Below are positions 1-64,000 of a stretch of DNA of 64,000 nt, piece after piece. The stretch is from NCBI RefSeq assembly GCF_022869865.1, contig NZ_CP094984.1, positions 1,116,001 through 1,180,000 on the forward strand, in the 5' to 3' direction. How positions within the stretch are numbered: the first letter of the stretch is position 1; each line of letters starts with the position of its first letter. The notes under the pieces were generated by a model. It was not told the origin of the DNA, searched no databases, and saw nothing but the letters and a program-made list of their open reading frames with translations. The stretch is from Arthrobacter zhangbolii (GTDB lineage: Bacteria; Actinomycetota; Actinomycetes; Actinomycetales; Micrococcaceae). The translations under genes were made by a program, and so were the position numbers.

Positions 1-1
1 G

Positions 2-367
2 CCGGCCGGCGGCACTGCCGGGGAATCGCACCAGCTCAATCCCACCTGCGGAGATGAGATCACGCTGCGGGCCGTCCTCGACGGGTCCACGGTGGCCGGC
101 ATTAGCTGGGAGGGGCAGGGCTGTTCCATTTCGATGGCCTCGGCCTCGGTACTAACCGAAATGATGGGCGGCCTGGACCGCGTCCGGGCTCTTGCCCTGG
201 CGGAGGAGTTCCGCACGCTGATGCGCTCACGCGGCAGCATTGAACCGGATGAGGAGGTCCTGGGCGACGCCGCGGCGTTCGCCGGGGTGGCACGGTACCC
301 GGCGCGGGTCAAGTGTGCCATGCTCGCGTGGGTTGCTTTCGAAGAGGCCCTGCAGGCGGCGGGCTAG
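2..367 (+). CDS. sufU: Fe-S cluster assembly scaffold SufU (5' partial)
   Basis: This gene runs in from the left edge, so the first roughly 25 residues are missing. The open frame from position 2 reads NPTCGDEI, then GQGCSIS, then VKCAMLAW. These carry the three cysteines and the aspartate that bind zinc in SufU-type scaffolds, which take up sulfur from the SufS cysteine desulfurase during Fe-S cluster assembly in the cytoplasm. The frame stays open upstream of the GTG at 92, and the first conserved cysteine motif lies before that GTG, so 92 is not the start. SufS would be expected just outside the window. The stop codon overlaps that of the convergent glycosyltransferase gene inside one CTAG. 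Confidence 0.9.
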   Translation, partial: PAGGTAGESHQLNPTCGDEITLRAVLDGSTVAGISWEGQGCSISMASASVLTEMMGGLDRVRALALAEEFRTLMRSRGSIEPDEEVLGDAAAFAGVARYPARVKCAMLAWVAFEEALQAAG

Positions 368-1425
368 GCCATCGCCAGCCTCAGTGCCGTTGCGGTTGCC
401 GGCCAGGAATAGATCGGCCCTGCCGCCTCGCCGTGCTGCGCCGGAAAGCCTGTGTCCAAGGCATGGGCGATCAGCTTTGCCGCCGTGTCCGTGTCATCGA
501 GCGGGAGGTATACAGCGGGCAGCTCGGCGGTGACCTCCCGCATGACGGGGATGTCGGAGACCAGAATCGGGCACCCGAAATGTGCTGCTTCAAGCGGCGG
601 CAGCCCGAATCCTTCGTCGCGGCTGGTGAAGATGAAGGCAGTGGCGTTGCTGTAAAGCCAAGCAAGTTCGGCATCGGTGACCCGCCCCAGAAAGCGCACC
701 GTACCGGAGTCCAGAAGATGCGGCGGGTACTCGCCAACGGTGGCAGCCCCATTGGGTTCCCCGACAATAAGCAGGGGACGCCCCGGACCTATGGCTCCGG
801 CGGCCGCGGAGACATTGATGGCGTAGCCGAGGTTTTTACGGACATTCAACCGACCTACGCTGAGCAGAAAGGGAAGCTCCGGGGGGATGCCGGGCGGGCG
901 GACAGGGTCCAAACCGGCCAGTTGCGTGTCCACGGCCAGCCCCACAGCCACGGGTACCTCAGGGGAACGGCGCACCCGCTGCAGCCGGGATGCCTCAGTG
1001 GACGTGGAAGCCACGATCCTGCGGCAGTGCGCCCAGGTGGCGCGCATCAACCAGAAATAGGCGCGCTCTGCCCGAGTAAACCATTCGGGGTGATCCACGA
1101 ACAGCGCATCGTGGACAAACACGTCGAAGCGCTGGCCCCAGAGACCGGCGAAGTTCTGGGCCAGCACCCGGTCAGGACGGATGGAACGGGCCAGCGCAGG
1201 CAACCAGAGTGCGGTGCTGAGTCCGTGCTGGGGCAAAGGGGAGCCATGGACGAAGACTCCGGACCCGAGTTCGCCGCGTACGGCGGTCAGATGGCGGCGC
1301 GGAACCGCCAGGTGCAGCTCGTCCGCGGGATGGGTGTCCTGCCACGCCTGCACCATCTGGCGGAGCACACGACGGTTGGAGATGGGGCCTTCGGCCCACC
1401 AAAAAGCATCTATGAGGATTCGCAC
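364..1425 (-). CDS. GT4-family glycosyltransferase
   Basis: A 353-residue cytoplasmic or membrane-associated glycosyltransferase of the GT-B fold. The C-terminal half shows the donor-binding signature of family GT4: LSVGRLNVRKN around residue 190, a nucleotide-site stretch, and SRDEGFGLPPLEAA near 270, equivalent to the E-x7-E motif. The N-terminal half is a variable acceptor domain. It probably adds a sugar to a surface polysaccharide or glycolipid; the acceptor cannot be read from sequence. It lies downstream of the UDP-glucose dehydrogenase gene on the same strand with a 129-base gap, which suggests a shared role in envelope polysaccharide synthesis. It ends in a 4-base stop-to-stop overlap with sufU. 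Confidence 0.85.
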   Translation of the reverse strand: MRILIDAFWWAEGPISNRRVLRQMVQAWQDTHPADELHLAVPRRHLTAVRGELGSGVFVHGSPLPQHGLSTALWLPALARSIRPDRVLAQNFAGLWGQRFDVFVHDALFVDHPEWFTRAERAYFWLMRATWAHCRRIVASTSTEASRLQRVRRSPEVPVAVGLAVDTQLAGLDPVRPPGIPPELPFLLSVGRLNVRKNLGYAINVSAAAGAIGPGRPLLIVGEPNGAATVGEYPPHLLDSGTVRFLGRVTDAELAWLYSNATAFIFTSRDEGFGLPPLEAAHFGCPILVSDIPVMREVTAELPAVYLPLDDTDTAAKLIAHALDTGFPAQHGEAAGPIYSWPATATALRLAMA

Positions 1426-1554
1426 GTTTCGCGGCTACCCATCTGTCGTCAAGTCCTGCGGCAGCCCGGGAAGGCCCCTAGGAGAATGCGGTTCTTAAGG
1501 GCAAAGCAACATCAGTAAATACGAAAGCGCAACCGAGATTAGGTGGTCTGCCGT

Positions 1555-2859
1555 TCAGGGCCGGCCCATGCTCCGGTAGGTCCACCCGGCAGCCCGCCAT
1601 GCTGCCGGGTCCAGGATGTTCCGGCCGTCGATGAAGTTTTTCTCCGCCACCAGGGTGCCCGTGGATTCAGGGTCCAGATTGCGGTACTCCTGCCATTCGG
1701 TCAGCAGCACCACCGCGTGGGCATTAAGGAGGGCATTTTCAGTGGCCGGTTCGTAGTTCAGCTCAGGGAAACGGCCCTTGGCGTTCTGCAGCGCCTCAGG
1801 GTCAGTCACGGTTACGGTGGCACCCTGGAGCTGCATCTGCGCTGCGGCGCTGAGGGCGGGGGAGTCCCTCACATCATCGCTTTCCGGTTTGAAGGCGGCA
1901 CCCAGAATGGTGATCCGCTTGCCCAGCAAGGAGCCGCCGCAGATTTCCCGGGTCATTTCCACCACCTTCGATCGGCGGCGCATGTTGATTGCGTCCACCT
2001 CACGCAGGAAGGTCAGAGCCTGGTCCGCGCCCAGTTCCCCCGCGCGGGCCATAAAGGCGCGGATGTCCTTGGGCAGGCAGCCGCCCCCGAAACCGACGCC
2101 GGCGTTTAGGAAGCTTCGCCCGATCCGTTCGTCCATGCCGATGGCGTCGGCCAGGGCCGCGACGTCTGCTCCGGACGCTTCGCAGACCTCCGCCATGGCA
2201 TTGATAAAGCTGATCTTGGTGGCGAGAAAAGAGTTCGCTGCGGTTTTGACCAGTTCCGCAGTGGCGTAGTCCACCACCATTCTTGGGGTGCCCGTGGACA
2301 GCGGGATGGCATAGACCCGGTCCAGGGCGGCGACGGCGGCGTCGGCATCGGTGCCGGGCACTCCGTAGACGAACCGGTCCGGATCGAGCGTGTCCTGGAC
2401 AGCATGGCCCTCGCGCAGGAATTCGGGATTCCAGATGAGGACGGCGCCCGTTGCCTCCAGCTGAGGTGCCAGACGTGCAGCGGTTCCCACCGGAACCGTG
2501 GATTTACCTACCACCACGCTGCCCGGTTTCAGGTGGGGCACCAGGCCATCAACCGCGGCGTCAACATACCGCAGATCCGCCGCGTACTCGCCCTTCCGCT
2601 GGGGTGTGCCCACACAGACGAAATGAACGTCGGCGCCGGCGGCAGCGGCCGTGTCGGTACTGAAGCGCAGGCGTCCGCTATCGAGGGCTTCGGCAAGCAG
2701 TTCGGGCAGGCTGGGTTCAAAAAAGGGCGCCCGTCCGGCCGCGAGATCCGCGACCCTGGTGGCATCGACGTCGATCCCCACCACGTCATGGCCCAGCCGG
2801 GCCATGGACACTGCGTGGACGGCACCCAGATAACCGCAGCCAATAACGGAAATACGCAC
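1555..2859 (-). CDS. ugd: UDP-glucose 6-dehydrogenase
   Basis: A 434-residue enzyme oxidising UDP-glucose to UDP-glucuronate with NAD+, a precursor for acidic exopolysaccharides. The N-terminus is a Rossmann motif (ISVIGCGYLGAVHA). The catalytic cysteine sits in GFGGGCLPKDI, and the lysine-bearing motif EFLREGHA is present. The frame is open further upstream, but I place the start at the GTG at 2859: AGGGGA precedes it at good spacing, the Rossmann motif begins at the second residue, and the upstream extension would overlap the kinase gene. It lies between the histidine kinase and the GT4 gene on one strand, suggesting a three-gene unit. Confidence 0.92.
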   Translation of the reverse strand: MRISVIGCGYLGAVHAVSMARLGHDVVGIDVDATRVADLAAGRAPFFEPSLPELLAEALDSGRLRFSTDTAAAAGADVHFVCVGTPQRKGEYAADLRYVDAAVDGLVPHLKPGSVVVGKSTVPVGTAARLAPQLEATGAVLIWNPEFLREGHAVQDTLDPDRFVYGVPGTDADAAVAALDRVYAIPLSTGTPRMVVDYATAELVKTAANSFLATKISFINAMAEVCEASGADVAALADAIGMDERIGRSFLNAGVGFGGGCLPKDIRAFMARAGELGADQALTFLREVDAINMRRRSKVVEMTREICGGSLLGKRITILGAAFKPESDDVRDSPALSAAAQMQLQGATVTVTDPEALQNAKGRFPELNYEPATENALLNAHAVVLLTEWQEYRNLDPESTGTLVAEKNFIDGRNILDPAAWRAAGWTYRSMGRP

Positions 2860-2926
2860 TGTTCCCCTATGTTCATCGCGCTTATGCAGACCGGAACAAC
2901 CATATCCTGCGTGCTGCGCCCGGTGA

Positions 2927-4600
2927 TCAGGGCAGGTTGGGAGGCAGCTCCACCCGGAAGGTGGTGCCAACACCGATTTTTGAGCTGAAGGAAATACGTC
3001 CGCCGTGGGCTTCCACAATTGATTTGGTGATCACGAGACCGAGGCCCACACCGGGTATTGCGGCTTTCTTGACCTGGCCGGTCCGGAAGAACTTGGTAAA
3101 GACCTCCCGCTGATCGGCCTCGCTCATGCCTATACCGGTGTCCTCGACCTCCAGTAGCAGGTTTCCTTCCTCCCGGCGGGAACGCACCGTGACCCTGCCG
3201 CCGTCGGGCGAGTACTTGATGGCGTTGGAGAGCAGGTTGTCCAGGACCTGGGAGATCCGGGCCGGATCCACCGTGGCCAGCAGGTCCTTGGCACAATCGC
3301 AGTCCAGGTCCACACCAACGGCCGCGGCGCGGGGGCCGGCGGAATCCAGGGCTACGCGCACCAGTTCGGCAACGTCCGTCTCCGAACGGTGCAGGTGCAT
3401 GGTTCCGGAGGCAGTGGTCAGCAGGTCCGCGACCAGCAGCAGCAGGCGTTCGGCGTTGCGCTGGGCCACCTGCAGGGCACTTTGCAGACGCGGCGGGATG
3501 CCGGGGAGCGCCTCGTCATCCAGCACCAGGTCCAAATAGCCGATGATTGAGGTCAGCGGGGTCCGCAGTTCATGCGAGACGCTGGAGACAAAGTCCTCCC
3601 TGGCGTTCAGCGCGTTGACCATCTCCGTCACGTCGCTGTAGGCCAGGACGGAGCCGGTGAATATGCCGTTTTCCCGCATGGGCCGGGCGCAGACGGCCAG
3701 GGCACGCTGGCGCTCGCCTGTTCCCACCCAGATCACGACGTCGGAAAAGGCCTCCTCCCGCATGGCGCGCTGGGAGGGGCGCAGGTCTACGGATAACGGC
3801 GTGATCTGGTCCAACCCGTAAATTCTCGCCGCACTGTCCGTGTCGCCGGCATACAAAAGCCCGGCCAAGGCATGGTTGGTGCGCTGCCTGCTGTTCATGA
3901 GGATGGTCCGGCCGGTGGCGTCCACGGCCATAACGCCCACGTCCACGGTCTCAAGCACCGCGTCCAGCAGCCGCGACCGCCTCCTGGTTTCCTGCAGGCT
4001 GGCCTGCAACTCTGTTTCGATGGCGATCAGCCGTTTGTGCTGCGCGGTGGTATCGGTTTCCATGGTCGAGGCCACCACGCAGATACCCAGCATCACAAAG
4101 GGAATCAGCAGCGGGGCCGCCAGAGTATCCACGCTGGGAAAACCTCCGGCCTGAAAGAACAACGGGGTCCACAACACCAGCGTGGTGCAGAAATAACTGA
4201 GGAACCATGCCAGACGGGGAGCGGCGCCGGACCAGGCCATCCAGAAAACGGGAAAAACAGCAAGGAAACTCAAACCAATCACAGAGTTCCGGCCGTCGAA
4301 GTAAAGGCCTCCCACCACGGCGAAATCCAGCACTGGAATGCACCAATAGGCAAGGGGCGGGAATTTTTCCCAAGGAACCGCAACACACGCCACGGTCAGA
4401 ACGGCAAGAAGTGCCACGGCAAAATGGAACCCGGCATTCCCGTAGAGCGTGGGGTCCACCACTGCCGTAATGAGAAGCGCCACGGCAACTGCGATCAGAA
4501 CCGGCAGCTGGCTTACCAGCAACCGGTACCGCAGGCTGAGCTGATTAAACTGAGAGGTCATGCCCGTCAGGGTTGCCACTTGGTCTTTGAGACTGGACAT
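2927..4600 (-). CDS. Membrane histidine kinase (paralogue 1)
   Basis: A 557-residue sensor kinase. About six hydrophobic segments occupy residues 30-180, with very short loops and no large extracellular domain. A coiled-coil and PAS-like stretch follows (about 185-330), then the HisKA phosphoacceptor box SHELRTPL with His343, the N-box NLLSNAIKYS, and G-boxes ending in GVGLGLVI. All catalytic motifs look intact. It is divergent from the OmpR-type regulator at 4720 and clearly paralogous to the kinase at 5655-7331: both open with SQF(N/H)QLxLRYR and share the PVFW motif and layout. The stimulus is unknown; a membrane-embedded sensor suggests an envelope or lipid signal. Confidence 0.93.
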   Translation of the reverse strand: MSSLKDQVATLTGMTSQFNQLSLRYRLLVSQLPVLIAVAVALLITAVVDPTLYGNAGFHFAVALLAVLTVACVAVPWEKFPPLAYWCIPVLDFAVVGGLYFDGRNSVIGLSFLAVFPVFWMAWSGAAPRLAWFLSYFCTTLVLWTPLFFQAGGFPSVDTLAAPLLIPFVMLGICVVASTMETDTTAQHKRLIAIETELQASLQETRRRSRLLDAVLETVDVGVMAVDATGRTILMNSRQRTNHALAGLLYAGDTDSAARIYGLDQITPLSVDLRPSQRAMREEAFSDVVIWVGTGERQRALAVCARPMRENGIFTGSVLAYSDVTEMVNALNAREDFVSSVSHELRTPLTSIIGYLDLVLDDEALPGIPPRLQSALQVAQRNAERLLLLVADLLTTASGTMHLHRSETDVAELVRVALDSAGPRAAAVGVDLDCDCAKDLLATVDPARISQVLDNLLSNAIKYSPDGGRVTVRSRREEGNLLLEVEDTGIGMSEADQREVFTKFFRTGQVKKAAIPGVGLGLVITKSIVEAHGGRISFSSKIGVGTTFRVELPPNLP

Positions 4601-4719
4601 GAAAAAGGAAACCCCCGGATTCCTGTAGAGATAGCTCAGATTATAGGGGTGCTCCTGTAGAATACCGAGCTAGGGGAGCGGGGAATCAGAAGGTCTCGCA
4701 GGACAGGAAAAAATACAAC
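4601..4719. promoter_or_regulatory. Divergent control region with 9-bp direct repeats
   Basis: This 119-base gap separates the kinase and response-regulator genes, which read outward from it. The 9-mer TCCTGTAGA occurs at 4621-4629 and again at 4653-4661, 32 bases apart and so on about the same face of the helix. After each copy the similarity continues loosely (ATAGCTCAG and ATACCGAGC). Winged-helix OmpR-type regulators commonly bind tandem direct repeats, so autoregulation by the neighbouring regulator is a reasonable inference. Confidence 0.4.
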
Positions 4720-5550
4720 ATGGAAATTCAACGTGTAGCCGTCATCATCGAAGATGATGCGGATATCCGCGACCTGCTTAATGCCGTGCTCCAGCAGTCG
4801 GGGTTTAAGGTCTTCACCGCTCCCAACGGCTCAGCGGGCGTTGAAGCCGTTCGGCTGCACAATCCCAGCGTGGTTACGCTGGACCTGGGTCTTCCGGACA
4901 TTGACGGGTTTGAAGTTATCCGGCAGCTGCGGCAGTTCAGCGATGCGTACATTGTGATGCTTACTGCCCGGGCGGAGGAGCTCGACACCCTGATGGGGCT
5001 GGAAGCCGGTGCGGATGACTACATCACCAAGCCCTTCCGGCCGCGGGAACTGCGGGCCCGAATCTCCGCCATGCTCCGCCGTCCCCGCGGCGAAGCCGCC
5101 GCCGAACCCGCAGATTCCGCCACGCCTGCCCCCGGCGCGGCCGTCTCCGCCAATGTCCCGGCGGCTCCTGCCTCCGCTTCCTCCTTCACCGCAGCACCGG
5201 TTTCCGCCCCTGCGCCCGCTCCGGGCACACTGGCGCATAACGGCCTGACCCTGAATCCCGGCACACGCACCACGGAAATTGACGGCCTGAATGTTGAGCT
5301 GACCCGCACGGAATTCGACCTCCTTCACGCCCTCCTGGAAGGGGGCCGGCTGGTACGCACAAAGACGGACCTGGTGCGCAGGCTGCGGGGCGAGGAATAC
5401 GACACGGGCACTTTCATCAGCGACGCGGATGAGCGGACGGTAGAGGTGCATGTAGGCAATCTCCGCAGGAAGCTGGGGGATGATTCGAAGGCACCCCGCT
5501 GGCTTGAGACCGTCCGCGGCGTTGGCTACCGGCTGGCACCCCAGGGCTGA
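4720..5550 (+). CDS. OmpR-family response regulator with long Ala/Pro linker
   Basis: A 276-residue two-component regulator. The receiver domain (1-120) has the acidic pair Asp12/Asp13, phosphoacceptor Asp55 in TLDLGLPD, a Thr in MLTAR, and Lys104 in YITKPF. The DNA-binding domain (about 180-276) is a winged helix with ELTRTEFDLL and the recognition-helix stretch RTVEVHVGNLRRKL, ending in VRGVGYRL. Between them lies a linker of about 55 residues made almost wholly of Ala, Pro and Ser, much longer than in most OmpR/PhoB proteins. Two kinases flank the gene, one divergent and one convergent, so it is the likely shared partner. Confidence 0.95.
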   Translation: MEIQRVAVIIEDDADIRDLLNAVLQQSGFKVFTAPNGSAGVEAVRLHNPSVVTLDLGLPDIDGFEVIRQLRQFSDAYIVMLTARAEELDTLMGLEAGADDYITKPFRPRELRARISAMLRRPRGEAAAEPADSATPAPGAAVSANVPAAPASASSFTAAPVSAPAPAPGTLAHNGLTLNPGTRTTEIDGLNVELTRTEFDLLHALLEGGRLVRTKTDLVRRLRGEEYDTGTFISDADERTVEVHVGNLRRKLGDDSKAPRWLETVRGVGYRLAPQG

Positions 5551-5581
5551 TCCGCCGGCAAGGTTCCCTTAGGGGGAGCAA

Positions 5582-5638
5582 CCGGCACGAATCCTGTGCC
5601 GGGCACGCTGGCTCGGCCCGTTGGCGGCCTTAGCCGCC
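5582..5638. terminator. Two hairpins between convergent genes
   Basis: Two short inverted repeats lie between the response regulator stop and the stop of the opposing kinase gene. CCGGCAC pairs with GTGCCGG (5582-5588 and 5596-5602), and GGCGGC pairs with GCCGCC across a CTTA loop (5623-5638). Neither has a clear U-tract, so termination may be weak or factor-dependent. Confidence 0.35.
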
Positions 5639-5654
5639 GGGCACTGCCGCTCGG

Positions 5655-7331
5655 TTACACGTCGGCAGGAAGCTCTACCGTGAAGCTGGTGCCGCTACCC
5701 AGGGTGCTCTGCACCCGGATGCTGCCGCCGTGCGCTTCCACAATGTCTTTGCTGATCGCCATGCCCAGTCCTACGCCGGGGATGCCGGCCTGCCGGACCG
5801 CGCCGGTGCGGAAGAACTTGGTAAAGACCTCTTCTACGTCCTCTGCGGTCATACCCATGCCGGTGTCCGCCACACGGAAGACCACGCGATGTGCTTCCTG
5901 CCAGGCGGTCACGGTAACAGTGCCGCCGTCGGGGGAGTATTTGATGGCATTGGACAGCAGGTTATCCAGTACCTGGGCAATGCGCTGCGGGTCCGCGACC
6001 AGCGGCAGTTCCGCGGGGGCCTCATCCAGTACTTCGACGCCGATCTCCCGCGCCCCGGCCTGAACTGCACCGACGCTGGTATGAATAAGGTCCGCCAGGC
6101 ACGTGGGCTGCAGTTCCAGGGACAGCTTCCCTGACGCCGCGGTCAGAAGATCCGAGACAAGACGCAGAAGCCGCTCGCTGTTGCGCAGCGCAACCCGCAG
6201 GGACACCGGGATGCTGCCCTGCAACCGGGTGTCCTCGGCTTCGTCAAGCGCAAGTTCCAGGTAGCCCATGATGGATGTGAGCGGAGTACGCAGCTCGTGC
6301 GAGACGCTTGCCACGAAATCGTCCTTGGCAGCGAGGGCGTCAACCAGCGCCGTGACGTCGGAGAGGACGATCACCGCTCCGTTGAATCCGCCGTTGTTGT
6401 CCCGCATCACGGCCGCTGAGGTGTTCATGGCGATCTGGCCGCCGGGAGGCCCCAGCCACAGCTGGACATCACGGAAGTCGGAGCCCATTAGGGAACGGGC
6501 CACCGGGCGCTGTTCGGCGGGCAGGGGCGTGGAGCCGTCGAGGGTATAGAGGAGCAGATCGCGCTCGTGCGGGTTGGAGATTCCTTCCGGCAGAGCCTGT
6601 TGCTGCAGCAGCTGCTGGCGGCGGTTCATGTGCCGGGGTACACCGTGTTCATCCACCAGAAGGATGCCGACGTCGATGGCGTTCAACACGTCATCCAGCA
6701 GCTGTGATTTCCGCTTGCTTTCGGCGAGTGCCGCTTCGAGCAGGCGGTCTTTGTTCTCCAGGGTTTCACGCTGGGAGCGGATGTCCTCGCGCAGCACGGA
6801 CACGGTCACCGCGACGCCGAGGCTGACCAGCGGAACCAGGAGCGGGGCGGTCAGGTTCCCACCGTTAACCTCATCGGTTCCAGTCAAAAGAAACGGGTGC
6901 CACACCGCGAGCAGAGGGCAGATAAAGCTCAGGTAGCGGGCGGTGACAGGAGAGACCCTGGACCAGGACAGCCAGAATACGGGGAAGACGTGGAGCAGGC
7001 TCAGCCCGGTAAGGATGCCGGCGCTGCCGTGATGAAGCTGGGCGATGGCAACGAAATCAAGCAACGGAATGATCCAGTAGGACGGGTACCAGACACGGTC
7101 CCACGGGATGGCGATACACGCGGCCGTCACCACGGCCAGGGTCACCAGTCCGGCAACAAACTCCGGGTTCTGGAACACTTCAGGCAACTGCCAGGCGGCA
7201 AGGGCGCAGATGAGCCCCACAACAATAACCAGGGGCGCCTGGCTAACCGCGGTGCGGTAGCGCAACGGCAGTTGGTGGAACTGGGAGCTGATGCCGAAAA
7301 ACTTCAGCGTCGACTGCGATAACTTCGACAT
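5655..7331 (-). CDS. Membrane histidine kinase (paralogue 2)
   Basis: A 558-residue sensor kinase with the same plan as the one at 2927-4600: about six membrane segments in residues 30-180, a coiled-coil and PAS-like region (185-330), HisKA with His345 in SHELRTPL, the N-box NLLSNAIKYS, and G-boxes ending in GVGLGMAI. The sensor region has diverged more than the kinase core, as expected after duplication and specialisation. It converges on the response regulator gene and lies downstream of the Hpt-like gene on the same strand (98-base gap), so the Hpt-like protein may belong to this kinase's pathway. Confidence 0.93.
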   Translation of the reverse strand: MSKLSQSTLKFFGISSQFHQLPLRYRTAVSQAPLVIVVGLICALAAWQLPEVFQNPEFVAGLVTLAVVTAACIAIPWDRVWYPSYWIIPLLDFVAIAQLHHGSAGILTGLSLLHVFPVFWLSWSRVSPVTARYLSFICPLLAVWHPFLLTGTDEVNGGNLTAPLLVPLVSLGVAVTVSVLREDIRSQRETLENKDRLLEAALAESKRKSQLLDDVLNAIDVGILLVDEHGVPRHMNRRQQLLQQQALPEGISNPHERDLLLYTLDGSTPLPAEQRPVARSLMGSDFRDVQLWLGPPGGQIAMNTSAAVMRDNNGGFNGAVIVLSDVTALVDALAAKDDFVASVSHELRTPLTSIMGYLELALDEAEDTRLQGSIPVSLRVALRNSERLLRLVSDLLTAASGKLSLELQPTCLADLIHTSVGAVQAGAREIGVEVLDEAPAELPLVADPQRIAQVLDNLLSNAIKYSPDGGTVTVTAWQEAHRVVFRVADTGMGMTAEDVEEVFTKFFRTGAVRQAGIPGVGLGMAISKDIVEAHGGSIRVQSTLGSGTSFTVELPADV

Positions 7332-7429
7332 CCGTAACCCCCTGTAAGCACAACAGGGTCTAACGATACCGGGAGGAAGACACCCGGAATGACCGAGCGG
7401 TTTGGTGGCTTGCGAAGTGAGGGCGGCAG

Positions 7430-7804
7430 TTAGGCGGGGGAAAAAAGTCCGGGCTCACTGAGATACGCCATGGTTTCGATACCGCACGCATCAACGGCCA
7501 CTACCATTTCCGTCAGACCGTTAAGGTCGCGGCGGGCCACGAGGTCCTGCGCGGCGGCGGCCAGTGCGGAGAGCCGTACCGCCCCGGCCATGTGGCTGGA
7601 AATCTTGATGCTGAGGACCACATCCATGGCAGCGTCAAAGTCGGGGCGCGCGACGGCCTGCTCCAGGCGGGTAAATCTGCTATCCCACATGGCCACAAAA
7701 TTGGAGACAAACCGGCGGCAGGACTCGGCGCCAACCTGATCGCTCAGCCCGCGTAGCTTGTCCATGGAGATCAGCTGCGCCTCAAGGTGCTCCAGGGACG
7801 CCAT
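7430..7804 (-). CDS. Hpt-like protein lacking the phosphoacceptor histidine
   Basis: A 124-residue all-helical protein starting at the ATG at 7804; the frame is open upstream, but the extra sequence is proline- and arginine-rich and looks noncoding. Residues 45-90 match the pattern of a histidine phosphotransfer domain (alternating helices, then a K-x-SS-x-M-x-GA-x-RL stretch). In true Hpt domains the box reads A-H-x-L-K; here it reads V-L64-S-I-K, so leucine replaces the phosphorylated histidine. A nearby His71 sits one helical turn too far along. It may be a scaffold or inhibitor in the adjacent two-component system rather than a phosphocarrier. Confidence 0.6.
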   Translation of the reverse strand: MASLEHLEAQLISMDKLRGLSDQVGAESCRRFVSNFVAMWDSRFTRLEQAVARPDFDAAMDVVLSIKISSHMAGAVRLSALAAAAQDLVARRDLNGLTEMVVAVDACGIETMAYLSEPGLFSPA

Positions 7805-8059
7805 TAGGGCGCGACCCTGCTGCTGGTGATCCGGGAACGGCGGACGGCAGCGACCAGCGTCTGCAGCGTTGCCGGTGCAGTGGCGGGCGGGCTCGGATGC
7901 CCGTCCGGTGGAGACTGCGGGGGAGGGGGAGACAAACAAAATATCCTTCGGAGGGTGGGGCCGCCGCGGGGCGCTAGGATCCTGGTCGGAGCCGGCCGGG
8001 TGCTCCCGGCCGATACCCCACGGTCTCACCCAAACCTCAGGAAAACTTGCCTGCAACGC

Positions 8060-8521
8060 TCAAGATCGAGGCAATATTGCAGTCCGCCGTGTTTGGGCTT
8101 CTCTCCGGCGCTGTGCAACGTATACGGCCAGAGCCCCAAGCGCAGCGCCCGCTGAATTGGCAAGGATGTCCTGGGCAGTGGCATAACGGGCCGGCAGAAG
8201 GAAATGCTGCACGGTTTCAATGGAACAGGAGGCAGCCACACCGGCGACGGCGGCCAACCAGGCGAAACGCCCGGGAAGGCGTGCGGCGGCGAACACGCCA
8301 AAGGGAACAAACAACACAACGTTCGCGGCAGACTCCACCAGCGGGTAGCCGACCCAGCCCGGGACGCCGGCGGAATGCAGGCCGGTGAGGAGGTGCTGGA
8401 TCATGCCCGCAGATCCGGCGTCCACAGGCGAGGGCCAGAACACGATGAGGGTGAGTGCACCTGCATAGAACAGGAAAAGGAACGTCAGGCGTCTGCCCCG
8501 TCGCGGCTGCGGGATGGCCAT
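8060..8521 (-). CDS. VanZ-like membrane protein
   Basis: A 153-residue protein with about four hydrophobic segments and the VanZ pattern: an N-terminal membrane helix, ANVVLFVPFGVFAA in the middle, a segment with SIETVQHFLLPAR, and a last helix with DILANSAGAALGA. VanZ family members are small integral membrane proteins, some linked to glycopeptide resistance or envelope stress; the exact function is unknown here. The ATG at 8521 has GGTGA just upstream. A GTG at 8527 in the same frame would overlap the phosphatase stop as GTGA. Either way it is tightly coupled to the phosphatase gene. Confidence 0.82.
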   Translation of the reverse strand: MAIPQPRRGRRLTFLFLFYAGALTLIVFWPSPVDAGSAGMIQHLLTGLHSAGVPGWVGYPLVESAANVVLFVPFGVFAAARLPGRFAWLAAVAGVAASCSIETVQHFLLPARYATAQDILANSAGAALGALAVYVAQRRREAQTRRTAILPRS

Positions 8522-8523
8522 GT

Positions 8524-9102
8524 TCACCGGTAGCGGCGTTCCCAGGCGAGCAGTTCATTCACTGCAGGGGTGAGCTGGCGGAGCATTTGCTGGTAGACAG
8601 CGTCGCTGCGGCGGTAGGGGTCCACCACATCATCTTCCTGCGGTCCGGCAGGATGGACGCTGCGCAGCATCAGCGCCCGGGCGAGGCCCTGCTGCCATCG
8701 CTCCTTGGACGGGGCGCCCGGGTCGGCGTCGACAAGCGGCAGCAGGCGGGCCAATTCTCGCAATGTAAAGGTACGGCGCAGCAGGCCGGGCGCCAGTTCC
8801 ACAACGCTGCTCCGGTGACCCCGGGTCAAAGCAAGTACCAGGTCCTGTTCCGGGAGTATCGCCTCCGTGAGCTGCCGGGCGGTAAAACCGGTGGGATCTC
8901 CGCCGAAGATATTCACGAAACCTGCCACATGCGGTTCGATGTCCGCGCCCACGAGTGCGCCCGTGCCGGCGCTGGTGACCGAGAACTCGCCGGGGGCCAT
9001 CTGGTCCAGCCCTGCCTGGAGCAGGCGTTCAGCGAGGGGGGAGCGGCAGATATTGCCGGTACAGACGGTCAGGATACGGAACGGTTCGGTGGTTGCTCTC
9101 AT
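8524..9102 (-). CDS. Low-molecular-weight protein-tyrosine phosphatase
   Basis: A 192-residue cytoplasmic phosphatase. The catalytic loop CTGNICRSP (C-x5-R; Cys14, Arg20) lies near the N-terminus, and the general-acid aspartate is in DVVDPYRRS near the C-terminus. Such enzymes in Gram-positive bacteria often dephosphorylate tyrosine kinases that control exopolysaccharide synthesis. No bacterial tyrosine kinase gene is visible in the window. The frame extends upstream to 9891, but that part overlaps the opposite-strand TasA-like gene and has no family similarity, so I start at the ATG at 9102. It forms a unit with the VanZ-like gene and is divergent from the SipW/TasA-like locus. Confidence 0.9.
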   Translation of the reverse strand: MRATTEPFRILTVCTGNICRSPLAERLLQAGLDQMAPGEFSVTSAGTGALVGADIEPHVAGFVNIFGGDPTGFTARQLTEAILPEQDLVLALTRGHRSSVVELAPGLLRRTFTLRELARLLPLVDADPGAPSKERWQQGLARALMLRSVHPAGPQEDDVVDPYRRSDAVYQQMLRQLTPAVNELLAWERRYR

Positions 9103-9315
9103 GTCACCAGGCTTCGGTTGGGGCCGGTTTTCCGGCTCTGGGGCAGCCGGTTTAGCTGGTGTTGAGGTTACCTTGTGTGGCGCTTGAGCTTTGCCGGAAT
9201 GTTTCACGAACACTGTGTTTGGGCGGCGTTGTTTCTTGAGGGGAGGGCAGCAAAGTAATACCCAGCGGCAAGGAAAACCTTCCACCGCCGAAGTCTTTCG
9301 AACAAGGGGAACAAC

Positions 9316-9828
9316 ATGAACAAGATGGCCAAGGGTGCAATGGCAATCGGCGTCGGCGCGGCAATGCTGCTGGGCGGCGGCGGAACCCTCGCCCGCTGGA
9401 ACGCGACAGAGGCTGCCAACGCCGGCACCATCGTCACCGGTAACCTGGACGTCACGGCGGCCAAGGGCGTGTGGACCAACACCAAGGGTGTGGTCATCGC
9501 GAACATCAACGATTACCGCGTGGTGCCGGGCGAGGCCCTTACCTTCACCCAGACGCTGGACGTGGACCTTCAGGGTGCCGAAATGAAGGCAACTCTCGGC
9601 CTGAACAAGCTGCCGGAAGGCACCTCGAGCAACATGTCGTTCTCCACGCCCACCCTGAAGCAGAAGGGCCAGCCGGTAAACCCGATGAGCCTGACCCAGG
9701 CCAACGACGGTGAAATGACGGCTTCCACGACCTTCACCTTCAAGGACACCGCCGCCGGTCAGCAGGACGTGAACACCCGGATCGACCTGGGCGACATCAA
9801 CTACGTCCTGAACCAGGTCGCTAAGTAA
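9316..9828 (+). CDS. SipW-type exported protein, TasA-like (major)
   Basis: A 170-residue secreted protein. The N-terminus has a hydrophobic core (GAMAIGVGAAMLLGGGG) followed by RWNATEAANAGTIVTGNLDVT. This matches the alternate signal peptide of actinobacterial SipW-dependent proteins (RER_14450-type), where the W-N-A and NAGT motifs lie around the cleavage site. The mature part is Thr- and Asn-rich and cysteine-free, with a predicted beta-rich look, consistent with a TasA/camelysin-like fibre or surface subunit. A strong ribosome site (AAGGGGA, 9304-9310) sits five bases before the ATG. It is first in a five-gene locus and followed by a strong hairpin, so it is probably the most highly expressed member. 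Confidence 0.8.
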   Translation: MNKMAKGAMAIGVGAAMLLGGGGTLARWNATEAANAGTIVTGNLDVTAAKGVWTNTKGVVIANINDYRVVPGEALTFTQTLDVDLQGAEMKATLGLNKLPEGTSSNMSFSTPTLKQKGQPVNPMSLTQANDGEMTASTTFTFKDTAAGQQDVNTRIDLGDINYVLNQVAK

Positions 9829-9858
9829 CCCTTCGCAGTTCCCCCTTGTTCCAACCCC

Positions 9859-9893
9859 GGTTGTGCGCGCCGCGCAACGCGACGCGCACAACC
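9859..9893 (+). promoter_or_regulatory. Intercistronic hairpin after the first TasA-like gene
   Basis: An 11-bp perfect stem (GGTTGTGCGCG at 9859-9869 with CGCGCACAACC at 9883-9893) around a 13-base loop. It lies 30 bases after the stop of the first exported protein and 20 bases before the GTG of the second. There is no U-tract, so a partial terminator or an RNA-stabilising structure that raises the first gene's output over the rest is more likely than a full stop. Confidence 0.5.
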
Positions 9894-9913
9894 TGTTCCC
9901 TGGAGAAGAATCC

Positions 9914-10465
9914 GTGAAGAGCCTTCGAGCACTGAAAGCAGCCGGCCTGGTCCTGGCCGCCGTGGTGCTCGGGCTGATGACGGTCCAGGGAAGCTACGCA
10001 CTGTGGAACGCCTCAGCACCCCAGAACGCCGGCACCGTCCAGACCGCCGACTTCAACGTCACGGTCAACGAAGCAAGCATGGCCCAGACGCCTTCGCTGG
10101 CACTGAACCTTGAGGGCCTGACCCGCGGAACGGCTGTTTACACGTCCCTGCGGGTCACCAACGCCGTCAACGTCAGCCCCGGCTCACCGCTGGTACTGCA
10201 GCCGGCAGTCTCGGCTCCGGTCCCCAGCAGCACCTTGAACGGAAACCTGACGGTGACCACCGCCGTCGTACAGGGGAACTCAGCCTGCACTGCGGGCCTG
10301 GCATATCGGACCGGTACGCCGGCGCTTCCCGTGCTGGCAACAAAGGCCACCCAGACCATTTGCTTCAAGGTCGCACTGCATCAGAACACCCCGGCAAACC
10401 TTCTTGGCAAGCCGGTCAGCATCCCCGTGAACCTCAGCGTGGCGCAGCTCGCGCCGGCAGCTTAG
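9914..10465 (+). CDS. SipW-type exported protein, TasA-like (second)
   Basis: A 183-residue exported protein starting at the GTG at 9914, which has GGAGAAG six bases upstream; the longer open frame would run through the hairpin. The signal region has a hydrophobic core ending in GSYALWNASAPQNAGTVQTADFNVT, again the alternate signal type with ALWNAS and NAGT motifs. The mature domain is Thr/Val/Ala-rich and contains two cysteines in its second half (SACTAG and TICFK), which may form a disulfide. It may be a minor fibre subunit or an assembly factor. The stop is 17 bases before the likely signal peptidase start, so translation of the two is probably coupled. Confidence 0.78.
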   Translation: MKSLRALKAAGLVLAAVVLGLMTVQGSYALWNASAPQNAGTVQTADFNVTVNEASMAQTPSLALNLEGLTRGTAVYTSLRVTNAVNVSPGSPLVLQPAVSAPVPSSTLNGNLTVTTAVVQGNSACTAGLAYRTGTPALPVLATKATQTICFKVALHQNTPANLLGKPVSIPVNLSVAQLAPAA

Positions 10466-10482
10466 TGATGGATAGGAAAACC

Positions 10483-11277
10483 ATGTCGAGTGGCCGCAGG
10501 ACAGCAGATAAGCCCGCCAGCCCGTTGAGCTTCATCGGAACCGGCCTGAGCTATATTGCCCTCTGCGCCACGGCGCTCATCGCCCTGGTCCTGGTAGTGG
10601 TTCCGCTGGCCACCGGTTCCCAGACCTACAGCGTCCTGACCAGCTCCATGGCACCGAAGTACGCTCCGGGTACGTTCCTGGTAGTAAAGCCCGTCCCGTT
10701 TGAGGAACTGCGTGTGGGCGACGTCATCACCTACCAGATTGAGTCCAACGACCCCGCCGTGATCACCCACCGGATCACTTCCATGGGGGCAACCCAGGAT
10801 GGTACGCCCACGCTTATCACCAAGGGCGACAACAACGACATAACCGATCCCAAGCCGGTTCTTGAGGTCCAGGTGCGCGGCAAGCTTTTCTACGCAGTAC
10901 CGTATGTAGGCTTTGCCGCCAATGCACTAGGCAACTCGGACCGCGGGGCAGCCATGCAGTGGGGCGCGGTAGCCCTGCTCGGCTACGGTGTGGTCACCAT
11001 GGTCCGTGGAGCCCTGGCCAAGAAGCGCGGGGAAGGCGACATCCCTCAGGACGGCACGGGAACGGATGAACCGGGCCTTGATTCCTCCGACGGCGGGGAC
11101 TCCTCCGACGGTGGAGCCGGCGCTGCGTCCCGGTCCATGCCGGGCAGAGGAGCAACGGTTACGGACTCCTATGACCACCTGGAGACGGACGATCCGATCC
11201 TGGAAGAGTGCGATCACTGCACCCACGACGCCGCTCACCGCCACGGCAGTGCCACCCGGAAGCCTGTTGCCGTCTAA
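10483..11277 (+). CDS. sipW: SipW-like (ER-type) signal peptidase I
   Basis: A 264-residue membrane protease predicted to cut the alternate signal peptides of its neighbours. A hydrophobic segment (about 20-45) precedes the nucleophile Ser55 in LTSSMAP. The base position is His96 in VITHRIT rather than the lysine of ordinary bacterial signal peptidases, the hallmark of ER/SipW-type enzymes, and KGDNND supplies the conserved aspartate. A second membrane segment lies around 150-175, followed by an acidic, Gly/Ser-rich cytoplasmic tail with a His/Cys-rich stretch (EECDHCTHDAAHRH) that could bind metal. I chose the ATG at 10483 because AGGA precedes it; an in-frame ATG at 10468 lacks one. Confidence 0.88.
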   Translation: MSSGRRTADKPASPLSFIGTGLSYIALCATALIALVLVVVPLATGSQTYSVLTSSMAPKYAPGTFLVVKPVPFEELRVGDVITYQIESNDPAVITHRITSMGATQDGTPTLITKGDNNDITDPKPVLEVQVRGKLFYAVPYVGFAANALGNSDRGAAMQWGAVALLGYGVVTMVRGALAKKRGEGDIPQDGTGTDEPGLDSSDGGDSSDGGAGAASRSMPGRGATVTDSYDHLETDDPILEECDHCTHDAAHRHGSATRKPVAV

Positions 11278-12188
11278 TGACCTTCTCCAAGCCGTTGTGG
11301 CGCCGGCTGGTGCTCGGTGCGGTGACCGGAACTGCTGCCGCGGTCACCTTTGGTGGAATCCCCGCGGCATCGGCAGCGGAGAGCTACCTCAGTTTCAGCA
11401 CCGACGGCACCAATTTCACCTCCACCCTGGCACGGCCCGTCTTTGATCAGAACCTGACCCTGGTTCCCGGAACATCCACGGCCGGAACCATCTGGGTGCG
11501 CAACGACGGCGATGACGCCGCCTACCTTTCCGCCGGTGCGGTAGCCACCCGGATGGACCCGCAGCTGGCGGGGATGCTCGGCGTCAGCGGATCGGCTCCT
11601 TCCCGAAACGGAAAGCCGGTTTATCTGGGCCCCGTCGGGGAATGTGCGGAGCTTTACCGCGGGTGGGAAATCCCCTCCGGGGATGCCGTGCGGGTAGCCC
11701 TCACCGCCGGACTCTCCCCGGACGCGCCAAACGAGGCCCGCAACCGCAGCGCCGGATTCAACGTTGTTTTCCATCTCCAGGCCATGGACGGCACCGGCAC
11801 CGCCCCCGGGGCCTGCGACGCCCTGGACACTGATGCCGGGACCCCGGTTGCCCCGCCGGAAGATGAAAACGCCGGCAGCAGTACGGGTACGGACACCGGG
11901 GACGCGCAACCGTCCCGGTCCAACCAGCCGGCGGCCGGCCGGGCGCCGGAGGCTGCGCTGGCCGGTTTTCCCGCCACCGGGATAGGACCCGGGCAGGCAG
12001 TGACATCGCCGGAGTTCAACAAGATTCTCTCGCCGATGGACTCGGGGCGCCCGGTGCAGGCGGTGCCTGCCGGTTTCCAGAGCACTGTTGAACCCATCAT
12101 CCGTTCTCTCTCGGGTACTCTCCTGATAGTGATGTCGGTGGCGTTTTTCGCCGCCGCGGGGATCCGACTACGAAGCAGGGGCCAATGA
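11277..12188 (+). CDS. Secreted/membrane-anchored protein of the SipW locus
   Basis: A 303-residue protein with an ordinary-looking signal peptide (hydrophobic core, then PAASAAES) and a C-terminal membrane helix (LLIVMSVAFFAAAG) followed by a short basic tail. The N-terminal domain has FSTDGTNFT and VPGTSTAGTIWVRNDGDDAAYL, a beta-sandwich-like pattern seen in proteins of actinobacterial SipW loci. A long Asp/Ser/Pro-rich spacer follows and includes FPATG, a sortase-like pentapeptide, but about 95 residues before the end. The start codon shares one base with the sipW stop. It is likely a cell-surface anchor or assembly factor for the fibre proteins; this role is inferred from context. Confidence 0.7.
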   Translation: MTFSKPLWRRLVLGAVTGTAAAVTFGGIPAASAAESYLSFSTDGTNFTSTLARPVFDQNLTLVPGTSTAGTIWVRNDGDDAAYLSAGAVATRMDPQLAGMLGVSGSAPSRNGKPVYLGPVGECAELYRGWEIPSGDAVRVALTAGLSPDAPNEARNRSAGFNVVFHLQAMDGTGTAPGACDALDTDAGTPVAPPEDENAGSSTGTDTGDAQPSRSNQPAAGRAPEAALAGFPATGIGPGQAVTSPEFNKILSPMDSGRPVQAVPAGFQSTVEPIIRSLSGTLLIVMSVAFFAAAGIRLRSRGQ

Positions 12189-12793
12189 GCAGGAAAACGC
12201 AGCAGGGGGCTGCGGAACACTCTAAAACCGGCGACGGCACGCGTCCGGGCGTGTTCGGCAGGCTCCGCAGGCAGCCGGGCTTCCGGACCGCCGTGATCGC
12301 GTTCATCGTCACGGTGGTCCTGGGACTGGGTGGCACTGCGGCCTACGCCTACTGGAGCGCCTCTACGGCAGCAACCATCACGGTGACGCCGAAGGCGAAG
12401 CTACCCGTGCCGGCTAAGCCCGTCTGCATTGACCACCTGCCGAACCGAATTGAGTGGCAACCGGTCCCCGACGCCGAACCTGACGCCCGCTATATCGTCA
12501 CTTTTCATACTCCGACCACCAAACCGGCTAGATCGGTCTCGTACGCAGTGCCGGTGTCGAGTCAGCGTCTATTCCTTGTTCCGTACACCCTCCCCGGCCT
12601 GGACGAGGCCCTGGGATGGGTGGGCGGCCACCAGACTCCGCTACACGTGACGGTCAGGACTGCTCTTGTAACCACGCCTCGGAACGAGATAGTTCAGATT
12701 CCCGAGACGCAGATCCTGCACCAGTCGGAGCCCAGCTCAGTTTTGGAGATGGGCTATTACAACCTGGTGAACGGGAACTTCCCCTGCCGCTAG
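12185..12793 (+). CDS. SipW-locus exported protein (third substrate-like)
   Basis: A 202-residue protein with a cytoplasmic N-terminus of about 35 residues rich in Gln, Arg and Gly, then a membrane segment ending in [20 protein letters not shown]. The AYW-S-A-S pattern resembles the alternate signal peptides of the two other exported proteins, so it may also be a SipW substrate or a type II membrane protein. The external domain (about 80-202) has cysteines in KPVCIDHLP and at the last but one residue, possibly disulfide-linked. Its start overlaps the previous stop as ATGA. Its stop overlaps the nhaA stop within CTAG. Confidence 0.7.
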
Positions 12794-14163
12794 CCGGCTT
12801 CGCCTTCCTGGTACACATCCGGAATGCCGTCCTTGTCATCATCGCGGCGCTCTTCGGCCTCGATGGCCCGGTAGCGGCGGTTCCGCACCGTGAGCAGGGC
12901 TGAGGCGATGAGTGCCGCCAGCACGGAGGCCGCGAGGATACCCACCTTGGCGTCGTCGTTATGCGCTGAACCGACGGCGAAGCTGAGGTCATTGACCAGC
13001 AGGGAGACGGTGAAGCCGATGCCGGCCAGGATGCCGATGCCCAGCAGGTCAACCCAGCGCAGGTCCGGGTCCAGTTTGGCCTTGGTGCCGGCGGTGATGC
13101 CCCACGTGGTGAGCAGGATGCCGATCGGCTTGCCGAGCACGAGGGCAATGATGATGCCGATGGCTACCGGGTCGGCCAGTACGCGGCTGAGCCCGTCCCA
13201 GCCGCCAATAGCGACGCCGGCGGAGAAGAACGCGAAGATCGGCACCGCGATGCCGGTGGAGATGGGACGGAACCGGTGCTCGAAGATCTCCGAGAGCCCC
13301 GGTGCTTCCGGGTTGGCAGGCAGCTTCTGCCGGTCCGGTCCGCGGCGCAGTACGGGGACGGCGAAGCCCAGCAGCACACCGGCGACGGTGGCGTGGACAC
13401 CGGATGCATGCATCAGCGCCCAGGTGGCCAGGGCCAGCGGCAGCAGGATGACCCAGGCGGGCCAGATACGGGTACCGAAGAACCGGGGTACGCGCTGGAC
13501 CAGAACGGTGAACGCGGCCAGCGGCAGGAGCATCCAGAGCAGGTAAAGGGGCTGGACGTTGTCGGAGTAGAACAGGGCGATGATGGTGATGGCGATCAGG
13601 TCATCCACCACGGCCAGGGTCAGCAGGAAGATGCGCAGGGCACTGGGCAGATGGGAGCTGATAACCGCCAGCACGGCAAGGGCGAAGGCAATATCAGTGG
13701 CGGTGGGGATGGCCCAGCCCCGCAGGCCGTCGGAGCCGGCGATCAGGTTGACGGCCACGTAGATCAGGGCGGGAACAACAACTCCGCCGAACGCTGCGGC
13801 AATCGGCACGATCGCCCGGCGCATGTCCCTAAGGTCGCCGGCGACGAACTCCTTCTTCAGCTCCAGGCCCACCAGGAAGAAGAAGATGGCCAGCAATCCG
13901 TCCGCTGCCCAGGCGCCAATGCTCAGTTCCAGATGCCAGGGCTCGTAACCGATTTCGTAGTCGCGGAGAGCGAAGTAGGTGTCCGAGGCGGGGGAGTTGG
14001 CCCAGATCAGGGCGGCAACGGTCGCTATCAGGAGGAGGATGCCGCCAACGGTTTCCTTACGCAGGATTTCGCCGATGCGCAGGGTCTCGCCGTAGCTGGA
14101 CCGGCCAAGGACGGTTCGCGGGCTCGGCGGCTTGGAGGGCAGGTTCTGGGGCTCAGTGGCCAT
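12790..14163 (-). CDS. nhaA: Na+/H+ antiporter NhaA
   Basis: A 457-residue inner-membrane antiporter with about 12 membrane helices. It extrudes Na+ in exchange for H+ for pH and salt homeostasis. The ion-binding aspartate pair is in AVVDDLIAI, and the [10 protein letters not shown] segment of the discontinuous helix is intact. The N-terminal 35 residues are an added hydrophilic stretch. The C-terminus ends in an unusual acidic tail ([18 protein letters not shown]) that matches the D-x-D-x-D-G-x-x-D pattern of thrombospondin type 3 or EF-hand-like calcium loops. The gene stands alone and converges with the SipW locus. Confidence 0.95.
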
Positions 14164-14288
14164 TAATCAGGTTCCTTACGGATTCGGGTACGGCAAACAA
14201 TTGCCGACCAGACTTCCCGGCGCACCGCAGACCAGTCTACCCGGTCTCACCGGGTATGTGTGACCGGAGGCTACCGGCCGGGCAGCAA

Positions 14289-14321
14289 AACGCCCCGGCA
14301 GGCATACCCGGCCGGGGCGTT
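14289..14321 (-). terminator. Rho-independent terminator after the SCO4848-like gene
   Basis: An 11-bp perfect stem (AACGCCCCGGC with GCCGGGGCGTT) with an 11-base loop. Read on the minus strand it is followed by TTTT. It lies just beyond the stop at 14337 and ends the DUF2505-SCO4848 unit. Confidence 0.75.
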
Positions 14322-14336
14322 GGATGCTGCTGTGGA

Positions 14337-14558
14337 CTAGCCGACCAGGGCGCGGATACCAATCACGATGGTGGCCAGGCCAAAGACCATGGCGGTGCTG
14401 ATCTTCATCAGGTTTACGGTCATGTATCGGGTGGCGGCACCGTTTTCATCGCGTGCCTTGGGGGACTTGAGGACGTCCTTCAGGAAGGCCGGCCAGACCA
14501 GGATGGACCACAGGCCGGCAATAATCAGGATGATTGCAAGGGGGGCGGGAAGGCTCAT
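14337..14558 (-). CDS. SCO4848-family membrane protein
   Basis: A 73-residue protein with two hydrophobic segments (PLAIILIIAGLWSILVWP and ISTAMVFGLATIVIGIR) joined by a short charged loop (KSPKARDENGAATRY). This is the layout of the small actinobacterial family named after Streptomyces SCO4848, of unknown function. The ATG at 14558 is chosen; an upstream in-frame extension would run into the previous gene's stop. It begins 8 bases after the DUF2505 stop, so the two are probably co-transcribed. Confidence 0.8.
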   Translation of the reverse strand: MSLPAPLAIILIIAGLWSILVWPAFLKDVLKSPKARDENGAATRYMTVNLMKISTAMVFGLATIVIGIRALVG

Positions 14559-14566
14559 GGCGGCGG

Positions 14567-15070
14567 TTAGCCCTGCCGGCTTTCGATCCACTTGCCGGCC
14601 TGTCCGGCCTGGATGGTCAGCGCCTTGCCGATCATCGGTTCCGCAGCCTTGGCAATCTTGTCGCCGAGGAACGGGATGGAGGAGCCAACCTTGCCGTCTA
14701 CATCCACGCGGGTGCCTTCGGCCACGGTGACCAGACGCTGTACCGCGTTGACCTTCAGGGGCACCCCGCCAACGGACAGCTCAACGGTTGCCTCGCGGGA
14801 CCCGTCAGCAGCCGGTGCTGCCCATTCTTCCTTCTGGGTCACGGTGAGGGTGGCACCAACAAATTTCTTGGCGATGTCCGGGAGCCGGTCGGTGGGCATG
14901 GTGCGTACGGCGGTGAGCACAAATGCGCCGGCGGTGTTGCCTTCCACCAGGGCCGAGACCAGGGAGCCGCCCACGTGCTCGCTGATGCTGCGCAGGAACC
15001 CCTCGTCGGCAAACGTGTCCGTCACGGTGACGACGTCGTAGGGCAGGATGGTTGAAGCGTTCAGGGCCAT
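14567..15070 (-). CDS. DUF2505 domain protein
   Basis: A 167-residue cytoplasmic protein without signal or membrane segments. The pattern (YDVVTVTDTFADEGFLRSIS at the start, TRVDVDGKVGSSIPFLGDKI in the second half, KWIESRQ at the end) fits DUF2505, an actinobacterial family with a probable START-like lipid- or ligand-binding fold. The ligand is unknown. It is followed closely by the SCO4848-family membrane protein, which may be a partner. The ATG at 15070 is followed at once by the family's usual N-terminus. Confidence 0.82.
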   Translation of the reverse strand: MALNASTILPYDVVTVTDTFADEGFLRSISEHVGGSLVSALVEGNTAGAFVLTAVRTMPTDRLPDIAKKFVGATLTVTQKEEWAAPAADGSREATVELSVGGVPLKVNAVQRLVTVAEGTRVDVDGKVGSSIPFLGDKIAKAAEPMIGKALTIQAGQAGKWIESRQG

Positions 15071-15179
15071 GGGTCCTCCAGATGTGGGTGTGATGCCGGA
15101 TGAATGCCGCAGGCGCTAGCCTGCCTACCGGCCAACCCTCATCCTAAACCGAGCACACAGCCGCCCATAAACAGGGAAC

Positions 15180-15857
15180 CTAGCGGCCCAGGTTTACACA
15201 TCCCGCAGCCTCACCCATTCCGTTGTTGCCGGTCACCTCGTAAATGAGGAGGGACTCACCGTCACCGTTGTCAGGCACCGTCCACGGCACGGTGCTGCTC
15301 ACCGTGGCGTTGCCCGAGGGATCCGTGGTGAAGTCCAGGACGAGCCCGCCGCTGCCGGCATCCTGCGGGTCGACTTCCTCCTCCCCGGCGTCGGAGGCTG
15401 AAGCGCCACAGGCTTTCTGGTGCAGGCGGCCGGTGTAGCCGGTGTCCGGCTGGAAACCCTGTGCCTGCAGTTTCACCGTGGTGTCCGCTTCGGTTTCGGA
15501 CACGGTGAGGATGGCCTCGGCATCGTCGGGGATTTGGGCGGTGTTGTAGGTGCTGGCGACGGCGCCGTCGCAGTAGCTGCCGAAGGTGCCCTCGATCAGG
15601 CCGTCCGGGCCCGGCGTCGCATCGCCCCCGCACCGGTCCGGGCTCACGGTTTCGCCGGGTATTCCGGCTGCCTGGCAATCCTGCTCGCCGGGACTGTTCG
15701 GAGACACGGTATCGCAGGAGGAAACGGCAGAGGGCGTTCCCGACGCCGGGCCGGTGGTGTTCTCCCCGCTACTGTCTCCGCTGCCGCCTGCGCACCCGGC
15801 GACGCCGAGCGCGAGTACCGCCCAGCCGGTGGCCCAAAGGGATGCTTTGCGTGCCAT
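15180..15857 (-). CDS. Lipoprotein with a degenerate Cu/Zn-SOD-like domain
   Basis: A 225-residue exported lipoprotein. The signal peptide ends in the lipobox LGVAGC with Cys22 as the lipidated residue, followed by a Gly/Ser/Thr-rich linker. The C-terminal 115 residues follow the order of Cu/Zn superoxide dismutase-like domains of actinobacteria: a GYTGRLHQKACG loop, an acidic stretch, then LVLDFTTDPSGNATVSS. Of the usual metal-binding histidines only the one in GRLHQ remains, so dismutase activity is unlikely. Six cysteines in the mature part may form disulfides. The family link is an inference from motif order. An alternative is an unrelated beta-sandwich lipoprotein. Confidence 0.55.
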   Translation of the reverse strand: MARKASLWATGWAVLALGVAGCAGGSGDSSGENTTGPASGTPSAVSSCDTVSPNSPGEQDCQAAGIPGETVSPDRCGGDATPGPDGLIEGTFGSYCDGAVASTYNTAQIPDDAEAILTVSETEADTTVKLQAQGFQPDTGYTGRLHQKACGASASDAGEEEVDPQDAGSGGLVLDFTTDPSGNATVSSTVPWTVPDNGDGESLLIYEVTGNNGMGEAAGCVNLGR

Positions 15858-16161
15858 GGGGCAATCCTCCGTATCTCGACCAGTACGTGGCCCGTGCCAT
15901 TTCAGGGTGGCAGGGCCCTGATCGAAAAACCAGATGTCCCGGCCCTCCGGGGTGCCCTGTGCCCCAGAGCGCCAAACCTGCCCACCCTAGGCGCCGGCAG
16001 GCCGGAAGGGTAGCGGACAGGGCCGTTTGTGCGTCAATAGCAGCCAACCCTGCGCAGACGTGCTTCCGCGCTTACCCAAGGCGATAGGAGTGCCGTAGTT
16101 TCGGCCTCACGGCGCCGACGGGGCACCGTATAAGCGCGGGGGATTCACTCTTAGGGGAGAA
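15858..16161. promoter_or_regulatory. Divergent intergenic region (lipoprotein / aminopeptidase)
   Basis: This 304-base gap separates two outward-reading genes for exported proteins and must carry both promoters. The aminopeptidase start is preceded by TTAGGGGAGAA as a ribosome site, and the lipoprotein start by GGAGGATTG on the minus strand. I see no convincing small gene, RNA or operator in it. Confidence 0.35.
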
Positions 16162-17832
16162 ATGAACACGAGAAAAACACTGCGGACGACGGCGTTCGCG
16201 GCAGCTTTCCTGCTGGCGGCAGCGGGTGCGGCACCGGCGGTAGCCGGGGATAACCCCAGGGGCGGGGGCCCGGGCATGCAACAAGCCGGGGATGCTGCTG
16301 CTGGCAAGGGCAATCCCGGTAAGGCGAACCCCGGTAAGGGGAACCCGGGCAAGGGCAACCCCGGCAAAGGGAACCCGGGCAAGGGTCATGGGAAGCCCGA
16401 CGCCAGTGAGAAGCTGCGGCAGAAGGTCACTGTGAAGAACGTGGTGCGCCACCTGGATGCCCTGCAGGCCGCGGCGGACGCCAACGGCGGCAACCGTGCC
16501 GCCGGGACGCCGGGTTATGAAGCCTCCGGCCGGTACATCGAGCAGCAGCTGCGCAAAGCCGGCTACAAGCCGGTGCGCCAGCCCTTCTCCTACGAGCAGT
16601 TTGAACTGGAGAGCGAGACGCTGGAACAGGTGAGCCCGACAGCCCGGACCTACACCGCCGGCACGGACTACTCCACCATGAGCTACTCCGGGCCGGGGAA
16701 CGTCACCGCTCCGGTGACGGCCGTGGATGTGAACCTGACCGGTGACCGCGCCTCCACCAGCGGCTGTGAAGCGGCGGACTTCACCGGGTTCACGCCCGGC
16801 GACATTGCCCTGATGCAGCGCGGAATCTGCAGCTTCGAAATCAAGGTGCAGAACGCCGCCGCCGCCGGCGCCTCGGCGGCAGTGGTCTTCAACCAGGGCA
16901 ACACCGTCCCCGGAGAGGACCGCACCGGGCTGCTCAACGGCACGGTGGGCACGCAGCTGTCGGCCATCCCCGCCGTCAGCGCCACCTTCGCCCTGGGTGA
17001 GGAACTGGCCGGAACGCCGGGAGCCGTGCTTCATCTGGACGTCGCATCAGGGGTGCGGGTCATCGAGTCCTTCAACATCCTGGCGGACACCCGCGGCGGC
17101 GATCCGGACCGGACCGTAGTAGTGGGCGCCCATCTGGATTCCGTCACCGAAGGGCCGGGCATCAATGACAACGGCACCGGCTCGGCAGCCACCCTGGAAA
17201 CCGCCGTCCAGCTGGCCAAGACCAAGCCCGCACTCCAGAACCGGGTCCGGTTCGCCTTCTGGGGCGGGGAAGAGGACGGGCTGGTCGGCTCGGAATACTA
17301 TGTCTCCCAGCTGGACGCGGCCGGCATTGCCGGCACCCTGCTGAACCTGAACTTCGACATGGTCGGCTCACCGAACTTCGGCCGCTTCATCTACGACGGC
17401 GACGGCAGCGCGTTCGGTACGAAGGGACCCGCGGGATCGGACGTGATCGAGGCGGTCTTCGAGGACTACTTCGCCTCGCAGAACCTCACCAGCGCCCCGA
17501 CAGCGTTCAGCGGCCGGTCCGACTACGCCGGCTTCATTGCCAACCGCATCCCCGCCGGCGGACTGTTCACCGGTGCCGAAGGACTCAAGACCGCCGAGGA
17601 GGCAGCGCTCTTCGGCGGCACGGCAGGCGCCCCGTACGACGCCTGCTACCATGCCGAGTGTGATGACATCACCAACGTGAACCGCACCGTCCTGGACCAG
17701 ATGTCCGACGCCGTGGCGCACGCCGTCGTGACCTTCGCCCTGACGGAGGAGGAGTTGCGCTCCGGGGCGCAGGCCCGGCAGCAGTCCGTCCCGGCGGAGA
17801 GCGACTACCGGGGGCATCAGCTGCTGAAATAG
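16162..17832 (+). CDS. Secreted M28-family aminopeptidase with PA domain
   Basis: A 556-residue exported zinc peptidase. The signal peptide is residues 1-29 (cleavage near AVAGD). Residues 49-74 are five GNPGK-type repeats forming a flexible basic linker. A PA domain insert (about 150-290) carries the disulfide-type cysteines in TSGCEAADF and RGICSFEIK. The M28 catalytic core follows, with zinc ligands in GAHLDSV, INDNGTGS, WGGEEDGL, NFDMVGS and CYHAECDD, as in Streptomyces griseus aminopeptidase. It probably releases N-terminal amino acids from extracellular peptides. The ATG at 16162 has a good ribosome site (GGGGAGA) and starts a typical signal peptide. Confidence 0.92.
   Translation: MNTRKTLRTTAFAAAFLLAAAGAAPAVAGDNPRGGGPGMQQAGDAAAGKGNPGKANPGKGNPGKGNPGKGNPGKGHGKPDASEKLRQKVTVKNVVRHLDALQAAADANGGNRAAGTPGYEASGRYIEQQLRKAGYKPVRQPFSYEQFELESETLEQVSPTARTYTAGTDYSTMSYSGPGNVTAPVTAVDVNLTGDRASTSGCEAADFTGFTPGDIALMQRGICSFEIKVQNAAAAGASAAVVFNQGNTVPGEDRTGLLNGTVGTQLSAIPAVSATFALGEELAGTPGAVLHLDVASGVRVIESFNILADTRGGDPDRTVVVGAHLDSVTEGPGINDNGTGSAATLETAVQLAKTKPALQNRVRFAFWGGEEDGLVGSEYYVSQLDAAGIAGTLLNLNFDMVGSPNFGRFIYDGDGSAFGTKGPAGSDVIEAVFEDYFASQNLTSAPTAFSGRSDYAGFIANRIPAGGLFTGAEGLKTAEEAALFGGTAGAPYDACYHAECDDITNVNRTVLDQMSDAVAHAVVTFALTEEELRSGAQARQQSVPAESDYRGHQLLK
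16309..16383 (+). repeat. Five 15-bp tandem repeats encoding GNPGK
   Basis: Five in-frame 15-bp units encode GNPGK, ANPGK, then GNPGK three times, inside the N-terminal linker of the secreted aminopeptidase. The units differ only at wobble bases and one codon. Such repeats change copy number easily by slippage, so linker length may vary among strains. Confidence 0.9.
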
Positions 17833-17863
17833 CGCCATCACATGCGCCGGGCACGGCGGAAAC

Positions 17864-17897
17864 ACGGCGGGAGGCTGCGCGTGCGGCCTCCCGCCGT
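17864..17897 (+). terminator. Terminator after the aminopeptidase gene
   Basis: A 12-bp perfect inverted repeat (ACGGCGGGAGGC with GCCTCCCGCCGT) and a 10-base loop, 31 bases after the stop, with TTTT a few bases beyond. It separates the aminopeptidase from mfd. Confidence 0.75.
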
Positions 17898-18027
17898 CGT
17901 GCGTTTTCCGCTCTGAGCGGGAGCGGTCCATCCGGCTGCTGGCAACGGGTAGGGTGGAAGAAAACCCCGGGGTTCCGTCTGTGAACTTCGGGTATTTGCG
18001 TTGCGTCGTGAAGGAGAAAACACCCCC

Positions 18028-21000
18028 ATGAGCCTGAACGGACTGCGTGCCGCGCTCGCCGAGGATCCGTCCTACGCCAGGGTGAAAACCCTTTCCTCGC
18101 GGCCGCCCGAGCGGCGAAGCGAGGATTTGCAGATCGGCGCCCCGCAGGGGATGCGGGCAGCGCTGTTGGCCGAGGTAGTGGACGGCCTCGCCGCATCCGG
18201 AACCGGCAACGGCGCCCCGCCGGTGGTCCTGGCCGTCACCGCCACCGGCCGTGAAGCCGAGGACCTGGCCGCTGCGCTGCGCAGCTACCTGCCGCTGGCC
18301 GGCATCGAGGAGTTCCCAAGCTGGGAGACCCTTCCGCACGAACGGCTTTCCCCGCGCTCGGACACCGTGGGCAGGCGGCTTTCGGTGCTGCGCCGGTTGG
18401 CGCACCCGGACACGTCACCGGTACAGATTGTGGTGGCACCCGTGCGCGCCGTTGTCCAGCCGCTGGTTGCCGGGCTGGGCGAGCTGAAGCCGGTGTCCCT
18501 GAAGGTCGGGCAGGAACAGTCCTTCGACTCCGTGGTGTCCGCCCTCGCCGAGGCCGCCTATGCGCGCGTGGACATGGTCTCCCACCGCGGCGAATTCGCC
18601 GTGCGGGGAGGCATCCTGGACGTCTTCCCGCCCACCGATGACCACCCCATCCGCATCGATTTCTTCGGCGACGAAGTGGACTCCATGCGCTGGTTCGCTG
18701 TTGCTGACCAGCGGACCCTCACCGGTGAACACATCACCCACCCCACCGAGCTCTATGCCCCTCCCTGCAGGGAAATCCTGATCACCCCGTCCGTGATGAG
18801 CCGCGCCGCCAAGCTCAAGGACCAGATGCCCGCGGCAGCGGACATGCTGGAGAAGATTGCCGGCGGCATAGCTGTCGAGGGCATGGAATCCCTGGCACCG
18901 GTGCTGGTGGACTCCATGGTTCCGCTGATGGGCGAGCTTCCGGCAGGTTCCATCGCTGTGGTGATCGAGCCTGAGAAAGTGCGGGCCCGTGCCCACGATC
19001 TGGCGGCCACCAATGAGGAGTTCCTGGCCGCGGCGTGGGCGACGGCCTCCGACGGCGGCGCCGCGCCGCTGGATCTCTCCGCCGGACTCACAGCGGACCT
19101 TGATGCTGCCAGCTTCCGCTCGCTGGCCGACACCCGCACCGCCGCGCACGCCAACAGTGTTGCCTGGTGGTCCATCACCTCGTTCAACCCCGATGACGAG
19201 ACCGTATTGGACATCGATACTCTGACCATCAATGCCCGTGAACCGCGCGGCTACCGCGGCGATGTGGCCGAGATGATGGAGTTCATCGGCGGGCGTGTCC
19301 GCGACATGTGGCGCGTAGTGGTGGTTACCGAGGGTCCCGGGCCCGCGTCCCGTCTGGCCGAGCTGTTCCGTGAGAACGACATACCGGCAGCCCTCGTGGA
19401 TTCCGTGGACACCGAACCCCAGCCGGGGGTTATCGCCATCACCACGGCCAGTGCAGGCCGCGGCTATGTGTTCGACACCCTCAAGACGGGATTGCTGACC
19501 GAGGCGGACCTGCTGGGCCGTGCCAGTGCCTACTCCACCAAGGACATGCGAAAGATGCCCTCCAAGCGGCGCAACGCGGTGGATCCGCTGCAGCTGCAGG
19601 AAGGCGACTTCGTGGTGCATGAGCAGCACGGTGTCGGTAAATTCATTGAACTCATCCAGCGTTCCACCGGCGTTGGCGCGAACAAAACCGTGCGTGAATA
19701 CCTGGTGCTCGAATATGCGCCGTCCAAGCGCGGTGCCCCCGGGGACCGGCTGTTTGTTCCTACCGACCAGCTGGACCAGATCACCCGGTACGTGGGCGGA
19801 GAAACCCCGGTCCTGTCCAAGATGGGCGGCTCCGACTGGGCCAAGACGAAGAGCCGGGCCCGCAAGGCGGTCAAGGAGATTGCGGGGGAGCTCATCCGGC
19901 TTTACTCCGCACGAATGGCATCCAAAGGCCATGCCTTCGCCTCGGACACCCCGTGGCAGCGGGAACTGGAGGAGGCTTTCCCTTACGTGGAGACGCCCGA
20001 CCAGCTCACCACCATCAACGAGGTGAAGGCGGACATGGAGCGCGAGGTGCCCATGGACCGGCTGGTCTCCGGCGACGTGGGCTACGGCAAAACCGAGATT
20101 GCCGTCCGGGCAGCCTTCAAGGCCGTGCAGGACGGTAAGCAGGTCGCGGTGCTGGTACCCACCACACTGCTGGCCCAGCAGCACCTGGAGACTTTCGCCG
20201 AACGCTTCTCCGGCTTCCCCGTCCGGGTCCAGACCCTGTCCCGTTTCCAGACGGCCAAGCAGGCCCGCGAGGTGGTGGAGGGCGTGAAGAACGGTTCGGT
20301 GGACGTGGTGATCGGCACGCACCGCCTGCTCTCCTCCGAGGTCCAGTTCAAGGACCTGGGGCTGGTGATTGTGGATGAGGAGCAGCGCTTTGGTGTGGAG
20401 CACAAGGAAGCGCTGAAGAAACTGCGCACCAATGTGGACGTGCTGGCCATGAGCGCCACCCCGATTCCCAGGACCTTGGAAATGTCCCTGACCGGAATCC
20501 GCGAGACCTCCACACTGGCCACCCCGCCGGAGGAACGGCATCCGGTTTTGACCTACGTTGGGCCCTACACGGATAAGCAGGCCTCCGCGGCCATCCGCCG
20601 TGAACTGATGCGCGAGGGCCAGGTGTTCTTTGTGCACAACCGGGTTTCCTCGATTGACCGGACCGCCGCGCACCTGCAGGAACTGGTGCCGGAGGCGCGG
20701 ATCGCCGTCGCGCACGGCCAGATGAGCGAGTCCAAGCTCGAGCAGATCATTGTGGACTTCTGGGAGAAGCGTTTTGACGTGCTGGTGTGCACCACCATCA
20801 TTGAAACCGGCCTGGACATCTCCAACGCCAACACGCTGATTGTGGACCGGGCGGACCACTTCGGCCTCTCCCAGCTGCACCAGTTACGCGGCCGGGTGGG
20901 CCGCGGCCGGGAACGCGCCTACGCGTACTTCCTCTACCCGTCGGAGAAACCGCTGGGCGAGGTGGCGCTGGAACGCCTGAAAGCAGTTGCCACCCACAAT

Positions 21001-21627
21001 GAGCTCGGCGCCGGCATGCAGCTGGCCATGAAGGACCTGGAGATCCGCGGCGCGGGCAACCTGCTCGGCGGTGAGCAGTCGGGCCACATTGCCGGGGTCG
21101 GGTTTGACCTGTACATCCGGCTGGTGGGCGAAGCCGTGGCGGACTACCGCGGCGAGGCCGAGGAAAAGGCCGCCGAAATGAAGATTGAGCTGCCCGTCAA
21201 CGCCCATCTCCCTCATGACTACGTGCCGGGGGAGCGGCTGCGGCTGGAGGCCTACCGGAAGCTCGCCTCGGCCATCACCAACGAGGCGATCGACGAGGTC
21301 CTGGCCGAGCTCGTGGACCGTTACGGCGAGCCGCCGCAGGAAGTGAAGAACCTGATCGATGTGGCCCGCTTCCGGGTGGATGCCCGCGCAGCAGGCCTCA
21401 CCGACGTCGCATTGCAGGGCAACTTCATCAAGTTTGCACCGGCAGACCTGCCCGAATCCCGGACCATGCGGCTGCAGCGGATGTACCCGGGGGCCCAGGT
21501 GAAACCGGCGTTGAACGCCGTGCTGGTGCCCAAGCCGAAGACTGCGAGGATTGGCGGACGCGATCTGGTGGACGCTGAGATCCTGGCTTGGGCCAAACAG
21601 GTGCTGGAGGCGGTCTTCAAGGAGTAA
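18028..21627 (+). CDS. mfd: Transcription-repair coupling factor Mfd
   Basis: A 1199-residue DNA translocase that removes RNA polymerase stalled at lesions and recruits UvrA. The N-terminal third is UvrB-like. The RNA polymerase-interaction domain (Tudor-like; FVVHEQHGVGKF) lies near residue 535. The helicase core has Walker A GDVGYGKTE, the DEEQ box in DEEQRFGVEH, SATPIPRT, and the RecG-like TRG region ending in QLRGRVGRG. The C-terminal domain resembles the UvrA-blocking module. Length is usual for actinobacterial Mfd. The ATG at 18028 is preceded by AAGGAG at 18011-18016. A small minus-strand gene lies just downstream. Confidence 0.97.
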   Translation: MSLNGLRAALAEDPSYARVKTLSSRPPERRSEDLQIGAPQGMRAALLAEVVDGLAASGTGNGAPPVVLAVTATGREAEDLAAALRSYLPLAGIEEFPSWETLPHERLSPRSDTVGRRLSVLRRLAHPDTSPVQIVVAPVRAVVQPLVAGLGELKPVSLKVGQEQSFDSVVSALAEAAYARVDMVSHRGEFAVRGGILDVFPPTDDHPIRIDFFGDEVDSMRWFAVADQRTLTGEHITHPTELYAPPCREILITPSVMSRAAKLKDQMPAAADMLEKIAGGIAVEGMESLAPVLVDSMVPLMGELPAGSIAVVIEPEKVRARAHDLAATNEEFLAAAWATASDGGAAPLDLSAGLTADLDAASFRSLADTRTAAHANSVAWWSITSFNPDDETVLDIDTLTINAREPRGYRGDVAEMMEFIGGRVRDMWRVVVVTEGPGPASRLAELFRENDIPAALVDSVDTEPQPGVIAITTASAGRGYVFDTLKTGLLTEADLLGRASAYSTKDMRKMPSKRRNAVDPLQLQEGDFVVHEQHGVGKFIELIQRSTGVGANKTVREYLVLEYAPSKRGAPGDRLFVPTDQLDQITRYVGGETPVLSKMGGSDWAKTKSRARKAVKEIAGELIRLYSARMASKGHAFASDTPWQRELEEAFPYVETPDQLTTINEVKADMEREVPMDRLVSGDVGYGKTEIAVRAAFKAVQDGKQVAVLVPTTLLAQQHLETFAERFSGFPVRVQTLSRFQTAKQAREVVEGVKNGSVDVVIGTHRLLSSEVQFKDLGLVIVDEEQRFGVEHKEALKKLRTNVDVLAMSATPIPRTLEMSLTGIRETSTLATPPEERHPVLTYVGPYTDKQASAAIRRELMREGQVFFVHNRVSSIDRTAAHLQELVPEARIAVAHGQMSESKLEQIIVDFWEKRFDVLVCTTIIETGLDISNANTLIVDRADHFGLSQLHQLRGRVGRGRERAYAYFLYPSEKPLGEVALERLKAVATHNELGAGMQLAMKDLEIRGAGNLLGGEQSGHIAGVGFDLYIRLVGEAVADYRGEAEEKAAEMKIELPVNAHLPHDYVPGERLRLEAYRKLASAITNEAIDEVLAELVDRYGEPPQEVKNLIDVARFRVDARAAGLTDVALQGNFIKFAPADLPESRTMRLQRMYPGAQVKPALNAVLVPKPKTARIGGRDLVDAEILAWAKQVLEAVFKE

Positions 21628-21658
21628 CCGGCGGCACGAAGCCGGGCGGGCAACCCGG

Positions 21659-21796
21659 CTAGCCGGTAAGGGCAACCACGAAAAGCACGGCGGCAGCCAC
21701 CACACAGGAGGCGAGTACCGCGTAACCGACGAACGTGATGCGCTGCTGCCGTGCCCTGTCCCGGCGCCATTCCCTGCGGGTCATCATGGTAGTCAT
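21659..21796 (-). CDS. Small single-pass membrane protein, 45 aa
   Basis: A 45-residue reading frame. The N-terminal half is strongly basic (TRREWRRDRARQQR) and the second half is one hydrophobic helix (VLASCVVAAAVLFVVAL), a positive-inside tail-anchored layout. No ribosome site precedes the ATG, but TAGATT lies six bases upstream and fits an actinobacterial -10 element for a leaderless transcript. Two near-identical 19-base repeats lie 65-107 bases upstream. I do not recognise the family. It could be a small regulator of a membrane complex or a chance frame; charge layout and promoter position favour a real gene. Confidence 0.5.
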   Translation of the reverse strand: MTTMMTRREWRRDRARQQRITFVGYAVLASCVVAAAVLFVVALTG

Positions 21797-21808
21797 GTGC
21801 AGAATCTA
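21797..21808 (-). promoter_or_regulatory. Putative leaderless -10 element
   Basis: On the minus strand TAGATT (21808-21803) is followed by six bases and then the ATG at 21796. This spacing would put transcription start at the A of the ATG. No Shine-Dalgarno sequence is present, which agrees with a leaderless message. Confidence 0.4.
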
Positions 21809-21860
21809 GGGAAAAGCCGTATGGGGCGCTAAGAGTAGGACCTACCTGCCTGCTAACGGG

Positions 21861-21903
21861 CACTACCTAGTGCTTGAACCGTGCCACTACCTGGTGCTTA
21901 AAC
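21861..21903. repeat. Tandem 19-bp direct repeats with internal palindrome
   Basis: CACTACCTAGTGCTTGAAC at 21861-21879 and CACTACCTGGTGCTTAAAC at 21885-21903 match at 17 of 19 positions and are 24 bases apart. The first copy contains CACTA-CC-TAGTG, a small inverted repeat. They lie upstream of the 45-aa gene and next to the terminator of the 83-aa gene. They look like paired binding sites for a regulator. Confidence 0.5.
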
Positions 21904-21944
21904 ACTGATGCACCCGGACCGCCTCGGTCCGGGTGCATCAGTGT
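21902..21944 (-). terminator. Strong terminator hairpin after the 83-aa gene
   Basis: A perfect 19-bp inverted repeat (21902-21920 with 21926-21944) around the 5-base loop GCCTC, 13 bases beyond the stop of the small membrane protein gene on the minus strand. Only a short TTT follows on that strand. Stem length makes it a very stable structure. Confidence 0.8.
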
Positions 21945-21957
21945 GTGTCGGTGGTAC

Positions 21958-22209
21958 TTACTCGTTGTGCGAGTAGCCCTTCGCCAGCTCCGTGGTGGTG
22001 TCGGAGCGGCCGATGCTGAAGGCCACGAGGTAGACGGCGGTGCCGACTACCAGCAGGATCGCCATGGGCCAGACGTTGCCCAGGGTCAGCCAGTTCAGCG
22101 AGTACAGAGCGCCGCAGAAGAGCGCGAAAAGTACGGTAAAGGTGATGAGGTTGCTGACCAGATGGCCCTCACCCGAGTGCGTCGGCTGCTTCGACCGTGT
22201 TCCAACCAT
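21958..22209 (-). CDS. Small membrane protein, 83 aa, unknown family
   Basis: An 83-residue protein starting at the ATG at 22209, preceded by GGAGAA. After a hydrophilic N-terminus (GTRSKQPTHSGEGH) come two hydrophobic segments, LITFTVLFALFCGALYSL and MAILLVVGTAVYLVAFSIG, then a short polar tail. I do not recognise a family. Length and layout resemble many conserved small actinobacterial membrane proteins. It follows deoC on the same strand with a 41-base gap and ends at a strong terminator, so it may be co-transcribed with deoC; a functional link is not evident. Confidence 0.78.
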   Translation of the reverse strand: MVGTRSKQPTHSGEGHLVSNLITFTVLFALFCGALYSLNWLTLGNVWPMAILLVVGTAVYLVAFSIGRSDTTTELAKGYSHNE

Positions 22210-22250
22210 GGGAGTTCTCCGTTTCAAAAAGTGTTCTGTAGCTTCGCGGG

Positions 22251-22925
22251 TCAGTAGTCCGACGTGGCTTTGCTTCCCTTAACAATAGCGATTCCTGAGC
22301 TGGCTCCGATACGCGTGGCTCCGGCGTCGATCATTGCCTGGGCATCTTCGAGCGAACGCACCCCGCCCGAGGCCTTTACACCAAGGTCGGGTCCGACGGT
22401 GCGGCGCATCAGGGCAACGTCCTCAGCGGTGGCACCGCCGCCGTTGAATCCGGTGGAGGTCTTGACGAAGTCCGCCCCGGCCTCAACGGATGCCTCACAG
22501 GCAAGGACTTTCTGCTCGTCATTGAGCAGCGACGTTTCGATGATGACCTTCAGGATGCCGCCGGCAGCATGCACTGCGTCGGCAACGGCGGCAATGTCGC
22601 GGACCAGGGCGGTTTTGTCATTCCGGCGGGCGGCGGCAATATCGATGACCATGTCGATCTCGTCCGCGCCGTCCTGGAGGGCTCCCTGGGCTTCGAACAC
22701 CTTGACTTCGGTGGTGGTGGCTCCGAGCGGGAACCCGATGACGGAACAGGTGAGCACACCGCTGCCCTTGAGCGCAGTGCGGACGGTGCCGACCCAGAGG
22801 GGATTCACGCAGACGGACTTGAAACCGTATTCCGCTGCCTCCGCGCAGACCTTGAGGATGTCCTCGCGGCTGGCCTCCGGCTTCAGGAGCGTGTGGTCGA
22901 TGTAAGAGGCAATAGGGGTAGGCAT
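22251..22925 (-). CDS. deoC: Deoxyribose-phosphate aldolase
   Basis: A 224-residue class I aldolase splitting 2-deoxyribose-5-phosphate into acetaldehyde and glyceraldehyde-3-phosphate, the last step of deoxynucleoside catabolism. The N-terminus reads [23 protein letters not shown] carries a catalytic aspartate; the Schiff-base lysine is in FVKTSTGF; and a second active-site lysine is in VKASGGVR. The ATG at 22925 begins the family sequence directly; sequence upstream in frame is unrelated. Purine nucleoside phosphorylase and a phosphopentomutase-like enzyme lie 4-7 kb away, which completes the route from deoxynucleosides to central metabolism. Confidence 0.95.
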
Positions 22926-23002
22926 GAATCCATTTTGCCATAGGGCGGCACGGTTAACGGGATGCGAAGATTTCCGGGGCCGTGGGGCCTGCACGTGAAA
23001 CA

Positions 23003-23047
23003 GCAATGGCCCGGATTCCCTAATTCGAAGGGAGTCCGGGCCATTGC
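23003..23047 (-). terminator. Terminator after the secreted peptide gene
   Basis: An 18-bp stem with one mismatch (23003-23020 with 23030-23047) around a 9-base loop, 11 bases beyond the stop of the 46-aa gene on the minus strand. The T-tract after it is weak (TGTTTC). It isolates the peptide gene from deoC as its own transcript. Confidence 0.75.
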
Positions 23048-23058
23048 GGCTGGCGGTA

Positions 23059-23199
23059 TTACGCGTTCGGCCACATGCCGTAAGGCTTAACAACGTTGTT
23101 GGAGGGAGAAAGCGGAGCAGCGGCCGCCGTGGCCGGCGCTGCTACTCCTGCTCCTGCAATAACAGCGGCAAGTGCCAGTGCTGCACCCAGTTTCTTCAT
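23059..23199 (-). CDS. Small secreted peptide precursor, 46 aa
   Basis: A 46-residue precursor. Residues 1-27 are a classic signal peptide: MKK, a hydrophobic run of Ala, Leu, Val and Gly, then ATAAAA as the cleavage region. The predicted mature part is only about 19 residues, with hydrophilic SPSNN followed by [15 protein letters not shown] lies seven bases before the ATG, a TATACT -10 element lies upstream, and a strong terminator lies downstream, so it is well supported as an independent gene. It is divergent from a TPR protein gene 233 bases away. Possible roles are a signalling peptide, a small bacteriocin-like peptide or a cell-wall peptide; the first fits the neighbour best. Confidence 0.72.
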
Positions 23200-23432
23200 T
23201 GTTGTGCTCCTTATGCGATCGTCGGTCTTGTATGCAAGACAATTGGAGTATAGCCACCTATGGGACGAGGTATTTACGTCCGTCGGAAAATTTAGGGAAT
23301 ACTGAGCAGATGTTGCCGAAGAGGTACCGTTAGGCGCATGAACGTGGGAATCGTCCAATTCTTGCGTTGGTCGAGGTCGTTTCGAATACGAAATCGTGTC
23401 CCGCTCTGGTCATTAGGGAAAAAGGTATACGC
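23200..23432. promoter_or_regulatory. Divergent control region with inverted repeat
   Basis: This 233-base gap between the secreted peptide and TPR genes is clearly AT-richer than the surroundings. For the peptide gene, TATACT (23252-23247, minus strand) is a good -10. Immediately downstream lies a perfect inverted repeat, GTCTTG-TATG-CAAGAC (23225-23240), at the expected transcription start, a typical place for a repressor operator. The TPR gene's ribosome site is the AAAGG just before its GTG. The promoter for the TPR gene is not obvious. Confidence 0.45.
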
Positions 23433-24461
23433 GTGGATAGCAAAAAAGTCTTCATCCTCAATGAATATCGCGCTCAACAGGCACAGGAACGACGGGACTA
23501 CGTCGAGGCCATTGAGTATTCGCACTGCGCAGTGCAAGCAGCGGTCGAGGGCAACGATGACTGGGGGTATTGCCGAATGATGTTCAACGTTGCAACTTTG
23601 CAGTACGAACTTGGTTACCTGGATGAATCCGCCGTGACCACTCGCGCCCTTGTCGCATCGGACGCGGTGGCTTCCTATCCTGATCTCCAGGCAAAGGCTA
23701 AAGTCCTTCTCTCTCGGGCGCTGCAAAACAAGGGCGACATGGAGGCTGCTTTGTCCGTGGCCTTGGACGCGTCCGAAGAAGCTGATGATCATGGATCACT
23801 CGAAGTCAGGTTGAGCAGTCAGCACGGACTCGTTGCAGCTTTAGCAGAGGAGGGGGACCTCGAGGCAGCTTGGAAGGAAGCGCTCAACCTCTCTGAAATG
23901 GCGCGTGGGGACTGCAGTCCCAAGGTGGCCGGCTTGGCGAACTGGACTATAGGCAATGTGGGCTTCATGGCGGGCAAGGACCGTGAAGGAGTGAAATACC
24001 ACCAACTGGCGAGCCAAGCGTTGGCGTCTATAAATGATGTAACTCAGTGGGGACTCTTCAATAAGGCGTCAGCCCACATGCGGTTGTTTGCAGGTTTATT
24101 GGAAAGCGACACGCTTGAGTGTATTGAGCGCGCAGAGGTTGCGCTGGGCATCACCGGTGCTGGTGAAAGCGACTTGCTCGAGCTGGAGATCACCCGGGCC
24201 TGGTGGGAGCTCGAGACTGGAAATCCTAACAAGGCTGACGAGCTGCTGATTCCGATAGAGGCCAAAGTAGCCGGTCCTTACCCCTTCCTCCTGGGGCGCA
24301 CGCTCCAGTTGCGCGCCCGCTGCCTCGACGCACTGGGGCAGGAAGCTGCTGCCATGGAATGCGCGCAGAAAAGCGAACGCATCTTTACCGAGGTAGGAGC
24401 CGAGGTGCTGGCGGCCGATTCGCGGAAAATTAGAGACGCCCTTGGGCAGTCGGCTCGATAA
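23433..24461 (+). CDS. TPR-repeat protein, possible peptide sensor
   Basis: A 342-residue cytoplasmic, all-helical protein made of tetratricopeptide-like repeats. The clearest are at residues 91-117 (SRALQNKGDMEAALSVALDAS) and 131-157 (LVAALAEEGDLEAAWKEALNLS), with weaker ones to the end. There is no signal, membrane helix or helix-turn-helix. I chose the GTG at 23433 because AAAGG precedes it and repeat-like sequence begins soon after; the frame is open upstream to 23367. Codon use is AT-richer than the neighbours (ATA isoleucines, many A/T third positions), suggesting transfer. It resembles the repeat domain of Rap/RRNPP-type peptide receptors by architecture only. Confidence 0.7.
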   Translation: MDSKKVFILNEYRAQQAQERRDYVEAIEYSHCAVQAAVEGNDDWGYCRMMFNVATLQYELGYLDESAVTTRALVASDAVASYPDLQAKAKVLLSRALQNKGDMEAALSVALDASEEADDHGSLEVRLSSQHGLVAALAEEGDLEAAWKEALNLSEMARGDCSPKVAGLANWTIGNVGFMAGKDREGVKYHQLASQALASINDVTQWGLFNKASAHMRLFAGLLESDTLECIERAEVALGITGAGESDLLELEITRAWWELETGNPNKADELLIPIEAKVAGPYPFLLGRTLQLRARCLDALGQEAAAMECAQKSERIFTEVGAEVLAADSRKIRDALGQSAR

Positions 24462-24617
24462 GGCGAGACACGTCGCGACAATAACTCGATATTTAAGCAT
24501 CGAGGGCGCACAATACAAACAGGGTTACAGGTCTGGTCAGGCAAGCTCCAATCCGTCCTCCAGACCGAAATGGCAAATCCGCTGCATTGAGGTCCTGCGC
24601 GGCGACTTGGGGGAGCT
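24462..24617. other. AT-rich spacer with weak hairpins
   Basis: This gap after the TPR gene holds CTCGAT/ATCGAG (24485-24504, 8-base loop) and GGTCTGG/CCAGACC (24530-24566). Neither has a U-tract. It must also carry the promoter for the STAS-like gene, whose ATG is preceded by GGGGGAG. Confidence 0.3.
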
Positions 24618-25064
24618 ATGGCAAGACAGAATACGGTGCAGGAAAGCAGTCCCGGGAACCATCCGGAACGTATGGACGCCGCAGAGGAGATGCGTGCGGA
24701 ACCGCTCGCGGAGAGTGCCCGGGTGGGTATGACAGCGGACGGCAAAATCACGCTGGTACTGCCGCCCGGACAAGTGGTTACCGGAGCCATGGCTGCAGAA
24801 GCAGCCCAGGAGATCGAGAACCTGGCCGGCGTCCGGCGCCTGCCGCTGCTGCTCACCCTGACAGGTGTGGAATCCATTTCCCGTACCGCCCGGGACATTT
24901 TCAGTGCAGCCCGTTCCCTGTCCGCCGTTGCAGTGATCGGCATATCTCCCGTGGACAGGGTGATAGCCAATTTCCTGCTGGGCGGTGAAGTCCAGCCCTG
25001 CCCCACACGGTATTTTTCCCGTGAAAAAGACGCACTGGATTGGCTGAAACGGCACGCACCATGA
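24618..25064 (+). CDS. STAS-like regulatory protein (DUF7793-type)
   Basis: A 148-residue soluble protein. Residues 36-147 have alternating strands and helices with LVLPPGQVVTGAMAAEAAQEI, LPLLLTLTGVESISRTAR and a conserved end GISPVDRVIANFLLGG, then CPTRYFSREKDALDWL. This matches a group of actinobacterial STAS/SpoIIAA-like proteins (recently named DUF7793) that sit beside diguanylate cyclases. The first 35 residues are a hydrophilic extension. The stop overlaps the start of the GGDEF-EAL gene as ATGA, so the products are coupled. It probably modulates that enzyme; no catalytic residues are evident. Confidence 0.75.
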   Translation: MARQNTVQESSPGNHPERMDAAEEMRAEPLAESARVGMTADGKITLVLPPGQVVTGAMAAEAAQEIENLAGVRRLPLLLTLTGVESISRTARDIFSAARSLSAVAVIGISPVDRVIANFLLGGEVQPCPTRYFSREKDALDWLKRHAP

Positions 25065-26635
25065 CAGACGCACCAACTGAGTCCGGCCAGCTGCCGGAGG
25101 ACCCGCGCCTTGACCGGATTGTCGAGGGCATTGTCAGCATCGCTGCCGGGAACCTGACCTCCAAGATCCCGGTTTCCCCTGCCCGTGACCAGATCGATGC
25201 TGTCAGCACCGGCATCAATCTGCTTGCCTCCGAGCTGGACGACATCTACCAGGACATGGAGCAGCGGGTGGAAACCCGGACGCTGGAACTCCGTGAAGCT
25301 CACAGGCAGATGCAGCGCATGGCCCTCTCCGATCCCTTGACCGGGCTGGGCAACCGCATCGCACTGATGCAGCATGTGCAGCAGGCACTGATGAACTGGG
25401 ATGGCGGCCCATCGGCGCCCGGCGTGCTGATGATCGACCTTGACGGCTTCAAGGAGATCAATGACAGCTTCGGGCACCACGCGGGGGACGTGGTGCTGCA
25501 GGAGGTGGCAGCACGCCTGCTTGCCTCGGTGCCGGAGGGGAGCTCCGTTGCGCGGCTGGGCGGCGACGAGTTCGCCGTGCTGGTTCCCGCCGTCGGGCGC
25601 CTTTCTGCCCGCGGAGTGGCCGAACGGATCCAGAATGCACTGGGAATCCGGACCAAGGTCGAGGAACTGGATGTCTGGCCGCGCGCCAGCATCGGCGTCC
25701 ACGTGGCAGAAACGGGCCAAACCGCTGACGACCTGCTGCTGTGCGCCGATACCGCTATGTACGTTGCCAAGGAAGAAGGGCCGGGTCTGGTGCGGTCCTT
25801 TGAGCCGGTCATGCTGTACGCCCGGCAGCTGCGGCGTGAAATGGCCTCTGAACTGCGCAGCGCAGTGGAGCGTGACGAGCTGCGTCTGGTGTACCAGCCC
25901 GTTGTTGATCTGGTGACGGGCCACATGCAGGGCGTGGAGGTCCTGGTCCGCTGGCAGCACCCGGCCCAGGGCCTGGTAATGCCGGACATGTTCATCCCCC
26001 TCGCGGAGGAAAGCGGTGCGATTCTGCAGATCGGACGCTGGGTGCTGCGTAAGGCGCTGGAACAGCTCGCCGAGTGGCGCAGGCACGCAGAGCACCGGGA
26101 AGATTTCCACGTTCGGGTCAACGTCAGTGCGGCCGAGCTGCAGGCCATGGACCTGGTGGACTATGTCCGCTCGGTCCTGCGCGACACGGGGGCATCACCC
26201 CAGGAGCTGGTCCTGGAAATCACCGAGAGTGCCTTTGTGGGCAGCGGGGATGTGGAGACCTACTCAATGCGCTCGCTCAAGGCGCTTGGCGTCCGCCTGG
26301 AGATTGACGATTTCGGCACCGGCTATTCCTCCATCAGTTACCTGCGCCGGCTGCCTGTGCACACGGTCAAGGTGGACCGGACGCTGATCGCGGACATCTG
26401 CGGTGACGAGGGACAGCTGAAGTTCGTGGACGCCGTGCATCAGCTGATCCGGGCGGCCGGGATGGAAGCGGTGTTCGAAGGGATCGAGACACAACAGCAG
26501 GCGGGGAAGCTGCGCGAGATGGGATGCTGCAGCGGACAGGGCTACTACTTCAGCCGGCCCATCAACGAGAAGCAGGTAGGCACCCTCCTTGCCAGTGGCA
26601 GCCGGCTGCCGCTGGCAACCGAACTGGTTGCCTAG
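25061..26635 (+). CDS. Soluble GGDEF-EAL c-di-GMP enzyme with HAMP-like N-terminus
   Basis: A 524-residue bifunctional c-di-GMP protein. Residues 15-65 look like a HAMP unit (IVSIAAGNLTSKIPVS), but there is no membrane segment. A short coiled coil leads to the GGDEF domain (about 88-245), with an intact RLGGDEF at 166-171. The inhibitory RxxD site is absent (PEGS at that position), so product inhibition may be lost. The EAL domain (about 265-505) has EVL at 293-295 in place of EAL and retains NVS, EITES, IDDFGTGYSS, the VKVD lysine and EGIE, so phosphodiesterase activity is plausible. It is translationally coupled to the STAS-like gene. Confidence 0.92.
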   Translation: MTDAPTESGQLPEDPRLDRIVEGIVSIAAGNLTSKIPVSPARDQIDAVSTGINLLASELDDIYQDMEQRVETRTLELREAHRQMQRMALSDPLTGLGNRIALMQHVQQALMNWDGGPSAPGVLMIDLDGFKEINDSFGHHAGDVVLQEVAARLLASVPEGSSVARLGGDEFAVLVPAVGRLSARGVAERIQNALGIRTKVEELDVWPRASIGVHVAETGQTADDLLLCADTAMYVAKEEGPGLVRSFEPVMLYARQLRREMASELRSAVERDELRLVYQPVVDLVTGHMQGVEVLVRWQHPAQGLVMPDMFIPLAEESGAILQIGRWVLRKALEQLAEWRRHAEHREDFHVRVNVSAAELQAMDLVDYVRSVLRDTGASPQELVLEITESAFVGSGDVETYSMRSLKALGVRLEIDDFGTGYSSISYLRRLPVHTVKVDRTLIADICGDEGQLKFVDAVHQLIRAAGMEAVFEGIETQQQAGKLREMGCCSGQGYYFSRPINEKQVGTLLASGSRLPLATELVA

Positions 26636-26650
26636 GCGCCCGCCCGGACG

Positions 26651-27208
26651 TCAGTTCCGCACGAGGTAGCGCAGAAACACCACACCGTTACCGAACCGGC
26701 GCTCCTCCTGCAGGTCCAGCTCCAGCCGCAGCCCCGCAGGCAGGAAATGCCGGCCACCGCCGACAATCACGGGGGAGAGCAGCTGCTGCAGTTCGTCAAC
26801 GAGCCCGGTCCGCAGCGCCTGGCCGGCGAGTTCTGCTCCGCCCACTGAGAGATCGGCGTCGGACTCCGCCTTGAGCCGTTGCACGGCGTCCGGATCGAAC
26901 TCACGTTCCAGACGGGTGAGCGGCGCGGAGACTCCGGCGAGGGAGCGGGAAAACACCACCTTCTCCGCTCCCCGCCAGATGCGGGCATAGTCCTGCACAG
27001 CCGCCGGTTCGTTCTCTGTCTCCACGGTGTCCCAATAGGACATCACCTCATACATCCGCCGGCCGAGGAGCTGCGTGCCGACGCCGCGTTCCAGGTTGTT
27101 GACGAAGCGGTGCACTTCCTCATCGGGCATGCTCCAGTCGAAGGAACCTGACTCGTCAGCGACATAGCCGTCCAGCGAAGTGATTGCCGTATAGATCAGC
27201 CGTCCCAT
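26651..27208 (-). CDS. Dihydrofolate reductase-like / RibD C-terminal family protein
   Basis: A 185-residue cytoplasmic protein of the RibD-C/DHFR-like fold. The N-terminus LIYTAITSLDGYVAD is the family signature, LLGRRMYEVMSYW follows, and a nucleotide-binding loop (DLSVGGAELAGQAL) leads to DELQQLLSPVIVGGG. Members reduce unknown pterin- or flavin-like substrates with NADPH; the true substrate is not known and it should not be taken as the folate enzyme. It begins 17 bases after the phospho-sugar mutase stop on the same strand and may be co-transcribed with the nucleoside genes. Confidence 0.88.
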   Translation of the reverse strand: MGRLIYTAITSLDGYVADESGSFDWSMPDEEVHRFVNNLERGVGTQLLGRRMYEVMSYWDTVETENEPAAVQDYARIWRGAEKVVFSRSLAGVSAPLTRLEREFDPDAVQRLKAESDADLSVGGAELAGQALRTGLVDELQQLLSPVIVGGGRHFLPAGLRLELDLQEERRFGNGVVFLRYLVRN

Positions 27209-27225
27209 GCCGGCCTCCTGCCTGG

Positions 27226-28995
27226 TTACAGTCCCAGGGCCACCCTGACATCTGCCAGCACGGCATCCAGCGACTCCCGCGCCTTGGACCGCGCCGCCGG
27301 CAGGTCGTCTGCCGATCCCACAGGTTCAATGACCTCGAGGTAGCACTTGAGCTTTGGCTCGGTTCCGCTGGGACGGATGATGACCCGGGTGCCATCCCGG
27401 GTAATGTACCGCAGGCCGTCTGTGGGCGGCAGGCCGTCCGCGCCTTCGGCCAGATCGACGGCGGTTTCCACCGGCGAGCCGGCGAAGGATGCGGGCGGGT
27501 TCGCTCGCAGCCGGTCCATCATTTCCGTGAGGAGGGCAAGGTTGTCCACCCGCACCGAGAGCTGGTCACTCTGGTGCAGCCCGTGCTCCAGCGCCAGGTC
27601 GTCGAGCTCATCGAACAGCGTCCGCCCGGCGGCCTTCAGCGAGGCTGCCAGCTCTGCCAGCAGCACACCGGCGGAGATGCCGTCCTTGTCACGGACCAGG
27701 CCCGGGGCCACGCAGTAGCCCAGCGCCTCTTCGTACCCGTAGGTCAGCTTGGGCACCCGGGAGATCCATTTGAAGCCGGTGAGGGTTTCCTGGTGAGCGA
27801 ACCCGGCAGACTCGGCGATGCGGGCCAGAAGACGGGAGGAGACAATCGAGTTCGCGAAAACCACATTCGAGCGGGTTTTCTCGCCCCGAACCTTCCAGCG
27901 TCCGGCGGCAATCCTGCGGGCTATGTGGCGGCCCAGCAGGGCACCCACCTCGTCACCGCGCAACATCCGCCATTCATCCGTGGCGGGATCCTTTGCCGCG
28001 ACAGCGGCGCGGTCCGCGTCGGGATCATTGGCCAGCACCAGATCCGCGTTTCGTTCCTTGGCCAGCTTCAGTGCCAGGTCCAGGGCACCGGGTTCCTCCG
28101 GGTTGGGGAAGGCCACGGTGGGGAAGTCCGGATCGGGCAGGGCCTGCTCCGGCACCAGCTTCACCTTGGTGAACCCGGCACCGCGCAGCACCGCGGTCAT
28201 GGTCTCTCCGCCGACGCCATGCATCGGTGTGAGGACAATGTCCAGGTCCCGTTCCGGGTAGCCCTCGGCATGCATCAGCCGGTCCACCGCTCCGATGTAA
28301 TCCGCAATCAGGGACTCGGACACCTCGGTGTAGCCGTCCGGTGCCAGGTCGATGGAGCCCAGCGGCGTCGAGTAGTCAATCCGTGCCGCGATCTCGGCGT
28401 CGTAGGGTGTCACGATCTGCGCGCCGCGGCCAGGCCCCTTCACGGTGCGTCCGCCGAGGTAGACCTTGTAGCCGTTGTCCAGTGCGGGGTTATGGCTCGC
28501 CGTGACCATTACGCCGGCATCCGTGTCCAGGGCGCGGACCGCGTAGGCCAGCAGCGGCGTCGGCAGCGTGCAGGGCAGCAGGAAGGTTTCGATGCCTGCC
28601 GCGCCGAAGACCGCAGCGGTTTCCAGAGCGAAATCCTTGGATTTGTGCCGGGCGTCGTACCCAATGACCGCGCTTGGGGTCCAGTTGTCCCCGGCGGTCT
28701 CCTGCAGGAAGGAAGCGATGCCGGCAGCGGTGCGCCGCACCACCACCCGGTTCATCCGGCGCGGGCCGGCGCCAAGGGCGGCCCGGAGCCCGGCGGTGCC
28801 GAACTCCAGTGTGCCGGCGAACCGGTCTGCCAGGTCCAGGGCAGCTGCGGCAACTTCGTCCTCTGTGCCTTCACCGCCTTCAAGGGTGCGCAGGAGTGAG
28901 CGCAGCTCGCGGGCGGTGTCCGGATCGGGGTCACTGTCCGCCCATGCCCGCGCAGCGGCGGTGAGTGCGTCCAGTTCAACGGGGTTGCTAGTCAT
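27226..28995 (-). CDS. Phospho-sugar mutase (phosphopentomutase / phosphoglucomutase type)
   Basis: A 589-residue alpha-D-phosphohexomutase superfamily enzyme. The phosphoserine loop is TASHNPALDNGYK, the metal loop NDPDADRAAV, the sugar-binding loop YGYEEALGYC, and the phosphate-binding loop RPSGTEPKLK. The GYEEALG form of the sugar loop is typical of the PGM2-like branch, which includes phosphopentomutases. Directly downstream of purine nucleoside phosphorylase (42-base gap), it most likely interconverts (deoxy)ribose-1- and 5-phosphates and may also act on glucose phosphates. Length is usual for the branch. Confidence 0.93.
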   Translation of the reverse strand: MTSNPVELDALTAAARAWADSDPDPDTARELRSLLRTLEGGEGTEDEVAAAALDLADRFAGTLEFGTAGLRAALGAGPRRMNRVVVRRTAAGIASFLQETAGDNWTPSAVIGYDARHKSKDFALETAAVFGAAGIETFLLPCTLPTPLLAYAVRALDTDAGVMVTASHNPALDNGYKVYLGGRTVKGPGRGAQIVTPYDAEIAARIDYSTPLGSIDLAPDGYTEVSESLIADYIGAVDRLMHAEGYPERDLDIVLTPMHGVGGETMTAVLRGAGFTKVKLVPEQALPDPDFPTVAFPNPEEPGALDLALKLAKERNADLVLANDPDADRAAVAAKDPATDEWRMLRGDEVGALLGRHIARRIAAGRWKVRGEKTRSNVVFANSIVSSRLLARIAESAGFAHQETLTGFKWISRVPKLTYGYEEALGYCVAPGLVRDKDGISAGVLLAELAASLKAAGRTLFDELDDLALEHGLHQSDQLSVRVDNLALLTEMMDRLRANPPASFAGSPVETAVDLAEGADGLPPTDGLRYITRDGTRVIIRPSGTEPKLKCYLEVIEPVGSADDLPAARSKARESLDAVLADVRVALGL

Positions 28996-29037
28996 GATGT
29001 GTACCTACGGTTGGGGTGGCCGGTTGAAGATTGCCGG

Positions 29038-29838
29038 CTAGATGCGGTTGATGATCTCGGCGAGCAGCTTGGAAATACGCGGGCCGGCAGCCTGTCCGGC
29101 CTCCAGCACTTCCTGGTGGCTCAGCGCCACCGGGCTGATGCCCGCGGCGAGGTTGGTTACCAGGGAAATGCCGAAAACCTCCATGCCGGCGTGGCGGGCT
29201 GCAATGGCTTCCAGTGCGGTGGACATTCCCACGAGGTCCGCCCCGATGGTCTTGGCGTAGCGGACTTCGGCGGGGGTCTCATAGTGCGGGCCGGTGAACT
29301 GGGCGTAGACGCCCTCATCCAGGGTGGGGTCCACGCTGCGGGCAACGTCCCGCAGGCGTGAGGAGTAGAGGTCGGTCAGGTCCACGAACGTGGCACCTTC
29401 AAGCGGCGACGTTGCCGTGAGGTTCAGGTGGTCGCTGATCAGCACCGGGGTGCCGGGCTGCCAGTCCGGGTTCAGCCCGCCGCAGCCGTTGGTCAGGACC
29501 ATGACCTTGGCGCCGGCTGCTGCCGCGGTCCGGACACCGTGGACGACGGCGCGGACACCCTTGCCCTCGTAGTAATGGGTGCGGGCGCCGAGCACCAGTG
29601 CACGCTTGCCGTCAGTGGTGAGTACGGAGCGGATGGTGCCCACATGGCCCTGCACTGCGGGGGCCGAGAAACCGGGAATATCCGCGGCGGACAGGGTTGC
29701 GGTGGTCTCGCCGATCAGCTCGGCCGCTTCCCCCCAGCCGCTGCCGAGGACCAGGGCGATGTCATGGGAGGGCACGCCAGTGTGCTCGGCAATGTAGTCG
29801 GCGGCCTGCTGGGCAAGTTCAAATGGGTCGTTAGTCAC
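29038..29838 (-). CDS. Purine-nucleoside phosphorylase
   Basis: A 266-residue enzyme of the trimeric PNP family, splitting purine (deoxy)nucleosides with phosphate. Motifs are [11 protein letters not shown] (phosphate loop), [33 protein letters not shown] and the C-terminal [15 protein letters not shown] region that binds the purine. It starts with GTG at 29838, divergent from lpdA with a 93-base gap. With the downstream mutase and deoC it forms the nucleoside salvage route. Confidence 0.95.
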
Positions 29839-29931
29839 TTAACCAACCTACCGTGTAATGGATGGGGGCTGGGCGCACTGCGAAAGGGCACCGTTTGAGC
29901 GCCGTCACTGGATGGGACAGAATAGAGCCTT

Positions 29932-31338
29932 GTGACGAGCCAACTAGATTTTACTGCCCGGAAAATTGCGATTCTTGGAGGAGGCCCCGGCGGCTACGAA
30001 GCTGCTCTGGTAGCGGCTTCCCTCGGAGCGGACGTAACCGTTGTAGAGCGGCAGGGCCTGGGCGGCTCCGCGGTGCTGACCGACGTTGTCCCCTCCAAGA
30101 CGCTGATCGCGACGGCGGACGTGATGACACGCCTGACCGCTGCACGAAACCTCGGAGTGGAATTCGGCGACGTCGAGTCCCCGGTGTACGCAGACCTGAA
30201 GGTGGTCAACCACCGTCTGCTGGCACTGGCCAAGGAGCAGTCAAATGACATCCGCCGCACCCTTGAGCGGGTGGGAGTGAAGGTCAAAATCGGCGACGGC
30301 CGGCTGCTGGACAACCACACCATCGAGGTCACGGCAGCGGACGGCAGCGTGGAAACCGTTGAAGCGGAGGCGCTGCTGATCGCCACCGGTGCGAACCCGC
30401 GCGAGCTGGAGACATCCATGCCCGACGGCGAACGCATTTTCACCTGGAAGCAGATCTACAACCTGACCGAGGTGCCCGAACACCTGATCGTCATCGGCTC
30501 CGGTGTGACAGGTGCTGAGTTTGCTTCCGCGTACAACGGGCTGGGCACCAAGGTCACGCTGATCTCCAGCCGCGACCGCGTGCTGCCGGGCGAAGACGCC
30601 GACGCCGCCGTCGTCCTCGAGGACGTGTTCCAGGCCCGCGGCATGACAGTCCTGAACCGTTCCCGCGCAGATTCGGTGAAGAATACCGGCCAGGGCGTGC
30701 TCGTGACGCTATCCGACGGCCGCACCGTGGAAGGCAGCCACTGCCTGGTGGCCGTGGGTGCCATCCCCAACACCGCCGGAATCGGGCTTGAGGAAGCCGG
30801 CATCCAGCTGGATGACCGCGGACAGATCAAGGTCGACGGCGTCTCCCGCACCACGGCGCCGAACGTCTACGCCGCAGGTGACTGCACCGGCGTGTTCAAC
30901 CTTGCCTCCGTGGCCGCCATGCAGGGACGTATTGCCGTGGCCCACCTCATGGGCGACGGCGTGAAGCCGCTCAAGCTCAAGCAGGTGGCCTCCAACATCT
31001 TCACGTCACCGGAAATTGCCTCGGTAGGCGTCAGCGAGTCCGACGTCGCCGAAGGCCGTTATCAGGGCGACGTCATCAAGCTCTCGCTGCACACCAATGC
31101 GCGGGCCAAGATGATGGATGTGCAGGAGGGCTTCGTAAAGATCATTTCGCGCAAGGGCTCCGGCACGGTAATTGGCGGTGTAGTGGTGGGACCGCGTGCC
31201 TCCGAGCTCATCTTCCCGATTGCCATTGCCGTCTCGCAGAAGCTGCACGTGGATGACCTGGCGAACACCTTCACGGTCTACCCGTCCCTCACCGGTTCCA
31301 TTTCCGAGGCTGCACGGCGCCTGCACGTACACATGTAG
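29932..31338 (+). CDS. lpdA: NAD(P)H-quinone dehydrogenase, LpdA type
   Basis: A 468-residue flavoprotein of the pyridine nucleotide-disulfide reductase family. The FAD motif is IAILGGGPGGYEAAL and the NAD motif VIGSGVTGAEFASAYNGLG. Where lipoamide dehydrogenases carry C-x4-C, this reads GGSAVLTDVVPSK, without cysteines. That is the signature of mycobacterial LpdA (Rv3303c), which reduces quinones rather than disulfides. Dimerisation-domain motifs follow (FTSPEIASVG). The GTG at 29932 begins the family sequence directly. A strong terminator follows. Confidence 0.92.
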   Translation: MTSQLDFTARKIAILGGGPGGYEAALVAASLGADVTVVERQGLGGSAVLTDVVPSKTLIATADVMTRLTAARNLGVEFGDVESPVYADLKVVNHRLLALAKEQSNDIRRTLERVGVKVKIGDGRLLDNHTIEVTAADGSVETVEAEALLIATGANPRELETSMPDGERIFTWKQIYNLTEVPEHLIVIGSGVTGAEFASAYNGLGTKVTLISSRDRVLPGEDADAAVVLEDVFQARGMTVLNRSRADSVKNTGQGVLVTLSDGRTVEGSHCLVAVGAIPNTAGIGLEEAGIQLDDRGQIKVDGVSRTTAPNVYAAGDCTGVFNLASVAAMQGRIAVAHLMGDGVKPLKLKQVASNIFTSPEIASVGVSESDVAEGRYQGDVIKLSLHTNARAKMMDVQEGFVKIISRKGSGTVIGGVVVGPRASELIFPIAIAVSQKLHVDDLANTFTVYPSLTGSISEAARRLHVHM

Positions 31339-31356
31339 CGTTCTACGCTTGTATAT

Positions 31357-31400
31357 CCCGCGCCCGGGACGGAATATCCGTCCCGGGCGCGGGTTTTTTT
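31357..31400 (+). terminator. Strong intrinsic terminator after lpdA
   Basis: A perfect 17-bp stem (31357-31373 with 31377-31393), a 3-base loop and then seven T residues (31394-31400). It lies 18 bases after the lpdA stop. Confidence 0.95.
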
Positions 31401-31431
31401 GTGCCGTCTGCGGCTCCGGAAAGAAATATTA

Positions 31432-31446
31432 GTCCAATATGTGGAC
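31432..31446. promoter_or_regulatory. Inverted repeat upstream of the MHS transporter
   Basis: GTCCA-ATATG-TGGAC, a 5-bp perfect inverted repeat in an AT-rich pocket (AAATATTAGTCCAATAT) between the lpdA terminator and the transporter start. Position and form fit an operator for a dimeric regulator. No regulator gene is adjacent. Confidence 0.3.
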
Positions 31447-31517
31447 ACGAGTCTCAGATAACGGACGCGGGCTCCTACGATGTGGATACTTCAATTCCTC
31501 TTGCGAAAGACCACCAA

Positions 31518-32936
31518 ATGTCTACTACGAATCCCTCCACGGCGCAGGCGCCGGCAAAGGCCAATTCCAAGAGCCGCGTGGTAGTTGCCAGCCTTGTTGG
31601 CACCTCCATCGAGTTCTACGACTTTTACGTCTATGCGACCGCCGCCGTCCTGGTCTTCCCCAGGCTGTTCTTCCCCAATGCGGAGGGCGCAACGGCCCTG
31701 CTGAGCTCGTTCGCGGTCTTCGGGGTCGCCTTCATTGCCCGCCCGCTCGGGTCGATCATTTTCGGACATTTCGGTGACAAGGTCGGGCGCAAGGGAACCC
31801 TGGTGGCATCCCTGCTGACCATGGGCATTGCCACATTCCTCATCGGCTGCCTGCCCACCGCCGAGATGTCCGGCTGGTCCTTCTGGGCTCCGGCCCTGCT
31901 GGTGGTTATGCGCTTCGCCCAGGGCCTGGCGCTCGGCGGCGAGTGGAGCGGTGCAGCACTGCTGGCCACCGAGAATGCGCCGGCCAACAAGCGCGCTGTC
32001 TGGGGAACCTTCCCGCAGCTGGGTGCTCCCATCGGATTCATCCTGGCCAACGGCCTCTTCCTGATCCTCAGCATCAACCTGGACAACGAGCAGTTCGATT
32101 CCTGGGGTTGGCGTGTCCCGTTCCTCGCCAGCGCCGTGATGGTCATCATCGGCCTGTACGTACGCATGAAGCTGGTGGAAACCCCTGCCTTCCAGAAGGC
32201 CGTGGACTCCGGCGAAGTCAGCAAGCTGCCGTTGGGCCGGGTCTTCCGGTTCAGCTGGCGCGCCATGATTGCCGGCACCTTCATCATGCTGGCCACCTAC
32301 GTGCTCTTCTACCTGATGACCACGTTCACCCTCTCCTACGGCACGGCAGCGAAAACCGAGGAGGCGGCCCGTGCGGCCGCTGAAAAGGCAGGCAAGATCT
32401 TCGACCCCGAGTCCTTTGCCCCCGGCCTTGGCTACGCCCGCAACGACTTCCTGATCATGCTGATTGTGGGTGTGGTGTTCTTCGGCATCTTCACGATGGT
32501 CTCCGGCCCGCTGGCTGAAAAGTTCGGCCGCCGCAAGACGCTGCTGGCCGTGACCGGGGCCATCTTCCTCTTCGGGTTCAGCTTCGCTCCGCTGTTCGAC
32601 GGCGGCACCGCCGGTGTGATGACCCTGCTGATCATCGGTTTCACCCTGATGGGCCTGACCTTCGGTCCCATGGGTGCCATGCTGCCGGAGCTCTTCCCCA
32701 CGAACGTCCGATACACCGGATCGGCCATTGCCTACAACGTTTCTTCCATCCTGGGCGCAGCCGTGGCGCCGTTCATTGCCGTCGCCCTGTGGCAGGCAGC
32801 GGACGGCAGCCCGTGGCTGGTGGGCATCTACCTCAGCTCCATGGCCGTACTGACCCTGATTGCCCTGTTCGTCACCAGGGAGACCCGCGACGTCGATTAC
32901 GAGAACAACTCAAGTGAGACCGTGAAGGCTTCCTAG
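31518..32936 (+). CDS. MFS transporter, metabolite:H+ symporter (MHS) family
   Basis: A 472-residue transporter with 12 predicted membrane helices. The first helix motif SLVGTSIEFYDFYVY and the loop FGHFGDKVGRKG are characteristic of the MHS family (ShiA, KgtP, ProP relatives), which move organic acids, amino acids or osmolytes with protons. LGGEWSGAALLATENAP is typical of the ShiA/YdfJ-like branch. The substrate cannot be fixed. The central loop is enlarged (about 275-315, Ala/Glu-rich). The ATG at 31518 is chosen; the frame is open upstream but contains terminator-proximal sequence. Confidence 0.9.
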   Translation: MSTTNPSTAQAPAKANSKSRVVVASLVGTSIEFYDFYVYATAAVLVFPRLFFPNAEGATALLSSFAVFGVAFIARPLGSIIFGHFGDKVGRKGTLVASLLTMGIATFLIGCLPTAEMSGWSFWAPALLVVMRFAQGLALGGEWSGAALLATENAPANKRAVWGTFPQLGAPIGFILANGLFLILSINLDNEQFDSWGWRVPFLASAVMVIIGLYVRMKLVETPAFQKAVDSGEVSKLPLGRVFRFSWRAMIAGTFIMLATYVLFYLMTTFTLSYGTAAKTEEAARAAAEKAGKIFDPESFAPGLGYARNDFLIMLIVGVVFFGIFTMVSGPLAEKFGRRKTLLAVTGAIFLFGFSFAPLFDGGTAGVMTLLIIGFTLMGLTFGPMGAMLPELFPTNVRYTGSAIAYNVSSILGAAVAPFIAVALWQAADGSPWLVGIYLSSMAVLTLIALFVTRETRDVDYENNSSETVKAS

Positions 32937-32949
32937 GTCCGTTCAAATG

Positions 32950-32991
32950 CGAAAGGCCCGGCTCCCCGAACAGGGGGAGCCGGGCCTTTCG
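32950..32991. terminator. Bidirectional terminator between convergent genes
   Basis: A perfect 18-bp stem (32950-32967 with 32974-32991) around a 6-base loop. GAAAGGCCC and GGGCCTTTC at the ends give A- and T-rich flanks both ways. It serves the MHS transporter and the carboxylase alpha subunit gene, which converge here. Confidence 0.9.
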
Positions 32992-33010
32992 TATGTGGCG
33001 CTGTCCGGGC

Positions 33011-34816
33011 CTAGTCCCGGATGGAAGCGATGACCGCGCCGGCGGAGACCGTGGCGCCGGGAGCTGCCGTCAGGCCGGTGACTGTGCCGGACTTGTGGGC
33101 CGTGATGGGCTGCTCCATCTTCATGGCCTCCAGCACCACCACCAGGTCACCCTCACGGACAGCCGACCCGTCTTCCACGGCCACCTTGACGATGGTTCCC
33201 TGCATCGGGGACGTCAGGTCATCACCGGCGGCTGCAGTGGAGACGCCGCCGCGGGAACGCTTCCGGCCCTTGCCGTTCGAGCCGTTGCGGGCACCGTTGG
33301 ACGCTGCCGGTGCACCGAGGCCCGCCGGCAGCACAACCTCGAGGCGTTTTCCGCCCACTTCCACCGTCACGCGGCGGCGCTCGTCGTCGTCGTTCGCCGC
33401 GCCGGCCTCGCCGTCCCAGACCGGAATCGTGTTGGCGAAATCCGTCTCGATCCAGCGGGTGTGGACGCCGAACGCGTCCTCGGCGGTGAACGCCGGATGC
33501 GCAGCAACGCTGCGGTGGAAGGGCAGCACGGTAGGCAGACCGGCCACATCCATTTCCGCCAGTGCGCGGCGGGCACGCTGCAGTGCCTGCTGGCGGGTGG
33601 CACCGGTGACAATGAGCTTCGCAAGCATGGAATCGAAGTTCCCGCCCACCGTTTCACCGGCTTCAATGCCGGAGTCCACACGTACGCCGGGGCCGGTGGG
33701 CAGTTTGAATGCCGTGACCGTGCCGGGTGCGGGCATGAAGTTGCGCCCGGGATCCTCGCCGTTGATGCGGAATTCAAAGGCATGGCCGCGGATTTCGGGG
33801 TCGTTGTAGCCCAGGGCTTCGCCGCGGGCGATGCGGAACTGCTCCCGGACCAGGTCCAGGCCCGTGACCTCTTCGGATACCGGGTGTTCCACCTGGAGCC
33901 GGGTATTCACCTCGAGGAAGGAAATGGTGCCGTCCGTACCCACGAGGAACTCGCAGGTTCCGGCGCCCTGGTAGCCGGCTTCCTTGAGGATTGCCTTCGA
34001 GGCCGCGTAAAGGCTGGCGTTCTGCTCTTCGGTGAGGAAAGGCGCAGGAGCTTCCTCAACAAGTTTCTGGTTGCGGCGCTGCAGGGAGCAGTCACGGGTG
34101 GAAACAACCACAACGTTGCCGTAGGCATCGGCCAGGCATTGGGTTTCCACGTGGCGGGGCGCGTCGAGGAAACGCTCAATGAAGCACTCGCCGCGGCCGA
34201 AGGCGGCTGTGGCCTCACGGACGGCCGATTCGAACATTTCGGGGATTTCCTCGCGGCTGCGTGCCACCTTGATGCCGCGTCCGCCGCCGCCGAAGGCAGC
34301 TTTGATGGCCAGAGGCAGGCCATGCCGGTCGGCGAAGTCCAGCACGTCCTGTGCGGTTTCCACCGGGTCCGGGGTGCCGGGTACCAACGGGGCACCGACC
34401 TTGGCGGCAATATGGCGGGCCTGGACCTTATCTCCGAGGGAGGAGATGGCGCTGGGCGAGGGGCCGATCCAGGTGAGGCCGGCGTCGATGACGCGCGCGG
34501 CAAACTCCGCATTTTCGGACAGGAAACCGTACCCGGGATGGATGGCATCAGCGCCGGAGCGGGCAGCCGCGTCCAGGATTTTGTCCATGTCCAGGTAGGA
34601 TTCGGCAGCAGTGCTGCCGCCCAGTGCATAGGCTTCATCGGCCAGGCGCACGTGCAGGGCATCGCGGTCGGGATCCGCGTAGACGGCAACGGCCGCAATG
34701 CCTTCGTCCCGCGCGGCGCGGATGACCCGTACGGCAATCTCGCCGCGGTTGGCAATGAGGATCTTGGTGAGTGCCTTGGCGGCTGTCGCGGAAGGCTCGG
34801 GGGTGTTCTGGCTCAT
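33011..34816 (-). CDS. Acyl-CoA carboxylase alpha subunit (biotin carboxylase + BCCP)
   Basis: A 601-residue fusion of biotin carboxylase (1-450) and biotin carboxyl carrier (525-601) domains, as in actinobacterial AccA proteins. Motifs: [13 protein letters not shown] at the N-terminus, the ATP-grasp loop [24 protein letters not shown] in the active site, and the biotinylation site EAMKMEQ near the C-terminus. The linker is Gly/Asn/Ser/Arg-rich. It carboxylates biotin with bicarbonate and ATP and hands it to the beta subunit at 39761-41356. BirA in the same window would attach the biotin. It may supply malonyl- or methylmalonyl-CoA. Confidence 0.95.
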
Positions 34817-34940
34817 TGGTGCACTGGCTCCTTTTGATCTGTTCGGAGCCTAGCGCGGTTTTGTGGTGATGAGCCATAATGCGTGCTGTTTCTGCGTGGG
34901 AGGTACCGGATAGTTGTGGGGATTCTACAAAGGAGGCGTC

Positions 34941-35302
34941 GTTGCCGCACCCTTCACCCTGCCAGCCGCTGAACCGCTGGGGCTAAGTCGCGGGAGGTTG
35001 CGGGCTTCGGATCTCCGTGTTCCCAGCCGCTCCATCCGGGTGCCTGCAGACGGGTCGTTTCGTCTTGCGGCAAGCTGCCGGCCGTACATCGATCTGACCC
35101 TGATGCCGTCGTGAGCCATTCCACGGCTGTTGCCCGCACCTGGTTGGACTGCGCCGGGATGCTGACACGGAATGAACCCATAGTGATGGCAGACCAGATT
35201 GTCAGTGAGCACCGTCGGAGCTTTGGTCCACCGCGCCTGGTCCTGGTCCCGCTCAAAACCGCCCAGCAGGCCATGACCAGGGGCCTCAGCCGGCATCGAT
35301 AG
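34941..35302 (+). pseudogene. Decayed AbiEi/DUF559-type gene remnant
   Basis: Between two minus-strand genes lies a 554-base stretch without an intact gene. From 34941 one frame reads APFTLPAAEPLGLSRGRLR and RVPSRSIRVPA, like the N-terminus of DUF559/AbiEi-type proteins common in this group, and stops at 35112. A second frame starting near 35111 reads STAVARTWLDCAGMLT and SEHRRSFGPPRLVLVPL, like the later part of the same family, and stops at 35302. The middle is missing. A good ribosome site (AAAGGAGG at 34929-34936) precedes GTT where a GTG start would be expected. I read it as a gene with a lost start and an internal deletion. Confidence 0.45.
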
Positions 35303-35350
35303 TACAGATAACGCGCTTTTGGACACCGGATAAGGCCGTTATCTGTACTA
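35300..35350. repeat. 14-bp perfect inverted repeat, 23-base loop
   Basis: TAGTACAGATAACG (35300-35313) pairs exactly with CGTTATCTGTACTA (35337-35350). It begins at the end of the gene remnant and sits just before the maf stop. The stem is AT-rich compared with the terminators here, so it may instead be a mobile-element end, a REP-like element or a recombination site. Confidence 0.6.
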
Positions 35351-35370
35351 CCGGCGGGTGTTGAAGCGGG

Positions 35371-36006
35371 TTACTTCCAGAGGTCGATAATCCGGACCCC
35401 GGCGCTGGCCAACAGCTGGCGCAGCGTGGAGACGGAAAGCCCGACGACGGCGTGGGGATCGCCGTCGACTCGCTCGATGAACGCGCCGCCGAGGGAATCG
35501 ATGGTGAAGGACCCAGCCACCTGCAGCGGCTCACCCGTAGCTATGTACGCCTCGATTTCATCTTCGGTGAGTTTCGCGAAGTGCACCTCGGCGGAACTCA
35601 CGGCTCCGAGAGTCGCTCCCGAGCCGTCCTCATCCGTGTCGCGGCAGTCCACCAGCCAGTGTCCGGTGTGCAGGACGCCGGAGGATCCGCTCATGCGGCG
35701 GATCCGTTCGCGGGCAACGTCAGCCTCCCAGGGTTTGCCGTGCGCTTCGCCGTCGAACTCGAAGACCGAATCGCAGCCGATCACCAGGGCGCCCTCGGCG
35801 TCGGGAAGAGCAGCCACGGCCTCGGCCTTGGCGCGGGCCAGCAGCAGGGCGGTGTCATGCGGATCGGTGAGGCCATAGCGGGCGGTGACGGCATCTTCAT
35901 CCACGTCCGACACCAGGACGGAGTGGGAAATGCCGGCATCGGTCAGCAGCTTGGTACGGGCGGGGGAGGCGGAGGCCAGAATGAGGCTCAGGTTCGGGTT
36001 GGTCAC
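35371..36006 (-). CDS. maf: Maf-family nucleoside triphosphate pyrophosphatase
   Basis: A 211-residue house-cleaning enzyme hydrolysing noncanonical or unused (d)TTP/UTP-type nucleotides. The N-terminus LILASASPARTKLL is the Maf signature; DVDEDAV and IGCDSVFEFDGE follow, and the C-terminal YIATGEPLQVAGSFTIDSLGG is diagnostic. I place the start at the GTG at 36006; an ATG at 36039 in frame would add 11 residues without family similarity. Maf genes commonly sit in acyl-CoA carboxylase loci of actinobacteria, as here. Confidence 0.92.
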   Translation of the reverse strand: MTNPNLSLILASASPARTKLLTDAGISHSVLVSDVDEDAVTARYGLTDPHDTALLLARAKAEAVAALPDAEGALVIGCDSVFEFDGEAHGKPWEADVARERIRRMSGSSGVLHTGHWLVDCRDTDEDGSGATLGAVSSAEVHFAKLTEDEIEAYIATGEPLQVAGSFTIDSLGGAFIERVDGDPHAVVGLSVSTLRQLLASAGVRIIDLWK

Positions 36007-36068
36007 GGCATCCAGCCTAGTGCTGGCGCGAACCGGCACGGTAACCGGTGGGGAACAGCGTTAAAACG

Positions 36069-36111
36069 CCGAACGCCGGGCCGCCCGGTAAATGGGCGGC
36101 CCGGCGTTCGG
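36069..36111 (-). terminator. Terminator after the symporter gene
   Basis: A perfect 18-bp stem (36069-36086 with 36094-36111) and a 7-base loop, 13 bases beyond the symporter stop on the minus strand, followed there by GTTTTAA. Confidence 0.88.
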
Positions 36112-36124
36112 GATGCGGGGTGGA

Positions 36125-37576
36125 TCAGCTCCGGGATTCGGTGACCTGGGCCGTATCCTTGGGGGCAGCATCGCGGGGTGCCGCGTCCTGGCGTACGTCC
36201 ACCTGCGGGACCTCGATCTGCTCGGAGTCGTCGGCGAAGGGATCGCCCTGTCGCTTGGCGCCGTAGAGACCGGCATCAAGCAGCCCGTTGCGCTTGGCCA
36301 CCAAGGTGGGCACCACGGTCTGTCCGGCCACGTTCACGGCGGTCCGGCCCATGTCCAGGATCGGGTCGATGGCCAGGAGCAGGCCGACGCCGGCCAGCGG
36401 CAGGCCCAGGGTGGACAGCGTCAGCGTCAGCATAACGACGGCGCCGGTGGTTCCGGCGGTCGCGGCCGAGCCCAGGACGGAGACCAGGGCGATCAGCAGG
36501 TACTCCTTGAAGCCCAGATCGATGCCGAAGAACTGTGCCACGAAGATGGCCGAGACGGCCGGGTAGATCGAGGCGCAGCCGTCCATCTTGGTGGTGGCGC
36601 CCAGCGGCACGGCGAAGGAGGCGTAGGCGCGGGGGACACCAAGGTTGCGTTCGGTGACCCGCTGGGTCAGGGGCAGCGTGCCCACGGAGGAGCGGGAAAC
36701 GAAGGCCAGCTGGATGGCTGGCCAGGCGCCGGAGAACCACTGGCGGATGGAGAGGCCGTGTGCCTTGATCAGCACCGGGTAGACGCCGAACAGCACCAGT
36801 GCCAGGCCGATGTAGACGGTCAGGGCGAACATGCCCAGGGAGCCGATGGTGTCCCAGCCGTAGGTGGCCACGGCCGTGCCGATCAGGCCGACGGTGCCCA
36901 CCGGAGCCAGGCGGATGATCCACCACAGCACCTTCTGGATGACGGCCAGCGCGGAGGCGTTCAGGTTAAGGAAGGGCTCTGCGGCCTTGCCCACCTTCAG
37001 GGCTGCGATGCCGACAGCGATCGCGATGACCAGGATCTGCAGCACGTTGAAGCTGACGCTGGTGGTCAGCGCACCGGATTCAGCCATCTTGGAGCTGGCA
37101 CCCAGGCCCAGGAAGTTCGCCGGGATCAGTCCGGTCAGGAAGCCGAGCCAGCTGCCCTGGCTGCCCTGGTACTCCTCGGCCGGTTCAACATCGGCGTTGC
37201 TGCCGGGCTGCAGCAGGACACCGAGCAGGATGCCGATGACCACGCTGATCAGTGCCGTGATGGCGAACCAGAGCAGGGTCTGCCATGCCAGCCGGGCCGC
37301 ATTGGAGACGGCGCGCAGGTTGGCGATGGAGCTGACGACGGCGGTGAAGATCAGCGGCACGACGGCGGCCTTGAGCAGCGACACGTAGCTGGTGCCGATG
37401 GTGTTCAAGGTGGTGGTCAGCCAGTTCGGCTCGTCACCGGCCGTGCCCATTGACTTGGCCAGCAGGCCCAGGGCCAGGCCCGCAATGAGGGCGGCAATGA
37501 TCTGCGGTCCGAAGGAGGTCACCCATCGGGGCAGCCGCCGGGCGGGGGTTTCAGGGGAGGAGGTCTGTGAGGTCAC
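36125..37576 (-). CDS. Dicarboxylate/amino acid:cation symporter (DAACS family)
   Basis: A 483-residue membrane carrier with the glutamate-transporter fold. Diagnostic motifs are the hairpin serine-rich loop SRSSVGTLPLT, GATTKMDG in helix 7, SAATAGTTGAVVML in the second hairpin and DMGRTAVNVAGQ in helix 8, which bind substrate and Na+ or H+. It probably imports glutamate, aspartate or C4-dicarboxylates. The C-terminal 45 residues are a hydrophilic tail rich in Asp, Ala and Gln. It starts with GTG and stands alone, with its own terminator. Confidence 0.92.
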   Translation of the reverse strand: MTSQTSSPETPARRLPRWVTSFGPQIIAALIAGLALGLLAKSMGTAGDEPNWLTTTLNTIGTSYVSLLKAAVVPLIFTAVVSSIANLRAVSNAARLAWQTLLWFAITALISVVIGILLGVLLQPGSNADVEPAEEYQGSQGSWLGFLTGLIPANFLGLGASSKMAESGALTTSVSFNVLQILVIAIAVGIAALKVGKAAEPFLNLNASALAVIQKVLWWIIRLAPVGTVGLIGTAVATYGWDTIGSLGMFALTVYIGLALVLFGVYPVLIKAHGLSIRQWFSGAWPAIQLAFVSRSSVGTLPLTQRVTERNLGVPRAYASFAVPLGATTKMDGCASIYPAVSAIFVAQFFGIDLGFKEYLLIALVSVLGSAATAGTTGAVVMLTLTLSTLGLPLAGVGLLLAIDPILDMGRTAVNVAGQTVVPTLVAKRNGLLDAGLYGAKRQGDPFADDSEQIEVPQVDVRQDAAPRDAAPKDTAQVTESRS

Positions 37577-37698
37577 GGAAAGACTCTAGCCGGAGTCCAT
37601 TACCAGACGGGCGCGAAAGTTGCGAAATATTACGCCGGCAAACCGCAGTTCAATCAGGCTCGGGAGGTCAGGATCCGCGCCGGATCTGGGCAGCGGGG

Positions 37699-37728
37699 CA
37701 GCGGCCCGGGTTATTCCCCGGGCCGCTG
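37699..37728 (-). terminator. Hairpin after the DUF885 gene
   Basis: A 12-bp perfect stem (CAGCGGCCCGGG with CCCGGGCCGCTG) with a 6-base loop, 29 bases beyond the DUF885 stop on the minus strand. There is no clear T-tract. Confidence 0.5.
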
Positions 37729-37757
37729 TGACCAATATCCCTGTTTGACCGCCGAAC

Positions 37758-39485
37758 TCAGTCGTCCAGGAGTGCCCTGCGCAGGGTGTCCAGCCCCACC
37801 GAGCCCAGCTGAAGCGCGCGGGTATGGAACGCCTTGAGATCAAAGGCGTCGCCTTCACGGGTGCGGACTTCGTCCCGGATCTGCTCCCAGAGACGCTGGC
37901 CGAGCTTGTAGGAGGGGGCCTGTCCCGGCCATCCGAGGTAGCGGGTGAACTCGAAGTTCAGCTGCCCTTCGCTGATGGACATGTTCTGCCGAAGGAAGTC
38001 ATAGCCCTTTTCAGCGGTCCAGGTACCCTCGCCCCAGCGTGCCGGAATTTCCAGTTCCAGATGGACGCCGATGTCGAAGACCACCCGGGCGGCACGCATC
38101 CGCTGCGCGTCCAGCATGCCCATCTTGTCGCCGGGATCGCTCAGGTAGCCCAGCTGGTCCATCAGCCGTTCGGCGTAGAGCGCCCAGCCTTCCCCGTGTC
38201 CGGAAACCCAGCAGACATTGCGCCGCCAGGCGTTGAGCAGCCCGCGGGCAGCAGTCGCCGTCGCAATCTGCAGATGGTGCCCGGGAACGCCCTCATGGTA
38301 AACCGTGGTGGTTTCAGCCCAAGTGGTGAAAGTGTCTTCACCGGCGGGGACGGACCACCACATGCGTCCGGGGCGGGAGAAGTCCTCGCTGGGCCCGGTG
38401 TAGTAGATGCCGCCCTCCTGGGTGGGGGCAATCATGCACTCAATGCGGCGCATGGGTTCGCTGATTTCGAAGTGTGAACCGGCCAGGTCCTCAACGGCGC
38501 GGTCCGCCAGTCCCTGCATCCAGGCACGCAGCTCCTCGGTGCCGTGCAGCTGGCGGGCCGGGTCCTTGTTGAGGATGGCGACGGCTTCCTCCACGGTGGC
38601 GCCGGGGCGGATCTGTTCGGCAACGGCTTCCTGCTCGGCGATGATGCGGTCCAGTTCCTCCACGCCCCACCGGTAGGTTTCCTCCAGATCGACAGCGGAC
38701 CCGAGGAACTGGCGGGAAAAGAGGGCATACCGTTCCGGGCCCACGGCGTCCTTTTCCGGGGCTGCGGGGAGCAGTTCGTCTTCAAGGAAGGTGGCCAGGT
38801 TGAGGTAGGCGCGGCGGGCGCATTCGGCGCCGGTGCGCAGTTCCGCACGCAGCCCCTCGGACAGCGGTTCCCCGCCGGGCAGGGCTGCGTTGGTTGCCAG
38901 GGCGTCGAAGTACCCGCCGTCCTCGGCGTAGGCAGAAGCCTGCTCAATGACGATCTTCACCTGCCGGCGCGCAGCCACGAGCGAACGCTCCAGTCCGCTG
39001 CGCAGGCTGGTGATGTATCCGGCGACGGCGTCATCAACGTTGTTCAGCCGGCCGGCAATGTGGCGCCACTGCTCTTCGGTTTCCGTGGGCATCAGGTCAA
39101 AGATGCTCCGGATTCCCTGTGCCGGGGAGGCGATGTTGTTCAGGTCGGCAAGGTCCCAGCCGGACTCGTGGATCTCCAGATCCAGGCCCAGCCGTTCATG
39201 CATGGCGTCCAGTGTTACCCGGTCCACGTCATCCGCCGGTTCCAGGCCGTCCAGCCGGCCGAGGGTTTCGCGGATGGCTTCGGCAGAGGATTCCAGTCCG
39301 GCAGGCGAATAATCGGCGTACTCGGTCTCCCTTCCCGGGATGCCCAGGGAAGTGGCGAAGGACGGATCCAGCTGCAGGAGGGTGTTGGTGAACGCATCGG
39401 CAACGGCGTCGATGGCGGTCGGCTGGCGGACCGGAACATGGCCAGCGGCGGGCAGAGACTCGGAAGATGATGTCTGTTGGGTCAC
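37758..39485 (-). CDS. DUF885 family protein, probable metallopeptidase
   Basis: A 575-residue mostly helical protein. Conserved DUF885 motifs are YHEGVPGHHLQ (an HExxH-like zinc site extended to H-E-G-x-P-G-H-H) and HGEGWALYAERL about 40 residues later, which carries further ligands. The fold is related to M3/thermolysin-like carboxypeptidases, so a cytoplasmic peptidase or esterase role is likely, though the substrate is unknown. There is no signal peptide. It starts with GTG at 39485. Length is usual for the family. Confidence 0.9.
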   Translation of the reverse strand: MTQQTSSSESLPAAGHVPVRQPTAIDAVADAFTNTLLQLDPSFATSLGIPGRETEYADYSPAGLESSAEAIRETLGRLDGLEPADDVDRVTLDAMHERLGLDLEIHESGWDLADLNNIASPAQGIRSIFDLMPTETEEQWRHIAGRLNNVDDAVAGYITSLRSGLERSLVAARRQVKIVIEQASAYAEDGGYFDALATNAALPGGEPLSEGLRAELRTGAECARRAYLNLATFLEDELLPAAPEKDAVGPERYALFSRQFLGSAVDLEETYRWGVEELDRIIAEQEAVAEQIRPGATVEEAVAILNKDPARQLHGTEELRAWMQGLADRAVEDLAGSHFEISEPMRRIECMIAPTQEGGIYYTGPSEDFSRPGRMWWSVPAGEDTFTTWAETTTVYHEGVPGHHLQIATATAARGLLNAWRRNVCWVSGHGEGWALYAERLMDQLGYLSDPGDKMGMLDAQRMRAARVVFDIGVHLELEIPARWGEGTWTAEKGYDFLRQNMSISEGQLNFEFTRYLGWPGQAPSYKLGQRLWEQIRDEVRTREGDAFDLKAFHTRALQLGSVGLDTLRRALLDD

Positions 39486-39530
39486 AGGCGGTAGCCTAAC
39501 CGCACACCGGGTGCAGGGGCCTAATTCATG

Positions 39531-39764
39531 TCAGCGGAAACTGCGCCGCCATGAACCCGGACCCGGTGTGGGTGCAAGGCTAAGCATCCGTCGCCGGGCC
39601 CACGCCCGGTATGGCTGCCGGACGGCCGGGGCCGGAGCCTGCGAACCAAGCCCGGCGACAACGGCCGTCAGCGCTGCCAGCTCTTCCGCCGTGGGGTTGC
39701 CGGCCAGCACGGAGAGCAGTGGTTCGGCCGCTGCCGGTTCCAAAGGTGCGTTCTCGACACTCAC
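39531..39764 (-). CDS. accE: Acyl-CoA carboxylase epsilon subunit
   Basis: A 77-residue actinobacterial AccE-type protein. After a short variable start, [21 protein letters not shown] is the family core, and a proline- and arginine-rich tail ends in PGSWRRSFR. Epsilon subunits bind and stimulate the alpha-beta complex of propionyl/acetyl-CoA carboxylases. The GTG start overlaps the beta subunit stop (GTGA), so translation is coupled. Confidence 0.9.
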
Positions 39765-41356
39765 AGCGGCATGTTCCCGTGCTTCTTGGCGGGCAGGGAA
39801 GCCCGCTTGTCCCGCAGGGCCCGCAGTCCGCGGATCAGCTGCAGGCGGGTGTCGGACGGGGCGATGACGGCGTCCACGTAGCCCAGCTGGGCCGCCTGGT
39901 ACGGGTTGAGCAGTTTGTCTTCATACTGCTCAATGTATTGGCGCCGGACCTCATCAACGTCTTCCCCGGCGTCGGCGGCGGCCTTCAGCGGTGCACGGTA
40001 GAGGATGTTCACGGCGCCCTGGGCGCCCATGACGCCAATCTGCGCGGTGGGCCAGGCCAGATTGATGTCCGCGCCGAGCTTCTTGGAGCCCATCACGATG
40101 TAAGCGCCGCCGTAGGCCTTGCGGGTAATGACGGTCAGCTTGGGCACGGTGGCCTCGGCATAGGCGTAGAGCAGCTTGGCGCCGCGGCGGATAATGCCGT
40201 TGAACTCCTGGTCCTTGCCCGGCAGGAAGCCCGGAACATCCACAAAGGTCAGGATGGGGATGTTGAACGCGTCGCAGTTGCGCACAAAACGGGCGGCCTT
40301 CTCGGACGCGGCAATGTCCAGGGTGCCGGCGAACTGCATGGGCTGGTTGGCCACGATGCCCACCGTGTGCCCTTCTATCCGGCCGTAGCCGATGATGACG
40401 TTGGGCGCATAGAGGGCCTGCATCTCCAGGAAGTGCCCGTCATCCAGCACGTTTTCGATCACGGCACGGATGTCGTAGGGCTGGTTTGCGGAATCCGGAA
40501 TCAGTTCGTCCAGCGCCAGGTCCGCGTCGGTGACTTCCGGATCCTGCTCGAAGGCCGTCAGCGGTGCCTCGGCAAGGTTGTTGGAGGGCAGGAAATCCAG
40601 CAGTTCCCGGACAAACTCGATGGCGTCCTCTTCATCGGAGGCGAGGTAGGTGGAGGTGCCGGTGTTGGCGTTGTGCTGCCGGGCGCCGCCCAGGGTTTCC
40701 ATGTCCACGTCTTCGCCGGTGACGGTCTTGATGACGTCGGGTCCGGTGATGAACATGTGTGAGGTCTTGTCCACCATGACCACATAGTCGGTAAGCGCGG
40801 GGGAGTAGGCAGCCCCGCCGGCGGAGGGGCCCATGATCAGGGAAATCTGGGGGACGACGCCGGAGGCATGGACATTGTTGCGGAAGATATCGGCGAACAT
40901 TGCCAGCGAGGCGACACCCTCCTGGATGCGGGCACCGCCGCCGTCGAGGATGCCGACCACCGGGCAGCCGTTGCGCAGTGCGAATTCCTGGACCTTGACG
41001 ATCTTCTCGCCGTTGACCTGGCTGAGTGAGCCGCCGTACACAGTGAAGTCCTGGGCGTAGACCGCCACGGGCCGTCCGTCCACTGTGGCGTAGCCCGAGA
41101 CCAGGCCGTCGCCCAGGGGCTTTTTCTTCTCCATCCCGAAGGCGGTGGACCGGTGCACGGCCAGAGCATCGAATTCCACGAAGGACCCGGCATCCACCAG
41201 CAGCTCAATGCGCTCACGGGCGGTGTGCTTGCCGCGGGCATGCTGCTTCTCGACGGCGGCAGGCCCGGAGGGCACCTCGGCCTCTGCCTGGCGGCGGCGG
41301 AACTCCGCGATCTTCCCCGCCGTCGTGTGCAGGAACAGGTCCTGATCAATACTCAA
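39761..41356 (-). CDS. Acyl-CoA carboxylase beta subunit (carboxyltransferase)
   Basis: A 531-residue carboxyltransferase of the PccB/AccD5 type. It shows [24 protein letters not shown] (first oxyanion loop), [11 protein letters not shown], and [19 protein letters not shown] (second oxyanion loop). It transfers the carboxyl group from biotin to acetyl- or propionyl-CoA. The start is an unusual TTG at 41356, supported by GGAGG at 41367-41363 on the minus strand and by the family N-terminus right after it. It is followed by the coupled epsilon gene. Confidence 0.95.
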
Positions 41357-41490
41357 AGGTGGCCTCCGGTGTGCAGATTCAGACCCTGTCCGGCCATCCG
41401 GGGGAGGCGGCCGTCCAAGGCGTTAAGTAGGTTCCGCACAAAGAATGTGACGGTTCACCCAGTCTAGTGAGCCGGTCCGCCGGGAGTGAG

Positions 41491-41505
41491 TGTAGAAAAC
41501 CTACA
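41491..41505. promoter_or_regulatory. TGTAG-N5-CTACA inverted repeat upstream of the carboxylase
   Basis: TGTAG-AAAAC-CTACA lies about 135 bases upstream of the beta subunit start on the opposite strand, in an AT-rich pocket. It has the form of a GntR- or LacI-like half-site pair. On the minus strand TAGACT further on could be a -10. Confidence 0.3.
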
Positions 41506-41554
41506 ATTTGTATCCATGACGGTTGGTTGGACGCCGTCCGGACGGACACGGACG

Positions 41555-41584
41555 CGTCGATGTTACTCACTAGTAACATCGACG
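41555..41584. promoter_or_regulatory. 30-bp palindrome, probable TetR-type operator
   Basis: CGTCGATGTTACT and AGTAACATCGACG are perfect 13-bp arms around CACT. The centre TTACTCACTAGTAA has the look of TetR-family operators in lipid metabolism genes. It ends 22 bases before the ATG of the short-chain dehydrogenase, so it would overlap that promoter. It lies in the divergent gap shared with the carboxylase beta gene, so a regulator could control both. No TetR gene is in the window. Confidence 0.6.
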
Positions 41585-41606
41585 TGAGGTGCATTACCCT
41601 CATGCT

Positions 41607-42464
41607 ATGAGCATCCCCAACAACACTCCGGAAACGACGTCGCGGTCCCTGGCCGGACGCACCATCCTGATGTCCGGCGGCAGCCGCGGTATCGGACTTG
41701 CCATCGCGCTGCGTGCAGCCGCGGACGGCGCCAACATCGCCATGCTGGCGAAGACGGCAGAGCCCCACCCGAAGCTGGAAGGCACTGTCTACACTGCGGC
41801 CGAGCAGCTCGAAGCTGCCGGCGGCAAGGCACTGCCCATCATTGGTGATGTGCGCCGCGACGAAGATGTTGCACGCGCCGTGGAGGAAACCGTGAAGCAG
41901 TTCGGCGGGATCGACATCGTCCTGAACAACGCCTCCGCCATTGACCTGTCCGGCACCGACGCCGTGACCATGAAGAGCTATGACCTTATGGCGGACATCA
42001 ACACGCGGGGCACCTTTATGCTCTCGAAGTTCTCGCTGGAAGCCCTGCGCCGCTCCGACAATCCGCACATCCTCACCCTGTCCCCGCCCCTGAACCTGGA
42101 TCCGAAGTGGGCGGGCAATTACCTGGCCTACACCATGGCCAAATACGGCATGTCCCTGACCACCCTGGGCCTGGCGGAGGAGCTGAAGAACGACGGCATT
42201 GCCGTGAATTCCCTGTGGCCGGTCACCGGCATTGATACCGCTGCCATCCGCAATATGCCCGGCGGGGAGAAGCTGGCCGCGGCCTCGCGCAGCGCCGACA
42301 TCATGGCTGATGCCGCCCATGCCATCCTTACCCGGCCCAGCCGCTCTTCAACCGGCAACTTCTTCACCGATGAAGAGGTGCTGCGCCAGGAGGGCGTGAC
42401 CGACTTTGACCGCTACGCCCCCGGCGTACCCGCAGAGAAGCTGATGCAGGACTTCTTCCTCTAA
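41607..42464 (+). CDS. Short-chain dehydrogenase, HSDL2-like
   Basis: A 285-residue SDR oxidoreductase. The cofactor motif is SGGSRGIGLAIAL, NNASAI follows strand 4, and the catalytic Y-x3-K is in AYTMAKYGMS. The extension PHPKLEGTVYTAAEQLEAAGG after strand 2 and SPPLNLDPKW are typical of hydroxysteroid dehydrogenase-like 2 proteins, found in fatty acid or sterol metabolism. NADP(H) is the likely cofactor. The ATG at 41607 is chosen; the in-frame upstream sequence lies in the operator. Divergence from an acyl-CoA carboxylase fits a lipid role. Confidence 0.9.
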   Translation: MSIPNNTPETTSRSLAGRTILMSGGSRGIGLAIALRAAADGANIAMLAKTAEPHPKLEGTVYTAAEQLEAAGGKALPIIGDVRRDEDVARAVEETVKQFGGIDIVLNNASAIDLSGTDAVTMKSYDLMADINTRGTFMLSKFSLEALRRSDNPHILTLSPPLNLDPKWAGNYLAYTMAKYGMSLTTLGLAEELKNDGIAVNSLWPVTGIDTAAIRNMPGGEKLAAASRSADIMADAAHAILTRPSRSSTGNFFTDEEVLRQEGVTDFDRYAPGVPAEKLMQDFFL

Positions 42465-42482
42465 ACCGCTCCGTCCTGAGCC

Positions 42483-42508
42483 GGGCGCCCGGGAATGTCC
42501 GGGCGCCC
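42483..42508 (+). terminator. Hairpin between the dehydrogenase and birA
   Basis: A 10-bp perfect stem (GGGCGCCCGG with CCGGGCGCCC) with loop GAATGT, 18 bases after the dehydrogenase stop and just before the birA promoter. There is no T-tract. Confidence 0.5.
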
Positions 42509-42511
42509 GCG

Positions 42512-42524
42512 TAAGATCGAAGGC
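42512..42524 (+). promoter_or_regulatory. Putative leaderless birA promoter (-10)
   Basis: TAAGAT (42512-42517) lies seven bases before the birA ATG and fits the T-A-N-N-N-T -10 consensus of actinobacteria. This would start transcription at or next to the ATG. A GAAGG two bases before the ATG is too close to serve as a normal ribosome site. Confidence 0.4.
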
Positions 42525-43409
42525 ATGCAACTGCACTACTCCAGCATGGAAAGACCGGGCCTGGACCCGGACCGCCTCAGGGCGGCGCTGGTGGCCCCCA
42601 ACGGGCCTTACGCCGCGTTGGACGTGGTGCAGGAAACCGGGTCCACCAACTCCGACCTGGCGGACTCCGCCCGCCTGCGCCCCTCGGCAGCGTCCGACCT
42701 CACGGTCCTCACCGCCGAACTGCAGACCGCAGGCAAGGGGCGCCTGGACCGGAGCTGGGTTGCCCCCGAGCGTTCCTCACTCTTTGTCAGTGTGCTGTTC
42801 CGGCCGGTAAATGCCGAAGGCCGTCCGCTGCCCACGTCCTCCTACGGCTGGCTTTCCCTGCTCGCGGCCCTGGCCATGGCTGAAAGTGTGGCCGCCCGCA
42901 CCGGCGTCGAAGCCCGGTTGAAGTGGCCCAACGACGTCATGGTGGACAACCGTAAACTTGCAGGCGTCCTGGCCCAGCTCGTTCCGTTTTCCGACGGGTC
43001 GCCGCCGGCCGCAGTGGTGGGCACAGGCCTGAACGTCAGTCTCACCGACGAAGACCTGCCGGTGCCCACGGCAACCAGTCTGCTGATGGAGTATGCCTCC
43101 ACCACTGACCGCAACATCCTGCTCCAGGACTACCTGCTGGCCCTGGCCGAAAAGTACCGTGCCTTCTGTTCCGTGGACGGAGATCCGGAGGCCGCACCGG
43201 ACGGGCAGGCATCTCTGCGGGAACAGATCATGGCCCGCCTGTCCACCGTGGGCCGCGATGTCCGCGCGCAGCTCCCCGGCGGCGGCGTCCTTACCGGCCG
43301 GGCCGTGGCACTGGCCGCCACCGGTGCGCTGGTCATCGTTGACGGTGCCGGCGCTCCGCACACCGTCTCTGCGGCGGACGTGGTACACCTGCGCGCCGAG
43401 CCGGCATGA
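42525..43409 (+). CDS. birA: Biotin--[acetyl-CoA-carboxylase] ligase
   Basis: A 294-residue monofunctional biotin protein ligase that activates biotin with ATP and attaches it to the carrier domain of the carboxylase alpha subunit. Motifs: ETGSTNSDLAD, the AMP-binding loop AGKGRLDRSW, KWPNDVMVDNRKLAG and GTGLNVSL. A C-terminal SH3-like domain follows (GRDVRAQLPGGG). There is no N-terminal helix-turn-helix, so it is not itself a repressor. It lies close to the carboxylase genes it serves. Confidence 0.95.
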   Translation: MQLHYSSMERPGLDPDRLRAALVAPNGPYAALDVVQETGSTNSDLADSARLRPSAASDLTVLTAELQTAGKGRLDRSWVAPERSSLFVSVLFRPVNAEGRPLPTSSYGWLSLLAALAMAESVAARTGVEARLKWPNDVMVDNRKLAGVLAQLVPFSDGSPPAAVVGTGLNVSLTDEDLPVPTATSLLMEYASTTDRNILLQDYLLALAEKYRAFCSVDGDPEAAPDGQASLREQIMARLSTVGRDVRAQLPGGGVLTGRAVALAATGALVIVDGAGAPHTVSAADVVHLRAEPA

Positions 43410-43457
43410 GGCCGGCCCGTTGAGTCCGGTACTTCCCGCAGTCGGGAGGGCAGCCGC

Positions 43458-44027
43458 GTGCGTGTAAGGCTCTCTCAGGGGGAGTACATCATTGCCGCCG
43501 GGCGCCCGCATGCACGTTCGCTTTGGAAACCGCTGGCCCTGGCGGGGGCAACCGGCGCGGCGGCAGGGTATGCGCTGGGCTGGCTGGGCAGGGATACCCT
43601 GCCCGGCCAACTGGCGGAGTGGAGCCCGTACCTGCAGCCCGCCGTCGTTGTGCTGGGCCTGCTTGTACTGCTGCGCTACTGTCTGCCGCCCGTACTTCGC
43701 TGGTTTACCGGCCGGATCATCCTGACCGACCGCAGGCTGATCCGCCGGCAGGGAGTGCTGCTGCGCCGGGAACACGAAATTGCCCTGGCAGCGATCTACC
43801 AGCTCGAGATCAGGCAGACGGTCACAGACCGGATGCAGCGCAGCGGCACCCTCGTCCTCGACCTGGGCCACGGCCGGATTATGCAGTATCCGGCGGTGCC
43901 GGAGGTACACCGTTTCCGGTCCCTTGTGGTTTCCGCCATAGGCCAGCTGCCACTGACTGCCATGTTTGATGGTGTAGATATTGAGGGAGACGGGGGATAC
44001 GACTATGAAGGGAGGGACTATGACTGA
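43458..44027 (+). CDS. PH-domain membrane protein
   Basis: A 189-residue protein starting with GTG. Two hydrophobic helices (about 28-45 and 58-80) are followed by a bacterial PH-like domain: FTGRIILTDRRLIRRQGVLLRREHEIALAAIYQLEIRQ is the pattern that defines these domains, so the split is clear. The C-terminus is acidic and Tyr/Asp/Gly-rich. Such proteins are thought to scaffold membrane complexes; a ligand is not known. It overlaps the adenylate cyclase start by eight bases, so the two are translated together. The order birA-PH-cyclase is seen in other actinobacteria. Confidence 0.85.
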   Translation: MRVRLSQGEYIIAAGRPHARSLWKPLALAGATGAAAGYALGWLGRDTLPGQLAEWSPYLQPAVVVLGLLVLLRYCLPPVLRWFTGRIILTDRRLIRRQGVLLRREHEIALAAIYQLEIRQTVTDRMQRSGTLVLDLGHGRIMQYPAVPEVHRFRSLVVSAIGQLPLTAMFDGVDIEGDGGYDYEGRDYD

Positions 44028-45168
44028 CGCCGGCCACGGTGAGTCCGGACCCGCGAGCCATCCCGAACCGATGACGCTGTCCCTGCCGGCGGTCAAGCCG
44101 TCCCGGCCGGACTATTCAATGGCGGACACCGGAACCGAAATAGACCGCGAGGATGTCCGCCGGCTGGAAGCGCAGCTGATCGGCGGACCCCGCACCCTGA
44201 AGCGCCGCGAAGCGGCTGCCGAAGCCGGGGTGTCCCTGCTCTCTGCCCGCAAGCTTTGGCGTGCCATGGGCTTCCCCAACCTTGACGACGACGCGGTCTT
44301 CTTCACGGAACAGGACCGGGAGGCCCTAAGCACCGTGATTGAGCTGGTGCGCGATGAGCAGCTCACCGAGGAAGCCGCGATTTCCATCATGCGATCCATC
44401 GGCCAGATGACAGACCGAATGGTTGTCTGGCAGGTTGAGGCACTGGTGGAGGAGATGGTGTCCACCCGCGGCATCACCGATGCTGAGGCCCGCAGGAATC
44501 TTGTTGCGGCACTGCCGGCCCTGATTGAACCGCTGGAAAAAACCCTCGTGTACGCCTGGAAGCGCCAGCTCAATGCTGCCATCCAGCGTCTGGCCCTGCG
44601 CGCGGAGGCCGGACTGGCCAGCCATGACGGGAGCGCCTCGGACGACGCGCCGCTGCCGCTGGCACGCGCCGTCGGTTTCGCGGACCTGGTCTCCTACACC
44701 AGCCTGTCCCGCCAGATGAACGAAAAGACCCTGGCGCAGATGGTCCAGCGCTTTGAGCACAAATGTGCCGAAATCATTTCCGTGGGCGGCGGACGGCTGG
44801 TCAAGACCATCGGCGACGAAGTCCTCTTTAACGCCGAAACCCCCGAGGCCGGCGCGGAGATTTCCCTCGCCCTCGCGAAGGCCTTCACTGAGGATGAGCT
44901 GCTTCCCTCCGCCCGGGTTTCGCTGGTATGGGGGCGCGTCCTGTCACGTCTGGGCGACATATACGGTCCCACCGTCAACCTCGCCTCCCGGCTGACATCG
45001 CTGGCCGAACCGGGGACAGTCCTCACGGATGCCTCCACTGCGGCGGCGTTGAAGGATAATCCCCGATTTGTGCTGATTCCGCACCAGCCGCGCAACGTGC
45101 GAGGGTTCGGCGAGATCCATCCGGTAACCCTGGCCCGGGGTACCGGTTCCGGGCTTGTCCTGGATTAG
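44020..45168 (+). CDS. Class III adenylate/guanylate cyclase
   Basis: A 382-residue soluble cyclase. The N-terminal half (about 40-220) is helical and resembles the autoinhibitory domain of pH-responsive mycobacterial cyclases such as Rv1264. The catalytic domain (about 220-380) has metal-binding aspartates in VGFADLVSYT and IGDEVLF, the purine-selecting lysine in RLVKTIGDE, and the transition-state residues in IYGPTVNLASRL. All appear intact. The ATG at 44020 has GGAGGG four bases upstream; an in-frame ATG at 44005 is possible. It probably makes cAMP in response to an internal signal. Confidence 0.92.
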   Translation: MTDAGHGESGPASHPEPMTLSLPAVKPSRPDYSMADTGTEIDREDVRRLEAQLIGGPRTLKRREAAAEAGVSLLSARKLWRAMGFPNLDDDAVFFTEQDREALSTVIELVRDEQLTEEAAISIMRSIGQMTDRMVVWQVEALVEEMVSTRGITDAEARRNLVAALPALIEPLEKTLVYAWKRQLNAAIQRLALRAEAGLASHDGSASDDAPLPLARAVGFADLVSYTSLSRQMNEKTLAQMVQRFEHKCAEIISVGGGRLVKTIGDEVLFNAETPEAGAEISLALAKAFTEDELLPSARVSLVWGRVLSRLGDIYGPTVNLASRLTSLAEPGTVLTDASTAAALKDNPRFVLIPHQPRNVRGFGEIHPVTLARGTGSGLVLD

Positions 45169-45294
45169 CCGCGCATCGAATGGCCGACGCGCCATTTCCA
45201 CCGGACCGCCGGGTGCCTGCCGTCGGTTAGTGTATGGAGAGATACTGTAAGACGGATCACCTAGTGAACAAACAGCTTTCCGGACAGGGCGTGA

Positions 45295-46104
45295 ATGAAC
45301 TCCGACGAAACGACATCCCCGGATACCGGCCTGCATGCAGTGTTTGGTTATGCTTCCGATCGCGGTCTGCGGCGCGAGTTGAATGAAGACTCACTGATCG
45401 CCGCAGACCCGGTCTTTGCCGTAGCGGACGGCATGGGGGGACACGAAGCGGGTGAGGTAGCCAGCAGCATCTGCGTCCGCACGCTGGGTGATTCCCCGAT
45501 AGTGGGACAGCATCTGCCCGACTTCTCCGCGGAGCAGCTCAGGGAACTGCTGCTGGAGGCAGACCACCGGATCCGGGAGGCTACCGGAGGCCGGGCCGGC
45601 ACAACGCTGACCGGCGGTGTGCTGGTAAGTGCCGACGGCAAACCTCACTGGCTGGTGTTCAACGTGGGCGATTCCCGCACGTACCGGCTCAGCGGCGGAA
45701 AGCTGGACCAGGTCACCGTGGACCACAGCGAGGTGCAGGAACTGGTGGACCTGGGCCAGATCACCCCTGACGAAGCACTGGTCCATCCCCGTCGGCATGT
45801 GGTCACCCGTGCCCTGGGCACCGGCAACGACGCAGAAGCGGACGTCCGGCTGGTCCCGGCGGAACCCGGAGACCGGCTGCTGGTGTGTTCGGACGGACTG
45901 ACCGGCGAGGTATCCGACACCCGCATCCTGGACATACTGGCCTCTGAGGCCAATCCGCAGGACGCCTGCGCCGCCCTGGTCCAGGCTGCCCTGCGGTCCG
46001 GGGGCCGGGACAATATCACCGCACTGGTGGTGGACACCCTGGGCGGAACCGTTGGACCCGAGCCCGTAGCCGTTACGCTCACCGGTGGGGCCGGCTACGA
46101 ATAA
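45295..46104 (+). CDS. PP2C-family Ser/Thr protein phosphatase
   Basis: A 269-residue metal-dependent phosphatase. Motifs in order: RRELNEDSL, VADGMGGHEAGEVAS, AGTTLTGGVL, NVGDSRTYRL, LVCSDGLTGEV and GGRDNITALVV; these bind two Mn/Mg ions. There is no membrane segment, so it acts in the cytoplasm, probably opposing Hanks-type kinases, none of which is in this window. The gap before it (126 bases) separates it from the cyclase gene. Confidence 0.94.
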   Translation: MNSDETTSPDTGLHAVFGYASDRGLRRELNEDSLIAADPVFAVADGMGGHEAGEVASSICVRTLGDSPIVGQHLPDFSAEQLRELLLEADHRIREATGGRAGTTLTGGVLVSADGKPHWLVFNVGDSRTYRLSGGKLDQVTVDHSEVQELVDLGQITPDEALVHPRRHVVTRALGTGNDAEADVRLVPAEPGDRLLVCSDGLTGEVSDTRILDILASEANPQDACAALVQAALRSGGRDNITALVVDTLGGTVGPEPVAVTLTGGAGYE

Positions 46105-46146
46105 CCACCGAACCTCTGTGAACACCGCCTATGCGAAGGAGCCCCG

Positions 46147-46467
46147 ATGAGCACCCATCCGGACGAACTGGAACAGCGCCGCCTGAATGACTGGAGCCGG
46201 CGCCTGACCCAGGCGCTGCAGATCCTGGACCTCGAGGTGGACCCGGCCATGCTCGTTGAGCTTGGTGAAAAATCCGGCCGCACGGTGGCACCCAACGCGG
46301 GCGTGGTGAGCGCCTTTATGGTTGGGTATGCTGCAGGCCTGACCACCACCAGCGGACGGAAGTCAGCGGAAGAAGCCGTGAAAAAAGCAGCGGACACCGC
46401 CTTCCAGCTGGCTGAAACCGGCCTGGAGGGGCCGGACCAGCCAGGCTGGAAGGGATCCGCGCAGTAA
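46147..46467 (+). CDS. DUF6457 domain protein
   Basis: A 106-residue helical protein with LNDWSRRLTQALQILDLEVD, VAPNAGVVSAFMVGYAAG and a conserved C-terminal helix. This matches DUF6457, an actinobacterial domain often found beside molybdenum cofactor and molybdoenzyme genes and fused to MobA-type proteins in some. Here it converges on an FdhF/YdeP-like molybdoenzyme (10-base gap). A role in molybdoenzyme maturation is inferred from context. Confidence 0.8.
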   Translation: MSTHPDELEQRRLNDWSRRLTQALQILDLEVDPAMLVELGEKSGRTVAPNAGVVSAFMVGYAAGLTTTSGRKSAEEAVKKAADTAFQLAETGLEGPDQPGWKGSAQ

Positions 46468-46477
46468 CTGCGGCCGG

Positions 46478-48820
46478 TTACGCCGGCGCCGGGGTACGCC
46501 GCATCTTGTCTTCGGCGCCGGCGCCGGCTGCAGCCTCCACCCGGACCAGTACCGTCTTGGACACCGGGGTGTTGCTGCCTTCGGCAACGTGGTCCATGGG
46601 CACCAGCACATTGGCTTCCGGATAGTACGCAGCCACGCACCCCTTGGGCGTGGGGTAGGACACCACACGGAAACTGCGCAGCACGCGCTCCACGCCGTCG
46701 TGGTGGACGCCGTGGATGTCCACGTACTGGCCGTCCGCCAGGCCGAGTTCCGTAATGTCTCCGGCGTTCATAAACAGCACGTGCCTCCCGCCCTTGATGC
46801 CCCGGTAGCGGTCATTGTGGCCGTAAATGGTGGTGTTCCACTGATCGTGTGAACGCATGCTCTGCAGCAGGAGCGTCCCTTCCGGACGCTGGACAGCCTC
46901 CAGGTCATTCACCGTCAGCACGGCCTTGCCGGTGGGAGTGCGGAAGGTCCTGGAATCCCTCGGTCCGTTGGGCAGCACGAAACCGCCCTCATGCCGGATC
47001 CTCTCGTTGTAGTCCTCGCAGCCTTCCACCACCCGGGAAATGGAATCGCGGATCAGGTCATAGTCCTTTTCGAAGCCCGCCCAGTCGGCGTCGATCCGGT
47101 CCCCGATCACCCGGGCCCCGAGCCGGGCAACCAGGGCAGGTTCGGAGAGCAGGTTCGGCGAAACGGGATCCACTCCGCCATGTGAGGCATGCACTACGCA
47201 GACCGTGTCTTCCACGGAAACGAACTGCCGGCCTGTCTCCTGGATGTCTATCTCGGTGCGGCCCAGGACCGGGAGGATCAGGGCTTCCTTGCCGGTGACC
47301 AGATGGGACCGGTTGAGTTTGATGGAGATCTGCACGGACATGTCGGTCTTTTTCATGGCTTCTTCAGCCAACTGGGTATCCGAAATGGCGGAGATCAGGT
47401 TGCCGCCCAGCGCCATAAAGAACTTGATGCGTCCGTCCTGCATGCGGTGGAAGGTTTCAACCGCGTCGGCTCCATGCTCCCGCGGGGGATCGAAGCTGAA
47501 TTCCTTGCCCAGGGCGTCAAGGAAAGTACCCGGCATCTGCTCCCAGATGCCCATCGTCCGGTCACCCTGCACGTTGCTGTGCCCGCGGATGGGTGCGGCA
47601 CCGGCGCCGGGCTTGCCGATGTTTCCCCGCAGCAGCAGCAGGTTGATGATTTCCTTGATCGTGGCAACGCCCTTTTTCTGCTGGGTGATGCCCATGGCCC
47701 AGGTGATGATGACTTTCTCGGCCTTGAGGTAGCGCTCTGCGAGCTCGTCGATTTCCTCTGCACGCAGCCCGGTGGCTTCGAGCACTTCATCGTCATCGAG
47801 GAAGGAAAGATGTTCCTTGAGGTCTTCCAGGCCTTCGCAGTGCTTCTCGAGGAACTCATGGTCCAGCACGGTCCCCGGGTTCTTTTCTTCGGCTTCAAAC
47901 ACCCGCTTGGAAATGGCCTGCAGCAGGGCCATGTCCCCGCCAAGCCGGATCTGGAGGAACTGGTCTGCCAGCTCCGTGCCCTTCCCTGCGATGCCGCGGG
48001 GCTTCTGCGGGTTCTTGTACCGCTTCAGACCGGCCTCGGGGAGGGGGTTCACAGCTACGATGCTGCCACCGTTCCGCTTGCAGTTTTCCAGTGCCGTCAG
48101 CATGCGTGGATGGTTGGTGCCGGGGTTCTGTCCCATCAGGATAATCAGATCTGCCTGGCCGAAGTCCTCATAGGTCACCGTCGCCTTGCCGATCCCAATG
48201 GTCTGGCCCATGGCCCAGCCGGAGGACTCATGGCACATGTTGGAGCAGTCCGGCAGGTTGTTGGTGCCGTACGCCCGGACAAACAGCTGGTAGAGGAACG
48301 CCGCTTCATTGGAGGTCCGTCCGCTGGTGTAGAACGCTGCCTCGTGCGGGGAATCCAGGCTCTTGAGCCGCCGGGCCACAATGTCCAGTGCCTCGTCCCA
48401 GCCCACCGGGCGGTAATGGTCCTCACCTGCGGGCTTGTACAGGGGCTCGGTGAGCCGGCCCTGCATGCCCAGCCAGTATTCGGTGCGGTCGCGCAGTTCG
48501 GTGAGGCTGTGTTCGGCCCAAAAGTCGGAAGAAATCACCACCGGCGTGGCTTCCCACGTGACGGCCTTGACGCCTTCCTCGCAGTATTCGAACGGGCTGC
48601 GGTCCTTGGGGTCGGGCCAGGCGCAACTGGGGCAGTCGAAGCCGTGCTTCTGGTTCATGCGGAACGTGGTTCCCAGGGCCCGGGCCAGACCCATCTGCTC
48701 GATGGCCGGTTTCATGGAGTGATACACCGCCGGCAGCCCGGCGGCCCACTCCTTGGGCCGCGATTCGACCTGGATGTCCTTTTCGTTGACGTCCTCTATC
48801 CGGGGTTCTTTCCTGGCCAC
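46478..48820 (-). CDS. FdhF/YdeP-family molybdopterin oxidoreductase
   Basis: A 780-residue cytoplasmic enzyme binding bis-molybdopterin guanine dinucleotide. The N-terminal CPSCAW has two of the cysteines seen in the FeS-binding region of this group. PVGWDEALDIVARRL, SNMCHESSGWAMG (candidate Mo ligand Cys), MGQNPGTNHPRM and GRTEIDIQETGRQFVSVED are family landmarks. No Tat signal is present. YdeP-like proteins are formate dehydrogenase relatives linked to acid resistance or formate metabolism; the reaction is not certain. Translation starts with GTG at 48820. No FdhD or electron-transfer partner lies nearby except DUF6457. Confidence 0.9.
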   Translation of the reverse strand: MARKEPRIEDVNEKDIQVESRPKEWAAGLPAVYHSMKPAIEQMGLARALGTTFRMNQKHGFDCPSCAWPDPKDRSPFEYCEEGVKAVTWEATPVVISSDFWAEHSLTELRDRTEYWLGMQGRLTEPLYKPAGEDHYRPVGWDEALDIVARRLKSLDSPHEAAFYTSGRTSNEAAFLYQLFVRAYGTNNLPDCSNMCHESSGWAMGQTIGIGKATVTYEDFGQADLIILMGQNPGTNHPRMLTALENCKRNGGSIVAVNPLPEAGLKRYKNPQKPRGIAGKGTELADQFLQIRLGGDMALLQAISKRVFEAEEKNPGTVLDHEFLEKHCEGLEDLKEHLSFLDDDEVLEATGLRAEEIDELAERYLKAEKVIITWAMGITQQKKGVATIKEIINLLLLRGNIGKPGAGAAPIRGHSNVQGDRTMGIWEQMPGTFLDALGKEFSFDPPREHGADAVETFHRMQDGRIKFFMALGGNLISAISDTQLAEEAMKKTDMSVQISIKLNRSHLVTGKEALILPVLGRTEIDIQETGRQFVSVEDTVCVVHASHGGVDPVSPNLLSEPALVARLGARVIGDRIDADWAGFEKDYDLIRDSISRVVEGCEDYNERIRHEGGFVLPNGPRDSRTFRTPTGKAVLTVNDLEAVQRPEGTLLLQSMRSHDQWNTTIYGHNDRYRGIKGGRHVLFMNAGDITELGLADGQYVDIHGVHHDGVERVLRSFRVVSYPTPKGCVAAYYPEANVLVPMDHVAEGSNTPVSKTVLVRVEAAAGAGAEDKMRRTPAPA

Positions 48821-49080
48821 GCCGCACTTCCCTTCATCGCTTCACTGCGCGTCCGTCCTGGCCCGCGAACACAGTTGCCTAGCATCAGGCCTAGCAGTCC
48901 CGCGGGTCCGCCGCAAGCACCAAGGCCGCACACGGCAAGGGCGTGGCGCCCCGAGACGGCGGTGCCGGGCCCCCGACACGGCGGTCGGCGGACGCCGGCA
49001 GGCACTGCAGCGCCGCCGTCGCCTGCCCGGCGGTGATGCACCGCTGACGCAAGCGCACACTATGCGGCAAGATTGGTTAG

Positions 49081-52135
<3,055 letters not shown>

Positions 52136-52139
<4 letters not shown>

Positions 52140-52750
52140 GTGTGGAGCCGCGGTTCCGCCACGGCACTTCCGCCGGCGGGGGATGCCCGCCATTCTTCGG
52201 CCAGGAGTGCGTAGCGGAGGTCATCCAGCCAGCGCCCCGAACGGTGGAGGGACCCCTGGCGGGACCTCCCCTCACGCCGCATCCCCGCTTTTTCCATGAC
52301 CCGCCAGGAAGCGGTGTTGTCGGCGAAACACTCCGCCACCACCCGGCGCAGGCCAAGGTCCTCGAAGCAGACGCGCAGTAGTGCAGTTACGGCTTCGCTT
52401 GCGTACCCCCGCCCGGCGAACTCCGGTGCAATAACGTAGCCAATCTCGGCCTGCGTGTCGCGCGCCAACTCCTCCACCTCCTGCTGCGCCCATGCGTCCT
52501 GGCAGGCAAGATAAAGGTCACCGACCAGGGCTCCGCCCTGTTCCACGGCAAAAGTGGCCGCCAAATGCTCCGGCTGCCGGAGCCGCTCCACGAAGGCGTC
52601 CACGTCCGTGGGCCGGGCCGTCATCCATTGCGCGACCTCCGGCTTCCGCCGGTACTCATACATGCGCGGCAGGTCGTCGGCTTCGGCGGGACGGATGGTG
52701 AGGCGGGGTGTGATGACGGGCCAGCGGGGGCCGGAGGGATTCGCGGTCAT
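52136..52750 (-). CDS. GNAT N-acetyltransferase (RimJ/RimL-like)
   Basis: A 204-residue acetyltransferase. The N-terminus TPRLTIRPAEADDLPRMYEY and the acetyl-CoA loop FAGRGYASEAVTALL are typical, and DNTASWRVMEKAGMRREG is the RimJ/RimL-type motif. The substrate could be a ribosomal protein N-terminus, an antibiotic or a metabolite. The gene starts at the ATG at 52750 without a clear ribosome site. Its stop shares CTAG with the convergent inositol monophosphatase-like gene. Confidence 0.9.
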
Positions 52751-52806
52751 GGTACCATGATGGCCTATTGGGTTCCCCGGACGCGGTTGGCGGATCGGGC
52801 ACTCGT

Positions 52807-53571
52807 CTACCGCCGGGCGGCAACGATGATCTCCCGGCTCACCGCTGCCAGGAACGGCCCGCCGTCCCAGTCCCCGTACCAGTCGGCGGAGCTGAAGCCT
52901 GCTTGATGCAGCAGCCGTTCCAGCAGGTCCGCGGGCGGGAATTTGAGGGTGCTCCTGCTGGCGAACCGTGCGCCGTCGGACAGGAACCGGGTGCGGTCCT
53001 CGAAGGTCACCAACACGCCGTCGGGGCGGTCCTCCGCCGAGATCAGTTCCCAGTCCACCTCGAGGGTGCCCGCTGAGGATTCCTGCAGCTCAGGTCCGGC
53101 GTGGCCGGAATCCCACTCCAGCCATGCCTTCGCTGCCGGGTTCCTTGACTCGAAACAGAAGATGCCGCCGGGCGCCAGCCGGGACCGCACCGCGGCCAAC
53201 GTCTGCAGCATCTCGGCTTCGGTGAGCAGGCACTGGAAGGCATGGCCCGTCATCACCGCGGCGTCGAAGGGGCCCGCCGGCAGGTCCTCAGCCGTCCCGG
53301 GGAGCCAGGTGACCAGTTCGCTGTCCGGCCGGGACCGTGCCGCCTCCAGCATGCCGGCGGCGGGATCAATGCCCGTCACGGCGTGTCCGGCACGCGCCAG
53401 CCGGACGGCGAAGCTGCCGGTGCCGCAGCCAATATCCGCGATCCGCAGCGGCTCCTGACGCCCATTGATCCCACCCAATAGCCCCGCATAAAAATCGGTG
53501 TCCCACCGCCCGGCGTTGTCCTCGTCGTACAGCGCCACCAGACGTGGCTCGTTGTAGTGCGCGTCAACCAT
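52807..53571 (-). CDS. Class I SAM-dependent methyltransferase
   Basis: A 254-residue methyltransferase. Motif I is ADIGCGTGSFAVRLA, motif II has TGIDPAAGMLEAAR, and FDAAVMTGHAFQCLL follows, as in class I small-molecule methyltransferases. The C-terminal part is a beta-rich substrate domain (PGGIFCFESRNP). The ATG at 53571 is preceded by AGGA. The substrate is not evident. It reads toward the acetyltransferase gene, which starts 56 bases downstream; the two may form a unit. Confidence 0.88.
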   Translation of the reverse strand: MVDAHYNEPRLVALYDEDNAGRWDTDFYAGLLGGINGRQEPLRIADIGCGTGSFAVRLARAGHAVTGIDPAAGMLEAARSRPDSELVTWLPGTAEDLPAGPFDAAVMTGHAFQCLLTEAEMLQTLAAVRSRLAPGGIFCFESRNPAAKAWLEWDSGHAGPELQESSAGTLEVDWELISAEDRPDGVLVTFEDRTRFLSDGARFASRSTLKFPPADLLERLLHQAGFSSADWYGDWDGGPFLAAVSREIIVAARR

Positions 53572-53713
53572 GGTTTCCTTTGTTTGCCCGGATTCAGGAG
53601 GAAGCCTATCGGGATTAAGCCCTGAGGAAAGACCGCCCTGTCCGGGCCTGTTTCCCAGCCGCACAGCGGATAATTGCATCCCGTCCAGCATCGACTCACA
53701 AGGAGGTACCGGC

Positions 53714-54160
53714 ATGCCCCGTAAAGCAACCGCCGCTCCGCGGAAAACTTTCCGCACGGCTCCCGAAACCGGCCCCGCCACGCCTGTGGCCCAGACACCG
53801 ACGGAACTGGATGCCGCCTACTTCGCCGGCTTGATTGATGAGCGGATAGCGAAGAACCGTGAACAGATTGTGATGCTGACCGATCTGATCCGCGAAGTCA
53901 CCCTGGCGGCCAAGGACATTCCTGCCGATGATGAGCATGATCCCGAAGGCACCACCGTGTCCGTTGAACGGGCCAACGAAGTGGCCATGCTCGCCGCAGC
54001 GGAAAACTCGATGATCGAACTGGTGGAGGCACGGGAACGGCTGGACGCCGGTGCCTACGGAATCTGCGAAAACTGCGGCAACCCCATTCCGGCTGCCCGC
54101 CTGGAAATCCGGCCGGAAACCCGCTTCTGCGTGAACTGCGCAGCTGCGCGCCGGCGGTAG
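53714..54160 (+). CDS. TraR/DksA-type zinc finger protein
   Basis: A 148-residue protein. A basic N-terminus (PRKATAAPRKTFR) precedes a coiled coil (residues 30-110) and a C-terminal C4 zinc finger, CENCGNPI and CVNCAA, in the DksA arrangement. The coiled-coil tip lacks an obvious DxxDxA pair. Family members bind the secondary channel of RNA polymerase and alter promoter choice under stress. AGGAGG at 53701-53706 sets the ATG at 53714. It is divergent from the methyltransferase gene. Confidence 0.9.
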   Translation: MPRKATAAPRKTFRTAPETGPATPVAQTPTELDAAYFAGLIDERIAKNREQIVMLTDLIREVTLAAKDIPADDEHDPEGTTVSVERANEVAMLAAAENSMIELVEARERLDAGAYGICENCGNPIPAARLEIRPETRFCVNCAAARRR

Positions 54161-54193
54161 GAAAGAAGCCCCTGCCACGGGTGAACGTGTGCC

Positions 54194-54229
54194 CCCTCAC
54201 CCCGGTCCCCGGCGGGACCGGGGAGGGGG
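54194..54229 (+). terminator. Hairpin after the DksA-like gene
   Basis: A stem built on CCCCGGTCCC and GGGACCGGGG (54200-54209 with 54214-54223) with four further pairs beyond a mismatch. No T-tract follows; TAGAAT at 54231 just beyond it could be a -10 for the next gene. Confidence 0.5.
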
Positions 54230-54277
54230 ATAGAATCTACGTGCACTTCAACCTGACCGTAAGGATTCGTAACACGC

Positions 54278-54772
54278 ATGAGCATCACCATCCGGCTTGC
54301 CACCGAGGCTGATTTTGAAGATATCCGCCGGATTACCCGTGAGGCTTATCTGCACGGAAAGCACATCGAAGCCGACAATCCCTACGTCAAGGAACTCGAG
54401 AACGTCGAGGACCGGGCCAGGCACACCGAACTGTGGGTCGCGGAACTGGGCGGGAAGGTCGCAGCCTCGGCCGCCATCACCTACGCCGGCCAGCCCTACA
54501 CGGATATTGCCATTGAAGGTGAATTGGAATTCCGCATGCTCGCCGTGGATCCTTCCGTGCAGCGCGGGGGAGTGGGCCGCGCCCTGGTGAACGCAATTGT
54601 TGACTACGCCCGGAGCAAGGACGGCATCGAAGCGGTCAGCCTCACCAGCATGACGACCATGCTCAATGCGCACGCGCTGTACCTGTCCCTGGGCTTTGTC
54701 CGCGTGCCCGAGCGTGACTGGACCGTTCCCGGCGAAGACTACATCCTCTGGGTCTTCCGCAAGGCCGTCTAA
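54278..54772 (+). CDS. GNAT N-acetyltransferase
   Basis: A 164-residue acetyltransferase. It starts with ITIRLATEADFEDIRRI and carries the acetyl-CoA loop VDPSVQRGGVGRALV followed by MLNAHALYLSLGFVRVPER. The substrate is unknown. TAAGGA lies about 11 bases before the ATG. It sits alone between the DksA-like gene and gatC. Confidence 0.92.
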   Translation: MSITIRLATEADFEDIRRITREAYLHGKHIEADNPYVKELENVEDRARHTELWVAELGGKVAASAAITYAGQPYTDIAIEGELEFRMLAVDPSVQRGGVGRALVNAIVDYARSKDGIEAVSLTSMTTMLNAHALYLSLGFVRVPERDWTVPGEDYILWVFRKAV

Positions 54773-54981
54773 CCGTCTGCTTCAAACCCTGCCGGTCCGG
54801 CGCCTGGTGGTTCGCCGTATGTACCGGTGAGGCGGGCAACCGCCTCACCGGGCAGCATCTGCTGTACAGCGGCTGTGCGGTGTGTGTCGGCTGCCTCCGT
54901 GACCTACCCCCGAACGCCGTAGACTGGAACGGATACCGGTTACATACCGAAACGTTCCTATATAAGACGCATGGGAGACTC

Positions 54982-55278
54982 ATGTCTGAGATCAATCGTG
55001 AGGCCGTGGCGCATCTGGCGCGGCTGGCCCACATTGAGATGACCAACGACGAGCTGGACAAGATGGCCGGCGAACTCGATGTCATCGTGGATTCGATCAA
55101 ATCCGTAAGCGAAGTTGCCGGCGAGGACATCCCGGCCACCTCCCACCCCATCCCGCTGACCAACGTCTTCCGCGAGGACGTTGTGGGGCAGACGCTGACC
55201 AACGAGGAAGCCCTGTCCGGTGCGCCCGACAATGCCGCCGGCCGCTTCAAGGTCCCTGCCATCCTGGATGAGGAGTAA
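54982..55278 (+). CDS. gatC: Aspartyl/glutamyl-tRNA amidotransferase subunit C
   Basis: A 98-residue subunit that holds GatA and GatB together. It shows [13 protein letters not shown] near the start, [14 protein letters not shown] in the middle and [10 protein letters not shown] at the end. The ATG at 54982 has GGGAGA four bases upstream and starts the family sequence directly, although the frame opens earlier. It leads the gatCAB operon that makes Gln-tRNA(Gln) and Asn-tRNA(Asn) by transamidation. Confidence 0.95.
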
Positions 55279-55286
55279 AAGCTTCC

Positions 55287-56789
<1,503 letters not shown>

Positions 56790-58307
56790 ATGTCCGTCCA
56801 CATCCAGGATGAAACCCTGTCCTTCGAAGAGGCCATGGAGAAGTACGACCCGGTGCTGGGGTTCGAGGTCCACGTGGAGCTGAACACCAAAACCAAGATG
56901 TTCTCCGATGCGCCGAACATCTTCGGCGACGAGCCCAACACTGCCGTCACCCCGGTGGACCTGGGCATGCCCGGCGTCCTGCCCGTGGTGAACAAAAAGG
57001 CCGTGGAGTACTCGATCCTGATCGGCCTGGCCCTGAACTGCAAGATCGCCGAATCCTGCACCTTTGCCCGGAAGCAGTACTTCTACCCGGACACGCCCAA
57101 GAACTTCCAGACCTCCCAGTACGAAGATCCCATTGCGTACGACGGCTACCTGGACATCGAGCTGGAAGACGGCACCGTCTTCCGGGTCGAGATTGAGCGT
57201 GCCCACATGGAAGAGGACGCCGGCAAGCTCACCCACATGGGTGGTGCGGCAGGCCGCATCCAGGGCGCCGACTTCTCCCTGGTGGACTACAACCGTGCCG
57301 GCGTGCCGCTGGTGGAGATTGTCACCAAGCCTATTGAAGGCGCCGGATCCCGTGCCCCCGAACTGGCCAAGGCCTACGTGGCCGCCATCCGGGAAATCGT
57401 GAAGAACCTTGGCGTTTCCGACGCGAAGATGGAACGTGGCAACGTGCGCTGCGACGCGAACGTTTCGCTGCGCCCGCACGGCCAGGAGAAGTTTGGCACG
57501 CGTTCGGAAACGAAGAACGTGAACTCGCTGCGCGCCGTCGAACGCGCCGTCCGCTTCGAAATCCAGCGCCACGCCGCCGTGCTGGACTCCGGCAACACGA
57601 TTGTCCAGGAAACCCGGCACTGGCACGAGGACACCCGCTCCACCACCTCGGGCCGGCCGAAATCCGACGCCGATGACTACCGCTACTTCCCGGAGCCTGA
57701 CCTCGTTCCCGTGGTCACCTCCAAGGAATGGATCGAAGAGCTCCGCGCCCAGCTGCCCGAACCGCCGGCTGAACGCCGCAAGCGGCTCAAGGAAGACTGG
57801 GGCTACTCGGACGCCGAGTTCCGCGACGTGGTGAACGCCGGCGTCATGGAAGCCATCGAGGAAACCATTGCCGCAGGCGCTTCCGCGCAGGTTGCCCGCA
57901 AATGGTGGATGGGTGAGGTTGCCCGCCGTGCCAAGGAAGCCGAAGTGGATCCGGTGGACGTGGGCGTTACGCCGGAACTGATCGTGGAACTGGACCGCCT
58001 GGTGCAGGCCGGCAAAATCAACGACAAGCTGGCCCGCCAGGTCCTCGACGGCGTGCTCGCCGGCGAAGGCACCCCGGAGGAAGTCATTGAAAAGCGCGGC
58101 CTGGCCGTCGTTTCCGATGACGGGCCCCTGCTCGAAGCGATCGACGCCGCCCTGGCCGCACAGCCGGACGTTGCGGACAAGATCCGCGGCGGCAAGGTCC
58201 AGGCTGTCGGCGCCATCGTGGGCGGAGTCATGAAGGCGACCCGCGGTCAGGCCGACGCCGGCCGCGTGCGCGAGCTGATCCTCGAACGCCTGGGCGTCCA
58301 GGGCTAG
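56790..58307 (+). CDS. gatB: Aspartyl/glutamyl-tRNA amidotransferase subunit B
   Basis: A 505-residue kinase and tRNA-binding subunit that phosphorylates the misacylated glutamate or aspartate and accepts ammonia from GatA. VLGFEVHVELNTKTKMFSD, NRAGVPLVEIVT and RCDANVSLRP are the family motifs, and the C-terminal YqeY-like domain follows. It begins at the base after the gatA stop. A terminator lies just downstream. Confidence 0.97.
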   Translation: MSVHIQDETLSFEEAMEKYDPVLGFEVHVELNTKTKMFSDAPNIFGDEPNTAVTPVDLGMPGVLPVVNKKAVEYSILIGLALNCKIAESCTFARKQYFYPDTPKNFQTSQYEDPIAYDGYLDIELEDGTVFRVEIERAHMEEDAGKLTHMGGAAGRIQGADFSLVDYNRAGVPLVEIVTKPIEGAGSRAPELAKAYVAAIREIVKNLGVSDAKMERGNVRCDANVSLRPHGQEKFGTRSETKNVNSLRAVERAVRFEIQRHAAVLDSGNTIVQETRHWHEDTRSTTSGRPKSDADDYRYFPEPDLVPVVTSKEWIEELRAQLPEPPAERRKRLKEDWGYSDAEFRDVVNAGVMEAIEETIAAGASAQVARKWWMGEVARRAKEAEVDPVDVGVTPELIVELDRLVQAGKINDKLARQVLDGVLAGEGTPEEVIEKRGLAVVSDDGPLLEAIDAALAAQPDVADKIRGGKVQAVGAIVGGVMKATRGQADAGRVRELILERLGVQG

Positions 58308-58324
58308 TCAGGCTGGTGCTGAAG

Positions 58325-58354
58325 ACCGGCCCCGGGTCATCCGGGGCCGGTTTT
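58325..58354 (+). terminator. Terminator after gatCAB
   Basis: A perfect 11-bp stem (ACCGGCCCCGG with CCGGGGCCGGT) with loop GTCAT, followed by TTTT, 17 bases after the gatB stop. Confidence 0.88.
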
Positions 58355-58358
58355 CGCG

Positions 58359-59123
58359 TTAAGCCCCCGGGTCAGCGTGCCGTGCCCAATAGTCGGTGGT
58401 TTCCTCCATGCTGCGCTCCACTATCCTCTCCATCGCCGCCTGCGCGGATGCGGCATCCCCTGCCTGCACAGCCAGGGCTATATCCATGTGCAGCTGCAGA
58501 GCCTCCTCATGAGGCACTTCCGGGACCAGGCCGTAATGCGTGCGGCCGGTCAGGACCTCCGCCACCAGCCGGTGCAGCTGGGCGAACATCTCATTGCCGG
58601 AGGCTGTCAGCAGCAGCTGGTGGAACTGGACATCCAGGCGAAGGAACTCTGCGGCATTTCCGGTTTTGCCGGCGGCCCACATGCCACCGGACAACCGCAG
58701 CAGGTCAGCGGCCTGCCCGGGAGCGGCGCGTCCGGCGGCCAGCCGGGCTGCCTGCGGCTCGACGGCGGTGCGCAGCTCAGCGAGGGAGCGCAGCTGGCTT
58801 AGCCGCTCCGAAGTGGCCAGCCGCCACCGGATAATCAACGGGTCGAAGAGATTCCAGGACTGGACCGGAAGTATCTGCACTCCGACCCTGCGGCGCGGCG
58901 CGACCATTCCCATGGCCGAAAGCACCCGCAGCACCTCGCGGATGACTGAGCGGGAGACAGCAAGCTTCTCCTCGAACTGCTCGGTGCGCAGGATCTCCCC
59001 GGCGGCCAGGCGGCCCTCGCAAATGGCCAGCCCCAGATCCTCGAGAACGCGTGCATGCAGACCGGAGACAGCGGTGCCGGCCGCTGGGTTGCCGGTGGTG
59101 TGGCCGTCGGACGTCGTCGTCAT
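58359..59123 (-). CDS. GntR/FadR-family regulator, DgoR-like
   Basis: A 254-residue repressor-type protein. The winged helix (about 20-90) has GEILRTEQFEEKLAVSRSV and IREVLRVLSAMGMV. The FCD ligand domain (about 110-240) keeps the metal-binding pattern with LDVQFHQLL and later histidines in ALQLHMDIAL. Such regulators of sugar-acid operons sense the substrate or an intermediate. It is divergent from the galactonate-type ABC operon, the position of DgoR. I use the ATG at 59123, where TATGAT lies six bases upstream as a leaderless -10; an in-frame alternative begins at 59153. Confidence 0.9.
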   Translation of the reverse strand: MTTTSDGHTTGNPAAGTAVSGLHARVLEDLGLAICEGRLAAGEILRTEQFEEKLAVSRSVIREVLRVLSAMGMVAPRRRVGVQILPVQSWNLFDPLIIRWRLATSERLSQLRSLAELRTAVEPQAARLAAGRAAPGQAADLLRLSGGMWAAGKTGNAAEFLRLDVQFHQLLLTASGNEMFAQLHRLVAEVLTGRTHYGLVPEVPHEEALQLHMDIALAVQAGDAASAQAAMERIVERSMEETTDYWARHADPGA

Positions 59124-59258
59124 CGTTGAATCATACGGCTTTAAAAAAACCATTGATTAAGTATGATTTAGCGTCTTAGACTCTGCTCACCGCGGAAGCA
59201 ACGAGGCATCCGCGCGGGGGTTCCTCGCCTGAGGCGGCCCCGGACGGACGGAGACGGC
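59124..59258. promoter_or_regulatory. Divergent promoters with AATCATAC/GTATGATT operator arms
   Basis: AATCATAC (59129-59136) and its exact inverse GTATGATT (59161-59168) flank a 24-base AT-rich core. Each arm contains TATGAT on the strand of the gene it faces: minus strand for the regulator (six bases before its ATG) and plus strand for the ABC operon. So both -10 elements are part of the inverted repeat, and a dimer or tetramer bound there would shut both promoters. Confidence 0.55.
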
Positions 59259-60545
59259 GTGGGGCGCAAAGAACTTTCACGGACCGCAGCAGTGCTGACA
59301 GCTTTGGCATTGGGACTGACCGCCTGCGGCAGCGGAGACGACGGGGGAGCCGAAGGCTCGGACACGGTGCGGGTCACGGTGGCCAACCATGTGTGGACGG
59401 ACACCATCAAGGAAGCCATCCCCGAGTTCGAAGAGGAAACCGGGCTCAAGGTGGAACTCACCCAGCTGGGCGAGGACCAGCTCTCGGACCAGTACAACGT
59501 AAAACTCAATGCAGGTTCGGATGAGATTGACGTCATGATGTACCGGCCCCTGCAGGAGGGGCGGCTGTTCGCAGACAACGGCTATCTCGCTGACCTGACG
59601 GACCGGGTTGAGGCCAACGCGGACTGGGAGTGGAGCGACTTCCAGGAAGGGCCGGTGACCGCAACCACCTTCGAGGACAAGGTGGTAGGTGTCCCGATCA
59701 TCACCGAGCGTGAGGTGCTGTACTACCGAAAGGACCTGCTCGACGCTGCAGGCCTGGAGGTCCCGGCCACCATGGAGGAACTGGAAGCCGCTGCTAAAAC
59801 GATCTCCGAGGCGAACCCCGGCACGGCCGGCTTCGTGGCCCGCACCGGTAAATCCGCAGCAGTCACCCAGTTCTCCAGCTTCCTTTTCAGTTTCGGCGGT
59901 GACTTCATCGAGGATGGCGAGTCAGCTGTATCCAGCAAGGAGGCCAAGGAGGCCTATGCCTTCTACGGCGGACTCATCAACAACTACGGGCCCGAAAACG
60001 TCAGTACCGATATGAGCTGGTCCGAGGCCATGGCGATCTTCACCCAGGGTGGTGCCGCCTTCTACACGGAAGCCGATTCGCTCTATAAGAACGCGACTGA
60101 CCCTGCGAAGTCCAAGGTGGCCGACACCGTCGGTTTCGCACCGCTGCCGGCCGGACCGGCGGGGTCGAAGCCGTACAACATTCCGTCCTGGAGCCTGGCC
60201 ATCAACGAAGCGTCGCAGAACCAGGACAACGCCTGGAAGTTCATCGAATGGGCCACCAGCAAAGACATGACCATGCAGATCCAGCAGGGCGGCGTCCCCG
60301 GTCCCCGCGCCTCCGTGTGGGCGGATGCCGGCGGAACATCCACCTACCCGGAGGACCTGGCCGAGGCGATCAGCATCAGCGCCGAAAACGGCGTCGGCCA
60401 TGACCGGCCGCTGGTGAAGTCGGTGGGCGAGGCACGCGAAATTGTCGGTGCACCCATCGTGGCCGCCATCACCGGAGCGGATTCCGATGCGGAGGCGGAC
60501 ACCGCCCACGAAGCCTTCGAAAAGTTCCTCGAGGGCGAACAGTAA
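59259..60545 (+). CDS. ABC transporter sugar-acid binding lipoprotein
   Basis: A 428-residue extracellular solute-binding protein of the family that serves MalFG-type importers. The signal peptide ends in the lipobox LTAC (Cys23). VANHVWTDTIKEAIPEFEEETG and later IPSWSLAINEASQNQDNAWKFIEW fit family 1 binding proteins. The start is GTG at 59259. Gene context with dgoD suggests D-galactonate or a related aldonate as ligand; the sequence alone does not fix it. The matching ATPase is not in the window and may be shared. Confidence 0.9.
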   Translation: MGRKELSRTAAVLTALALGLTACGSGDDGGAEGSDTVRVTVANHVWTDTIKEAIPEFEEETGLKVELTQLGEDQLSDQYNVKLNAGSDEIDVMMYRPLQEGRLFADNGYLADLTDRVEANADWEWSDFQEGPVTATTFEDKVVGVPIITEREVLYYRKDLLDAAGLEVPATMEELEAAAKTISEANPGTAGFVARTGKSAAVTQFSSFLFSFGGDFIEDGESAVSSKEAKEAYAFYGGLINNYGPENVSTDMSWSEAMAIFTQGGAAFYTEADSLYKNATDPAKSKVADTVGFAPLPAGPAGSKPYNIPSWSLAINEASQNQDNAWKFIEWATSKDMTMQIQQGGVPGPRASVWADAGGTSTYPEDLAEAISISAENGVGHDRPLVKSVGEAREIVGAPIVAAITGADSDAEADTAHEAFEKFLEGEQ

Positions 60546-60547
60546 GC

Positions 60548-60578
60548 CCCGGGCTGCCGGCCTGCCCGGCAGCCCGGG
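60548..60578 (+). promoter_or_regulatory. Intercistronic hairpin after the binding protein gene
   Basis: A perfect 13-bp stem (CCCGGGCTGCCGG with CCGGCAGCCCGGG) and a 5-base loop, 2 bases after the stop. It would protect or partly terminate the message, giving more binding protein than permease, a common arrangement in ABC operons. Confidence 0.65.
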
Positions 60579-60614
60579 TTCCTTCCTCCCGTACCTGCTT
60601 TCAAAGGCGAAAAC

Positions 60615-61538
60615 ATGTCCGTTGCCACCGCCCCGGCCAGGAAAACCGCGGGGCAGTCCTTCTCCGACTGGGCGAACGCCCACCGCAAATGGTTGTTCGC
60701 TGCTCCGGCGATGATCTTCGTCGGGATCCTCATCATTTTTCCCGTCGCCTGGACCGTCTACCTAAGCCTGACCGATGCTTCGGGATCCGTCCGCGCCGAT
60801 TCCGATTTCATCGGCCTGGAGAATTACCTGAGCGTCCTCACTGACACCGACCGGTTCTGGCCGGCCGCCGGCCGCACCGCCTACTTCACGGTCACGGCCC
60901 TCGCAGTGGAAATGGTGCTGGGTATGTGCATCGCCCTGCTGCTGTGGCGTCCGTTCCGCGGCGAAAAATGGGTCCGGGTGGCCATCCTGCTGCCGCTGGT
61001 GGCCACGCCGGTTGCGGTGGGCATGATGTGGCGGCTGATTTTCGACCCCAACATCGGATTCGCCAACCAGATGCTGGGCTGGGTGGGCATCCCGCCGCAG
61101 CCGTGGCTGTCCGGCGTCGAGAGCGCCCTGCCGACCACCATTTTTATCGACATCTGGCAATGGACGCCGATGATCGTGCTGATCCTGCTTGCCGGGCTGA
61201 CCTCGCTGTCCGAGGAACCCGACGAAGCTGCCCGGATTGACGGCGCCAACGCATGGCAGCGCTTCTGGTACGTGACCCTGCCGCTGATGATGCCGACAGT
61301 CATTGTGGCCGTGCTGCTGCGCAGCATCGACGCCCTGAAAACCTTCGACATCCTTTATGCCACGAAAGGCAAGGGCGGAGGCTCGTTCAACGAAGTGGAA
61401 ACCCTGAACATCTACGCCTACGGGCTGAGCTTTGACTACAACAAGTACGGGCTGTCATCCACGGTGCTGATCCTGTTTTTCCTGATCATTGTCAGCATCA
61501 TGTTCCTTTTGACCCGCCGCCGGAAGGGAACCCCATGA
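60615..61538 (+). CDS. ABC transporter permease (MalF-type)
   Basis: A 307-residue inner-membrane permease with six predicted helices. The N-terminal helix is in LFAAPAMIFVGILIIFPVAW, and the EAA loop that contacts the ATPase reads EEPDEAARIDGANAWQRFWYV. It pairs with the next gene to form the channel for the sugar acid. ATGA overlap links the two. Confidence 0.93.
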   Translation: MSVATAPARKTAGQSFSDWANAHRKWLFAAPAMIFVGILIIFPVAWTVYLSLTDASGSVRADSDFIGLENYLSVLTDTDRFWPAAGRTAYFTVTALAVEMVLGMCIALLLWRPFRGEKWVRVAILLPLVATPVAVGMMWRLIFDPNIGFANQMLGWVGIPPQPWLSGVESALPTTIFIDIWQWTPMIVLILLAGLTSLSEEPDEAARIDGANAWQRFWYVTLPLMMPTVIVAVLLRSIDALKTFDILYATKGKGGGSFNEVETLNIYAYGLSFDYNKYGLSSTVLILFFLIIVSIMFLLTRRRKGTP

Positions 61539-62410
61539 GCACCGTCACCGAACTTCCCGAGTCCTTTGCCCCCGTGCTGGCTCCGCGCCGGAAGCCGCTG
61601 CGCAGCCGGGCCTACAAGGCCTTCCGCGTCTGCGCGCTGGTGGTGGTGGTCCTGGCGCTGCTGGCACCGCTCGCCTGGATGGTGCTCGCCTCCTTCAAGA
61701 CCAACGTGGACATCTATGACGCGGCAAAATCCCTGGTCTTCACGCCGACATTCGAGAACTACTCCAATGTCCTGCAGCGCAACAACTATTTCGTCTTCAT
61801 CTTCAACAGCTTCTGGGTGGCCTTTGCCTCCACGCTGCTCTCCCTGCTTCTGGGGGTACCGGCGGCGTATGCCATGAGCAGGTTTTCCATGCAGCGCTCG
61901 GCGCTGGTGGTCCTCATGGCCCGGATCATCCCGGGCGTGAGCCTGCTGGTGCCCTGGTACTACGTATTTTCCAACCTGCGGATGGTGGGCGGCTTCAGCG
62001 TGCTGATCCTCAGCCACATGTTCGTCGCCCTGCCGCTGATCGTCTACATCATGATGAGCTACTTCGACTCGCTGCCGGTGGAGCTGGAAGAGTCGGCGCA
62101 GGTGGACGGCCTCTCACCCATCGGCGCGTTCCGGCTGATCACGCTGCCCCTGTCACTGCCGGGCATCATGACGGCAGGAATCCTCGCCTTCATCTTTTCC
62201 TGGAACAACTTTATGTTTGCCCTGGTGCTCTCCGGAGCGTCCACCAAGACCTTGCCGGTGGCCATCTTCGACTTTGTCTCCTACGCCAGCATCGACTGGG
62301 GCGGGCTGATGGCAGCAGCCACAGTGGTCACGATTCCCATCATGGTCATAGCCCTGTTCACACAAAAATATGTGGTCAGCGGGCTGACGGCCGGGGCCAC
62401 GAAGGGATAG
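61535..62410 (+). CDS. ABC transporter permease (MalG-type)
   Basis: A 291-residue permease with six helices. The EAA loop is ELEESAQVDGLSPIGAFRLI, and the family C-terminus TQKYVVSGLTAGATKG is present. Its start overlaps the previous stop as ATGA. It is followed 3 bases later by the dehydratase gene, so uptake and breakdown are on one message. Confidence 0.93.
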   Translation: MSTVTELPESFAPVLAPRRKPLRSRAYKAFRVCALVVVVLALLAPLAWMVLASFKTNVDIYDAAKSLVFTPTFENYSNVLQRNNYFVFIFNSFWVAFASTLLSLLLGVPAAYAMSRFSMQRSALVVLMARIIPGVSLLVPWYYVFSNLRMVGGFSVLILSHMFVALPLIVYIMMSYFDSLPVELEESAQVDGLSPIGAFRLITLPLSLPGIMTAGILAFIFSWNNFMFALVLSGASTKTLPVAIFDFVSYASIDWGGLMAAATVVTIPIMVIALFTQKYVVSGLTAGATKG

Positions 62411-62413
62411 CAC

Positions 62414-63559
62414 ATGCGGGTTGACCGGGTAGAAACTTTTATGGTGCCGCCCCGCTGGCTGTTTGTCCGGGTGGAAACCGATTCAGGCATCGTCGGGTGG
62501 GGCGAGGCCACCTGCGAGGGCCGGTCCGAAACGGTCCGGACAGCCGTGGAGCAGCTGGCCGAGCTCCTGATGGGACGGGACCCCCTGCGGATCGAGGACA
62601 ACTGGCAGGTGCTGACCAAGGGGTCCTTCTATCGGGGCGGGCCGATCTTGGCCAGCGCGGTCTCCGGACTGGACCAGGCGCTCTGGGATATTGCCGGCAA
62701 ACACTTCGGCACACCGGTACATCAGTTGCTGGGTGGTCACGTCCGGGACAGGATCCGGATGTACGGCTGGGTGGGAGGTGATGATCCCGGTGAAGTGGCA
62801 GACCACATCAGTGCGCAGATGGACGCAGGACTAACCGCGGTCAAAATGAATGCCAGCGGCAGGATGGCTGCCGTGGCCACCGTGGCGGAACTGGACGCCG
62901 TCGTCCGCCGGGTGGCAGCCGCACGTGAGGTCCTTGGCGACAGCCGGGACGTGGCGGTGGACTTCCACGGCCGATTCTCGGTGGCTAATGTGCGCCGGGT
63001 TGCACCGCTGCTGGAACCCTACCGGCCATTCTTCCTGGAGGAACCGGTCCTGCCGGAGAACCCGCACCTGCTGCAGTCCGTCACCGCCGCCACCAGTATT
63101 CCCGTCTCCACCGGTGAACGGCTCTATAGCCGGCAGGAGTTCCTCCCCGTACTCCAGGCCGGAATTGCGGTGGCGCAGCCGGACCTCTCCCATGCCGGCG
63201 GCATCACGGAGGTGCGCCGGATCGCGTCCCTGGCCGAGATCTATGACGTCCAGCTGGCACCGCACTGCCCGCTGGGGCCGCTGGCGCTGGCAGCCTGCCT
63301 GCAGGTGGGGTTCGCGACCCCGAACTTCCTGATCCAGGAACAGAGCATCGGCATTCACTACAACCAGGGCGCCGAGGTCCTCGATTATGTGGTGGACAAG
63401 GCTCCGTTTGCCTTCATCAACGGGCATATCGAACGAATGACGGGTCCGGGCCTGGGGATTGAAGTGGATGAACAAGCGGTGCGGTCCGCAGACAAGCGCG
63501 GGCACGCCTGGCGTGGACCGGTCTGGCGGCACAGCGACGGCTCCTTCGCGGAATGGTAG
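62414..63559 (+). CDS. dgoD: D-galactonate dehydratase
   Basis: A 381-residue enolase-superfamily enzyme removing water from D-galactonate to give 2-keto-3-deoxygalactonate. Metal ligands are Asp183 (VAVDFHGR), Glu209 (FFLEEP) and Glu235 (STGERLY); acid-base histidines are His185 and His284 (APHCPLGP). These positions match E. coli DgoD almost exactly (183, 209, 235, 185, 285). Relatives can act on other aldonates, so the substrate is probable, not certain. It begins 3 bases after the permease stop. Confidence 0.93.
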   Translation: MRVDRVETFMVPPRWLFVRVETDSGIVGWGEATCEGRSETVRTAVEQLAELLMGRDPLRIEDNWQVLTKGSFYRGGPILASAVSGLDQALWDIAGKHFGTPVHQLLGGHVRDRIRMYGWVGGDDPGEVADHISAQMDAGLTAVKMNASGRMAAVATVAELDAVVRRVAAAREVLGDSRDVAVDFHGRFSVANVRRVAPLLEPYRPFFLEEPVLPENPHLLQSVTAATSIPVSTGERLYSRQEFLPVLQAGIAVAQPDLSHAGGITEVRRIASLAEIYDVQLAPHCPLGPLALAACLQVGFATPNFLIQEQSIGIHYNQGAEVLDYVVDKAPFAFINGHIERMTGPGLGIEVDEQAVRSADKRGHAWRGPVWRHSDGSFAEW

Positions 63560-63565
63560 GCAGAA

Positions 63566-64000
63566 ATGACAACTGACGAGTTCCTGCCCGCCCTGCTTCG
63601 GGGGCGGCTGGTGGCGATTATCCGGGGGACGGACGGCAAGGCCGCCGTCGCCGCCGCCCGGGCACTGTTCGAGGAGGGTATCTCCTATGTGGAGATCACC
63701 CTGACAACCCCGGGGGCGCTGGAGGCAATCGAGACCCTTGGCGGCGGCAGTGCGCCGGGACACTGGGTGGGTGCCGGATCTGTAATTACCGCGGCGCAGG
63801 CCAGCGATGCGGCGGCGGCCGGTGCCCGGTTCATAGTGACGCCGGGAGTTACGGAGTCCGTCGCAGCAGCCGTCCGGCTGGATGTGCCGGTACTGGCCGG
63901 CGCTTACACAGCCACGGAGGCGGTGGCAGCCATGGCGCAGGGTGCGGCGGCGGTAAAGCTCTTCCCTGCCTCGGCCGGCGGACCGGGGTACCTGAAGGCG
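63566..64000 (+). CDS. KDPG/KDPGal-type aldolase (3' partial)
   Basis: The first 145 residues of a class I aldolase cut by the window end. It shows LVAIIRG (Arg20), YVEITLTTPG (Glu43), GAGSV, RFIVTPGV, AGAYTATE and the Schiff-base lysine AVKLFPAS (Lys131), the series found in Eda/DgoA proteins. Right after dgoD, the likely reaction is cleavage of 2-keto-3-deoxy-6-phosphogalactonate to pyruvate and glyceraldehyde-3-phosphate. The kinase DgoK would be expected beyond the window. The start at 63566 lies 6 bases after the dgoD stop. Confidence 0.9.
   Translation, partial: MTTDEFLPALLRGRLVAIIRGTDGKAAVAAARALFEEGISYVEITLTTPGALEAIETLGGGSAPGHWVGAGSVITAAQASDAAAAGARFIVTPGVTESVAAAVRLDVPVLAGAYTATEAVAAMAQGAAAVKLFPASAGGPGYLKA

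Follow-up and report, generated by a model that had tools for sequence, protein, structure and literature searches.

The 64-kb stretch of Arthrobacter zhangbolii DNA that we analyzed (hereafter, the window) encodes a small peptide with a signal sequence and, divergent from it, a protein made of tetratricopeptide repeats (TPR) only. We interpret the pair as an RRNPP-like, Rap-like peptide quorum-sensing module that works inside the cell, here in an actinobacterium, and assign this reading a probability of about 0.8. That the peptide is a signal with the TPR protein as its cognate receptor is its most secure part, of which we are highly confident; that c-di-GMP is the output of the system, through an adjoining STAS and GGDEF-EAL gene pair, is a reading we hold more loosely, judging it somewhat better than even. 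What was computed directly are the genes themselves, their conservation as a pair, the WP core (repeated in tandem in many relatives), the paralogues with HTH and TPR domains, and the conserved GGDEF-EAL neighbour.

Results

The window encodes a predicted secreted propeptide divergent from a TPR-only protein

The propeptide combines a lysine-rich start, a hydrophobic stretch and A-x-A motifs into a 27-residue signal sequence, which leaves a 19-residue tail if cleavage falls after ...ATAAA (secretion signals were assigned by a home-made rule, not SignalP). Its length, signal sequence, ribosome-binding site and TATACT element all agree with what the initial annotation had read from this DNA (Table 1). 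We then aligned the divergent intergenic regions of 28 loci of the genus, where a CTCC block marked the position of the propeptide ribosome site in most sequences and TATACT was retained in nearer relatives and lost or altered in the remaining ones. The -10, the ribosome sites and short clade-level blocks were visible in this alignment, and inspection by eye revealed no convincing palindrome or shared operator. A scan for sigma-70 consensus promoters gave no match at the propeptide, TATACT included. The hairpin 3′ of the gene folded with -37.8 kcal/mol (z -7.1; 0/200 shuffles equally good), yet a simple terminator scan did not call it and its T run is short, so the "strong terminator" described earlier is true of the stem and not of the T tract.

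The divergent TPR protein is modelled as 17 helices (mean pLDDT 93.9), in pairs throughout, on a TPR superhelix whose fold matches include Rap and NprR. Its residues W171, W206, N210 and R217 are invariant. Fold similarity was dropped as proof of RRNPP membership, since LGN and other TPR proteins outscored Rap and NprR. The protein's own profile reached known RRNPP receptors only at RapF (E 0.04). Pfam returned two generic TPR matches, both under cut-off, and no HTH match along the protein; an N-terminal XRE HTH of the PlcR/NprR type is absent, which together with the continuous helix pairs upholds the earlier statement that the receptor lacks a DNA-binding domain. Neither Pfam nor NCBIfam gives a specific family for the receptor, and thus none with an unrelated known role. 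The host genome (3.46 Mb) encodes five SBP_bac_5 proteins, which make a peptide import route possible. Between Mfd and DeoC, the window also contains two small, membrane-protein-like ORFs (21659-21796 and 21958-22227, both on the minus strand) with no Pfam family over cut-off.

Table 1. Positions of the features discussed in the text; coordinates refer to the window unless another sequence is named.
Feature	Position	Strand	Basis or detail
Propeptide gene	23059..23199	-	46 aa + stop; codons 23199-23062, stop 23061-23059
YGMWP core of propeptide	codons 23082-23068	-	sequence; consensus of relatives' cores
Propeptide ribosome-binding site AAGGAGC	23206..23212	-	ends six bases before ATG
Propeptide -10-like element TATACT	23247..23252	-	sequence
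Stable terminator-like hairpin 3′ of propeptide	22996..23061	-	folding; T run short
TPR-only protein, proposed cytoplasmic Rap-like pheromone receptor	23433..24461	+	342 aa, GTG start
STAS-like protein (DUF7793), proposed receptor partner	24618..25064	+	PF25056, E 1.8e-15
HAMP-like + GGDEF + EAL protein, proposed output enzyme	25061..26635	+	signature motifs intact
HTH-TPR paralogue in the window's genome (outside the window)	G000:C1:1070134-1071351 (L031 about 2602-3820)
HTH-TPR gene, plasmid SGLP1, S. globisporus C-1027 (NZ_CP013739.1)	68148-69383 (L280 12004-13239)
Hypothetical 55-aa ORF, plasmid SGLP1	66963-67130 (L280 10819-10986)		reads as secreted peptide with EDVEWP, DEVEWP

The pair is conserved within and beyond the genus

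We found a counterpart of the TPR protein in 28/28 other genomes of the genus, and both genes stood in the same divergent arrangement in 29/29 genus genomes searched (20 loci first read and nine more, each with a divergent signal-bearing small ORF). Those relatives of the locus that bear a name belong to Arthrobacter, e.g. A. zhaoxinii, A. citreus and A. luteolus. A first sample beyond the genus gave TPR relatives in two other genera of the family (G034, G035) and one weak match outside it (G045); across Micrococcaceae, homologues were present in 143/295 genomes and 17/32 genera (E 1e-20). From these searches 157 distinct receptor domains were collected, 153 of them with at least 700 nt upstream. 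Final typing yielded 89 TPR-only receptors, 82 with a divergent secreted ORF in a strict scan and two more in a relaxed one. Taken out of the TPR-only count were L031 and L048, which lack a secreted ORF and are HTH-paralogue loci (L048 broken), and L178, which has a degenerate HTH-like end; L069 and L096, the latter perhaps itself broken, were counted as misses. On this basis a secreted small peptide is encoded divergent from 84/86 TPR-only relatives whose upstream DNA could be read. As controls, the same signal-ORF scan, a home-made rule whose threshold was chosen after the true cases had been seen, matched 1/186 strand-windows of the window, namely the propeptide itself, and 0/298 strand-windows of downstream flanks. 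Co-occurrence in other genomes, which the initial annotation had suggested as a check, thus holds both in the genus and among the wider TPR-only relatives.

In two genomes (L137, L145), two complete TPR-only pairs with different peptides follow one another, with cores of GNWPG or GNWPD repeats and of DDWPH or DNWPN. Contigs titled Vibrio cholerae 35D (L062) and Sporosarcina beigongshangi (L089) bear Arthrobacter-like versions of the locus, and these records are probably contaminated or mislabelled.

It had also been suggested that the pair was acquired, on the grounds that the TPR gene has AT-rich codons unlike its neighbours. The TPR and peptide genes do have a lower GC3 (0.63 and 0.52, against 0.83 for Mfd, 0.75 for DeoC and 0.80 for GGDEF-EAL), but STAS is about as low (0.64), and the TPR genes of 30 related loci (L001-L030) are all low as well (0.55-0.69, mean 0.63). 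Low GC3 is therefore a trait of the family rather than a sign of recent arrival; with the gene in 28/28 other genus genomes and DeoC, STAS and GGDEF-EAL constantly beside it (29/29), we rejected recent acquisition. A phage origin was rejected as well, as neither the window TPR protein nor HTH-TPR receptors matched in 50,697 phage records. A tandem (GN)WPD DNA pattern matched in seven viral contigs, which held neither a plausible precursor nor a receptor at E 1e-3 in the DNA examined.

STAS and GGDEF-EAL genes accompany the TPR-only receptor

The initial annotation had missed both the STAS and GGDEF-EAL genes of the conserved locus and an HTH-bearing paralogue of the receptor. The ATG of GGDEF-EAL overlaps the STAS stop (ATGA), and DeoC, STAS and GGDEF-EAL flank the receptor in all 29 genus loci; by tblastn, STAS and GGDEF-EAL were both 3′ of the receptor in 30/30 of L001-L030. 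In a named set of TPR-only loci, which partly repeats the L001-L030 genomes, GGDEF-EAL lay behind 36/43 receptors and before one (L087), and was not seen in the DNA examined at L067, L073, L074, L077, L088 and L091 (contig ends). The partial loci L095 and L096, with no GGDEF-EAL seen in either, were left out of this count. L067, L074, L077 and L088 are TPR-only pairs with no GGDEF-EAL within roughly 3.5 kb downstream; an insertion may displace the gene there, or the partner may differ.

At 20 TPR-only loci from six other genera, for which about 5 kb of downstream sequence was read (3.3 kb for one), GGDEF-EAL was downstream in 14 and, in the remaining six, upstream on the same strand, past the peptide gene (total 20/20). 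DeoC was not found in the DNA examined for genera other than that of the window, so block synteny alone is an incomplete explanation of the GGDEF-EAL linkage. In 4/14 of the downstream cases (L325, L326, L329, L330) a large membrane protein lies between the receptor and the STAS and GGDEF-EAL genes; the two that were scanned are family-2 glycosyltransferases (PF13632, E 6e-36 and 9e-37). A CBM_5_12 protein is encoded near the intervening membrane protein of L329, and this glycosyltransferase/CBM_5_12 context makes a polysaccharide output possible. Among 36 chosen genomes, the seven with TPR-only receptors had a GGDEF-EAL protein at 52-57% identity (E 1.4e-158 or better), with the receptor-adjoining copy of G068 being second-best (E 4.7e-151); the best match among the 29 genomes without a typed TPR-only receptor reached E 3.4e-130, at no more than 47% identity. 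Motifs were intact in the GGDEF-EAL proteins that could be read by script (GGDEF 26/26, E(A/V)L 25/26, DDFGTGYS 26/26).

GGDEF-EAL was beside 0/9 HTH-TPR loci. The HTH-TPR paralogue of the window's genome has no adjoining secreted ORF and is flanked by RpfB-like and ksgA-like ORFs (by eye). At L048, a broken HTH-TPR copy, an unsecreted short ORF ending KVGNWPD lies on the divergent strand ~490 bases upstream of the receptor match and may be a remnant, a leaderless signal or chance.

The existence of these paralogues raises an alternative that has its first steps in common with our model. The pheromone and receptor would be the same, but the TPR-only protein would serve as an anti-regulator that binds the HTH-TPR paralogue, with GGDEF-EAL merely co-inherited. 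Such an arrangement would suit a paralogue that is present in 29/29 genus genomes (with an XRE HTH where read), has TPR domains 28-35% identical to those of the TPR-only receptor and, in the 19 genus loci read, has no secreted ORF of its own nearby. We nonetheless consider it unlikely, because GGDEF-EAL accompanies the receptor even when on the opposite side and 8/26 genomes that encode a TPR-only receptor lack an HTH-TPR match at E 1e-15, so the paralogue cannot be the sole target. Given this, and the conservation of the GGDEF-EAL neighbour, we propose the STAS/GGDEF-EAL pair as the target of the receptor.

Peptide tails carry a WP core that is often repeated and follows the receptor type

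The tails of the predicted peptides have in common a core near G-x-W-P, mostly [VI]G[NWD]WP[DNHY], with N frequently replacing G in one clade; the window peptide reads YGMWPN. Genus tails contain WP in 26/29 cases and FP in three. When we counted WP copies, TPR-only partners (n = 84) mostly had a single one (66 one, 10 two, three three, two four, three none, the last with FP), and 24/25 partners of HTH-TPR receptors had two to eight. Repeat-bearing precursors include that of Arthrobacter sp. Soil782 (AKVGNWPDGTTTTKVGNWPDGTTTTKVGNWPDGTYQAV), one with six AIGNWPDPMK units (L173), one with eight VGDWPH units (L190) and, facing the HTH-TPR locus L045 of another genus, a secreted ORF with two AIGNWPDPM units. 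Multi-copy pheromone precursors are built in this way, with a signal sequence followed by near-identical short units and variable linkers between them. For RRNPP propeptides of the AimR, NprR, PlcR and Rap systems, PMC9765709 reports up to six copies, and two-copy Phr precursors are the subject of PMC11343458.

The HTH-TPR profile matched PlcR at E 5.7e-11, with ComR and 5w4m at ~0.002-0.003, over the HTH. Five genomes have one locus of each receptor type, TPR-only and HTH-TPR; in these, a GWWP peptide faces the TPR-only receptor, and GNWPDPM (four genomes) or GIWP (one) faces the HTH-TPR receptor; a sixth such genome, G078, agrees (GWWPN and GNWPN, respectively). Judged by these sequences, peptide type tracks receptor type. 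The covariation check that had been suggested for the pair did not discriminate: in a distance test over 28 genus loci, receptor and tail retained a partial correlation of 0.54 after DeoC (0/1000 shuffles as high), but the signal sequence correlated with the receptor at 0.60. The test thus does not show contact, and covariation was dropped as proof of it.

That tail covariation is no greater than that of the signal sequence, and that peptide binding by the TPR protein is itself a prediction, would also suit an extracellular or surface signal for another receptor, with the TPR gene a mere neighbour; this we regard as very improbable, as the pairing persists across genera, for TPR-only and HTH-TPR receptors alike, and the peptide changes type with the receptor. 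Equally hard to credit is a secreted antimicrobial or competition peptide with the TPR protein as immunity or expression control, for although the peptide is small, secreted, has a fast-evolving tail and lies beside a conserved gene, one short core repeated up to eight times per precursor fits a cut-out signal better, and homologous receptors have DNA-binding domains.

HTH-TPR receptors and WP peptides occur in other actinobacteria

At the level of the order, 18/297 genomes matched the HTH-TPR profile (E 1e-30); three of the 18 belong to another family, from which four loci were read. Opposite L229 is a precursor in which a VGGSWPT unit occurs three times, and opposite L230 a peptide ending SDTWPA; no WP peptide was seen at L231 or L243. 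At class level the profile matched 8/246 genomes (1e-20), five from outside the order, and one of six loci outside the order (L245) lies opposite a peptide that contains the DIGWP core twice. The genus of L245, apparently Streptomyces, has an HTH-TPR relative in 26/121 genomes. Of the 30 loci read from it, six (L250, L258, L261, L262, L264, L276) have a divergent ORF that bears a signal and contains two or three (D/N/G/V)I(D/E/G)WP cores, L254 and L256 have a single WP core in an ORF that lacks a clear signal, and 22/30 showed no WP peptide in the stretch scanned.

Plasmid records with the HTH-TPR receptor type were from Streptomyces in 36/39 cases, and three were read. On SGLP1, the HTH-TPR gene sits among the C-1027 enediyne genes, 5.7 kb from sgcR1, and the 55-aa ORF lies past an acyl-carrier gene from it (Table 1), which makes the HTH-TPR protein a candidate for pheromone-gated control inside an antibiotic cluster. 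An XRE-type sgcR is named in PMC2657911. We considered and rejected SgcR3 as the identity of the SGLP1 gene: published SgcR3 promoter primers are absent from the surrounding 25 kb, in which sgcR1R2 primers are present, so that it is probably another gene. In S. sp. NBC_01006, three DIGWP cores lie beside an HTH-TPR copy near a non-ribosomal peptide synthetase gene; S. finlayi (NZ_CP045703.1) has only a distant ORF ending GELDWP.

Discussion

The initial annotation had proposed, from gene architecture, a peptide signal paired with a TPR receptor on the RRNPP plan, and this proposal is now well supported by the conserved pair, the repeated cores, the homology of the HTH-TPR paralogues to PlcR and the agreement between peptide type and receptor type. 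The course of export, trimming, re-import, binding and effect on c-di-GMP that we envisage is modelled on RRNPP systems. Sec would export the precursor, signal peptidase would cleave it, and trimming would leave a short peptide around YGMWPNA, which would build up outside and re-enter via an oligopeptide permease. Inside the cell it may bind in the groove of the TPR protein and alter the hold of that protein on its partner. Lacking a DNA-binding domain, the TPR protein must, like Rap, act on a protein partner; the likeliest is the adjoining STAS/GGDEF-EAL pair, in which case cell density would tune c-di-GMP and perhaps surface polysaccharide.

On the wider scale, we lean towards a widespread Actinomycetota G-x-W-P language with RRNPP-homologous receptors of two kinds, TPR-only receptors acting on a c-di-GMP module in Micrococcaceae and HTH-TPR pheromone-gated regulators, some in Streptomyces antibiotic clusters such as that for C-1027. 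If true, a phylum that is the source of many antibiotics would have a new route of signalling, in Micrococcaceae and, apparently, in some Streptomyces antibiotic clusters; an RRNPP-like receptor would be tied to c-di-GMP, and Arthrobacter and its relatives would talk with peptides as Bacillus-type bacteria do. A core of this kind is short and, to judge from the genes, linear, so that synthetic peptides offer a cheap test.

Comparison with known systems

RRNPP signalling, with Rap, Rgg, NprR, PlcR, PrgX and AimR as its receptors, is regarded as belonging to Firmicutes and to their phages and plasmids, and gamma-butyrolactones are small molecules, not gene-encoded peptides, with unrelated receptors. 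Gamma-butyrolactone signalling of Streptomyces exemplifies density control in Actinobacteria (PMC4748050), and Actinomycetota are described as typically signalling with enzyme-made small molecules in PMC10075063, where the RRNPP_detector survey examined Firmicutes and viruses only. Among the matches listed in our search of the open literature other than preprints (titles and abstract starts), none dealt with a peptide system of RRNPP type, or with a WP core, in Actinomycetota.

The window receptor resembles those of Rap-Phr of Bacillus (RapF, RapH, phi105 and phi3T Rap) in being TPR-only, with no DNA-binding domain. It differs in its phylum, Actinomycetota, in the WP core of the peptide, in the divergent gene order and in the adjoining STAS and GGDEF-EAL genes, and its sequence similarity to RapF reaches only E 0.04. 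The target of Rap is a response regulator; the conserved neighbours of the window receptor encode STAS and GGDEF-EAL proteins. PlcR-PapR and NprR-NprX have the architecture of the HTH-TPR paralogues, which match PlcR at E 5.7e-11; here, however, the phylum and the pheromone core are different, precursors hold up to eight copies and, in the 19 genus loci read, the HTH-TPR gene has no adjoining secreted ORF. The AimR-AimP arbitrium system of Bacillus phages likewise pairs an HTH-TPR receptor with a secreted peptide, whereas neither receptor type described here matches in the 50,697 phage records. The plan and part of the ancestry of the system thus appear to be those of RRNPP, and its phylum, pheromone family and probable output appear to be new.
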